Assembly: GCA_028287505.1 (NCBI GenBank)
Contig: JAQBPN010000013.1
Span: 1-34,673 of the forward strand
Direction: 5' to 3'
DNA: 34,673 bases
Origin: Fibrobacterota bacterium
GTDB taxonomy: Bacteria > Fibrobacterota > Fibrobacteria > UBA11236
Part shown: positions 1 to 34,673 of the stretch, in pieces
Numbering within the stretch: the first letter of the stretch is position 1
Layout of the letters: each line of letters opens with the position of its first letter
Translations under genes and position numbers: made by a program
The notes under the pieces: model-generated
What the model was told of the DNA's origin: nothing
The model's input: the letters and a program-made list of their open reading frames with translations, nothing else
Databases searched by the model: none

Positions 1-943
1 CCGGGGCCGCGCCGTTGGCGATGGTCAGGCCGGAGTCGTTGTTGGCGGCCGCGCGGGCCGCGGCCGAAGTGGTGGCCGAACCGTTGACCAGCTTAAGAAG
101 AGACTTGAGCTCCCATTCCACCAGGAATGCGGAAGTGGCTTCCGCGTTCACGCCGGGGTAACGCAGGTCGTCCAGGCCCAAGGGCAGTTTCAGCTTGCAA
201 TTCAAGGTCACGAGCTGCTGGGACAGGAAGGCGTTGTCGCGATCGTTCTTCAGGTTCTCGCGCAGGCCTTTCTTGGGGATGTTTTCCACGAACTCGTAGA
301 TGCGTTCCAGGGTGCCGTAGGTGTCGATCAATTCCACCGCGGTCTTGGGCCCGATTTTGGCCACGCCGGGGACGTTGTCGGAGGCGTCGCCGATCAGGGA
401 CAGGTAGTCGACGATGCGTTCAGGGGCCACGCCCATCTTCTCCTTCACTTCCTTGGCGCCGATCACCAGGGAGTCCGATTTGGCCTTGCCCAGGTCGAAG
501 AGGAAGACGTTGTCGTCCACCAACTGCATCATGTCCTTGTCGCGCGTCACGATGAACACCTTCATGCCGCGATCGCGGGCGTCGCAGGCCAGGGTGGCCA
601 TCACATCATCGGCCTCGAATCCCTCCAGCGCCACGGTCCGCAATCCGGTGATGGCCACGAATTCATCGATGATGGGCAACTGGCTCTGCAGGCCTTCCGG
701 CATGGGTTTGCGGTGGGCCTTGTATTCCTTGTACAGCTCATGGCGGAAGGTCTTTTTGGGAAGATCCTTCACGAAGGCGATGTGGGTCGGTTTGCATTCC
801 TGGACCAGGCGCAGGGCATGGGAGGCGAATCCGAAAATCGCGGAAACCTCCTGGCCCTTGGAGTTCTTCAGGGGGTTGTTGATGAAGGCGTAGAAGGAGC
901 GGTAGGCCAGGGCCGATACGTCGATGAGGTAGAGGGATTCCAT
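1..943 (-). CDS. polA: DNA polymerase I, N-terminal 5'-3' exonuclease part (partial)
   Basis: The reverse strand, starting at the ATG ending at 943, encodes a 5' flap endonuclease domain like the N-terminus of DNA polymerase I, which removes RNA primers and displaced flaps in replication and repair. Visible motifs are LIDVSALAYRSFYAF near the start, EADDVMATLACDARDRG, VTRDKDMMQLV and GDASDNVPGVAKIGPKTA (helix-hairpin-helix). These carry the family's metal-binding acidic residues. About 314 residues are present and the frame is open at base 1, so the proofreading and polymerase domains must lie outside the window. The last visible stretch is Ala/Asn-rich (about 15 residues after KLVNG), which fits the linker following the nuclease domain. 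A stand-alone exonuclease is the alternative, but such proteins usually end near here without the linker. The upstream GGA is a weak ribosome binding site. Confidence 0.92.
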   Translation of the reverse strand, partial: MESLYLIDVSALAYRSFYAFINNPLKNSKGQEVSAIFGFASHALRLVQECKPTHIAFVKDLPKKTFRHELYKEYKAHRKPMPEGLQSQLPIIDEFVAITGLRTVALEGFEADDVMATLACDARDRGMKVFIVTRDKDMMQLVDDNVFLFDLGKAKSDSLVIGAKEVKEKMGVAPERIVDYLSLIGDASDNVPGVAKIGPKTAVELIDTYGTLERIYEFVENIPKKGLRENLKNDRDNAFLSQQLVTLNCKLKLPLGLDDLRYPGVNAEATSAFLVEWELKSLLKLVNGSATTSAAARAAANNDSGLTIANGAAP

Positions 944-1065
944 GCTGGTTCCGTGGGGAGTCGTGTGTCTATCGGGACTCCGACCCGCCGGGAAGCGCCC
1001 AGCCGGACGGAGACCTTGGCGTAAAACAGCCGGCGGCCGGCCGCGGGACCGTTATCGGCGAATCG

Positions 1066-2025
1066 TCAAAGGTCGATTTTGGAGGCGACGGAATCGGTTT
1101 CCTTTTCGGATCCCTTTTCCGTTTCCTTGGGCTTTTCCGGAAGGGAGGGCATGGCCAAAGCCTGGGTCGCTTCCAGGTTCAGGGCCACGGCTTCCTTGAT
1201 GCGCTCCACGGCCTGGTCCATGCTGAGCGGCAGCTTGGATGAGGCGAGCACGCCGTCGGCCTGGAGCCGGAGGAACAGGCGCGGGATGGCCGGCAGGTTG
1301 ACCGAAGCCAGTTTCAGGATTTCCTCGTTGGAGAGCACCTTCTGGGGTTCATCGATCATCAACAGGCGGCCTTCGCCCAGGACCGCGACCCGATCGGTCA
1401 GTTCCAGGATGTCCTCGAGCCGGTGGGAGGAAACGATGATGCAAAGGCCGCGGCTTTTCAATTCCCGGAGGGTGGCAACGGTATCCTTGACCCCCACCTG
1501 ATCCAGATCGGAAAGGGGTTCGTCAAGCAGCAGCACGGAAGGATCCGCGATCAGGGCCATGGCCAAGGCGATGCGCCGGCGTTCGCCGCAGGACATTTCG
1601 TCCAGGTACCATTCCTTGGCCTGCTTCATGCGGACCAGTTTGAGCACGAAGTCGACCTTTTCCCGGATCACGCGGCCTTCATAGCCCATCAGGCGGCAGG
1701 CGCGGGCCAATTCGTCCTCGACGGTGGGGCCCACCAACTGGCTTTCCGGGTTCTGTTCCACCAGGTTCACGAACTCGTTCAGCTTTTTGTTGGAAAACTC
1801 TTCGATGCTGCGGCCGTTGTAGTGGATGTTGCCGTCGCTCTTTTCCATGTAGCCCGCGAGGATTTTCATCAGGGTGGTCTTGCCCGCGCCGTTGGCGCCG
1901 ACCAGGCCGACGATCTCCCCCTGATGGAGATCCATGCTGATCTTGTCCAGGGCATTATTGCCCGCAGGGTAGTTGAAAACAACGCTTTCCAGGGTCGCAA
2001 CCTTTTTCATCTCGCTCATATCCAT
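1066..2025 (-). CDS. EcfA/CbiO-like ABC transporter ATP-binding protein
   Basis: This 319-residue protein is a single ABC ATPase domain. Walker A GANGAGKTT is at residues 43-51, the Q-loop glutamine at 91 and Walker B VLLLDEP at about 164-170, with the switch histidine at 201 (SSHRLED). The stretch QNPESQLVGPTVEDE after the Q-loop is typical of energy-coupling-factor ATPases (EcfA/CbiO), which drive vitamin or metal uptake with a separate transmembrane protein and substrate-binding protein. Neither partner is nearby, so the substrate cannot be named. The signature motif is unusual: MSCGERRR in place of LSGGQ. About 90 residues follow the ATPase core, ending in a Lys/Glu/Ser-rich tail that looks disordered. 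An AGGGG lies just before the ATG at 2025; the in-frame ATG at 2019 is the alternative start. The gene is divergent from trpF and upstream of polA on the same strand, with 122 bases between them. Confidence 0.85.
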   Translation of the reverse strand: MDMSEMKKVATLESVVFNYPAGNNALDKISMDLHQGEIVGLVGANGAGKTTLMKILAGYMEKSDGNIHYNGRSIEEFSNKKLNEFVNLVEQNPESQLVGPTVEDELARACRLMGYEGRVIREKVDFVLKLVRMKQAKEWYLDEMSCGERRRIALAMALIADPSVLLLDEPLSDLDQVGVKDTVATLRELKSRGLCIIVSSHRLEDILELTDRVAVLGEGRLLMIDEPQKVLSNEEILKLASVNLPAIPRLFLRLQADGVLASSKLPLSMDQAVERIKEAVALNLEATQALAMPSLPEKPKETEKGSEKETDSVASKIDL

Positions 2026-2127
2026 TCACCCCTAAAGTTGTTTGGACTCCGACATCCCCCGGATTTCCACGAATCACGGTCGAAGCACCATCGAAATTTA
2101 GGAAAAAAATCTCTATTTTGCTTGCAA

Positions 2128-2215
2128 GGCTCCCGGTAAAGGGGGACCCGAGCCGCCCGCGGCCCCGTCCCAGGGGCCTTGGCGACAAGCCGGTCGGAGA
2201 CGACCTGAGGGCGGT
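2128..2215 (+). promoter_or_regulatory. Structured 5' leader of trpF (candidate cis-regulatory RNA)
   Basis: The bases before trpF can fold as follows. P1 is 2152-2158 with 2209-2215 (7 pairs, one G-U). It encloses three hairpins: 2161-2166/2173-2178 (GGCCCC/GGGGCC), 2178-2181/2186-2189 closing a GCGA tetraloop, and 2192-2196/2201-2205 closing a GAGA tetraloop. Both tetraloops are GNRA type on the plus strand only. The 3' arm of P1 covers the only purine-rich ribosome-binding-like tract (GAGGG, 2207-2211). An upstream arm GGCTC (2128-2132) can pair with GAGCC (2150-2154), competing with P1. A TATTTT box at 2114-2119 could start the transcript near 2127. I do not recognise a known riboswitch. 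GC-rich DNA folds easily by chance, so confidence is limited. Confidence 0.35.
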
Positions 2216-2222
2216 ACTAATC

Positions 2223-2918
2223 ATGAATGCGGTGAACCACGATTTAAAACACTGCCAGGTCAAGGTTTGCGGCGTCCGCGATCCCGCCGAGGCCGAAGCC
2301 CTGGACGCCCTGGGCGTGGACTGGATCGGTTTCAATTTCCATCCCGGCAGCAAGCGCTATGTCTCGGCCCAAGAGGCCGGGCCCATGATCCGATCCCTCC
2401 GCCATGCGCGGCCCGTTGGGGTTTTTGTGGACGCGGATCCGCAATTTGTGATCGACGTGACGAAGTCTACCGGTATACGATATATTCAATTGCACGGCAA
2501 CGAGGATTGGGACTACGTGCGCCGCATGCCGGTTCCCGTCATCAAGGCCATTCCCCATACGCGCCTGGCCGATCTCGGGGGACTCCGGGACTCCCTGGAA
2601 TCGGCATTGCGGGACGGCGGCGCCGCTGCGCCCTTGGCCTATTTTCTGGTGGATACGCTCGCCGGGGCGGCTAGTACGCTGTCCGGGGCTACCGGGGAAT
2701 TCGGCGGCAGCGGAAAGACGTTCGATTGGAACCTGTTGGCCCGGCATCCGCTGCCGCTGCCTTTTTTCCTGGCGGGGGGATTGGGGCCCCACAATCTGGC
2801 GGAAGCCCTGGCCGCGTGCGAACCCTTCGCCGTGGACCTGAACAGCAAGGTGGAGGTTTCGCCCGGCAGAAAAGACCTGGAAAAGGTCAAGGCCTGCCTC
2901 AAGATCGTTTCGGGCTGA
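2223..2918 (+). CDS. trpF: Phosphoribosylanthranilate isomerase
   Basis: TrpF converts N-(5-phosphoribosyl)anthranilate to 1-(2-carboxyphenylamino)-1-deoxyribulose 5-phosphate in tryptophan synthesis. The 231-residue protein shows the family's (beta/alpha)8 pattern in order: KVCGVRD with the catalytic cysteine, GFNFHPGSKRYV, VGVFVD, QLHGNE, then LVDTLAG with the catalytic aspartate, GSGKTFDW, LAGGLGPHN and the phosphate-binding VDLNSKVEVSPGRKD. The last motif is slightly off the usual DVSSGVE form. The frame is open upstream to about 2118, but that part is low-complexity Pro/Arg and unlike the family, so I take ATG 2223. No other trp gene is in the window, so trpF is solitary here. It converges with the lipoprotein gene at 2928, nine bases from stop to stop. 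The structured leader just upstream may regulate it. Confidence 0.93.
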   Translation: MNAVNHDLKHCQVKVCGVRDPAEAEALDALGVDWIGFNFHPGSKRYVSAQEAGPMIRSLRHARPVGVFVDADPQFVIDVTKSTGIRYIQLHGNEDWDYVRRMPVPVIKAIPHTRLADLGGLRDSLESALRDGGAAAPLAYFLVDTLAGAASTLSGATGEFGGSGKTFDWNLLARHPLPLPFFLAGGLGPHNLAEALAACEPFAVDLNSKVEVSPGRKDLEKVKACLKIVSG

Positions 2919-2927
2919 AAAGCGGGG

Positions 2928-3374
2928 TCAGCGCGGGTGCGCTTCGTCGATGACCTTGATCTTGAAGACCACGGCGGTGTCCGGGGTTTTCACGCGCACC
3001 TCCCGGATACCCACTTCCTCCCCTTGGGCCAGGGAATCCTTGGACAGCGGCAGGACCTTGAAATGGAAGGACTTCACCCGCCCCTTGGAACTGACCGCGC
3101 CCTCTTCCATGGCCAAGGTCGGGGGTATCGTGACGGTTACGCTGTCCAGCCTGCGGCCGTACATGAAGAATTGGCGGTTTTCGCCCAGTACCGTGGCCTC
3201 GGGCACCAGGCGCCATTCCGGCTGGACCGGAGGGAGGGGAGCGGGCGCCAACAGGGAACAGGCCGCCAGGTTCACGGCCAGGCAGACCGCGGCCAGGATG
3301 CCGAGGCTTCCCCGGATGTTGCGGATGTTACGGATGCGGCCGGGTACAGGAAGCGGTGCGGGAAGGAAAGGCAT
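2928..3374 (-). CDS. Small predicted lipoprotein, unknown function
   Basis: A 148-residue protein with a basic N-region, a hydrophobic stretch (GSLGILAAVCLAVNLAAC) and a lipobox LAAC at about residues 36-39, so it is probably lipidated and membrane anchored. The remaining roughly 110 residues are a beta-rich domain (TVTIPPTLAMEEGAVSS, GIREVRVKTPDTAVVFKIKVIDE) that I cannot assign. The N-region contains RNIRNIR, encoded by a short near-perfect tandem nucleotide repeat (about 3314-3340). The gene starts 18 bases after the lutC stop and looks co-transcribed with lutABC, but nothing in its sequence ties it to lactate metabolism. No strong ribosome binding site is seen, so the start could be further in. 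Confidence 0.7.
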   Translation of the reverse strand: MPFLPAPLPVPGRIRNIRNIRGSLGILAAVCLAVNLAACSLLAPAPLPPVQPEWRLVPEATVLGENRQFFMYGRRLDSVTVTIPPTLAMEEGAVSSKGRVKSFHFKVLPLSKDSLAQGEEVGIREVRVKTPDTAVVFKIKVIDEAHPR

Positions 3375-3392
3375 GGAAAAGAAATAGCATTT

Positions 3393-4043
3393 TCAGGGCC
3401 CGATGACGGCGACGACATGGCCGGGTCCGTGCACGCCCAGGGTCAGGGACAGTTCGATATCCGCCGTACGGCTGGGCCCGGTGATGAAGACCACGTAGGG
3501 CAGCCCGGAGCCGTCCCGGGACGCTCCCGCCTGGAACTTCCGGAAGAATTCCCCCATCCCCAGGAGAATGTCCTCCCTGCGGATCACCACCACGTGGGTG
3601 ATGGGCATGAGCGAAGCCGACCTGGGCCTGCCCGGGCCCGAGGTCATGGCAAGGCTGCCGGTCTCGGCGATGGCATTCTCGCATCCGGTGAGGCCGATGT
3701 CCGCCTGGCCCTGCACATGCTTGTCATCGCTTCCATAAAAGACTTTTTCCCCGTCCAGGCACGCGCCCACGCCGTAGGGCAGCCGCGCGGCGTCCCAGCT
3801 CAGGATCGCTTTTCCCGAAATGAAGCCGGCGACGCGCTTGCGCACGTCCGCTTCCGAGGCTTCCGTGAACACCTCCACGCCCAGGAGCTTGAATTCCTCC
3901 TCCAGCCGCTTGAGACGCGTGTCCGCGTCCATGGCCGGATAGGCCAGGCGTTCGGGTAGGCCGGCCTTGGCCTCCGGAATGTACGCGCGAACCTGGGCCT
4001 GGCGGACGCGGGCCAGGATGGCGAGACGGGCATCAGCGGACAT
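3393..4043 (-). CDS. lutC: LutC-type LUD-domain protein of lactate oxidation
   Basis: This is the LutC/YkgG member of the LUD superfamily. With LutA and LutB it forms the cytoplasmic iron-sulfur complex that oxidises L-lactate to pyruvate. The family's C-terminal half is clear: ADIGLTGCENAIAETGSLAM, then ITHVVVIRREDIL and FITGPSRTADIELSLTLGVHGP, close to the consensus that ends LutC proteins. I chose ATG 4043 (216 residues), preceded by AAAGGA at a good distance; a GTG at 4058 is a possible alternative. The start overlaps the 3' end of lutB by 11 bases, which suggests translational coupling. Order on the minus strand is lutA-lutB-lutC-lipoprotein. Confidence 0.9.
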   Translation of the reverse strand: MSADARLAILARVRQAQVRAYIPEAKAGLPERLAYPAMDADTRLKRLEEEFKLLGVEVFTEASEADVRKRVAGFISGKAILSWDAARLPYGVGACLDGEKVFYGSDDKHVQGQADIGLTGCENAIAETGSLAMTSGPGRPRSASLMPITHVVVIRREDILLGMGEFFRKFQAGASRDGSGLPYVVFITGPSRTADIELSLTLGVHGPGHVVAVIGP

Positions 4044-5493
4044 GGGTTTCCTTTCCACCAGCCGCGCCGGCCGCGACAGGGGCGGCGGGACGTCCGCCCT
4101 GCGCCCGTTTCCGTTCCAGGAAAAGCCGCTGGAAGGATTTTGGGGCCGGGGCCTTCATATCCCGGGAGCGCGTCCACCCGCCCGCGAGGCCGGGCAGTTT
4201 CCTGATCCATCCGTCCGGGGCCATCAGCCTGGCGGCGATGCCGCCCAGGCGCGCGCCCGCTTTGTAGAGCCAGGGCCGCGAGGCCACCATGCCGAAGCCC
4301 CACAGGCCGATGCGCAGGGACCAGGGGATGTCCGCTTCTTCCACCGCGTGCTTGCGCAGTTCCAGCAGCATGCGCGGGATGTCCAGGCGCACCGGGCAGA
4401 CCTCCTTGCACGCGCCGCACAGGGAACTGGCGTCGGGCAGGGCCTTCCAGCCCTTGATCCCGCGTAACCCAGGCGTTACGATGGCTCCGACCGGTCCGGG
4501 ATAGGTGTCCCCGTAGGCGTGGCCGCCGATGTTCTTGTAGACCGGGCAGGCATTGAGGCAGGCGCCGCAGCGGATGCAGCCCAGGATTTCCGCGATGGGG
4601 CCGCCCAGGATGCGGCTGCGGCCGTTGTCGAGCAGGATCACGTGCATCTCTTCGCAGCCGTCGGTTTCGCCGGGGCGGCGCGGGCCGGTGACCAGGGAGG
4701 TATAGGTGGTGATTTTCTGGCCGGTGGCGGAACGGCCCAGGATCTTGATCATCAAATCCAGATCGGCCAGGGACGGCACCAGTTTTTCGATGCCCATCAC
4801 CACCACGTGCACGCGAGGCAGGGTGGTGACCAGGCGGGCGTTGCCTTCATTGCTGACCAGGACGATGGTCCCGGAATCGATGACGCCGAAGTTGGCCCCG
4901 GTTATCCCCAGGTCCGCGGATAGGAATGCCTCGCGCAGCTTGGCGCGCGCGATCTTGGCCAGCTTCTCCGGGTCGGAGGTGTAAGGCACCTGGATTTTCC
5001 GGTGCATGATCTCGCCGATCTTCTCCTTGGTCATGTGGATGATGGGCAGGATGATGTGCGAAGGAGTGGTGTCCGCCAGCTGCACGATGTATTCGCCCAG
5101 ATCGGTTTCCAGCACGTCCAGGCCCGCCTCGAGCAGATCGTGGTTGAGATGCGTCTCTTCCGTGGCCATGGACTTGGACTTCACGGCCCGCTTGCAATTC
5201 CCGTTCTTGGCGATTTCCACCATGATGCGGTTGGCGGCTTTGCCGTCCTCGGCCCAATGCACCTTCACGCCATTCTGGATCAGATTCTTTTCGAAGGTTT
5301 CCAGGTTGCCGGCCAAATCCGTGAGCAGGCCCATTTTGGCGCGGCGCGCCATGTCCCGGATCATGTCCGAGTTTTCCAGGGAGGCCAGGGAGGCCGAGCG
5401 CCGCGAGCCCAGACGATCGGTGGCGCGACCCAGAGCGAGTTTGAGATCGTCGTCTTTGAGGGCCGTTTCTACGCGGTCTAAGAAATGGCTCAT
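4033..5493 (-). CDS. lutB: LutB-type iron-sulfur lactate-oxidation protein
   Basis: A 486-residue LutB/YkgF homologue. It has an N-terminal LUD domain (about 60-290; motifs NGNCKRAVKSKSMATEETHL and GITGANFGVIDSGTIVLVSN) followed by a ferredoxin-like region with two cysteine clusters. The first is CIRCGACLNACP (Cys 306, 309, 312, 316) and the second CGACKEVCP (Cys 359, 362, 366). A C-terminal tail of about 110 residues fits the DUF3390-type end of LutB. It passes electrons from lactate within the LutABC complex. I chose ATG 5493 (MSHFLDRVE), where similarity to the family begins; the frame extends to 5718 only through a repeat element and low-complexity sequence. The distance to lutA is 310 bases, unusually long for this operon, and is filled by a palindromic element. 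Confidence 0.93.
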   Translation of the reverse strand: MSHFLDRVETALKDDDLKLALGRATDRLGSRRSASLASLENSDMIRDMARRAKMGLLTDLAGNLETFEKNLIQNGVKVHWAEDGKAANRIMVEIAKNGNCKRAVKSKSMATEETHLNHDLLEAGLDVLETDLGEYIVQLADTTPSHIILPIIHMTKEKIGEIMHRKIQVPYTSDPEKLAKIARAKLREAFLSADLGITGANFGVIDSGTIVLVSNEGNARLVTTLPRVHVVVMGIEKLVPSLADLDLMIKILGRSATGQKITTYTSLVTGPRRPGETDGCEEMHVILLDNGRSRILGGPIAEILGCIRCGACLNACPVYKNIGGHAYGDTYPGPVGAIVTPGLRGIKGWKALPDASSLCGACKEVCPVRLDIPRMLLELRKHAVEEADIPWSLRIGLWGFGMVASRPWLYKAGARLGGIAARLMAPDGWIRKLPGLAGGWTRSRDMKAPAPKSFQRLFLERKRAQGGRPAAPVAAGAAGGKETHVR

Positions 5494-5571
5494 GGGACGA
5501 ACCGGTGGGGCGGAAGATGTGCGGAAGGAGAGTGGAGGGGTTTTGAAACGAAGAAACACTTGATGGAGGAC

Positions 5572-5774
5572 TCGTCGGGCGTCGGGCGTCGGGCGTCGGG
5601 CGTAAAGAATGGGATCGCTTTGGTAACGGAGTACGCGCTTATTTGGGACGGCTGGGAAGCGGCGGCGGAACGCCCTGCCGTTGGCCCGAGCCGCCCAAAG
5701 CCAGCGGCAAGAGACCACCCATTCTTTACTGTCTTGGTCTTAACGCCCGACGCCCGACGCCCGACGCCCGACGA
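5572..5774. repeat. Palindromic element with CGTCGGG heptad arms in the lutA-lutB gap
   Basis: The gap between lutA and lutB (5494-5803) holds a 203-bp inverted-repeat element. The left arm (5572-5603) is four tandem copies of the heptad GTCGGGC; the right arm (5743-5774) is its exact reverse complement. Next inward, AAAGAATGGG (5604-5613) is mirrored by CCCATTCTTT (5718-5727), with about 15 extra bases on the right side. Further in, GGGACGGCT (5645-5653) pairs with AGCCGCCC (5689-5696). The whole can form one long interrupted hairpin. No open frame in it looks coding and no clear target-site duplication is seen. It resembles a MITE or intergenic palindromic repeat. Confidence 0.75.
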
Positions 5775-5803
5775 TATGTCGGTAAAATGCACCCCAGTGT
5801 CCA

Positions 5804-6568
5804 TCACATCTCCGTCCTCTGATTCAAGCCTTCTTCCAAAATCTGAGCAATGTGCTTCACTTGCAATGTCCCACCCCGCCTTTTCAAACCGCCTTCCATA
5901 TGCATCAGGCAGCCCATGTCGCAGCTCACCACCGCCTTGGCCCCGGAAGCTTCCAGGTTGCGCAGCTTGTTGTCCAGCATGCCGCCGGAGATGGCCGCGT
6001 TCTTCACCGAGAACATCCCGCCGAAGCCGCAGCATTCCTCCTGGTCCTTGAACTCGGCGCATTCCAGGCCTTGCACGCCGGCCAAGAGGGCGCGGGGCTG
6101 GGTCTTGACTCCCAGGCCGCGCAGCAGATGGCAGGAAGGGTGATAGGCCGCCTTGAGTCCCAGGCGCGCGCCCAGGTCGGTGATGCCCAATACATCGACC
6201 AGGAACACGGAGAATTCATAGCAGCGTTCCGAGACGGCATGGGCCTTGGCCGCGTATTCCTTATCGTCCCCGTCATCCTTGAACAACATGTGGTATTGGT
6301 GCGTGATCATGTCGCCGCAGGAACCGGACGGGACCACGATGGGGCCCTCCGTGGCGGAGAGCAGATCCAGGGTGTGGCGCGCCACCTTGCGCGCATCCGC
6401 GTGGAAGCCGGCGTTGAAGGCCGGCTGGCCGCAGCAGGTCTGGGCCAAGGGCACCTCCACCTCCACGCCAAGGCGCTCCAGGACGCTCACCACCGACATG
6501 CCCACTTCCGGATAGACTTCGTTGATGATGCAGGTATGGAAGAGCTGGACTTTTTTCGGAATCGTCAT
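5804..6568 (-). CDS. lutA: LutA-type lactate-oxidation protein (CCG domain)
   Basis: A 254-residue protein with two cysteine-rich CCG domains, the signature of LutA/YkgE and related heterodisulfide-reductase-like subunits. The first motif is TCCGQPAFN (Cys 45-46) and the second ECCGFGGMF (Cys 179-180), with accompanying cysteines in PSGSCGD (84), HPSCHLLRG (146) and SCDMGCLMH. These bind iron-sulfur clusters in the LutABC complex that oxidises L-lactate. It is the first gene of the operon. ATG 6568 begins the family's usual N-terminus (VQLFHTCIINEVYPEVG). The upstream GGGGGCGGA is only a loose ribosome binding site. No lutR-type regulator or lactate permease lies next to it. Confidence 0.93.
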   Translation of the reverse strand: MTIPKKVQLFHTCIINEVYPEVGMSVVSVLERLGVEVEVPLAQTCCGQPAFNAGFHADARKVARHTLDLLSATEGPIVVPSGSCGDMITHQYHMLFKDDGDDKEYAAKAHAVSERCYEFSVFLVDVLGITDLGARLGLKAAYHPSCHLLRGLGVKTQPRALLAGVQGLECAEFKDQEECCGFGGMFSVKNAAISGGMLDNKLRNLEASGAKAVVSCDMGCLMHMEGGLKRRGGTLQVKHIAQILEEGLNQRTEM

Positions 6569-6747
6569 GTTGGTCCGCCCCCGGGCCGCTGGCTGCGCGG
6601 ATCCTCTGCGTCTGGGAAAAAGTATCCAATCCCGGGGCCGTGTGTCTTGGAAATGCCGATAGGATTATTGACTTTAATGCCGCGCCTGTTTTTGGCGTTT
6701 TTGGGCGCTTTCGCCCCCGTCAACAACGCGTGAATCCGGATGTCAGG

Positions 6748-6763
6748 TTCGGGCGAACCCGAA
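6748..6763 (-). other. Stem-loop directly after the regulator stop codon
   Basis: On the minus strand the sequence reads TTCGGG-TTCG-CCCGAA, a 6-pair stem with a UUCG loop beginning three bases past the stop codon of the GntR/LacI-type gene. No T-run follows, so it is not a canonical intrinsic terminator; it could stabilise the 3' end of the transcript. Plain GC-driven pairing is possible. Confidence 0.35.
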
Positions 6764-6765
6764 GT

Positions 6766-8346
6766 TCAGGTCCGGGCCTGGCCACTGGATCCGCGTTCGA
6801 TGAGCAGTCCCTCGCATTCCACGGCGTTGCCTTCCTGGGCATGGGCTCTTTGGCGGGGACTCAGCACGTGGGTGAGGATTTTGCGCGCGATTTCAGAGAA
6901 GGTGAAACTATAGCTGGACAGATCGTTGTCGGTGGCGGCCTTGCTGTCGTCGAATCCGATCACGCTCATATCGCGGGGGATGCGCACGCCCTTCTTGACC
7001 ATGTGATCGCGGGCCAGCAGGGCCATGCGATCATTGGCGCCGACGCAGGCCGTGAGGCCCAATTCCTGCAGGGCCGCGGTGAGGATGGGCTCCACCCGGG
7101 CGGCCATCTTGAGCTGGTGGATGTAATTCCAGATCGATCCGGTCATCTGTTCCTGGGCGTAGGAGGCGTAATAGCCTTGTCCGGCTCCGGTGGATGCGGA
7201 GAGGAAGATGTCGGCCTGCTTGCGGAAATCCTCCAGATCGTCCGGGCCGGGGAGCGAATGGAAACGATCGTCCACTTCCTCGATTACGAACTTGCGGACG
7301 CCCTCTCCGAAGCCGGCTCCCTGGAAGGACTGGAGCAGGCCGCGGAAGCGGTATTGCGACCAGAGTTCCTTATGGCAGTAGGACAGGAAGGCGACCTTGC
7401 GGTGCCCGAGCTTGAGGAGATATTGCCCCACCTGGCGCCCGGCCAGCAGCCCCGCGACGGTGAAAATGCGGAAGGCCCAGCCGGCAAGATCCGCTTGGTG
7501 GTGCAGGGCATTGGTGATGGCCATGTCCCAGGTGGTGTCGACCACGGCCACCGGCCTGTCCAGGCCGCCGGGTTTGGACTCGGGGCGTTGCACTTCCCGC
7601 AGGGTCTGCAGGGCCTGGTCCAACTTGCGTTCCGGCAGCATGGAGGTCCAGAGGATATAGCCCAGCACGGAATGCTTTTCCTGGAGAGCGGTCAGCTGGT
7701 TGCCGAAGACCGCCTTGCGGCGGTCGGGATCGAAAGGGATGAGCACCACGTTGATCATGCTCTTGCCGCCTTCGCGGCGCAAGGTGGACAGGAATTCGGT
7801 GACGGGATACCCGCCGCAGATGATTTTGGAGGCGGCTTCGGGGGCGCTGATGAACACCAGGGTGCCGTGGGCGCGCCGCAGGTGCGGGACCAGGTAGGTT
7901 TTTTTGTGCGGCACCACCACGCTTTCCCCGGCGATGGCTTCCATGGCCTTGCGCAGGGTCTTATAGGAAACCGCATAGGATTTCTGAAGGTCCCGCAGAG
8001 AGGGCATGGCTTCGCCCGGCACGAAGAAGCCGTTGAAGATGTCCTTTTCGATCTGGATTTTAAGCCGTTGCCAGCGCTGGGATTCGCCGGGCGCCGAGGT
8101 ATGGAATCCGTTCCGGCCGTCGGTGGGGGGAGTGCCCAGGTAGGCGCCGCGGTTCTTGATGATGCTGATGAGGCCTTCGGACTTCAGGACCCCCAAGGCG
8201 GAACACATGGCCGCCGCGGAGACCTGCGCCTGGCGGGCCAGCACGCGGATGGGCGGCAGCCGATCGCCCTGGGACCAGGCGGCAGCTTTGATTTCCCCCC
8301 GCACATGGGAAAGGGATTTTTGCACGGCCGGATGGATTCGCTGCAA
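6766..8346 (-). CDS. Transcriptional regulator with two GntR-type wHTH domains and a LacI-type sensor
   Basis: The protein begins with a GntR-like winged helix (GDRLPPIRVLARQAQVSAAAM, ALGVLKSEGLISII). A second GntR-like winged helix follows about 85 residues later (FNGFFVPGEAMPSLRDLQ, AVSYKTLRKAMEAI). The rest, about 350 residues, is a periplasmic-binding-protein-like sensor of the LacI/GalR type: GTLVFISA at its start, LGHRKVAFLSY, and near the end GVRIPRDMSVIGFDDS. Such proteins bind a sugar and leave the operator. It sits downstream of rhaB on the same strand, so the rha genes and the divergent sugar transporter are the likely targets. I chose TTG 8346 because GGGGA lies six bases upstream; TTG 8394 would add 16 residues but has no ribosome binding site. 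About 526 residues. Confidence 0.82.
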   Translation of the reverse strand: MQRIHPAVQKSLSHVRGEIKAAAWSQGDRLPPIRVLARQAQVSAAAMCSALGVLKSEGLISIIKNRGAYLGTPPTDGRNGFHTSAPGESQRWQRLKIQIEKDIFNGFFVPGEAMPSLRDLQKSYAVSYKTLRKAMEAIAGESVVVPHKKTYLVPHLRRAHGTLVFISAPEAASKIICGGYPVTEFLSTLRREGGKSMINVVLIPFDPDRRKAVFGNQLTALQEKHSVLGYILWTSMLPERKLDQALQTLREVQRPESKPGGLDRPVAVVDTTWDMAITNALHHQADLAGWAFRIFTVAGLLAGRQVGQYLLKLGHRKVAFLSYCHKELWSQYRFRGLLQSFQGAGFGEGVRKFVIEEVDDRFHSLPGPDDLEDFRKQADIFLSASTGAGQGYYASYAQEQMTGSIWNYIHQLKMAARVEPILTAALQELGLTACVGANDRMALLARDHMVKKGVRIPRDMSVIGFDDSKAATDNDLSSYSFTFSEIARKILTHVLSPRQRAHAQEGNAVECEGLLIERGSSGQART

Positions 8347-8486
8347 AGGCTTGTCCCCACGCCCGGGAATTACGGAAATACCTGGGCTCTTCAAGTTATT
8401 TTACCATATTAATACAAAGCGGTCCATTCCGCTTGGGGCGCCCTTCCGAATCCGTTCTCTCCAGGTAAACGCTCTTCGCGCCGCCC

Positions 8487-9953
8487 TCAGGAAACAGCCA
8501 AAGCCTCGAATCGTTTTGCCGCTCCGTGCCAGGCTCCGGCATCGGTGGGCCCGAAAGTTTCCACCGGAAAGGAATGGCGCACCACGGCGCGCAAATCCCC
8601 GGCTTCATGACCCAGGGTCTTGGCCTGGATCAACAGATTGCCGATGGCGGTGGCCTCCACCGGTCCCGATTGCACGGGCAACTGCAAGGCGTCGGCGGTG
8701 AATTGGTTCAGGAGCCGGTTGCGGCTTCCGCCTCCCACCACGTGCAGGGTGCGGAATTTGCGGCCGGTGGCCGCGGCGCATTCCCCCAAGGTTTTGGCAT
8801 ACAGCAAGGCCAGGCTTTCCAGCACGCAGCGGACCATGCTGCCGGGATCGGTGGGCACGGGCTGTCCGGTCTCGCGGCAATAATCCACGATTTTGCCGGG
8901 CATGCGTCCGGGCTTGCCGAAGCGCGCGTCCTCGGGGCGGATGAGGCTGCGCAGGGGCTCGGCGGCCTCCGCCATGGCCGTCAACTCGTCATAGGTGTAT
9001 TCGTTGCCCATTTCAGCCCAGGCGCGCCGGCATTCCTGGACGATCCAGAGGCCCACGATGTTCTTGCGGAACATAATGGTTCCGCCATAGCCGGCTTCAT
9101 TGGTGAAGTTGTACTTGCGGCTGTTGGCGTCGATGAGAGGAGCGCTCAACTCCGTCCCCAACAGGGACCAGGTCCCCGAACTGAGGAAAGCCCAGTCCTG
9201 CCCGTGCCCGGGCACGGCGGCCACGGCTGCGGCGGTGTCATGGGAACAGGATGCGACCACCTGGACGCCCTTGAGATTGGTTTCCAGCGCGACATCGTCG
9301 AGAAGAGGTCCGAGCTTGCTTCCCGGCATGACCAGGGAAGGGAACAGCTTTCCGGGCAGGCCCAGCTTTGCGATCAGGTCCCAGGCCCAGTCCTTCCGGA
9401 CGGGATTGTACAACTGGGACGTGCTGGCAAGGGAAGCCTCCCCACTTGGCCTCCCCGCCAGCAGATAATTGAAATAGTCCCCGATGTTCAGGAAACGATC
9501 CGCCCACTCCAGGACTTCCGGACGCTGCTGTGTGTCCATGAAAAGCTGGTAGAGGGTGTTGATGGGCATGAATTGGATGCCGGTCTCGGCGAAGATCCGG
9601 TCGGCGGACACCTTGGCGAAGACCTTTTCCATGGCCCCGTCCGTGCGGGAATCCCGGTAATGATAAGCGTTCGTGACCATGGCCTCTTTTTCCTTGAAGA
9701 GCACATAGTCCACGCCCCAGGCATCCGTGCTGACGCCGCTGATGGGCGCGCCGCGCGCGGCGGCCTTGCGCAGGCCTTCCTTCGCTTCCGAAAACAGGTT
9801 GAGCAGATCCCAGCGCAAGGTGCCTTGGATCCGGACGGGCACGTTGGCGAAGCGGTGGATCTCCTCCACGGTCAGTCGCCCGTTTTCCAGGGAGCCGAGC
9901 ATGACGCGGCCGCTTTCCGCGCCCAGGTCTATGGCAAGGTAGTGCTTTTCCAT
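8487..9953 (-). CDS. rhaB: Rhamnulokinase (FGGY sugar kinase)
   Basis: A 488-residue FGGY-family carbohydrate kinase that best matches rhamnulokinase, which phosphorylates L-rhamnulose at O-1. Diagnostic stretches are AIDLGAESGRVMLG (ATP-binding start), VSTDAWGVDYVL, YRDSRTDG, SHDTAAAVAAVPG, FLSSGTWSLLG, NEAGYGGTIMFRKNIVGLW and VVGGGSRNRLLNQFTADA. The AESGR and the GLW-QE(C)-RRAW segment are typical of RhaB rather than xylulokinase or glycerol kinase. L-fuculokinase is the nearest alternative. I chose ATG 9953; 20 further in-frame residues upstream overlap the end of the aldolase gene and are unlike the family. It follows the aldolase/dehydrogenase gene by 28 bases, so the two are probably co-transcribed. 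Confidence 0.9.
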   Translation of the reverse strand: MEKHYLAIDLGAESGRVMLGSLENGRLTVEEIHRFANVPVRIQGTLRWDLLNLFSEAKEGLRKAAARGAPISGVSTDAWGVDYVLFKEKEAMVTNAYHYRDSRTDGAMEKVFAKVSADRIFAETGIQFMPINTLYQLFMDTQQRPEVLEWADRFLNIGDYFNYLLAGRPSGEASLASTSQLYNPVRKDWAWDLIAKLGLPGKLFPSLVMPGSKLGPLLDDVALETNLKGVQVVASCSHDTAAAVAAVPGHGQDWAFLSSGTWSLLGTELSAPLIDANSRKYNFTNEAGYGGTIMFRKNIVGLWIVQECRRAWAEMGNEYTYDELTAMAEAAEPLRSLIRPEDARFGKPGRMPGKIVDYCRETGQPVPTDPGSMVRCVLESLALLYAKTLGECAAATGRKFRTLHVVGGGSRNRLLNQFTADALQLPVQSGPVEATAIGNLLIQAKTLGHEAGDLRAVVRHSFPVETFGPTDAGAWHGAAKRFEALAVS

Positions 9954-9981
9954 ATGCCAGGTCTTTCCCGCGATCCGCGTT

Positions 9982-12081
9982 TCAGCGAGGGAAGGATTGG
10001 ATGTTGCCCGCATCCACGTTCAGGATGTTCCCGGTGGACTTGAAGGAGGCATCCCCGGCGAAGAAATAGACGGCCTCGGCGATGTCTTCCGGGAACACGT
10101 TGCGCTTGAGCATGCTGCGTTGGCGGTAATGCTCTTCCAGCTGATCCTCGCTGATCTTGTAGGCATCCGCGCGCTCCTTGCGCCAGTTGCCCTGCCAGAT
10201 TTTGGAACCGCGGATCACGGCGTCCGGATTGACCACGTTGACGCGGATGCCTTTGGGCGCGCCTTCCAGGGCCAGACAGCGGGCGAGGTGGACTTCGGCG
10301 GCCTTGGCGGTGCAATAGGCGGCCGCGCCGGGAGAAGCGGCCAGGGCATTCTTGCTGGCGATGAAGATGATGGAGGCGTCCAGCTCCTGGGAAAGCATGA
10401 TTTTGTACCCCTCGCGCGAGACCAGGAAGTAACCGGTGGCGAGGATGTCCATGTTCTTGCGCCAGATTTCCAGGGTGGTGTCCTCGTAGGCCGCGGTGGA
10501 GGCGATGCCGGCGTTGGAGACCAGAATGTCCACGCCGCCGAATTCGCGGGCGCAGACCTTGAGGCTCTCGATCACGGATCCTTCATCGGTCACGTTGCAG
10601 GTGGCGATGCGTACGCTGTCCTTGCCGTACTTGGCGGCCAGTTCCGCTTGCGTCTCTTTCAAGGCTTCCGCGTCGATGTCCGTCAGGCAGACCACCGCGC
10701 CATCGTCGAGCAGACGGCGCGCCGTGGCCTTGCCGATGCCGCCGGCGCCGCCGGTGATGAGGGCGATGCGCGACGCCAGGGCTTTGGGCTTGGGCATGCG
10801 CCTCAGCTTGGCTTCTTCCAGGGCCCAGTATTCGATGTCGAACGCTTCCTGTTCGGGCAGGCCCACATATTGGTCGATGGCGCCCGCGCCGCGGATCACG
10901 TTGATGGCATTCACGTAGAACTCGCCGGCGATGCGGGCCGTGGCCTTGTCGTTGGCGAAGGAAAACATGCCCACGCCGGGCACCAGGATGATGACGGGAT
11001 AGGGATCGCGCATGGCCGGGGAACCGGTCCGCTTGCAACGGTCGTAATAGGCCGCGTATTCCTTGCGGTAGCCTTCCAGCAAGCCGTCCAGATTGGACAG
11101 GACCTTGTCGGCGGGATCCTTGGCGGGGTCTATCTCGGCGAACAGCGGGAAGATCTTCGTGCGCAGGAAATGGTCCGGGCAGGAGGTGCCCATGGCCGCC
11201 AATTCCTTGGCTTCCCGGGAACACACGAAGGTCAGCACTTCCTCGGAATCATTGAAGTGGCCGACCTTGCGGTTCTCCTTGCTCAGCTTGCCGCGCAAGG
11301 ACGGCATCAGGCGGGACGCGAATGCCGCACGCTCCTCTTTGGAGAGCGCCGCCACCTTGGGTCCGCCGAAGGCCTGGCCCTTGTCGAGCGAATCGATATG
11401 GTCCTGGGCCTTCTGGATGACGCGCAGGGTGTTCTGGTAGCATTCCTTGGAAGTCTTGCCCCAGGTGAAGAACCCGTGGCCGCCCAGCATGATCCCCTTG
11501 AGGTGCGGCTTGGCCTTGCACATGGCTTCCAGCTTGAGCCCCAGATCGTAACCGGGACGTTGCCATGGGATCCAGCCGAGCTCGCCTTCGAACACCTTTT
11601 GCGTGATGGCCTCGCCGTTCTTGGATGCGGCGATGGCGATGACGGAATCCGGATGCACGTGATCGACGTGCTTGAAAGGGATATAGGCGTGCAAGGGCGT
11701 GTCGATGCTGGCCGCGCGCGTATTGAGGTTGAAGGTGCAATGGGGCAGATAGCCGACCATCTCGTCTTCATGGGCGAGTCCCCGGTACAGTCCCTTGAGG
11801 GCGTTCAGCTTCTCCATGTACAAGGTGGAAAAGCCGTCCAGCTTCATGCTGCCGATGTCCCCGCCGGACCCCTTGACCCACAGGACTTCCACGTCCTTTC
11901 CGGTAAGGGGATCCTTCATGGCCGCCTTGGCGGAGGTGTTGCCGCCGCCGTAGTTGGTGACGCGGAGATCCGATCCGAGCAGATTGGAGCGGTACAAGAG
12001 CAACTGCTCTTCGGAAAAACCCTCACAATCCCGGTCGACCCAGATGTCCGGAATGGTCGTTCTGCGCGTTACATCTTTCAT
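9982..12081 (-). CDS. rhaEW: Bifunctional rhamnulose-1-phosphate aldolase / L-lactaldehyde dehydrogenase-type SDR
   Basis: A fusion of about 699 residues. The N-terminal part (to about 420) is a class II aldolase: GGGNTSAK, WVKGSGGDIG, HVDHVHPDS with zinc-binding histidines, and LGGHGFFTWG. The C-terminal part is a short-chain dehydrogenase: ALITGGAGGIGKATAR (dinucleotide binding), LVSNAGIA, and the catalytic YCTAK preceded by IIFIASKNALAAS. In the known RhaEW/YuxG proteins the aldolase splits L-rhamnulose-1-phosphate into dihydroxyacetone phosphate and L-lactaldehyde, and the dehydrogenase half oxidises the lactaldehyde. The lactate produced could feed the nearby LutABC system (inference). 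I chose ATG 12081, with AAGG and GGAG just upstream; GTG 12111 is the alternative. It is first in the minus-strand rha transcript and divergent from the transporter operon. Confidence 0.92.
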   Translation of the reverse strand: MKDVTRRTTIPDIWVDRDCEGFSEEQLLLYRSNLLGSDLRVTNYGGGNTSAKAAMKDPLTGKDVEVLWVKGSGGDIGSMKLDGFSTLYMEKLNALKGLYRGLAHEDEMVGYLPHCTFNLNTRAASIDTPLHAYIPFKHVDHVHPDSVIAIAASKNGEAITQKVFEGELGWIPWQRPGYDLGLKLEAMCKAKPHLKGIMLGGHGFFTWGKTSKECYQNTLRVIQKAQDHIDSLDKGQAFGGPKVAALSKEERAAFASRLMPSLRGKLSKENRKVGHFNDSEEVLTFVCSREAKELAAMGTSCPDHFLRTKIFPLFAEIDPAKDPADKVLSNLDGLLEGYRKEYAAYYDRCKRTGSPAMRDPYPVIILVPGVGMFSFANDKATARIAGEFYVNAINVIRGAGAIDQYVGLPEQEAFDIEYWALEEAKLRRMPKPKALASRIALITGGAGGIGKATARRLLDDGAVVCLTDIDAEALKETQAELAAKYGKDSVRIATCNVTDEGSVIESLKVCAREFGGVDILVSNAGIASTAAYEDTTLEIWRKNMDILATGYFLVSREGYKIMLSQELDASIIFIASKNALAASPGAAAYCTAKAAEVHLARCLALEGAPKGIRVNVVNPDAVIRGSKIWQGNWRKERADAYKISEDQLEEHYRQRSMLKRNVFPEDIAEAVYFFAGDASFKSTGNILNVDAGNIQSFPR

Positions 12082-12141
12082 CTCTCCGCCTTCCAATCGG
12101 GTCTGCGCCACCCCATCGGGCCGCGCATCTGCACCTTCGGA

Positions 12142-12197
12142 AAGTAATAGGAATTATGGAATCCGCCGTCTTGATCCTGCTCACAGTTCTATTACTT
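12142..12197. promoter_or_regulatory. Inverted repeat in the divergent rha/transporter promoter region
   Basis: The sequence AAGTAATAG at 12142-12150 is repeated exactly in inverse as CTATTACTT at 12189-12197, in an otherwise AT-rich divergent intergenic region (12082-12287). Two spaced half-sites between oppositely oriented sugar operons would suit a LacI-type operator with looping, and the only local regulator is the GntR/LacI-type gene at 6766-8346. Assignment to that protein is inference. I cannot fix -35 and -10 boxes here with confidence. Confidence 0.4.
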
Positions 12198-12287
12198 ATC
12201 GTCCATTTTAGTTTCTAGTGATTCCGTGACCTAAAGAAACGCGCCAACCCGAATTTTCCTAATTTTCCTCCGATTGGAGGGGATGCC

Positions 12288-13391
12288 ATGTCGGAGTGTT
12301 CAAAGAGTTTCCGTCTTCGCGTTCAGGGTATGAAATATCCGTTGCGCGCTCTCCTCTGGGCCCTCGCGGTCCCATTGTTTCCCATGCCCCAGTCGGCCTA
12401 TGCCGCCGATGCCCAGGCTCCCGTCGCCGATGCGGCCCATCCCAAGCTGGTGGTGGCGGTCATTCCCAAAGGCACCACCCACGAGTTCTGGAAAACCGTG
12501 CATGCCGGAGCCGTCAAAGCCGGCCGGGAGGAAGGCGCGGAAATCATCTGGCAGGGGCCGGCCAAAGAAGACGATCGCAAAGGCCAGATCGAGGTGGTGC
12601 AGAACTTCACCAGCCGCGGCCTGGACGCCATCGTGCTGGCGCCCCTGGACGAAACGGCTTTGGCCCGGCCCGTGGAAGCGGCCGTCAAGCGGGGCCTCAA
12701 GGTTGTCATCATCGATTCGGATTTGAAATCCAAGGCCTTTTCCAGCTTCGTGGCCACGGACAATTACGCGGCGGGAAAACTGGCCGCCAAGCATATGGCG
12801 GAAATCCTGACCAAGGCGGATACCGCAACGCCGCCGCCCGGCAAAATCAATGCGCCCAACCGCGCGCAGGGCAAGGTCATGGTCATGCGATACCTGGAAG
12901 GCTCCGCCAGCAACAGCAACCGCGAGAACGGTTTCCTGGACGGCCTCAAGGAATACGCTCCCCAGGTGGAGGTGATCTCATCCAACCAATACGCCGGCGT
13001 GACCGCGGAATCGGCCCTGAAAACATCGCAGAACCTGTTGAACAAGTTCATCAAGGTGGACGGCATCTTCACGCCCAACGCGCCCACCACCTTCGGCATG
13101 TTGCGGGCCTTGCAGATAGCCGGCCGCGCGGGCAAGGTCAAGTTGATCGGGTTCGACGCCACCGCCCCGTTGATCGACGCCATGAAGACCGGGGAAGTGC
13201 AGGGCCTGGTGGTCCAGGACCCGTTCCAGATGGGTTACCTGGGCGTCAAGACCGCCCTGGCCGCCAAGCGGGGGACCAAGGTGGAACCGCGGGTGGATAC
13301 GGGCGCGCGCTTCATCTCGGTCGCGAACCTGTCCGAACCGGCGATCCAGGAATTGATCCATCCCGATTTGGCGAAATGGCTCGGGAACTGA
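12288..13391 (+). CDS. Sugar ABC transporter substrate-binding protein (RbsB-like)
   Basis: A 367-residue periplasmic binding protein of the ribose/galactose type (Peripla_BP_4). It has an N-terminal signal peptide with a long basic n-region, a hydrophobic core (ALLWALAVPLFPM) and a likely cleavage after SAYA near residue 39. The mature part begins LVVAVIPKGTTHEFWKTVHAGAVKAG and continues with GLDAIVLAPLDETAL, ATDNYAAGKLAAKHMAE, VDGIFTPNAPTTFGMLRAL and VKLIGFDATAPLIDAMKTGEVQ, all matching the family. A strong ribosome binding site (GGAGGGG at 12276-12282, five bases before ATG) fixes the start. It heads a transporter operon divergent from the rha genes, so a deoxysugar such as L-rhamnose is a reasonable guess; the ligand cannot be read from sequence. 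Confidence 0.9.
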   Translation: MSECSKSFRLRVQGMKYPLRALLWALAVPLFPMPQSAYAADAQAPVADAAHPKLVVAVIPKGTTHEFWKTVHAGAVKAGREEGAEIIWQGPAKEDDRKGQIEVVQNFTSRGLDAIVLAPLDETALARPVEAAVKRGLKVVIIDSDLKSKAFSSFVATDNYAAGKLAAKHMAEILTKADTATPPPGKINAPNRAQGKVMVMRYLEGSASNSNRENGFLDGLKEYAPQVEVISSNQYAGVTAESALKTSQNLLNKFIKVDGIFTPNAPTTFGMLRALQIAGRAGKVKLIGFDATAPLIDAMKTGEVQGLVVQDPFQMGYLGVKTALAAKRGTKVEPRVDTGARFISVANLSEPAIQELIHPDLAKWLGN

Positions 13392-14872
13392 CCGTTCCCC
13401 TGCTGCGGCTGCGCGGCGTACGCAAGGCTTTCGGAGCGGCGCAGGCCCTGCGGAACGCCGATCTGGAAATCGCCCCGGGCGAAGTCCATGCCCTGGTGGG
13501 CGAAAACGGCGCGGGCAAAAGCACTTTGATTTCCATCCTGGGAGGAGCGCTTTCCCCGGACGCCGGTTCCCTGGAGTTCCTGGGTGCGCCCTACCGGCCC
13601 GCCGGCCCGCGGGAGGCCCGTAACCTGGGAGTTGCGGTGGTGCATCAGGAGCTGGCGCTGGCCCCGCACCTGGACGTGGAGGCCAACATCTGCCTGGGCC
13701 GGGAGCGCTCTCGCCTGGGCTTTCTGATCGGCCAGGAGCGGCGCGCGCGGGAAACCCTGGAGTGGCTGGGCTATGGTCATCTCGATCCCCGGGCCCGGGT
13801 GGGCGGCCTGGGCGTGGCGGAACGGCAAATCGTGGAAATCGCCCGCGCCCTTTTCCAGGACGCGCGCCTGATCCTGATGGACGAACCCACCAGTTCCCTC
13901 CCCGCCCACGATGTGGAAAATCTGTTCGCCGTCATCGCCCGCCTCAAGGCCAGGGGCGTTTCCGTGGTCTATATCAGCCATTTCCTGGAAGAGGTGGCCC
14001 GCGTGGCCGACCGCATCACCGTGCTGCGGGACGGGGAAACCGCGGCAGCCGGACTTCCCGCCTCCACTCCCGCCCGGGACATCCTGGCCGCCATGGTGGG
14101 GCGGCCCCTCGGCGAGATCTTCCCTTCGATCCACCGTAACCTCGGGGATACCCTGCTTTCCGTGCGGGGCTGGGTTTCCCGGCCGGGAGCGGCGCCGGCG
14201 GATTTCCATCTGAAACGCGGGCAAATCCTGGGATTGGCCGGTCTGGTGGGATCCGGCCGGAGTTCCCTGCTGCGCAGCCTGTACGGTTTGCGGCAGGCGG
14301 AGGCGGGGGAAACGGAAATGGCGGAAGCACGGGGCCGGGAAGGCTCGGGCAAGCGGATCGGTTTCCTCAGCGAGGACCGTAAGGAAGAAGGGCTGGCCCT
14401 GAACCTGTCGGTGCGCGCCAACGCCACCCTGGCCGGCCTGGCGCGGTTCGTGGGGCCGGCGGGTCTTTTGCGCCTGGGCTCGGAAGCGAGGGCGGTCAGG
14501 GACGTGTGCGCCTCCCTGCGCGTGCGCTACCTGGATCCCGATCAGCCCGTGGGATCGCTCTCGGGCGGCAATCAGCAGAAGGTGGCCTTGAGCCGGTTGC
14601 TGTTGGGCGACTGCGAAGTGTGGTTGCTGGATGAGCCCACGCGCGGCGTGGACGTGGGGGCCAAAGCGGAAATCTACCGGCTGGTGGCGCAGGCGGCCGC
14701 GGACGGGAAAGCGGTGCTGTGGTCGGGGTCGCACCTGCCCGAACTGTTCGGCATCTGCGACAGCCTGGCGGTGATGCATAGGGGCGCGATGAGCCCGGTG
14801 CGGCCGGTGCAAGGCTGGAGCGAATCCGAAGTGATGGCCTGGGCGACATCCGGAAAAGCGGACCCCGCGTGA
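13376..14872 (+). CDS. Sugar ABC transporter ATPase with two nucleotide-binding domains (RbsA-like)
   Basis: A 498-residue RbsA/MglA-type ATPase with two tandem ABC domains, the usual length. In domain 1, Walker A is GENGAGKST, the signature position is degenerate (GVAERQIVEIARAL), and Walker B is LILMDEPTSSL. In domain 2, the Walker A region is altered to GLVGSGRSS, as is normal in this family. Its signature LSGGNQQKVALSRLL is intact and Walker B is VWLLDEPTRGVDVGAK. I chose ATG 13376 (MARELTVPLLRLRGV), which overlaps the end of the binding-protein gene by 16 bases and implies coupled translation; the frame runs open much further upstream, but only as a shadow of that gene. It energises the importer with the permease that follows. 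Confidence 0.92.
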   Translation: MARELTVPLLRLRGVRKAFGAAQALRNADLEIAPGEVHALVGENGAGKSTLISILGGALSPDAGSLEFLGAPYRPAGPREARNLGVAVVHQELALAPHLDVEANICLGRERSRLGFLIGQERRARETLEWLGYGHLDPRARVGGLGVAERQIVEIARALFQDARLILMDEPTSSLPAHDVENLFAVIARLKARGVSVVYISHFLEEVARVADRITVLRDGETAAAGLPASTPARDILAAMVGRPLGEIFPSIHRNLGDTLLSVRGWVSRPGAAPADFHLKRGQILGLAGLVGSGRSSLLRSLYGLRQAEAGETEMAEARGREGSGKRIGFLSEDRKEEGLALNLSVRANATLAGLARFVGPAGLLRLGSEARAVRDVCASLRVRYLDPDQPVGSLSGGNQQKVALSRLLLGDCEVWLLDEPTRGVDVGAKAEIYRLVAQAAADGKAVLWSGSHLPELFGICDSLAVMHRGAMSPVRPVQGWSESEVMAWATSGKADPA

Positions 14873-15822
14873 AGAAGCTGCGCGCGCTGGCGCCATACCT
14901 GGGACTGGCCGCCGCCTTTCTGCTCTTCGCCGCACTGGGACCCGCCGAGTTCCACGGCGCGTACAATCTCAAGACCATCCTGACCCAATCCGTCATCGTG
15001 GGCGTGGGCGCGATGGGAATGACCTTCGTCATCATCAGCGGCGGCATCGATCTCAGCGTGGGATCCCTGATTGCCCTGGCCACGGTGGCCCTGGCCCGCA
15101 TGCTCAACCTGCGCGGGGACGCGGTTCCCGCCTGGCTGCCTTGGGCCGCCGGGGCGGGCGCGATCGCCGTAGGCGCCATGGGCGGCTTGTGCAATGGATT
15201 CCTGTCCGCGCGCCTGCGCATCGCCCCCTTCATCGTGACCTTGGGGACCATGCAGATTTTCCGGGGCGGGGCCAAGTGGCTGGCCCGGGAGCAGACGGTC
15301 ACCGCGCCCGCCACTTGGCTCAATGGTCTGATGGAAGTCGATCCGGTTCCCGCCTGGCTGTGGCTCGCGCCGGGAGTCTGGGTGCTTTTGGGCCTGGCGG
15401 CGGCCGTAGCCGTGATCCTGCGGTACACCGTGTTCGGGCGGCATGTCTACGCGCTCGGCTCCAACGAGGCCACCGCCAGGCTGTGCGGCATCCCGGTGGA
15501 ACGCCGTCGCATGCTGATCTACGCGGTGGGCGGCGCCTTGGCCGGCCTGGCCGGGGTGTTGCAATTCGCCAATCTGACCCTGGGGGATCCAACCGCCGCC
15601 GAAGGCATGGAACTGGACATCATCGCCGCGGTGGTGATCGGAGGCGGCTCCCTGCGGGGAGGGGAAGGCCGCGCGGCGGGTTCCCTGATCGGAGCCATGC
15701 TGATGGCGGTGCTGCGCAACGGGTGCAATATGGCGGGCATCCCCAACTACATGCAGAACATCGTGGTGGGCGCCATCATCATCGGGGCCATGGGGTTGGA
15801 TCGCCTGGGAAACAAACGCTGA
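14869..15822 (+). CDS. Sugar ABC transporter permease (RbsC-like)
   Basis: A 317-residue multi-pass inner-membrane permease of the RbsC/AraH type (BPD_transp_2). Characteristic stretches are GMTFVIISGGIDLSVGSLIAL, GLCNGFLSARLRIAPFIVTL, GSNEATARLCGIPVERRR and the Gly-rich AAVVIGGGSLRGGEG. About eight to ten hydrophobic segments are visible. It starts with GTG at 14869, in a 4-base GTGA overlap with the ATPase stop, so translation is coupled. There is one permease gene, so the channel would be a homodimer; many rhamnose importers (RhaPQ) use two permeases instead, which leaves the substrate open. Confidence 0.9.
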   Translation: MKKLRALAPYLGLAAAFLLFAALGPAEFHGAYNLKTILTQSVIVGVGAMGMTFVIISGGIDLSVGSLIALATVALARMLNLRGDAVPAWLPWAAGAGAIAVGAMGGLCNGFLSARLRIAPFIVTLGTMQIFRGGAKWLAREQTVTAPATWLNGLMEVDPVPAWLWLAPGVWVLLGLAAAVAVILRYTVFGRHVYALGSNEATARLCGIPVERRRMLIYAVGGALAGLAGVLQFANLTLGDPTAAEGMELDIIAAVVIGGGSLRGGEGRAAGSLIGAMLMAVLRNGCNMAGIPNYMQNIVVGAIIIGAMGLDRLGNKR

Positions 15823-15865
15823 GCGCGGAAACCCTTTCGCCGCCGCCGGAAAAAAGGCATTTTGA

Positions 15866-16786
15866 GTGCATATGGATTTCGGCAAGGTCAAGGATACCCG
15901 TAACATAGACTTTACCCTGCCCCCGGACGATCCCGCCACCGCGATCCGATTGGCCAAAAGCCGGGGCGAGGGAGAAGCAACCTTGCGGGTTTACGTGGGA
16001 TGTCCGGTCTGGCAGGACGATGCCATGGCCAGGAAGCTATGCCCGCCCCGCACCCCGAAGGCCAAGCGCCTGGCGGGCTACGCCCGGCAATTCAATTCTC
16101 TGGAACTCAACTCCACCGGCTACGGGCTCACCGTCGAAAGGGTCCGCAAATGGGCGTCGGAAACGTCCGAGGATTTCCGTTTCTGCCCCAAAGTCACCAG
16201 AGACATCACCCTGGGCCCGAACCTCGACGGCGTCTGGCGCTTGTTCGCGGAACAATGCGAAGCCGTGGAAGCCTTTGGAAATCGCCTCGGCCCGCTGTTC
16301 TTGCAATTCCCGGAATCCTTCTCCCCGGCCCGCTTCGCGGAACTTGAGCGCCTGCTTACGACCCAGGCGGGCAGGCTTCCCCTGGCCGTGGAGGTGCGGC
16401 ATGAGGCCTGGTTCCGGAATCCCCAGTTGAAGGACAGGTTGTTCACTTGGATGGAAGCGCATGGCATCGCCTCCATCATCACCGACACACCGGGACGCCG
16501 GGACGTATTGCATCAAAGGCTTACCACGTCCACCGCCTTCATCCGCTTCAACGGACACGCCCTGGGGCCCCAAGACTACGGCCGTTTGGACGCCTGGGCC
16601 CGGCGCGTCAAGGCATGGATGGATATGGGATTGCGGGAACTCTATCTTTTTCCGCACGTCGATCCCGTGGATCAAACCATCGAGCTCGCGGCGCATTTCA
16701 TCAAGAGCCTGAACCAGGCCACAGGGTTGAACCTGAAGACGCCCCGCCTCCAAGAGGAGAACGAGGAACCGAGCCTGGCTTTATAA
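15866..16786 (+). CDS. DUF72 (YecE-like) protein
   Basis: A 306-residue protein of the DUF72 family, a TIM-barrel-like group of unknown biochemical function. Recognisable parts are LRVYVGCPVW near residue 40, LAGYARQFNSLELNSTGYGL, FRFCPKVTRDITLG, LGPLFLQFPESFSPARF, LPLAVEVRHEAWF and FIRFNGHALGPQDYGRLDAWA. Family members usually begin with the glycine-containing strand, so the first 40 residues are an extension. The start is uncertain: GTG 15866 has AAGG eight bases upstream, while ATG 15872 lies six bases later. It follows the permease by 43 bases and may be co-transcribed, but a sugar-related role is only suggested by position. Its 3' end overlaps the convergent lipoprotein gene by six bases. 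Confidence 0.82.
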   Translation: MHMDFGKVKDTRNIDFTLPPDDPATAIRLAKSRGEGEATLRVYVGCPVWQDDAMARKLCPPRTPKAKRLAGYARQFNSLELNSTGYGLTVERVRKWASETSEDFRFCPKVTRDITLGPNLDGVWRLFAEQCEAVEAFGNRLGPLFLQFPESFSPARFAELERLLTTQAGRLPLAVEVRHEAWFRNPQLKDRLFTWMEAHGIASIITDTPGRRDVLHQRLTTSTAFIRFNGHALGPQDYGRLDAWARRVKAWMDMGLRELYLFPHVDPVDQTIELAAHFIKSLNQATGLNLKTPRLQEENEEPSLAL

Positions 16787-18055
16787 GCGGCCTTGCAGCA
16801 TATAGGCGACCACGCGGTCAGGGCATTGGGTCGGGGTCCCGTCCCATTCTCCGAAGCCGCCGTCCCAATAGAATCCGCCCTGGACGGATTCCCGATAGAT
16901 GGCCCCGTGAACCAGGGAGCCATCCGGCATGATGGAAGCCTTGTAATGGCCGCGATGCTCCGCGCTCTCCGGTTCGCCGCCCATTCCCGCGGGGAAATTT
17001 CCGAACAGGTACAGGCTGGGAGCGAAGGCCGGAGCGGACTCGTTGCCCACCATCATGGCGGGATACCCGTCCCAAGTCAACAATCCCCTGGATACATTTT
17101 CCGACTTCGATTGCATCAACCATAGGGTCCCGGGACCGCCCAAGCCGTTGGCCAGGGTCTGATGCACGTTCCAGCAGAGGACGACGGCATCGCCCGGCAC
17201 TCCGGTGGAATCGCATCGGCCGCGATCGCCGACCAGTTTTTCCACCACCCCCTGGGGCGTGTCCAGTAGTTTGACTTCGAAATGATCCACCGCCGGCAGG
17301 ACGTTGCCTTTGAAACGCCGGGTTCCGTTCGCGCCCACCGTGGTCAGACGCAGATAGGGATACTCCAGGATCCCGGAAAGACTGTCCACGCTGCCGTCCG
17401 CCCAGCGCAGGGAGCCTCCCAGGTCCTTGCCGGTCTGCTCCACGCGGAGACTTCCTTCCAGGCCGCGAAAGCCCACCTTCCAGCAACCGCTGATTTTTTT
17501 CAGGAGCGTGTCCGGGCCGGGCGGACGGTGGCAGGTAGAATCGGACGGCCAGCCTTCCACCTGGATGCAGACGCTCGCGGATCCCCCGTTCACCTTGCGC
17601 AAATGCAGGACCACGTCCGCGACGCGGCCGCGCTCGATGAAGACGCTGTCCATCCCCTCGTGGGTAACCGTGGTGTCACCGGTGGCCGCGCTCATCCAGA
17701 CCAGGCGGCCGGAGAAAATGCGGGACGGACCTTCCGGTATGCCGCTGATGACCACGGGATCGGTTTGCCAGGGATAAAGGAGCCAGGTCCGTCGCATGGG
17801 TTCCATGTCCGGACCGCTGATGGTCAGCTGGAAAAGAGCCTGGCCTCCGGAGTCGACGAGGGAGGAATCCCCCGGATAGCCTTGGGGTAAGGTGGGCAAC
17901 AGAACGCGGGCGGACCCGGAGGCGCCTTCGGTCACGCCCCGACCCGGAATTTCCGTCCCGGAGACGGGATACTTGTCCTGATCGCAGGCGTTAAAGCCTG
18001 ACAATAAGGCCAATAAGGCCAGAGCGAATGTGAAGCCTCGGAATCCACCGTTCAT
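16781..18055 (-). CDS. Predicted lipoprotein, paralogue of the next gene
   Basis: A 424-residue protein with a lipoprotein signal: a hydrophobic stretch FALALLALLSGFNAC with the lipobox cysteine near residue 24. I recognise no catalytic domain. It shares its layout with the 18230-19492 product: LPTLPQGYPG (versus LPVMPQGALP), an ISGIPEG (TGIPAG) strand, GDTTVTHEGMDSVFIERG (GDTVVTHEGSDSAFIQRD), LHLRKVNGG, VCIQVEGWPSDSTC, then GCWKV. A beta-rich C-terminal half follows. The conserved cysteines in the VEGWPSDSTC...GCWKV block could form disulfides. A purine-rich GGGGGATGAA precedes the ATG. It is likely anchored to the outer membrane or periplasmic face; function unknown. Confidence 0.78.
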   Translation of the reverse strand: MNGGFRGFTFALALLALLSGFNACDQDKYPVSGTEIPGRGVTEGASGSARVLLPTLPQGYPGDSSLVDSGGQALFQLTISGPDMEPMRRTWLLYPWQTDPVVISGIPEGPSRIFSGRLVWMSAATGDTTVTHEGMDSVFIERGRVADVVLHLRKVNGGSASVCIQVEGWPSDSTCHRPPGPDTLLKKISGCWKVGFRGLEGSLRVEQTGKDLGGSLRWADGSVDSLSGILEYPYLRLTTVGANGTRRFKGNVLPAVDHFEVKLLDTPQGVVEKLVGDRGRCDSTGVPGDAVVLCWNVHQTLANGLGGPGTLWLMQSKSENVSRGLLTWDGYPAMMVGNESAPAFAPSLYLFGNFPAGMGGEPESAEHRGHYKASIMPDGSLVHGAIYRESVQGGFYWDGGFGEWDGTPTQCPDRVVAYMLQGRL

Positions 18056-18150
18056 TTCATCCCCCTGGAAATTTTTAACGTGAAACCTTTGCGGTAGGTT
18101 CCACGCATGAAAGAATCTAATCGCGCGGAATCGATCCGGAGCCGCCGGCG

Positions 18151-18186
18151 GCGGAAAAGCGCTCTCTCTATGTGAGCACCTTCCGC
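18151..18186. other. Stem-loop between the two paralogous lipoprotein genes
   Basis: GCGGAA (18151-18156) pairs with TTCCGC (18181-18186), with an inner GCTC/GAGC pairing around the centre. It lies between the stop of the upstream lipoprotein gene and the start of the downstream one (minus strand). No T-run follows on either strand, so it may be a processing or stability element rather than a terminator. Confidence 0.35.
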
Positions 18187-18229
18187 GCGGCCGGATTATC
18201 TGTAAGGAAAGGAAATCCGGATCAAACGG

Positions 18230-19492
18230 TCAGGGCTGGAAATCCTGCACCCCGCATGCGGAGGGAGTCGCCTTCCAGGTTCCATTCGGAAAGAAACCCG
18301 CAGCGTCCACGCGCTGCACCGTCCCGGAGGTGGTTTGTCCCGGCCGCAGATCCATCAGGTACGCCAGGGTATCGGCCCCCGTACCCTGCACCATGCCCGG
18401 AGGAGCCGTTCCAATCAACCGGAGGGAAGCCGAGTCCAGCGGACCGCCCAAGGAATCGCCCCAGGTGTTCATGGTCGCGAATCCTTTCCAATGGAAATAT
18501 CCGGTGACATAACCGCTACCGGAACCTGTGACGCCGATGAGGCCGAGCCGTCCCGTGGTGCTTTTGCCCTTGATGAGGGATTGGGACACGGAGAAACAGG
18601 CCCGGGTGGTGTCGATGATGGGCGGCTCGATCGGAATGGAATCGCAATAGGTCCGGGAACCGGCCAAGGATCCGAAAATGCCCCGGGCGGGATTGTTGAA
18701 ATAACCGTTGAGCGGGGTGGCGTTGGTGGTATCCACCACCGTGGCATCCAGGTTGCCCTTGAAAATGACTTGCCCGAGGTTATCGAGAATGACGGCGGTG
18801 CCGTCCAAGCGGACATACCCGGAGTAAGCATCCTTCTGACCCGAGTTCCAGGTAAAGGTGGCAACCAGGGACGTATCCCATTGATCGATTCGCAGTCTGG
18901 CTTTGAAAAGGGAGTCGTCCTTGGGGGTGGCGCCCCGTTTGGTGATGATGACCTTCCAGCATCCGCCGAACCAGGGGACCGAATGGATCGGAGGATTGAT
19001 GCAGGTGGAGTCCGAAGGCCAGCCTTCCACTTCCACGCAGACATGGGCCCCGCCGCCGCCGTTCTTCTTCCGCAGGTACAAGTGGACCTCCGCGATGCTG
19101 TCGCGTTGGATGAACGCGCTGTCGCTGCCTTCATGGGTCACCACCGTATCGCCGTGCGCGCTATCGAACTGGATCAGCCGGCCGTCGAATCGGCGCACGT
19201 ATCCGGCGGGGATGCCGGTGACGGTGACGGAATCGTGGCTGCCGGGAGTCAGGACATACGTCTGCTGGATCGGATTCATGGCTTCCCCGGAGACGGTAAG
19301 CTGGAAGGCCGCCTGGATGACCGATCCGGTCTTGGGCAGGGCTCCTTGGGGCATGACCGGCAAGGCGAAGCGGGCCGATCCCGTCCCGTTGGCGCTTTGG
19401 CCGGGGCCTCCCGCGATTTTATCCGGTTGGTTGCAGGCGAACAGGCCTAAAGCGGCCAATGCGAATCCGAGAGTTCGAAGTTTCATGATCAT
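18230..19492 (-). CDS. Predicted lipoprotein, paralogue of the preceding gene
   Basis: A 420-residue protein with a short lipoprotein signal peptide (LRTLGFALAALGLFAC; lipobox cysteine about residue 20) followed by a Gly/Ser linker. The N-terminal half repeats the pattern of the 16781-18055 product, including FQLTVSGEAM, VTVTGIPAGYVRRFDGRL, HGDTVVTHEGSDSAFIQRDS, LYLRKKNGGGG, VCVEVEGWPSDSTC and GCWKV. The C-terminal half is beta-rich and more divergent, with CFSVSQSLIKGKSTTGRL resembling CWNVHQTLANGLGGPGTL of the paralogue. ATG 19492 has GGAGGT eight bases upstream, a strong ribosome binding site. The 174-base gap to the second copy suggests an old tandem duplication. No function can be assigned. 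Confidence 0.78.
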   Translation of the reverse strand: MIMKLRTLGFALAALGLFACNQPDKIAGGPGQSANGTGSARFALPVMPQGALPKTGSVIQAAFQLTVSGEAMNPIQQTYVLTPGSHDSVTVTGIPAGYVRRFDGRLIQFDSAHGDTVVTHEGSDSAFIQRDSIAEVHLYLRKKNGGGGAHVCVEVEGWPSDSTCINPPIHSVPWFGGCWKVIITKRGATPKDDSLFKARLRIDQWDTSLVATFTWNSGQKDAYSGYVRLDGTAVILDNLGQVIFKGNLDATVVDTTNATPLNGYFNNPARGIFGSLAGSRTYCDSIPIEPPIIDTTRACFSVSQSLIKGKSTTGRLGLIGVTGSGSGYVTGYFHWKGFATMNTWGDSLGGPLDSASLRLIGTAPPGMVQGTGADTLAYLMDLRPGQTTSGTVQRVDAAGFFPNGTWKATPSACGVQDFQP

Positions 19493-19932
19493 GGTGGTTG
19501 ACCTCCGTTTGCTTTTGACGCCGGGTCCCGACGATTTGTGTCAGGGAGTCCGCAGAAAATAGCCGGCTGGATCCCGGCGGTCCGCTTTCGGAGGAAAGGA
19601 CCGCTCCCTGAAAGAGAGCGGCGGGTTCCCCGGAAAGGCGAAGCGGTGGAGCATCGCAAGGTCCGGGCCAACCGGGGCGGGAAGGGTCAGGCCTGTGTCC
19701 TGGATAATGGAAACGCGGTTTACGACGGGCGGTCCGATCGCTTTAGGAGGCGGCGGCGGTCAGATATTGAGAGGTGGGGAGAGATTTGACCTGCCGGGAT
19801 TGTCCGGGCAAAAAAAACGGGGAGGCCGCTGCAGCAGCGCTCCCCCCCGGAAAGCCAAGTTCGGTGGAGACCTGGCCGTTCCGGTTTTCAAAACCGCCGC
19901 GAGGTTTTCGCGGACTTGCAGTCAGGGGCGGA
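19493..19932. other. Intergenic region of 440 bases
   Basis: No convincing gene. It should hold the promoter of the lipoprotein pair (near 19493-19560, minus) and does hold the terminator of the Gfo/Idh operon (19810-19850). A small stem CCGCTC/GAGCGG (19601-19606/19616-19621) and an overlapping GGTCC/GGACC pairing lie in the probable lipoprotein leader. Otherwise I see nothing I can name. Confidence 0.5.
19810..19850 (-). terminator. Intrinsic terminator of the carbohydrate cluster
   Basis: On the minus strand a GC-rich hairpin (GGGGAGCGCTG, loop, CAGCGGCCTCCCC) is followed at once by eight T residues, the classic form of an intrinsic terminator. It sits about 85 bases past the stop of the Gfo/Idh gene, the last gene of the minus-strand cluster. 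Confidence 0.85.
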
Positions 19933-21081
19933 TTAGCCCAGGGATTTCACCTCGGTCCACTTGCCGGTCTTGGCGGAATCCAAAACCGCGTCGCAGATGT
20001 ACTGGGTTTCCAGAGCCTCGCGGAAGGAGGGCGTGGTGGGTTTGTTGTTGGCCACGCCTTCCAGGAAGTCCGCCACCTGATGGACGAAGGTGTGCTCATA
20101 CCCGATCTGCAACCCGGGCACCCACCAGTTTTTCATGTAGGGCTGATCGCCGTCGGTGACGTGGATGGACTTCCAGCCGCGCAGCTTGCTCTCGTCGCGG
20201 TGGTCGAACCATTGCAGGCGATGCAGATCGTGCAGGTCCCAGGCGATGGAGGCGTGCTCGCCGTTGATCTCCAGGGTGTACAGGGCCTTGTGGCCGCGCG
20301 CATAGCGGGTGGACTCGAAGGTGGCCAGGGAACCGTTGTCGAAGCGGGCCAGGAATGCGCAGGCGTCGTCGATGCCCACCTTCTCGACCTTGCCGGTCAG
20401 ATTGTGCTTCCGCTCCTTGATGAACGTCTCGGTCATGGCCGTCACGCTGTCCACCGACCCGTTCAGCCAGATGGCCGTGTCGATGCAATGGGCCAGAAGG
20501 TCCCCGGTCACGCCGGATCCGGCCGCGGCCGCGTCCAGGCGCCACAGGCCCGTGCCGCCCTGGGGCAGATCGGCCGAGATGGTCCAGTCCTGGAGGAACT
20601 TGGCGCGATAGTGGAAGATCTTTCCCAGGCGGCCTTCATCGATAAGCTGCTTGGCCATGGTCACGGCGGGAACGCGGCGGTAATTGTACCAGACGCTGTT
20701 GGCTACGCGGGCGCCTTCCACGGCGGCCACCATCTTCTCGCCTTCGGCCCCGGTGCGGGCCAGGGGCTTCTCGCACATGATCATCTTGCCGGCCTGGGCG
20801 GCGGCGATGGCGATCTCCATATGGCTGTCGTTGGGCGTGCAGATGTCGATGATATCGATGTCCTTGCGGTCGATCATCTTGCGCCAGTCCGTTTCCACGG
20901 ACTCGTAGCCCCATTTGTCCGCGAAGGCCTTCACTCCGGTTTCAGTGCGGCCGCAGATGGCCTTGAGCACGGGCTGATAATCCAGGTCGAAGAAGTTGCC
21001 GACCTTGCGGAAAGCATTGGAATGGGTGCGGCCCATGAAGCCGTATCCGATCATGCCTACGTTCAGTTTTTTCTTGGCCAT
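19933..21081 (-). CDS. Gfo/Idh/MocA-family sugar dehydrogenase
   Basis: A 382-residue NAD(P)-dependent oxidoreductase. The N-terminal Rossmann fold shows [19 protein letters not shown] (GxGxxG-like). The family's nucleotide-binding strand [16 protein letters not shown] and catalytic EKPLA motif ([10 protein letters not shown]) follow. The C-terminal part has the GFO/IDH substrate domain, with [19 protein letters not shown] supplying the DxxxH pair that acts with the EKP lysine. Family members oxidise sugars, inositols or amino sugars. It is the last gene of a minus-strand cluster with a TIM-barrel isomerase, a cupin isomerase and a mutarotase-like protein, which points to oxidative breakdown of a sugar or cyclitol. 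ATG 21081 has GGGGA eight bases upstream. The exact substrate is not readable. Confidence 0.9.
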
Positions 21082-21165
21082 GTTATAGTCCCCTACGTGA
21101 TGGAATGGAAGGCGATCAGGGCTTCGGTTTCTTGAACGCGCCGTCGCCGGCGCATCCGGGTTGTT

Positions 21166-22200
21166 TCAGTTCCAGCCGTGTTTCTCCCGGACCGAATTCA
21201 TCGCGCCCAGGATCTTGTTCCAGGTCTCCTGCTGCTCCATCACCGCATTCGGGAACATGCAGCCATCCCAGCACATATGCTTGATGTCGATATGCTGTTG
21301 ATTATTGTCCCTCAGCCAGAAGCCGGCATGGTAGGGGATGTCGAGCTTTCCGTTCGGGTCGTCCACGCGGCAATGGCGCCCGGTCTTGTCATGGGAACCG
21401 GAGCCGAAGGCGGTCGCATCGTTCTGTGCGACATGGAAATCCTTGACCCACGGTCGCAGCTTGTCCGTAAGGGCCTTGTAGCCATTGTCGAACGCGTCCT
21501 TCTCCCAATTGAATCCCTTGGGCACCAAGGCATCTTCCTCGGCGTTGTAGCCCAGCATGAAAAGCAGGGTATGCGCCATGTCCGCCTGGATGCCGACGGT
21601 CTTGGGATTGCCGACGCCGTTCAGGATCTCCAAGAGGGGTTTCCAGCCGTGCATGCCGCCCCAGCAGATCTCGCCTTCGATGGCCAACTGTTCGCCGTAG
21701 CTTTCGGCGATCCTGGCGGCTTCCTTGATGGTCTCGATGTTCTTCTTCTGGTTCCCTATGGGATCCTGGGCGAAATTGGCGGGGTTGTTGGCGGTGTCGA
21801 TGCGGATGACGCCGTACTTGCGGATGCCGATGTCCTTCAGCTTCTTGCCGATGGCGCAGGACTTCTTGAGCGCGGTCAGATAGTTCTTCCGATCCTCCTC
21901 GGTGCCGAAGGCGCCGCCGCCGCCCCAGATGGGCGCGACCAGCGAACCGATCACGAGGCCCTTGGAACCGACCTTGTCCGCCAGCTTCTTGAGATCGTCG
22001 TCGGTGGATTCCAGATCCGTGTGGGGGAGGGAGAGGAACAGATCGATACCGTCGAACTTGACGCCGTTCACCGAAGCGTTGGCCGTCAACTCCAGCATTC
22101 TGTCCTGGGTAATGACCGGTTCGGCCCCCGGCTCTTTGCCTCCCTTGCCGACCATCCCAGGCCAGGCCGCGTTATGTAATTTCGGGTATGCATTTGCCAT
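21166..22200 (-). CDS. TIM-barrel sugar (phosphate) isomerase/epimerase-like protein
   Basis: A 344-residue protein of the xylose-isomerase-like TIM-barrel superfamily (AP_endonuc_2 type). Candidate metal ligands are the glutamate in LAIEGEICWGG, the Asp and His in VGIQADMAHTLLF, and the histidine in DFHVAQND, followed by CRVDDPNGKLDIPYHAGF. These positions match the E-D-H pattern of sugar isomerases and epimerases. I chose ATG 22200 because GGAG lies six bases upstream; an in-frame GTG at 22212 is less likely. The Gfo/Idh gene follows after 84 bases. Joint occurrence with Gfo/Idh enzymes is common in carbohydrate catabolic clusters. Whether it could replace the missing L-rhamnose isomerase is open; the overall sequence does not look like RhaA. 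Confidence 0.8.
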   Translation of the reverse strand: MANAYPKLHNAAWPGMVGKGGKEPGAEPVITQDRMLELTANASVNGVKFDGIDLFLSLPHTDLESTDDDLKKLADKVGSKGLVIGSLVAPIWGGGGAFGTEEDRKNYLTALKKSCAIGKKLKDIGIRKYGVIRIDTANNPANFAQDPIGNQKKNIETIKEAARIAESYGEQLAIEGEICWGGMHGWKPLLEILNGVGNPKTVGIQADMAHTLLFMLGYNAEEDALVPKGFNWEKDAFDNGYKALTDKLRPWVKDFHVAQNDATAFGSGSHDKTGRHCRVDDPNGKLDIPYHAGFWLRDNNQQHIDIKHMCWDGCMFPNAVMEQQETWNKILGAMNSVREKHGWN

Positions 22201-22286
22201 GATTGACTCCACGCAGCTAAGGTTGACGTCTGTGCTTTTCCCGGTTCCGCTGGGTTAAAAAAACCGCCCCCCGCGCCGGCCCTCTT

Positions 22287-23570
22287 CTATTTCCGGACGG
22301 TCTTGAAAGCGCCGGTATGGGGCGCGTCGGGATTGGAATCGGGGCCGAAGTAACGCAAGGCCACCATCGGTTCCGTGCCGGTGTTCTCGAAGGTCACGCC
22401 CCGGGTGGCCGCCTCATGGGAGACGAAGACCTCGTCTTCGGTCATGGCGCCGAAGCGGATCATGTTGGGGGATTCCAGCCGGTGCTTGTTGACGCGGCCG
22501 ACGCCCTGTACGGTGATGAGACCGTAAGCGCCGCCGTCCTTGATGGTCACCTTGACGCCCGGATCGATGGTCAACTCCTTCGCCGAGAACAGATCCCGGT
22601 CGCCTCGCTTGGAACCCGTGTTCGGCCCGCCGAAGCGGCCGTATACGACCCAGCGGTCCTGGTAGCCTTCGGTCCAGGTATCCGCCACGTTGATCGGTTC
22701 CAGATAGTGGTGGTCGCGGAAATTGGGATCCACGTTGGCCTCCCAGTCCAGCTGGCCGACCAGGTAGTCCAGATCCTGCTTGTATTGTTCCGGCGTGTTC
22801 TGGACGAACAGGTCCCACTCCACGCGGCGGCCTTCCACCTGGCTCTGGTACATGGCGAACACGTCGCTGCCCCATTGGGGTTCATAGGTGAGGAGGGAGC
22901 CGGGCGCGTGCAGGACGCAGGCGGGGACGTGCCAGCCCGTACCGGCCTTGAGGCGGTAGGCCTTGGACAGATCCAGGATTCCGTTGTCGCCCTTGTTCCA
23001 ATTCTCCAGGCAGCGGCGCAGGTCGGCCTTGGTGACGCCGGGCTCCAAGCCGAAATAGGTGTGCGGGAAGTTGTTGCCGATGGCGTTCAGCTGGGGCGGG
23101 AAGTAGTAACACTCCGGTTTCCCCTCCTGCCCGATCATCGCGGCCTGATCTTCGTTGTGGTGCATGTGGTGGGGGATGGGTCCCATGTTGTCGAAGAACT
23201 TGGAATAGACGGGCCAGCGCTTGTACTTGTCCCACATCTGCTTGCCGATGAGGGTGGGGCCTTCGGCCATCACCGCTTCCAGGAGGGTGAAGCGTTCGCC
23301 GTTGCTTATCACGTAGCTCAGACCCTCGTCATCGGCGCGGTTGTCGTTGCCGGCTTCCGTGGTCGAGGAGAACCAGCGTTCGTCGATGCCGCCGCGATGG
23401 GCGCCCAGCGCGTAGTAATCGTCCGGATGGAGCTTGAGGCGCTTGCCCGGCATGAGGAAGGAGCGCGGCACCCAACAAGGCGCCAAACGGAGGATGCCCT
23501 CCCCCGCTTCGATGGCGGCCTTTACATTCGGCTTCTTCGTCGTCTTCGGAACCGCCACTGCTTCAGCCAT
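22287..23570 (-). CDS. Phosphomannose-isomerase-like cupin protein
   Basis: A 427-residue cupin-type protein. LKLHPDDYYALGAHRGG recalls the HPDDEYA motif of type I mannose-6-phosphate isomerases. HHMHHNEDQAAM and GKPECYYFPPQLN supply the histidines and glutamate expected at a cupin metal site. GWHVPACVLHAPGSLLTYEP looks like the second cupin half, and the C-terminal part (about 330-427) is another beta-rich domain. I chose ATG 23570, since GGGGAG lies seven bases upstream; ATG 23585 is within that site. Position within the isomerase/dehydrogenase cluster suggests a ketose-aldose isomerase step. The fold assignment is moderately certain, the reaction is not. Confidence 0.7.
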   Translation of the reverse strand: MAEAVAVPKTTKKPNVKAAIEAGEGILRLAPCWVPRSFLMPGKRLKLHPDDYYALGAHRGGIDERWFSSTTEAGNDNRADDEGLSYVISNGERFTLLEAVMAEGPTLIGKQMWDKYKRWPVYSKFFDNMGPIPHHMHHNEDQAAMIGQEGKPECYYFPPQLNAIGNNFPHTYFGLEPGVTKADLRRCLENWNKGDNGILDLSKAYRLKAGTGWHVPACVLHAPGSLLTYEPQWGSDVFAMYQSQVEGRRVEWDLFVQNTPEQYKQDLDYLVGQLDWEANVDPNFRDHHYLEPINVADTWTEGYQDRWVVYGRFGGPNTGSKRGDRDLFSAKELTIDPGVKVTIKDGGAYGLITVQGVGRVNKHRLESPNMIRFGAMTEDEVFVSHEAATRGVTFENTGTEPMVALRYFGPDSNPDAPHTGAFKTVRK

Positions 23571-23660
23571 TCTAATGCTCCCCATGTGAAGAACCGCCTC
23601 TATTCCCCGGTAGGTTTCCCGTAAGGTTCCCTGTAAAGGCGGTCCATAAAATTACCTTGT

Positions 23661-23675
23661 CCGGCATTTTGCCGG
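23661..23675 (-). other. Hairpin in the leader of the cupin gene
   Basis: A perfect 6-pair stem (CCGGCA/TGCCGG) with a 3-base loop lies about 90 bases before the cupin start, on the minus strand. Close by, TAGGTTTCCC and TAAGGTTCCC form a short imperfect direct repeat (about 23611-23633). No T-run follows. Possibly a leader structure; evidence is thin. Confidence 0.3.
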
Positions 23676-23771
23676 GTTCAGAATCAAACTTAAATCGTTG
23701 ACTTATTTTCCCTATGTAATTCCAAGGTTTCCACCCTTCCGGAGCCCTTAATATACGCGGGACCGGCGGTC

Positions 23772-24950
23772 TCAACCATGCAGAAAACCCCAATCCACGG
23801 GCACGCGCGCGGTGCGCCCTTGCGAACCCGTCACCGTGATGTGCGTCCCGTTCCCGCCGCGCTCAATCTCCTCAACGCGGCCGAAGCCGCTCGCCACCGG
23901 GTGGACCAGGTGGATGACCCGGATCGATTTCGCCTCCTTGGCCTTGAACGCCAGGCTGGTGGAAACGCCCTGGGCCTTGAGCAGGTTCTTCCTGGACATT
24001 TCCAGCCCGTCCGAGAAATGCCCGCACACTTCTTCCAGTCCCAGGCGGCCCAGATGCCGGCCGCTCCAAGGGGCGCCGTGGCGGCCGCCGTTGGAAAGCC
24101 AGAACAGGGTATTGGGCAGGGTATGCGGATCCTTGAGGCATATCCAGACATATCCGTCCAGAGTGACCGCGGTCCAGGCGAAATCCCCGGGCCTGCTCGC
24201 CACCATGATCAGATCTTCGAAGCCCTGGCGCGCGGGATATTCCTGCAGGGACGCATGGCCGCCATTGGCCAAAGGCACCTTGTCCAGGCCGGTGAACCGC
24301 CCGCCCGTCTTGAGCGCCCCGTACTCGCGCGCAAGCGGATCGGAGAATGCGTCCGGCTTGACGCTGCCGTAGTGGAACGGGCTCGTGTTCACATGGTAGG
24401 GTCCGCCCTTGTCCGGAAATTGCAGGACGGCGTGATGACCGAAATTGTATCGGCCCTGCAATCCCTCGATGCGATGTTCCTGGTAGACCGCGCGCTGGCC
24501 TTCCTTGATGCTGAGGGTTTTCGTCACCTTGCAATCGGGCGCTTTGACCTTCATCTCCAACGCCAGACGGCCGGTGCCCCGCTCGATGAGGTCCCAGGCA
24601 TTGTTCGCCGTTTCTCCGTGCACGTCCTTGACGCCCTTGCTGGATCCAAAGGGCAGGCAGAACCAGTCGCCGCGCAGCACGCGCAGGATGGGAGGCAGAT
24701 CGGCGCCCAGTTCCTGCGGCTTCCAGGGAGCCAGGGCGTAAGGCTGGACCCAGCGCTTGCCCAGCCGGAAACGCACGGGTCCCATGTGCCCGGCGCGCTG
24801 CGTCAGGAAGAGTTCCACGTCCCGGTTCCCCAGGGCGAAGGACGGTTCGCCGTGGATCACGGGCAGCGCAGCCCCGTCTAGACCCGGATCCGTTCCGTTC
24901 GCGGTGATCCCGCTCTCGCCGGCCTTCAAATGGGTTTGCAGGTGCATCAT
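23772..24950 (-). CDS. Mutarotase-like beta-sandwich protein (aldose 1-epimerase-type), uncertain
   Basis: A roughly 392-residue, beta-rich protein without a signal peptide. Its layout (FLTQRAGHMGPVRFRLGKRWVQPYALAPW, GDWFCLPFG, HGETANNAWDLIE, KTLSIKEGQRAVYQEHRIEGL, FGHHAVLQFP) resembles galactose mutarotase-like proteins, with a conserved histidine pair in NFGHHAVLQF. Such proteins interconvert sugar anomers or carry a related beta-sandwich with lost activity. It is the first gene of the minus-strand cluster. I chose ATG 24950; no ribosome binding site is visible, and the earlier frame (to 25115) is low-complexity and unlike a protein. A TACTAT box just before the ATG could allow a very short leader. 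Function is a guess from fold-like pattern and neighbours. Confidence 0.55.
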   Translation of the reverse strand: MMHLQTHLKAGESGITANGTDPGLDGAALPVIHGEPSFALGNRDVELFLTQRAGHMGPVRFRLGKRWVQPYALAPWKPQELGADLPPILRVLRGDWFCLPFGSSKGVKDVHGETANNAWDLIERGTGRLALEMKVKAPDCKVTKTLSIKEGQRAVYQEHRIEGLQGRYNFGHHAVLQFPDKGGPYHVNTSPFHYGSVKPDAFSDPLAREYGALKTGGRFTGLDKVPLANGGHASLQEYPARQGFEDLIMVASRPGDFAWTAVTLDGYVWICLKDPHTLPNTLFWLSNGGRHGAPWSGRHLGRLGLEEVCGHFSDGLEMSRKNLLKAQGVSTSLAFKAKEAKSIRVIHLVHPVASGFGRVEEIERGGNGTHITVTGSQGRTARVPVDWGFLHG

Positions 24951-25126
24951 AGGTCTTGCATAGTAGGTGAAATCGCCGGAAGGAGGGATCGATCGCTTTT
25001 GTGTTTCTGTTGACTTGGGCGATGGGTATGATTCCGTGATTCTAAGGCCTCTTCCCGGGGCGGCGCGCCTCCACCCGACCCTGGTCCGGTGGCTGCCCGG
25101 CCCGGAAAAAGGCATATTATGTCACC

Positions 25127-26467
25127 ATGATCCACCGCATCCAGCGCATTCCCCTTTTGTCGCTCTCCATGATGGCGTTTTTGGCATTATCGGTCGCGAC
25201 CCTGACGGGGTGCGGCAAGGACCGGATCGAGTCCAAGTACCCCAACGGCAAGCCCAAGGTCATCCGCACCTACGGCATCTGGGGCGGGGCCAATCCGGGA
25301 AACCTTATCCGGGAACAGAAATTCTTTTTCAACAGCCATAAGGAATCGGACGCCCATTACCGCAATGGCAAGCTGGACGGGCGCTACGAGGACTTCTGGC
25401 ACAACGGCCAGAAGCAATCCCAGGGCGTATACAAGAATGGAAAAAAGGAAGGCGAGTGGGAATCCTACTACAACCAGTTCACGCTTTCCTCCAAAGGCCT
25501 GTTCCGGAACGATGTGAAGGAAGGCCAATGGAACTCCTTCTGGGAAAACGGCGCGCTCAAGTCCCAGGGAAGCTTCGCCGCCGGCAAGGAGATCGGGACC
25601 TGGAAAGATTGGTCCGCCAAAGGCGAACCCACCGATGAGAACTCCTGCTTCGAAGCCAACGGACAAGGGCGCTTCATTTCCTACCACGCCAACAAGACCG
25701 TCAAAGAGGATTACCAATGCCTCCGCGGCATTCCCAGCGGATCCTACCTCAAGAAGGATCCGGAAGGCACCGTGATCGAGCGCGGCGCCTTCGACGCCCA
25801 AGGCCGCAAGGACGGGGTCTGGGAGGCATTCCATTCCAACGGCAAGAAGGCATCCGTGATGCGGTTCCTGGGCGGCCTGGATCAGGACAGCGCCTACGCA
25901 TGGGACGAGGCCGGCCGCCTGCGGGAAAGGGCGCATTTCGATTCCGGCACGGGGGAACGCGTGGCCTACGACAGCCTGGGGCATCTGATCGAACGCCGGC
26001 ATTTCCTCAAGGGGCAACCGGACGGAGAGTCCTGGATGTATTGGTCGCAGGGCGGCAAACGCTCCCTGTTGGTCTATAAGGACGGCAAACCCGTGACCAT
26101 GCGGAAGTGGCATCCCAACGGCAAACCCATGGCCGACGGCTTTTTCGAAAACGGCCACCGCGCCGGCGAGTGGAAGGACTGGTGGGAAAACGGGAACCTG
26201 AAAGAAGTGTCCCATTTCCAGGACGGGGCGCTGCATGGGGAGCGCTTCTTTTACGACGAGAAGGGGAAGCTGGCGCGGACCCAGAAGTACGAGCACGGGT
26301 TCCCGTCCAGCGGGAAAATCCCCCGGAGACTGGCGGGCATAGGTAACGCACAAGGTACGGTAGCGGAGCCGGGAACGGCAAGGACCGGGAAGGACTCCGC
26401 GGGTGGCGATGGCGCCGCCCGAGATACCGCAGGCGCAGGACAGAGTCCACAGAAGGCGTCCCCTTGA
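25127..26467 (+). CDS. Lipoprotein with MORN/YwqK-type repeats
   Basis: A 446-residue protein with a lipoprotein signal (LALSVATLTGC, lipobox LTGC near residue 29). About ten repeats of the MORN/YwqK type follow, with the pattern NGK...G.Y.NGKKEGEW...Y (for example HYRNGKLDGRYEDFWHNGQ and VYKNGKKEGEWESYY). These repeats form stacked beta-hairpins; in diderms such proteins are usually surface or periplasmic and of unknown role. After about residue 390 the sequence becomes an Ala/Gly/Thr-rich, probably disordered tail. The gene diverges from the carbohydrate cluster. An AAGG lies rather far upstream, so the ribosome binding site is weak. Its stop overlaps the next gene's start by four bases (TTGA). 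Confidence 0.82.
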   Translation: MIHRIQRIPLLSLSMMAFLALSVATLTGCGKDRIESKYPNGKPKVIRTYGIWGGANPGNLIREQKFFFNSHKESDAHYRNGKLDGRYEDFWHNGQKQSQGVYKNGKKEGEWESYYNQFTLSSKGLFRNDVKEGQWNSFWENGALKSQGSFAAGKEIGTWKDWSAKGEPTDENSCFEANGQGRFISYHANKTVKEDYQCLRGIPSGSYLKKDPEGTVIERGAFDAQGRKDGVWEAFHSNGKKASVMRFLGGLDQDSAYAWDEAGRLRERAHFDSGTGERVAYDSLGHLIERRHFLKGQPDGESWMYWSQGGKRSLLVYKDGKPVTMRKWHPNGKPMADGFFENGHRAGEWKDWWENGNLKEVSHFQDGALHGERFFYDEKGKLARTQKYEHGFPSSGKIPRRLAGIGNAQGTVAEPGTARTGKDSAGGDGAARDTAGAGQSPQKASP

Positions 26468-27003
26468 ACGACCGATCGAATCGGCTCCGGCCCATGTGGC
26501 TGGGCGTTTGGCTCTCTTTAGGATTCGCGCTGGCGGGTTGCTCCCATTCCGCGCCGGAAGTGAGGCAGAGCCGGGAGCCGGATACGGAAGCAACGACCGT
26601 GACCTCGGTGGACCCGTCGTCGGCCGGCAATGGACCGGAATCCTCCCAACCGGCATGGACGCAAACGGACACCAAAGTCCGCCTCCGGCTCCACAATCTT
26701 TCCGACTCCCTGGCCCTGACGGACGTTCTGGTGGTGGTCCCGGGCGATTCCGCCCATATCGGGTTCATCGGCCCCAGGGCCTATTCCGAGTACTTCGCGG
26801 TTGATACCGCCTATCGTTACGCCTTCATCAAGGCCAAGTCCGGCGGCAAAGAGTACTTTTGCCAACCGGCGGACTACACCGGCGAGACGACGCTGACGCC
26901 GGGACGGTATACGTACGAGCTGACCCAGGTCCGGCCCCGGGACAAAGACGCGGTGCTGGGATTTTTCCTGGTGGAACTGCTCGAAGATAAAGGGCACCCT
27001 TAG
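26464..27003 (+). CDS. Small predicted lipoprotein overlapping a tRNA gene
   Basis: A 179-residue protein with a lipoprotein signal (WLGVWLSLGFALAGC; lipobox LAGC near residue 25), a Ser/Thr-rich linker, then a beta-rich domain (VRLRLHNLSDSLALTDVLVVVPG, YTYELTQVRPRDKDAVLGFFLVELLEDK). No known family recognised. I chose the TTG at 26464, which shares a 4-base TTGA overlap with the upstream stop and has AAGG seven bases before; ATG 26494 would also keep the signal peptide. The last three codons and the TAG stop (26994-27003) are also the first ten bases of tRNA-Arg, so messenger and tRNA must be separated by processing at the same place. Confidence 0.75.
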   Translation: MNDRSNRLRPMWLGVWLSLGFALAGCSHSAPEVRQSREPDTEATTVTSVDPSSAGNGPESSQPAWTQTDTKVRLRLHNLSDSLALTDVLVVVPGDSAHIGFIGPRAYSEYFAVDTAYRYAFIKAKSGGKEYFCQPADYTGETTLTPGRYTYELTQVRPRDKDAVLGFFLVELLEDKGHP

Positions 27004-27067
27004 CTCAACTGGATAGAGTACTGGCCTTCGAAGCCAAGGGTTGGGGGTTCGAATCCCTCAGGGTGCA
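26994..27067 (+). tRNA. tRNA-Arg, anticodon TCG
   Basis: A full cloverleaf. The acceptor stem is GCACCCT with AGGGTGC, and the D-arm is GCTC/GAGT with loop AACTGGATA. The anticodon loop CTTCGAA has anticodon TCG, which reads CGA and other CGN codons by wobble. The T-arm is GGGGG/CCCTC with loop TTCGAAT, and the discriminator base is A. The first pair of the anticodon stem (C27-A43) is a mismatch. CCA is not encoded. The 5' ten bases overlap the end of the lipoprotein gene. A run of T follows (CTTTT). Confidence 0.95.
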
Positions 27068-27140
27068 CTTTTCATCAGCGATTCCGGCAAAATTCGTCCT
27101 CTATACCTCACCTTCATTTCCAACTCTCCGTAAGGACCCT

Positions 27141-28523
27141 GTGCATCCCTCCGCCTTCTCCCGACTGAAACTCCCCGCCGCCCAGCTGGCCAACCTGGAA
27201 AGCCTGGGCTACTTGGCCATGACCCCGGTCCAGGCCGAGGCCCTGCCCATCGCCCTCAAAGGCGGCGATCTCGTCGCCCAAGCCAAGACCGGCAGCGGCA
27301 AGACCGCCGCCTTTGCGATCCCGCTCCTGCAAAGGCTGGACATCAAGGATCAGGCCGCCCAGGCCCTGGTCCTCTGCCCTACCCGGGAGCTATGCCTGCA
27401 GGTCTCCCAGGAGCTGAGGAAGCTCGCGCGTTACCTGGGCAATACCAAGGTTGTGCCCTTATACGGCGGACAGGCCATGGCCTTGCAGAAGGAGGCGCTG
27501 GGCAACGGCGCCCACATCCTCGTGGGAACTCCCGGCCGCATCAAGGATCACCTGGCGCGCGAGAACCTGTCCCTGGGTTCGGTGCGCACCCTGGTGCTGG
27601 ACGAGGCGGACCGGATGCTGGACATGGGCTTTCTGGGGGACATCACGGAAATCATTTCGGTCACGCCTCCGGGCCGGCAGACCCTGATGTTCTCCGCCAC
27701 CTTCCCGGAGGATATCCAAGTGCTGAGCGGGCGCTTCCAGCGGAACCCCGTCCATATCCGGATCGAATCCGAACCGGGCAGCCCGGACATCGATCAGAAG
27801 TTCCTGATCTGCGAAAAGGATGGGAAGCTGGAAGGCGCGGCCTCTTTACTCTCGCGCCTCAAGCCCAAGAGCGCCATCCTTTTCTGCAATACCAAGGTCG
27901 CCGCCAAGGAGGCGTTCCAATATCTCTTCGACCTGGGGTTCGGCGTCGCCGCCCTGCACGGAGACCTGGAGCAGCGGGACCGCGAGCAGATCCTGATGCG
28001 CTTCCGGCACGGCAGCTGCCGGGTGCTGGTGGCCACTGACGTGGCCGCCCGGGGCCTGGACATCGAGGACCTGGCCGCGGTCATCAACTTCGAGGTGCCC
28101 CATGACATGGAGACCTACGTCCATCGCATCGGTCGAACGGGCCGGGCGGGGAATACGGGATACGCCATCACCCTGGCGCTGGCGGGCGAGCAGCACAAGA
28201 TCGCGGCCGCGCGGGAATTCCTGGGCTTCGAAGTGCCCTGCGAGACGCTGGAATGGGCGGACCGGGATTCCCTGATACCCCTGACCGCGGACCAGGCGAC
28301 CTTGTGCATCTCGGCCGGACGCAAGGACAAGCTGCGGGCCGGGGACATCCTGGGGGCGCTGACCGGCGAGAAGGGCCTACCGGGCAAGGCGGTCGGCAAG
28401 ATCGACGTGATGGACTATGAAGCCTATGTTTCCGTGGAACGGAAATCCGCGCAGCGCGCCTTCGCGAGGTTGAGCGAGAACAAGATCAAAGGCAAGAAGT
28501 ACCGGGTCCGGATACTGGAGTAG
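27141..28523 (+). CDS. dbpA: ATP-dependent RNA helicase DbpA (23S rRNA helicase)
   Basis: A 460-residue DEAD-box helicase of the DbpA type, active in large-subunit ribosome assembly and recognising 23S rRNA hairpin 92. Motifs in order: TPVQAEALP (Q motif, about 28-36), AKTGSGKT (48-55), PTREL (80-84), TPGR (130-133), DEAD (154-157), SAT (185-187), ATDVAARGLD (298-307), HRIGRTGR (328-335). The C-terminal RRM-like domain is diagnostic: TLCISAGRKDKLRAGDILGALTG and KIKGKKYRVRILE. Length matches E. coli DbpA (457). I chose GTG 27141, with AAGGA four bases before it; the open frame reaches back to 27063 but that would begin inside the tRNA. Transcription may be shared with the tRNA. Confidence 0.93.
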   Translation: MHPSAFSRLKLPAAQLANLESLGYLAMTPVQAEALPIALKGGDLVAQAKTGSGKTAAFAIPLLQRLDIKDQAAQALVLCPTRELCLQVSQELRKLARYLGNTKVVPLYGGQAMALQKEALGNGAHILVGTPGRIKDHLARENLSLGSVRTLVLDEADRMLDMGFLGDITEIISVTPPGRQTLMFSATFPEDIQVLSGRFQRNPVHIRIESEPGSPDIDQKFLICEKDGKLEGAASLLSRLKPKSAILFCNTKVAAKEAFQYLFDLGFGVAALHGDLEQRDREQILMRFRHGSCRVLVATDVAARGLDIEDLAAVINFEVPHDMETYVHRIGRTGRAGNTGYAITLALAGEQHKIAAAREFLGFEVPCETLEWADRDSLIPLTADQATLCISAGRKDKLRAGDILGALTGEKGLPGKAVGKIDVMDYEAYVSVERKSAQRAFARLSENKIKGKKYRVRILE

Positions 28524-28552
28524 GAATAAACGATTTTGGAATAGGAATAAAA

Positions 28553-28582
28553 AAGCCTCCCCGGACGAATCCGGAGAGGCTT
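28553..28582 (-). terminator. Intrinsic terminator of the outer-membrane protein gene
   Basis: A 13-position stem (AAGCCTC.CCGGA with TCCGG.GAGGCTT, one mismatch) and a 4-base loop. On the minus strand the stem is followed by six T residues (GGCTTTTTTATTCC), so it ends the gene at 28620-29447. It also stands 29 bases past dbpA and may stop that transcript, though less strongly (AAAGCTTT follows on the plus strand). Confidence 0.88.
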
Positions 28583-28619
28583 AAAGCTTTAAGAACGGCC
28601 GAAGGCCGGTCCTGAAACC

Positions 28620-29447
28620 TTACAGAGCGACCGTGTAATACACGTTGGCGTTGATACCCCAAGAGGCGGTATTGTTCTTTCCCATCAAGGTGAGGGGAAC
28701 ATTGACCTCGGTGGCCACGTTCGGGAGCCAGGTGGCGTTCCAACCCGGCAGCAAGGTGAACAGGCTGGCGTCGCTGTCCTTGACCGAAGTGCCATCGAAT
28801 GCGCCTTCGCCGGCCATGTCGTAGCGCAAGCCGAGATAGGCACCGCCGAATTCATTGAACCGGAACTCGGGCTTGGCGTAGATGGAAAATACGTTTCCAT
28901 CCTTGAACTTGCCCTTATCCTCGAAATTGAGCTTGTACTGGAGCAGGCCCGTCAGGTTGAACTTGGGCATGAACAGCTTGGTGTACACGGCGCCGAAGGC
29001 GAGGGCCATGGGGGGCTGATCCGGATCGGCGAAATCGCCGGTCGCGAAAGGCAGGGTGTAATCCAAAAAGACGCCGGCGCCGATGTCCATCATGGCGTAT
29101 TTCACCGCGATGTCCGGTTGGGTGAATCCCGAGAAGGATTTATCGGTGGCCGGAATCGGGCCGACGGCATCGGACTTGATGCCGATTATCCCAAAGGCCC
29201 AAAATGCTTCTACGTCAAGACCCGGCATGATACCGTACTTGAGCTGAAGCGGAATGGCATTTTGCGACTGGCTGAATCCGTCAGGGAGATCCTGTTTTTT
29301 CCCGGAGGAGTCGTAACCGCCTGTCGCGCTCATGAAGCCGTATGCCAAATCCACTTCGAGCTTGCTCTTTTCCACCGGCAAATACTCATCCAATCCGAAG
29401 CTGGAACCGATAAGGGCAAAACCGACAATCGCCAATACTTTCTTCAT
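28620..29447 (-). CDS. Predicted outer-membrane beta-barrel-type protein
   Basis: A 275-residue protein with a Sec signal peptide (MKKVLAIVGFALIGSSFG, cleavage likely after SFG). The mature part alternates polar and hydrophobic residues in many short strands rich in Tyr, Phe, Gly and Asn (LEVDLAYGFMSATGG, IPLQLKYGIMPGLDVEAFW, LTGLLQYKLNFEDKG, SIYAKPEFRFNEFGGAYLGLRY). It ends with an aromatic-plus-hydrophobic terminus (YYTVAL) as in many barrel proteins. The layout resembles MetA-pathway/DUF-type transporter-like barrels. A strong ribosome binding site (AGGAG, four bases before ATG) sets the start at 29447; the frame's earlier residues are not needed. It has its own promoter and terminator, so it is monocistronic. 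No substrate is suggested. Confidence 0.8.
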   Translation of the reverse strand: MKKVLAIVGFALIGSSFGLDEYLPVEKSKLEVDLAYGFMSATGGYDSSGKKQDLPDGFSQSQNAIPLQLKYGIMPGLDVEAFWAFGIIGIKSDAVGPIPATDKSFSGFTQPDIAVKYAMMDIGAGVFLDYTLPFATGDFADPDQPPMALAFGAVYTKLFMPKFNLTGLLQYKLNFEDKGKFKDGNVFSIYAKPEFRFNEFGGAYLGLRYDMAGEGAFDGTSVKDSDASLFTLLPGWNATWLPNVATEVNVPLTLMGKNNTASWGINANVYYTVAL

Positions 29448-29477
29448 AACTCTCCTGTGGGGAAACGTGGGACCCAA

Positions 29478-29505
29478 AAGTTACGTTACCCCAGTATTTT
29501 GTCAA
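29478..29505 (-). promoter_or_regulatory. Sigma-70-type promoter of the outer-membrane protein gene
   Basis: On the minus strand a perfect -35 TTGACA (29500-29505) is followed after 16 bases by TAACTT (29478-29483), which would place the start near 29471 and leave a leader of about 24 bases. Just upstream and overlapping the -35 box, GTCATTG occurs twice (GTCATTGTGACA and GTCATTGACA, 29500-29521), a possible protein-binding direct repeat. Confidence 0.6.
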
Positions 29506-29599
29506 TGACTGTCACAATGACCCGATCCAAGTGACCATGGGGAAGTCATGGCCGCTGGATCTAAGTTGTTGATTTGAATAAAGTAACGGTTGAAATGGG

Positions 29600-30421
29600 T
29601 TACTTATGAACCAATCCGGATGTATATGCGGGACGTATTCCATGCGGGCCGGTAACCGGGGACCGGAAATTTTTCCGGCCCGCGGCATCGAAGAAGTTGC
29701 CGGGCGTTTTGGATGCGCCGGTAGCGTAGGTCCCCGCCCGTACCGGACCGCGCAACCCGCTCGTCCCCGCCATTTGCAGTTCCACGTATTCGATGTTGTA
29801 CCCGCTCTTGACGATTTGCAAACGGATCACCTGGATGCCCGCCTTCAGCTTAATCTGTCCCAGATCTTTGGCGAAAAACCAATAGTGGTAGCACTCTACC
29901 GGACAGCTTCCTGTGAAAGGAAGCACAAGCGTGCCGGAGCTCACCGAATCAGAGCCTTGCAGGGCGTCCACCTTGAAGGAGGTATTGTCCATGGCCGTCC
30001 CCACCATGGCATGGATGGCATAGGTTCCCGCCGTCTTGACGTCCACGGTCATTTTCAACCACTCGTTGTTTTCCAGCCATCCCCAATAGACGTTTCCGGG
30101 CACAGCCTTGACCGTGCTTCCCGGCACGGTGGGATCGCCCGCATGCACCGGATCCAGATCGACCCCGGAATTGCGGGCCGTGTAGGCGCCGATGTGGGGG
30201 CCGGTATCGAACCAGGTCATGCCGGTGGCGCCCTCATCGTAATTCTCGGGCTGGAGGATGCCGGGCACGGTTTGCACGGTATCATGCCAGGCCTTGCCGG
30301 TGTAGGCGGCGGGGACCTGGGCGGTTGCGGTTCCCAGGTTCCCGGCGAGCAGCAAAAGGCCCGGGACCAGACCTTGGCGCAGAAGGCTGCCGGGAGCATT
30401 GCGGAGTGGCGAGCGACGCAT
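29600..30421 (-). CDS. Secreted CBM6/CBM35-like carbohydrate-binding protein
   Basis: A 273-residue secreted protein. A signal peptide (SLLRQGLVPGLLLLAGNLGTATA) is followed by one beta-sandwich of the CBM6/CBM35 type: LQPENYDEGATGMTWFDTGP, RNSGVDLDPV, GWLENNEWLKMTVDV, AGTYAIHAMVG, and a closing IQVIRLQIVKSGYNIEYVEL. Glu in QPENYD and the aspartates match the family's calcium-binding start. It lacks a catalytic domain. The end, NFFDAAGRKNFRSPVTG with a basic final stretch, recalls the C-terminal signals of type IX-secreted proteins (FDxxGR), but the match is weak. I chose ATG 30421 with AAAGGA six bases upstream; the frame is open far upstream only as non-protein-like sequence. Likely role: binding plant or microbial polysaccharide at the cell surface. 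Confidence 0.72.
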   Translation of the reverse strand: MRRSPLRNAPGSLLRQGLVPGLLLLAGNLGTATAQVPAAYTGKAWHDTVQTVPGILQPENYDEGATGMTWFDTGPHIGAYTARNSGVDLDPVHAGDPTVPGSTVKAVPGNVYWGWLENNEWLKMTVDVKTAGTYAIHAMVGTAMDNTSFKVDALQGSDSVSSGTLVLPFTGSCPVECYHYWFFAKDLGQIKLKAGIQVIRLQIVKSGYNIEYVELQMAGTSGLRGPVRAGTYATGASKTPGNFFDAAGRKNFRSPVTGPHGIRPAYTSGLVHK

Positions 30422-30932
30422 GGAATTTCCTTTGGATTGGATGTCCGGATAATAGTCGCGCAAAGAGAGGATCGGTATTGGAACTCGCTCTTTCATTATC
30501 CTATCCGGCGAACGGGATTCCCTATACAAGCGCGGAACCGGTTTCGCTGCGGCCTTTTTCTTCCGGTCGGGCGGGGCCGGATTCGCCCCGGGGCCATCTT
30601 GGCCGGCCTCCACGCCATTCGCGCCATGGCGGAAGGGTGCGGGTCGCATTATCCTTGGAACGGCGGCGACCGCGTCCGGAAGCAAGTGTTGCTTTGGAGG
30701 GGTCCAAACAGGACGGGGTTCGCCGCCATTTTTCAAGCCCCGCGAATGTAACCGGACCGAATTCACGCTGTTCCCCTCAAATCGGGTCTTTTCCGGGAGG
30801 CCGGATTTTGATCTGGCTTTTCCATCGTCAAATGCGCACACTTTAGTCCCGGAGCCGGAACCCCACGGGCTTTCCCCATCCGATTTTGTTATTTGATTTC
30901 AAGCGCGCTACCGAACATTTCGAGAGGGACTT
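30422..30932. other. Intergenic region of 511 bases
   Basis: Divergent gap between the CBM-like gene (minus) and the YfiT-like gene (plus). Frames are open on both strands but their translations are Arg/Pro-rich and unlike real proteins. It should contain the promoters of both genes; I cannot fix either. No repeat or strong hairpin was noticed. Confidence 0.4.
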
Positions 30933-31466
30933 ATGGATACCATTGTGCCCGAAATCCAAAGATATCCCATCGGCCGGTTTTCCCGGCCCGATGAGTACAC
31001 GGCCGCAGGCGTGAACCTTGCCATAGCTTCCATCGACTGCCTGCCCCGCAAGCTGCTTTCGCTGGTTTCCAACCTGTCCCGGGCGGATTGGGAACGCCAA
31101 TACCGCCCCGGCTCCTGGACCGTCCATCAGGTGGCCCATCATATCGTGGACGCCAATGTGAACAATTACACGCGCTTCAAATTCGCCCTCACCGAGGACA
31201 ATCCCACCATCAAGCCATACGTCGAGGATCGCTGGGCCGAGCTTCCGGACGCCCGCACCGGTGACATGCGGCCGGCCCTGGACCTCATCAGCGCCATCCA
31301 TTCGAAATGGATCCAGACCTTGCGGACCATGCGGGAAACGGAGTTCCGGCGCACCTTCTTCCATCCCAAGCTGGACCGCTCCGTGCCCCTCTACGAGGCC
31401 GTGGGCATGTACGCCTGGCACGGGGAGCATCACCTGGCGCATATCCGCTCCGCCTTGTCCCGATGA
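30933..31466 (+). CDS. YfiT/BstA-like DinB-family protein
   Basis: A 177-residue four-helix DinB-fold protein resembling Bacillus YfiT/BstA (bacillithiol S-transferase). Diagnostic parts are YPIGRFSRP at the N-terminus, RPGSWTVHQVAHHIVDANVNNYTRFKFALTEDNPTIKPY (read in two halves), and YAWHGEHHLAHI near the end. The histidines in VAHHIVD and HGEHHLAHI form the metal-binding site of this family. In Bacillus the enzyme joins bacillithiol to electrophiles; whether this organism makes bacillithiol is unknown. GAGGG lies four bases before ATG 30933. The stop codon falls in the loop of a long palindrome (31449-31482). Confidence 0.88.
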   Translation: MDTIVPEIQRYPIGRFSRPDEYTAAGVNLAIASIDCLPRKLLSLVSNLSRADWERQYRPGSWTVHQVAHHIVDANVNNYTRFKFALTEDNPTIKPYVEDRWAELPDARTGDMRPALDLISAIHSKWIQTLRTMRETEFRRTFFHPKLDRSVPLYEAVGMYAWHGEHHLAHIRSALSR

Positions 31467-31482
31467 TGCGGGACAAGGCGGA
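31449..31482. terminator. 14-bp perfect stem-loop between convergent genes
   Basis: TCCGCCTTGTCCCG (31449-31462) and its exact reverse complement (31469-31482) flank a six-base loop ATGATG. The TGA stop of the YfiT-like gene lies in that loop, and the endonuclease V gene converges from the other side. No T-run follows on either strand, so it may act as a two-way transcript end or stability element rather than a standard intrinsic terminator. Confidence 0.55.
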
Positions 31483-31505
31483 AGCCAAGGGCGGTAGCCT
31501 ACGGG

Positions 31506-32207
31506 TTACGCCGGTTCCGGCGCCGCCCATCCGATCTTGAACCGCGCCGCTTCCCGGTCCGCCAACCGGGTGGGTTCCGGCAGGCGATAGCCCAGCCCGC
31601 AAGCGCGCACCAGTTCCACCGCGGTTTCCAGATCCGCCTTGTGCCCCACGCTGATGTACAGGGGCTTGACCTTGTCCTTGCTTCGCAGCACGGCGCCGAT
31701 CCTGTCCTGCCTGTCCCAAAGCGGTTCGACGGCGCCCGCCTCCAGGCCGGGCTCGCGATGCGTCCCGAAGAGACGGCTTTTCCCCACGCCGATGGCGGGC
31801 ACGTCCAAGGTCACGCCCATCTGCACGGCGATGCCGCAGCGCCTGGGATGCGCCTTGCCCATGCCGTCGAACATCGCCACCTCGAAGGGGGAGCGGACTT
31901 TGCGGAAGGCATCGAGCAGGGCGGGGCTTTCCCGGAACCCCAGGTAACCGGGAATGTACGGGTATTCGACCTTGGCCGCGCCATGTACGGTTTCGACAAC
32001 GGTGCGGGTTTCGCGATCGAAGACGACCACGGCGGCAAGCACCCAATCCTTATCCGGCGAAAGCGCCGCATCGGCGCCGGCCACCAGGCGCGGCAGGGGC
32101 CGCAAGGGCCTTTCCACCACGCGGGCGGCCATTTCCAATTGGCGGGCGCGCCACTCTTGCATGAGCGGCTGCCACTGGGGATCTACAGGGGGGCGGGACC
32201 AGGCCAT
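31506..32207 (-). CDS. nfi: Endonuclease V (deoxyinosine repair)
   Basis: A 233-residue endonuclease V, which cuts DNA next to deoxyinosine to start repair of deaminated adenine. Family motifs: VAGADAALS with the first catalytic Asp (usually GADVAY), YIPGYLGFRESPALL with the catalytic Glu, VAMFDGMGKAHPRRCGIA with the next Asp, VPAIGVGKSRLFG, PLYISVGHKADL and GYRLPEPTRLAD. I chose ATG 32207 (MAWSRPPV), giving the usual length; ATG 32291 would add 28 residues and overlap the small membrane-protein gene. No clear ribosome binding site supports either. Confidence 0.93.
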   Translation of the reverse strand: MAWSRPPVDPQWQPLMQEWRARQLEMAARVVERPLRPLPRLVAGADAALSPDKDWVLAAVVVFDRETRTVVETVHGAAKVEYPYIPGYLGFRESPALLDAFRKVRSPFEVAMFDGMGKAHPRRCGIAVQMGVTLDVPAIGVGKSRLFGTHREPGLEAGAVEPLWDRQDRIGAVLRSKDKVKPLYISVGHKADLETAVELVRACGLGYRLPEPTRLADREAARFKIGWAAPEPA

Positions 32208-32256
32208 CCGACTAAGATAGGGATCGGAACGGCCCGGGTAAAGGAAAAGGCGGAGC

Positions 32257-32409
32257 TCAGACTCCTGCTTGGCTGTCGTCGGGCTCGGCATTCTTTTCGT
32301 TGAATACCTTCAAGACGATCCGGCCTACGGCGATGATCACTCCGATGAGGGTAATGACCCCCAAAGCCTTGATGATTTTGGATCCCTTGTTCGCGGCTAA
32401 CTGAGACAT
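32257..32409 (-). CDS. 50-residue single-span membrane protein
   Basis: A short gene starting ATG 32409 with AAGGAAGG about eight bases upstream. The product is a basic N-terminus (MSQLAANKGSKIIKAL), one hydrophobic segment (GVITLIGVIIAVGRIVL, about residues 17-33) and an acidic tail ending at Val50. This fits a single-pass inner-membrane peptide. It lies between divIVA and nfi on the same strand; the nfi frame overlaps its end if the longer nfi start is used. No family recognised; a role beside DivIVA or in stress is only a thought from position. Confidence 0.6.
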   Translation of the reverse strand: MSQLAANKGSKIIKALGVITLIGVIIAVGRIVLKVFNEKNAEPDDSQAGV

Positions 32410-32464
32410 TAAAGCAACCTTCCTTCAGCGATCGAGATGCAATCGGATTCCGGAAAGATACCAA

Positions 32465-32484
32465 TTGCCGGAAGTTTCCGGCAA
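32465..32484 (-). terminator. Stem-loop after divIVA
   Basis: TTGCCGGAA (32465-32473) and its exact inverse TTCCGGCAA (32476-32484) lie six bases past the divIVA stop. On the minus strand TTGGTATCTTT follows, a weak T-tract, so a modest intrinsic terminator is likely. Confidence 0.5.
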
Positions 32485-32489
32485 AGCCC

Positions 32490-33032
32490 TCAGCCCCTGC
32501 GGGCCCAGCGGGTGTCGGCGGGATCGGGGGCGGGAGCTTTTTGGGGCGCGGGGGCGTCCGCGGGACGGGGCGGCATTTCCTTCTCCTCCGCTTCCATCAT
32601 GGCCTCCAGGATCTGGGCCTGGCTGCGGAGCAGGTTGCGGAAGCGGGCGAAGAACTGCATCTTCTGGTTCTCGAGCACGTAGATCTCCGAGCGCAGGCCC
32701 GCCACGTGCTCCCGGGAGCTCATCATCTCGTCCGCGGCCTTCTGGCGGGCGTCCGTAATGATGGCCTCGGCCTCCTGATTGGCCACTTTCCGCTTCTCTT
32801 CCAGGGTGTTCTGGATAGTGATTACTGCATCCTGCAGGGTTTTTTCGATGAGGCGATAGTGGTTGAGGCGCTCCTCGGCGATTTTCAGGCGCTCGGAAAG
32901 CTGGATGTTCTGGCGCGTCAACTCCTCGAAATCCTTGGCGATGGACTCGAGCAAAGCCCGGACCTCATCGGGGTCAAAGCCTTTGAACCGGGTGCCGAAC
33001 TCGTGTTTTTTGATGTCCAACGGCGTTATCAT
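32490..33032 (-). CDS. DivIVA-domain coiled-coil protein
   Basis: A 180-residue protein with the DivIVA start MITPLDIKKHEFGTRFKGFDPDEVRALLESI, which carries the conserved PxDIxxxxFxxxxxGFDxxEV pattern. It is followed by a long coiled coil (about residues 30-150, e.g. LTRQNIQLSERLKIAEERL) and a Pro/Ala-rich tail. DivIVA proteins bind curved membrane and recruit partners for cell division or polar growth. GGGGAG five bases before ATG 33032 fixes the start; the frame extends upstream only as low-complexity sequence. The stretch upstream contains structured repeat copy A in the same orientation. Confidence 0.88.
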   Translation of the reverse strand: MITPLDIKKHEFGTRFKGFDPDEVRALLESIAKDFEELTRQNIQLSERLKIAEERLNHYRLIEKTLQDAVITIQNTLEEKRKVANQEAEAIITDARQKAADEMMSSREHVAGLRSEIYVLENQKMQFFARFRNLLRSQAQILEAMMEAEEKEMPPRPADAPAPQKAPAPDPADTRWARRG

Positions 33033-33126
33033 GCTGGCTCCCCATCCCTGGTGCGGAAACCCACCAGCGTATCCGTAAAAGTAATCACTTTGCCCGTTCA
33101 AGGCTTGGAACCAGGCGGGAGAGCAC

Positions 33127-33345
33127 GGAGGCGGCGTGGGAGCCCGGGGCCTCAAACGGGCTCCAGCGAAGGCGTCGGTGCGCTGGGTTTGCTACGCAGG
33201 TTGGCGGGCGATACGCAGGGGCTTATGCGCGGATTCGCGGAAGGGTGCCTCGTGACTTTGTCGCGTCAGCCGCGAATCCGTGCCCGCCGACCTGCTTCGC
33301 CTTCGCCTCCGCCCGATTCGGCCCCGGGCTCCCACGCCCGCCTCC
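33127..33345 (-). repeat. Structured repeat element, copy A
   Basis: Copy A, read on the minus strand, folds into one long interrupted hairpin. The outer stem pairs 33320-33345 with 33127-33151 (25 pairs, one bulge). Next come CGGGC/GCCCG (33311-33315 with 33157-33161), CCTTCGC/GCGAAGG (33300-33306 with 33166-33172), then 33282-33295 with 33196-33209 (13 of 14 pairs) and an inner stem GGATTCGCGG/CCGCGAATCC (33270-33279 with 33231-33240). A 29-base apical loop (33241-33269) contains GCGACAAAGTCACGAGGC. A small side hairpin CGCA/TGCG sits at 33214-33229. It ends 94 bases before the divIVA start. Loops match copies B and C; stems differ in sequence. Confidence 0.85.
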
Positions 33346-33455
33346 ACGGTCGCGCGCCGGGTTGAAGATTTAAAAGAACCTGCGAAACCTTTACCAGAGG
33401 GCACCGTGCTGCCATCACGGAGGGACGGGGGGCCGAGCTAGTCGGCGGCCAAGAA
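33346..33455. other. Spacer between repeat copies A and B
   Basis: About 110 bases separating two inverted copies of the repeat. It includes ATTTAAAAGA (33367-33376), which on the minus strand matches the TTTTAAA box preceding copies B and C. No gene or further repeat recognised. Confidence 0.4.
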
Positions 33456-33524
33456 ACTTGGGGCAAACAACTTCTTCTCTTTCTCTTCTCTTTTTAACCC
33501 CGCAGCCCCGCCGCGCGAAGAGAA

Positions 33525-33746
33525 GGGGTGGGTCCATGGGGCGGGGGGCCGAATCGGGCGGAGGGGGAAGGAGCAGCGGGGACATTCAGCGTGGGTTCGC
33601 GGCTGGCGCGACAAAGTCACGAGGCACCCTTCCGCGAACCCATGCGGAGACCCCGGAGCCGGGGATTGTCCCCCGCTGAGAGACCACGCAGCACAGCCTC
33701 CTTCCCCTGAAGCCCGTCTGAGGCCCCCGCCCCATGGACCCGCCCC
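33525..33746 (+). repeat. Structured repeat element, copy B
   Basis: Copy B has the same architecture as A on the plus strand. The outer stem is 33525-33550 with 33722-33746 (one wobble, one bulge). A conserved internal loop (GAAT opposite TCTGA) follows, then CGGGC/GCCCG and GGGGAAGG/CCTTCCCC. Next is 33574-33584 with 33667-33678, and the apical stem GGGTTCGCGG/CCGCGAACCC (33593-33602 with 33632-33641) around the 29-base loop 33603-33631. A side hairpin CCCCGG/CCGGGG lies at 33651-33664. The homologous tract shared with copy C begins earlier, near 33456, with a pyrimidine run and CCCCGCAGCCCCGCCGCGCG. It ends 100 bases before the flavin-protein start. Confidence 0.87.
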
Positions 33747-33846
33747 CTGCGACCCACCGTGCGTTTGCGCCGTACCTCGCGTTTTTGCTTATTCAAGTAA
33801 GGGGAGGAGATCCCTCCCGATTCCATCTTCTGCGGGGGCCTGCCTT

Positions 33847-34329
33847 ATGGATAACGATAACCGCGACGAGAAAGCCAACCTTTGGCCCGACCTGCTTGAG
33901 AAAATCCGCGACGTCAAATTCGCGATGCTTACCACCGAAAATGAGGATGGAACCCTGCACTCCAGGCCCATGGCCACCCTGCGAACCAAAGAGGAGGGCT
34001 TCCTCTGGTTCTTTACCGGACGATCCACCCTGAAGGCCCGGGAAATCGAACACCATTCCCGGGTCAATCTCGCCTATGTCTCAGGCGACAACGAAACCTT
34101 CGTTTCCGTGGCGGGAGTGGGCCGTTTGATGGAGGATACCGACAAAGCGGAACAGCTTTGGAATTCCGATATGGAAGCCTGGTTTCCCCAAGGCCTTGAG
34201 GATCCCGATCTGGCCCTTATTCAAGTGGAAGTGGGCTCCGTGGAATACTGGAGTGTCGCTTCCAAAAGAAGGACGAACCTGATCCGGTTCGCCAATTACG
34301 TAGACATTTTCTCCCGCCTTGTTCCCTAG
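33847..34329 (+). CDS. Pyridoxamine 5'-phosphate oxidase-like flavin-binding protein (general stress type)
   Basis: A 160-residue split-barrel protein resembling the general stress protein 26 group of the pyridoxamine 5'-phosphate oxidase superfamily. Motifs: IRDVKFAMLTTENEDGTLHSRPMAT near the N-terminus, LWFFTGRSTLKAREIEHHSRVNLAYVSG in the middle (beta-barrel with flavin contacts), FVSVAGVGRLMEDTDKAEQLW, then ALIQVEVGSVEYWS. Such proteins bind FMN or FAD; their physiological substrate is usually unknown. GGGGG precedes the ATG by nine bases. It lies just downstream of structured repeat copy B and upstream of copy C. Confidence 0.85.
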   Translation: MDNDNRDEKANLWPDLLEKIRDVKFAMLTTENEDGTLHSRPMATLRTKEEGFLWFFTGRSTLKAREIEHHSRVNLAYVSGDNETFVSVAGVGRLMEDTDKAEQLWNSDMEAWFPQGLEDPDLALIQVEVGSVEYWSVASKRRTNLIRFANYVDIFSRLVP

Positions 34330-34495
34330 CGCCCCGACGTCTCACCCCAAGGTCCCAGGCTCGCGCACCTCCACCCAACTCCGAAGGTCTTCCCAAACTC
34401 CCGGGACTCCCGCCCAACTCCGAGACTCACCCCCGAAGGTCCGCAGCCCCGACCAAAACCTTTTCAAACAGGACTCAAGACCGAATCAACTCTCC
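34330..34495 (+). other. C-rich, G-poor degenerate repeat tract after the flavin-protein gene
   Basis: The 166 bases after the stop codon are unusually rich in C. They hold degenerate direct repeats: CACCCAACTCCGAAGGTC, CGCCCAACTCCGAG, CACCCCCGAAGGTCC and a related CACCCCAAGGTCCC. Such unstructured C-rich, G-poor RNA is what Rho factor binds, so Rho-dependent termination is plausible. No gene is seen. Confidence 0.4.
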
Positions 34496-34673
34496 ACTTG
34501 GGCAAATGCTCCTCTTGTCTTTCTCCCGTCTTTTAAACCCCGCAGCCCCGCCGCGCGAACAGCCGGGGTGGGTCCATGCGCCCGGGGCCGAATCGGGCGG
34601 AGGGGGAAGGAGCAGCGGGGACATTCAGCATGGGTTCGCGGCTGGCGCGACAAAGTCACGAGGCACCCTTCCG
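34496..34673 (+). repeat. Structured repeat element, copy C (cut by the window end)
   Basis: Copy C aligns with copy B from ACTTGGG (34496) through the pyrimidine run and the CCCCGCAGCCCCGCCGCGCG tract. The element itself begins near 34565 (GGGGTGGGTCC). It continues through the conserved GAATCGGGCGGAGG strand, the second stem arm CAGCGGGGACA, the apical arm CATGGGTTCGCGG and the full 29-base loop, ending in CCG at 34673. Its outer arm differs from B (GGTCCATGCGCCCGGGGCC against a G-rich version in B). The pairing right half lies outside the window. Confidence 0.85.

What the first reader, a model, noticed from the sequence alone, without database searches (positions are those of the whole stretch)
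33127..34673. Three copies of a structure-conserved, sequence-variable element: candidate new RNA family or repeat class
Copies A, B and C share loop and junction sequences almost exactly, while the helices of the complete copies A and B differ and still pair. Examples: apical stem GGATTCGCGG/CCGCGAATCC in A versus GGGTTCGCGG/CCGCGAACCC in B; third stem segment GCGAAGG/CCTTCGC in A versus GGGAAGG/CCTTCCC in B; the outer stems and the second stem are almost unrelated yet pair over 25 and 11-14 positions. Compensatory change in several helices plus invariant loops is the hallmark of selection on RNA (or single-stranded DNA) structure. I do not recognise it among riboswitches, tmRNA, RNase P, 6S, retron or group II RNAs.
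Basis: seen in the sequence. Interest (0 to 1): 0.88.

Follow-up and report, generated by a model that had tools for sequence, protein, structure and literature searches.

The report
Dispersed covarying RNA hairpins after genes
The three copies belong to a previously unlisted family of about 230-base foldable elements, scattered mostly just after unrelated genes in two sister bacterial species, whose paired arms keep changing in step so that the fold survives while the sequence does not, which points to a new RNA element under selection for shape.

Summary
A and B are complete. C is cut by the contig end and completed by contig C26 (exact 127-nt overlap). Covariance models and a model-free arm scan found at least 20 copies in this genome and at least three in its sister species G002. 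None were found in four other congeners or in the rest of the 168 phylum genomes held (pre-filtered search). Rfam, plasmids, phages and IMG/VR gave no homologue. Each copy has a 19-32 bp outer stem whose sequence differs from copy to copy (own arms 99% paired, foreign arms 52%), an inner part of 168-177 nt (20 of 22 copies), and a conserved right internal loop CGCC(Y)GATNCG. At one orthologous locus, 84 pairs show 16 compensatory changes and none broken. Orthologous elements are 75-81% identical between species, while their 3' flanks are 40-58% identical. Fifteen of 20 copies in this genome lie in sense orientation right after a stop codon, mostly within 40 nt; none lies antisense there. There is no target-site duplication, shared terminal repeat or U-tract. 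Best reading: a lineage-specific, duplicating, structured RNA element carried in mRNA 3' ends, acting in cis through its fold. Family and structural selection are well supported; transcription and the mechanism are inferred.

The parts
33127..33345 (+). Copy A, complete element
   Evidence: the repeat finder, fold z -8.3; CM R1 128 bits
33127..33151 (+). A, left outer arm (25 nt)
   Evidence: pairs with 33320-33345, one bulged C
33320..33345 (+). A, right outer arm
33152..33319 (+). A, inner part, 168 nt (family range 168-177 in 20 of 22 copies)
33310..33319 (+). A, right internal loop and helix-2 strand CGCCCGATTC, conserved across the family as CGCC(Y)GATNC
33227..33283 (+). A, apical stem (arms 33227-33240 and 33270-33283) with the conserved 29-nt loop containing GTGACTTTGTCGCG; the D/E subfamily has GTGACTTAGTCGG
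33525..33746 (-). Copy B, complete element (arms 33722-33746 and 33525-33550)
33456..33524 (-). B, 3' flank homologous to that of C (TCGCGCGGCGGGGCTGCGGGGTT..., purine-rich); its first ~20-40 nt also shared with copies K and L
34565..34673 (-). Copy C, truncated by the contig end; completed by G000:C26:7438-7678
   Evidence: exact 127-nt contig overlap
34496..34564 (-). C, 3' flank homologous to that of B
32493..33032 (-). divIVA-type gene flanking A (A points away from its start)
   Evidence: Pfam DivIVA 5.8e-32; synteny conserved in five congeners
33847..34329 (+). Pyridoxamine-5'-phosphate-oxidase-like gene between B and C
   Evidence: Pfam PF16242 1.3e-42

Best explanation
This is a lineage-specific family of dispersed structured RNA elements. 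Each copy is a ~230-nt rod: an outer stem of about 20-30 bp whose sequence is private to the locus, a conserved internal-loop module (left TNNGACGGCT-like, right CGCC(Y)GATNCG), and an inner part of nearly fixed length with subfamily-specific apical loops. New copies arise by duplication into gene borders, mostly directly behind a stop codon and in sense orientation, so they should be transcribed as the 3' UTR of the upstream gene. Selection then keeps the fold while stem sequence drifts by compensatory change. Most likely the folded RNA acts in cis at the mRNA 3' end (3'-end protection, block of read-through, or a long double-stranded substrate for RNase III-type processing), with the conserved internal and apical loops as protein contacts. 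Shown: the family, the covariation, conservation at orthologous loci, the sense placement, the presence/absence difference between species. Inferred: transcription, the RNA-level cis function, the mode of spread.
For: Twenty non-orthologous copies pair 98.9% with their own arms and 52% with other copies' arms; inner length is 168-177 nt in 20 of 22. An independent descriptor scan gave 15 hits in 915 kb of this genome (12 family copies, 3 weak) against 0 on reversed sequence, 3 in 381 kb of G002, and 0 in 266 kb of other relatives. Orthologous copy E/G002:C23: 84 pairs, 16 compensatory, 0 broken, slid controls at most 46% paired. Orthologues are 81% (H) and 75% (E) identical against 54-58% and 40% in the 3' flank and 78-83% in neighbouring coding DNA. 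Orientation: 15 copies follow a stop codon in sense, 14 of them within about 40 nt, 0 antisense; gene neighbours are unrelated (yggS, mnmE, fabF, SOD, HtrA-like protease, YbjQ). Duplication: B/C 92% identical; the A-C locus is empty in five congeners and D is absent at the same site in G002.
Against: No transcript data. At least four copies (A, B, E, M) point away from a gene start instead of following a stop codon, so a 3'-UTR role cannot be universal unless those have their own promoters; none was detected by consensus at A-C. The excess of G.U pairs in the sense strand, expected for RNA, is fully explained by base composition. No U-tract follows the stems, so they are not ordinary terminators. 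Only two species carry it.
Confidence: 0.5

Rival explanations
1. A non-autonomous mobile DNA element (MITE-like) whose hairpin, as single-stranded DNA, is recognised by shape by a transposase or recombinase encoded elsewhere; fold conservation reflects mobility, not a host role.
For: Dispersed copies beside unrelated genes, subfamilies, recent near-identical copies (B/C), presence/absence differences between sister species; the ssDNA fold is also significant.
Against: Copies do not share terminal inverted repeats, show no target-site duplication (shared word 3.9 nt, cross-copy 3.8) and no TA at the ends. Copies fixed at orthologous sites are still conserved with compensatory change, which pure mobility does not require. 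Strict sense placement at stop codons is unusual for DNA transposition. The transposase was not searched for.
Confidence: 0.25
2. Arms stay complementary by a DNA-level copying process (quasipalindrome template switching or arm-to-arm gene conversion), so covariation does not reveal selection.
For: The three clustered compensated transversions between B and C in a short stretch of the outer stem look like one templated event. Perfect 27-32 bp arms are common.
Against: Compensatory changes also occur singly in inner helices 3, 4, 5 and 6 of the orthologous pair. Loops are the most conserved part between A and B, inner length is fixed, and elements are far more conserved than their 3' flanks; copying alone explains none of these.
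Confidence: 0.12
3. Each element is an independent small-RNA gene of a multi-copy trans-acting RNA family (with its own promoter in the divergent cases) that binds a common protein.
For: Fixed size, conserved loops with subfamily-specific apical motifs, four or more copies not behind a stop codon; AT-rich TATAGAATTTTACC upstream of E conserved in both species.
Against: Most copies start within 40 nt of a stop codon in sense, leaving little room for a promoter; TATAGAAT at E may be the divergent gene's own promoter.
Confidence: 0.13

Closest known systems
ERIC/IRU/RU-1, Correia/NEMIS and YPAL/RU-2 intergenic palindromic MITEs (reviewed in PMC2229807)
   Same: 100-170 bp, intergenic, dispersed, long highly base-paired transcripts; NEMIS RNA proposed as an RNase III substrate and ERIC orientation matters for mRNA stability (PMC2229807)
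   Different: Those have family-shared terminal inverted repeats and in most cases TSD and terminal TA; here arms are private to each locus and covary, no TSD, no TA, and copies are ~230 nt with a fixed inner length
Ype and Efa stem-loop repeat families (PMC1590033)
   Same: Large stem-loops preferentially at the 3' end of genes; preliminary unpublished evidence that they stabilise mRNA is mentioned
   Different: Defined there by sequence similarity; compensatory change is not mentioned (0 occurrences)
REP/BIME/REPIN elements with RAYT transposases
   Same: Palindromes at gene 3' ends acting as structure (own knowledge; PMC3733652, PMC3116915 listed)
   Different: REPs are 20-40 bp with a GTAG/CGTC tag (PMC3733652 abstract); these are ~230 nt with a rod fold
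Integron attC sites
   Same: Sequence-variable, structure-conserved palindrome directly after an ORF (own knowledge)
   Different: No cassette arrays or repeated core sites seen; flanking genes include housekeeping genes in conserved synteny
Intrinsic transcription terminators
   Same: GC-rich hairpin within tens of nt of the stop codon
   Different: ~10 times larger, conserved internal loops, no U-tract

Membership tests
Structured RNA family (covariation-supported) | Compensatory base changes across several helices with conserved loops | tested here: met
   16 two-sided and 0 broken of 84 pairs at an orthologous locus; own arms 98.9%, foreign arms 52%
Structured RNA family (covariation-supported) | Transcribed | not testable with these tools
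   No RNA-seq available; sense placement after stop codons is indirect
Known Rfam family | Match to a curated covariance model | tested here: not met
   Searches (gathering; E <= 1, 12 loci): none for the element
MITE (ERIC/NEMIS type) | Terminal inverted repeats shared between copies | tested here: not met
   foreign arms pair only 52%
MITE (ERIC/NEMIS type) | Target-site duplication and terminal TA | tested here: not met
   shared word 3.9 vs 3.8 nt in cross control; TA at 1 of 22 ends
MITE (ERIC/NEMIS type) | Dispersed multi-copy with insertion polymorphism | tested here: met
   A-C empty in five congeners, D absent in G002
MITE (ERIC/NEMIS type) | Autonomous partner with matching ends | not tested
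REP/REPIN | 20-40 bp palindrome with GTAG or CGTC tag | tested here: not met
   Element is ~230 nt with a 19-32 bp outer stem
Intrinsic terminator | U-tract directly after the stem | tested here: not met
   no T-run after the right arm in the copies listed
Integron attC | Cassette array context with integrase core sites | tested here: not met
   conserved chromosomal synteny, housekeeping neighbours

The most novel reading that the evidence does not exclude
A new class of mobile element defined by shape instead of sequence: each insertion carries or rewrites its own private, perfectly complementary arms and is placed, strand-specifically, at the ends of transcription units, implying an RNA- or hairpin-templated copying mechanism not known for bacterial palindromic repeats.
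Probability: 0.15. Interest if true: 0.85.

Novelty: new variant of a known kind. Interest (0 to 1): 0.62.

Why it matters
Bacterial palindromic repeats are normally recognised by shared sequence. A family held together almost only by shape would be missed by sequence-based repeat and RNA searches, and Rfam does not hold it. Orthologous pairs with clean compensatory evolution, plus sense placement at stop codons, make the old question of whether intergenic palindromic repeats are selected as mRNA 3'-end structures directly testable in one genome.

Tried and rejected
Loop pattern in own genome and 40 relatives: only the window copies and C26. The 18-nt loop in 84,980 genomes gave four hits with no flanking stems, about what chance gives. 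Plasmids and phages by blastn: none. IMG/VR two-motif patterns gave 31 hits, none with arms. Window 5572-5774, L127:5153 and L251:6969 scored with the models but are a different GTCGGGC tandem palindrome, rejected. G.U asymmetry as strand evidence: rejected, composition explains it. Terminator reading: no U-tracts. 'Fourth copy on C26' rejected: assembly overlap with C. Some members (X, O, P, Q, R) were missed or nearly missed by the models and found by the arm scan, so counts are minima.

Full report
OBSERVATION. A and B fold far better than shuffles as RNA (z -8.3 and -8.5), and B also as single-stranded DNA (z -6.2). B and C are 92% identical over 162 nt and differ by three two-sided changes in the outer stem. 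The window's end cuts copy C. Contig C26 ends in the same copy with an exact 127-nt overlap, so Lon - YggS - [C] - PNPOx-like - [B] - [A] - DivIVA - EndoV is one continuous locus. This synteny is kept in whole or part in five congeneric genomes, all without the elements.

A LARGER FAMILY. A covariance model from B and C recovers A with 128 bits and finds a divergent inverted pair, D and E, on contig C20 with loop GTGACTTAGTCGG and the same right internal loop. A second model from A-E finds further copies on C70, C35 (2), C112, C99, C34 and others, and at least three in the nearest congener G002. A model-free scan for inverted arms finds the same places and more. At least 20 copies are now located in this genome; about a third of it was read in full. 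No other genome among the 168 of its phylum held by the tool gave a hit (pre-filtered, so weak relatives may be missed). Rfam gives nothing.

ANATOMY. From the outside in: an outer stem of 19-32 bp; left internal loop TCARAC / TNNGA; helix 2 (CGGGC/GCCCG, CAGGC/GCCTG or CGGC/GCCG); right internal loop CGCC(Y)GATNCG; further helices; a small left hairpin; an apical stem with a subfamily-specific loop. The inner distance between arms is 168-177 nt in 20 of 22 copies (194 and 201 in two), although arm sequences are different between copies: own arms pair 98.9%, arms of different copies 52%. A descriptor of right loop plus complementary arm gives 15 hits in 915 kb of this genome, of which 12 are family copies and three are weak matches with unrelated loops, 3 in G002, none in 266 kb of other relatives, none on reversed sequence.

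EVIDENCE FOR SELECTION ON THE FOLD. Two copies are truly orthologous between the two species: E (before an aminotransferase gene) and H (after a YbjQ-like gene). In E, 84 pairs include 16 with changes on both sides and none broken; sliding the partner by 1-3 columns leaves at most 46% paired (the structure was derived from these two sequences, which favours it somewhat). In H the paired columns are 98% and the unpaired 64% identical. The elements are 75% and 81% identical, close to neighbouring coding DNA (82.5%, 78%), while the first 100-200 nt of the 3' flank are 40-58% identical.

CONTEXT. In this genome 15 copies follow a gene's stop codon in sense: C 4 nt, D 38, F 7, G 21, H overlapping the last codons, I 36, J 17, K 21, L 101, N about 10, X 13, O 8, P 7, Q 4, R 11; none is antisense at a stop codon (gene calls are by codon usage, several confirmed by Pfam). 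X/K and Q/R are inverted pairs because each convergent gene has its own element. A, B, E and M instead point away from a nearby gene start, and S is far from both neighbours. The neighbours are functionally unrelated, so the element is not a gene-specific regulator.

MECHANISM. Unrelated hosts, recent duplicates and empty orthologous sites show duplication and spread. Conservation after insertion and sense placement at mRNA 3' ends point to an RNA-level effect in cis. I commit to a folded 3'-UTR element that shapes mRNA 3'-end fate (confidence 0.5). It is not an ordinary terminator (no U-tract). RNA over DNA is not proven: the G.U excess is a composition effect and no transcript data exist. 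A shape-recognised mobile DNA hairpin is the main rival; arm-to-arm copying may contribute to the perfect arms.

KNOWN RELATIVES. It works like the intergenic palindromic repeats whose transcripts alter mRNA stability (ERIC, NEMIS; PMC2229807) or like the Ype and Efa families at gene 3' ends (PMC1590033), but it is not a member: no shared terminal repeats, target duplications or TA ends.

Noticed in passing
window 5572-5774; L127:5153-5339; L127:18015-18148; L251:6969-7098: A second, different palindromic repeat class: tandem CGTCGGGCG units facing their complement around a 60-150 nt hairpin; in L251 it lies 47 nt after a stop codon.
   Followed up: partly
L096 about 3003-3160, L110 about 10640-10710, L116 3' flank of copy J: A short direct repeat GGGTCGATGCAACCGCGRGGAGAATTCGCG in the intergenic region downstream of copies H and J.
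   Followed up: no
L104:2587-2755: Inverted repeat with ends TTAACAGGGTGTTGAAAAAGTCC, resembling IS or MITE termini, in G002.
   Followed up: no
L091:9995-10165 and L126:15124-15358: Two hairpins with related arms (CTCCGGT...CATTGA...ATGG), perhaps another dispersed repeat.
   Followed up: no
window 34547-34673 and contig C26 end: Exact 127-nt contig overlap: the assembly graph branches inside copy C, hinting at strain variation, a collapsed near-identical copy or a hairpin artefact.
   Followed up: partly
G000:C14:8383-8823: A second PNPOx-like gene, 62% identical to the one between B and C.
   Followed up: no
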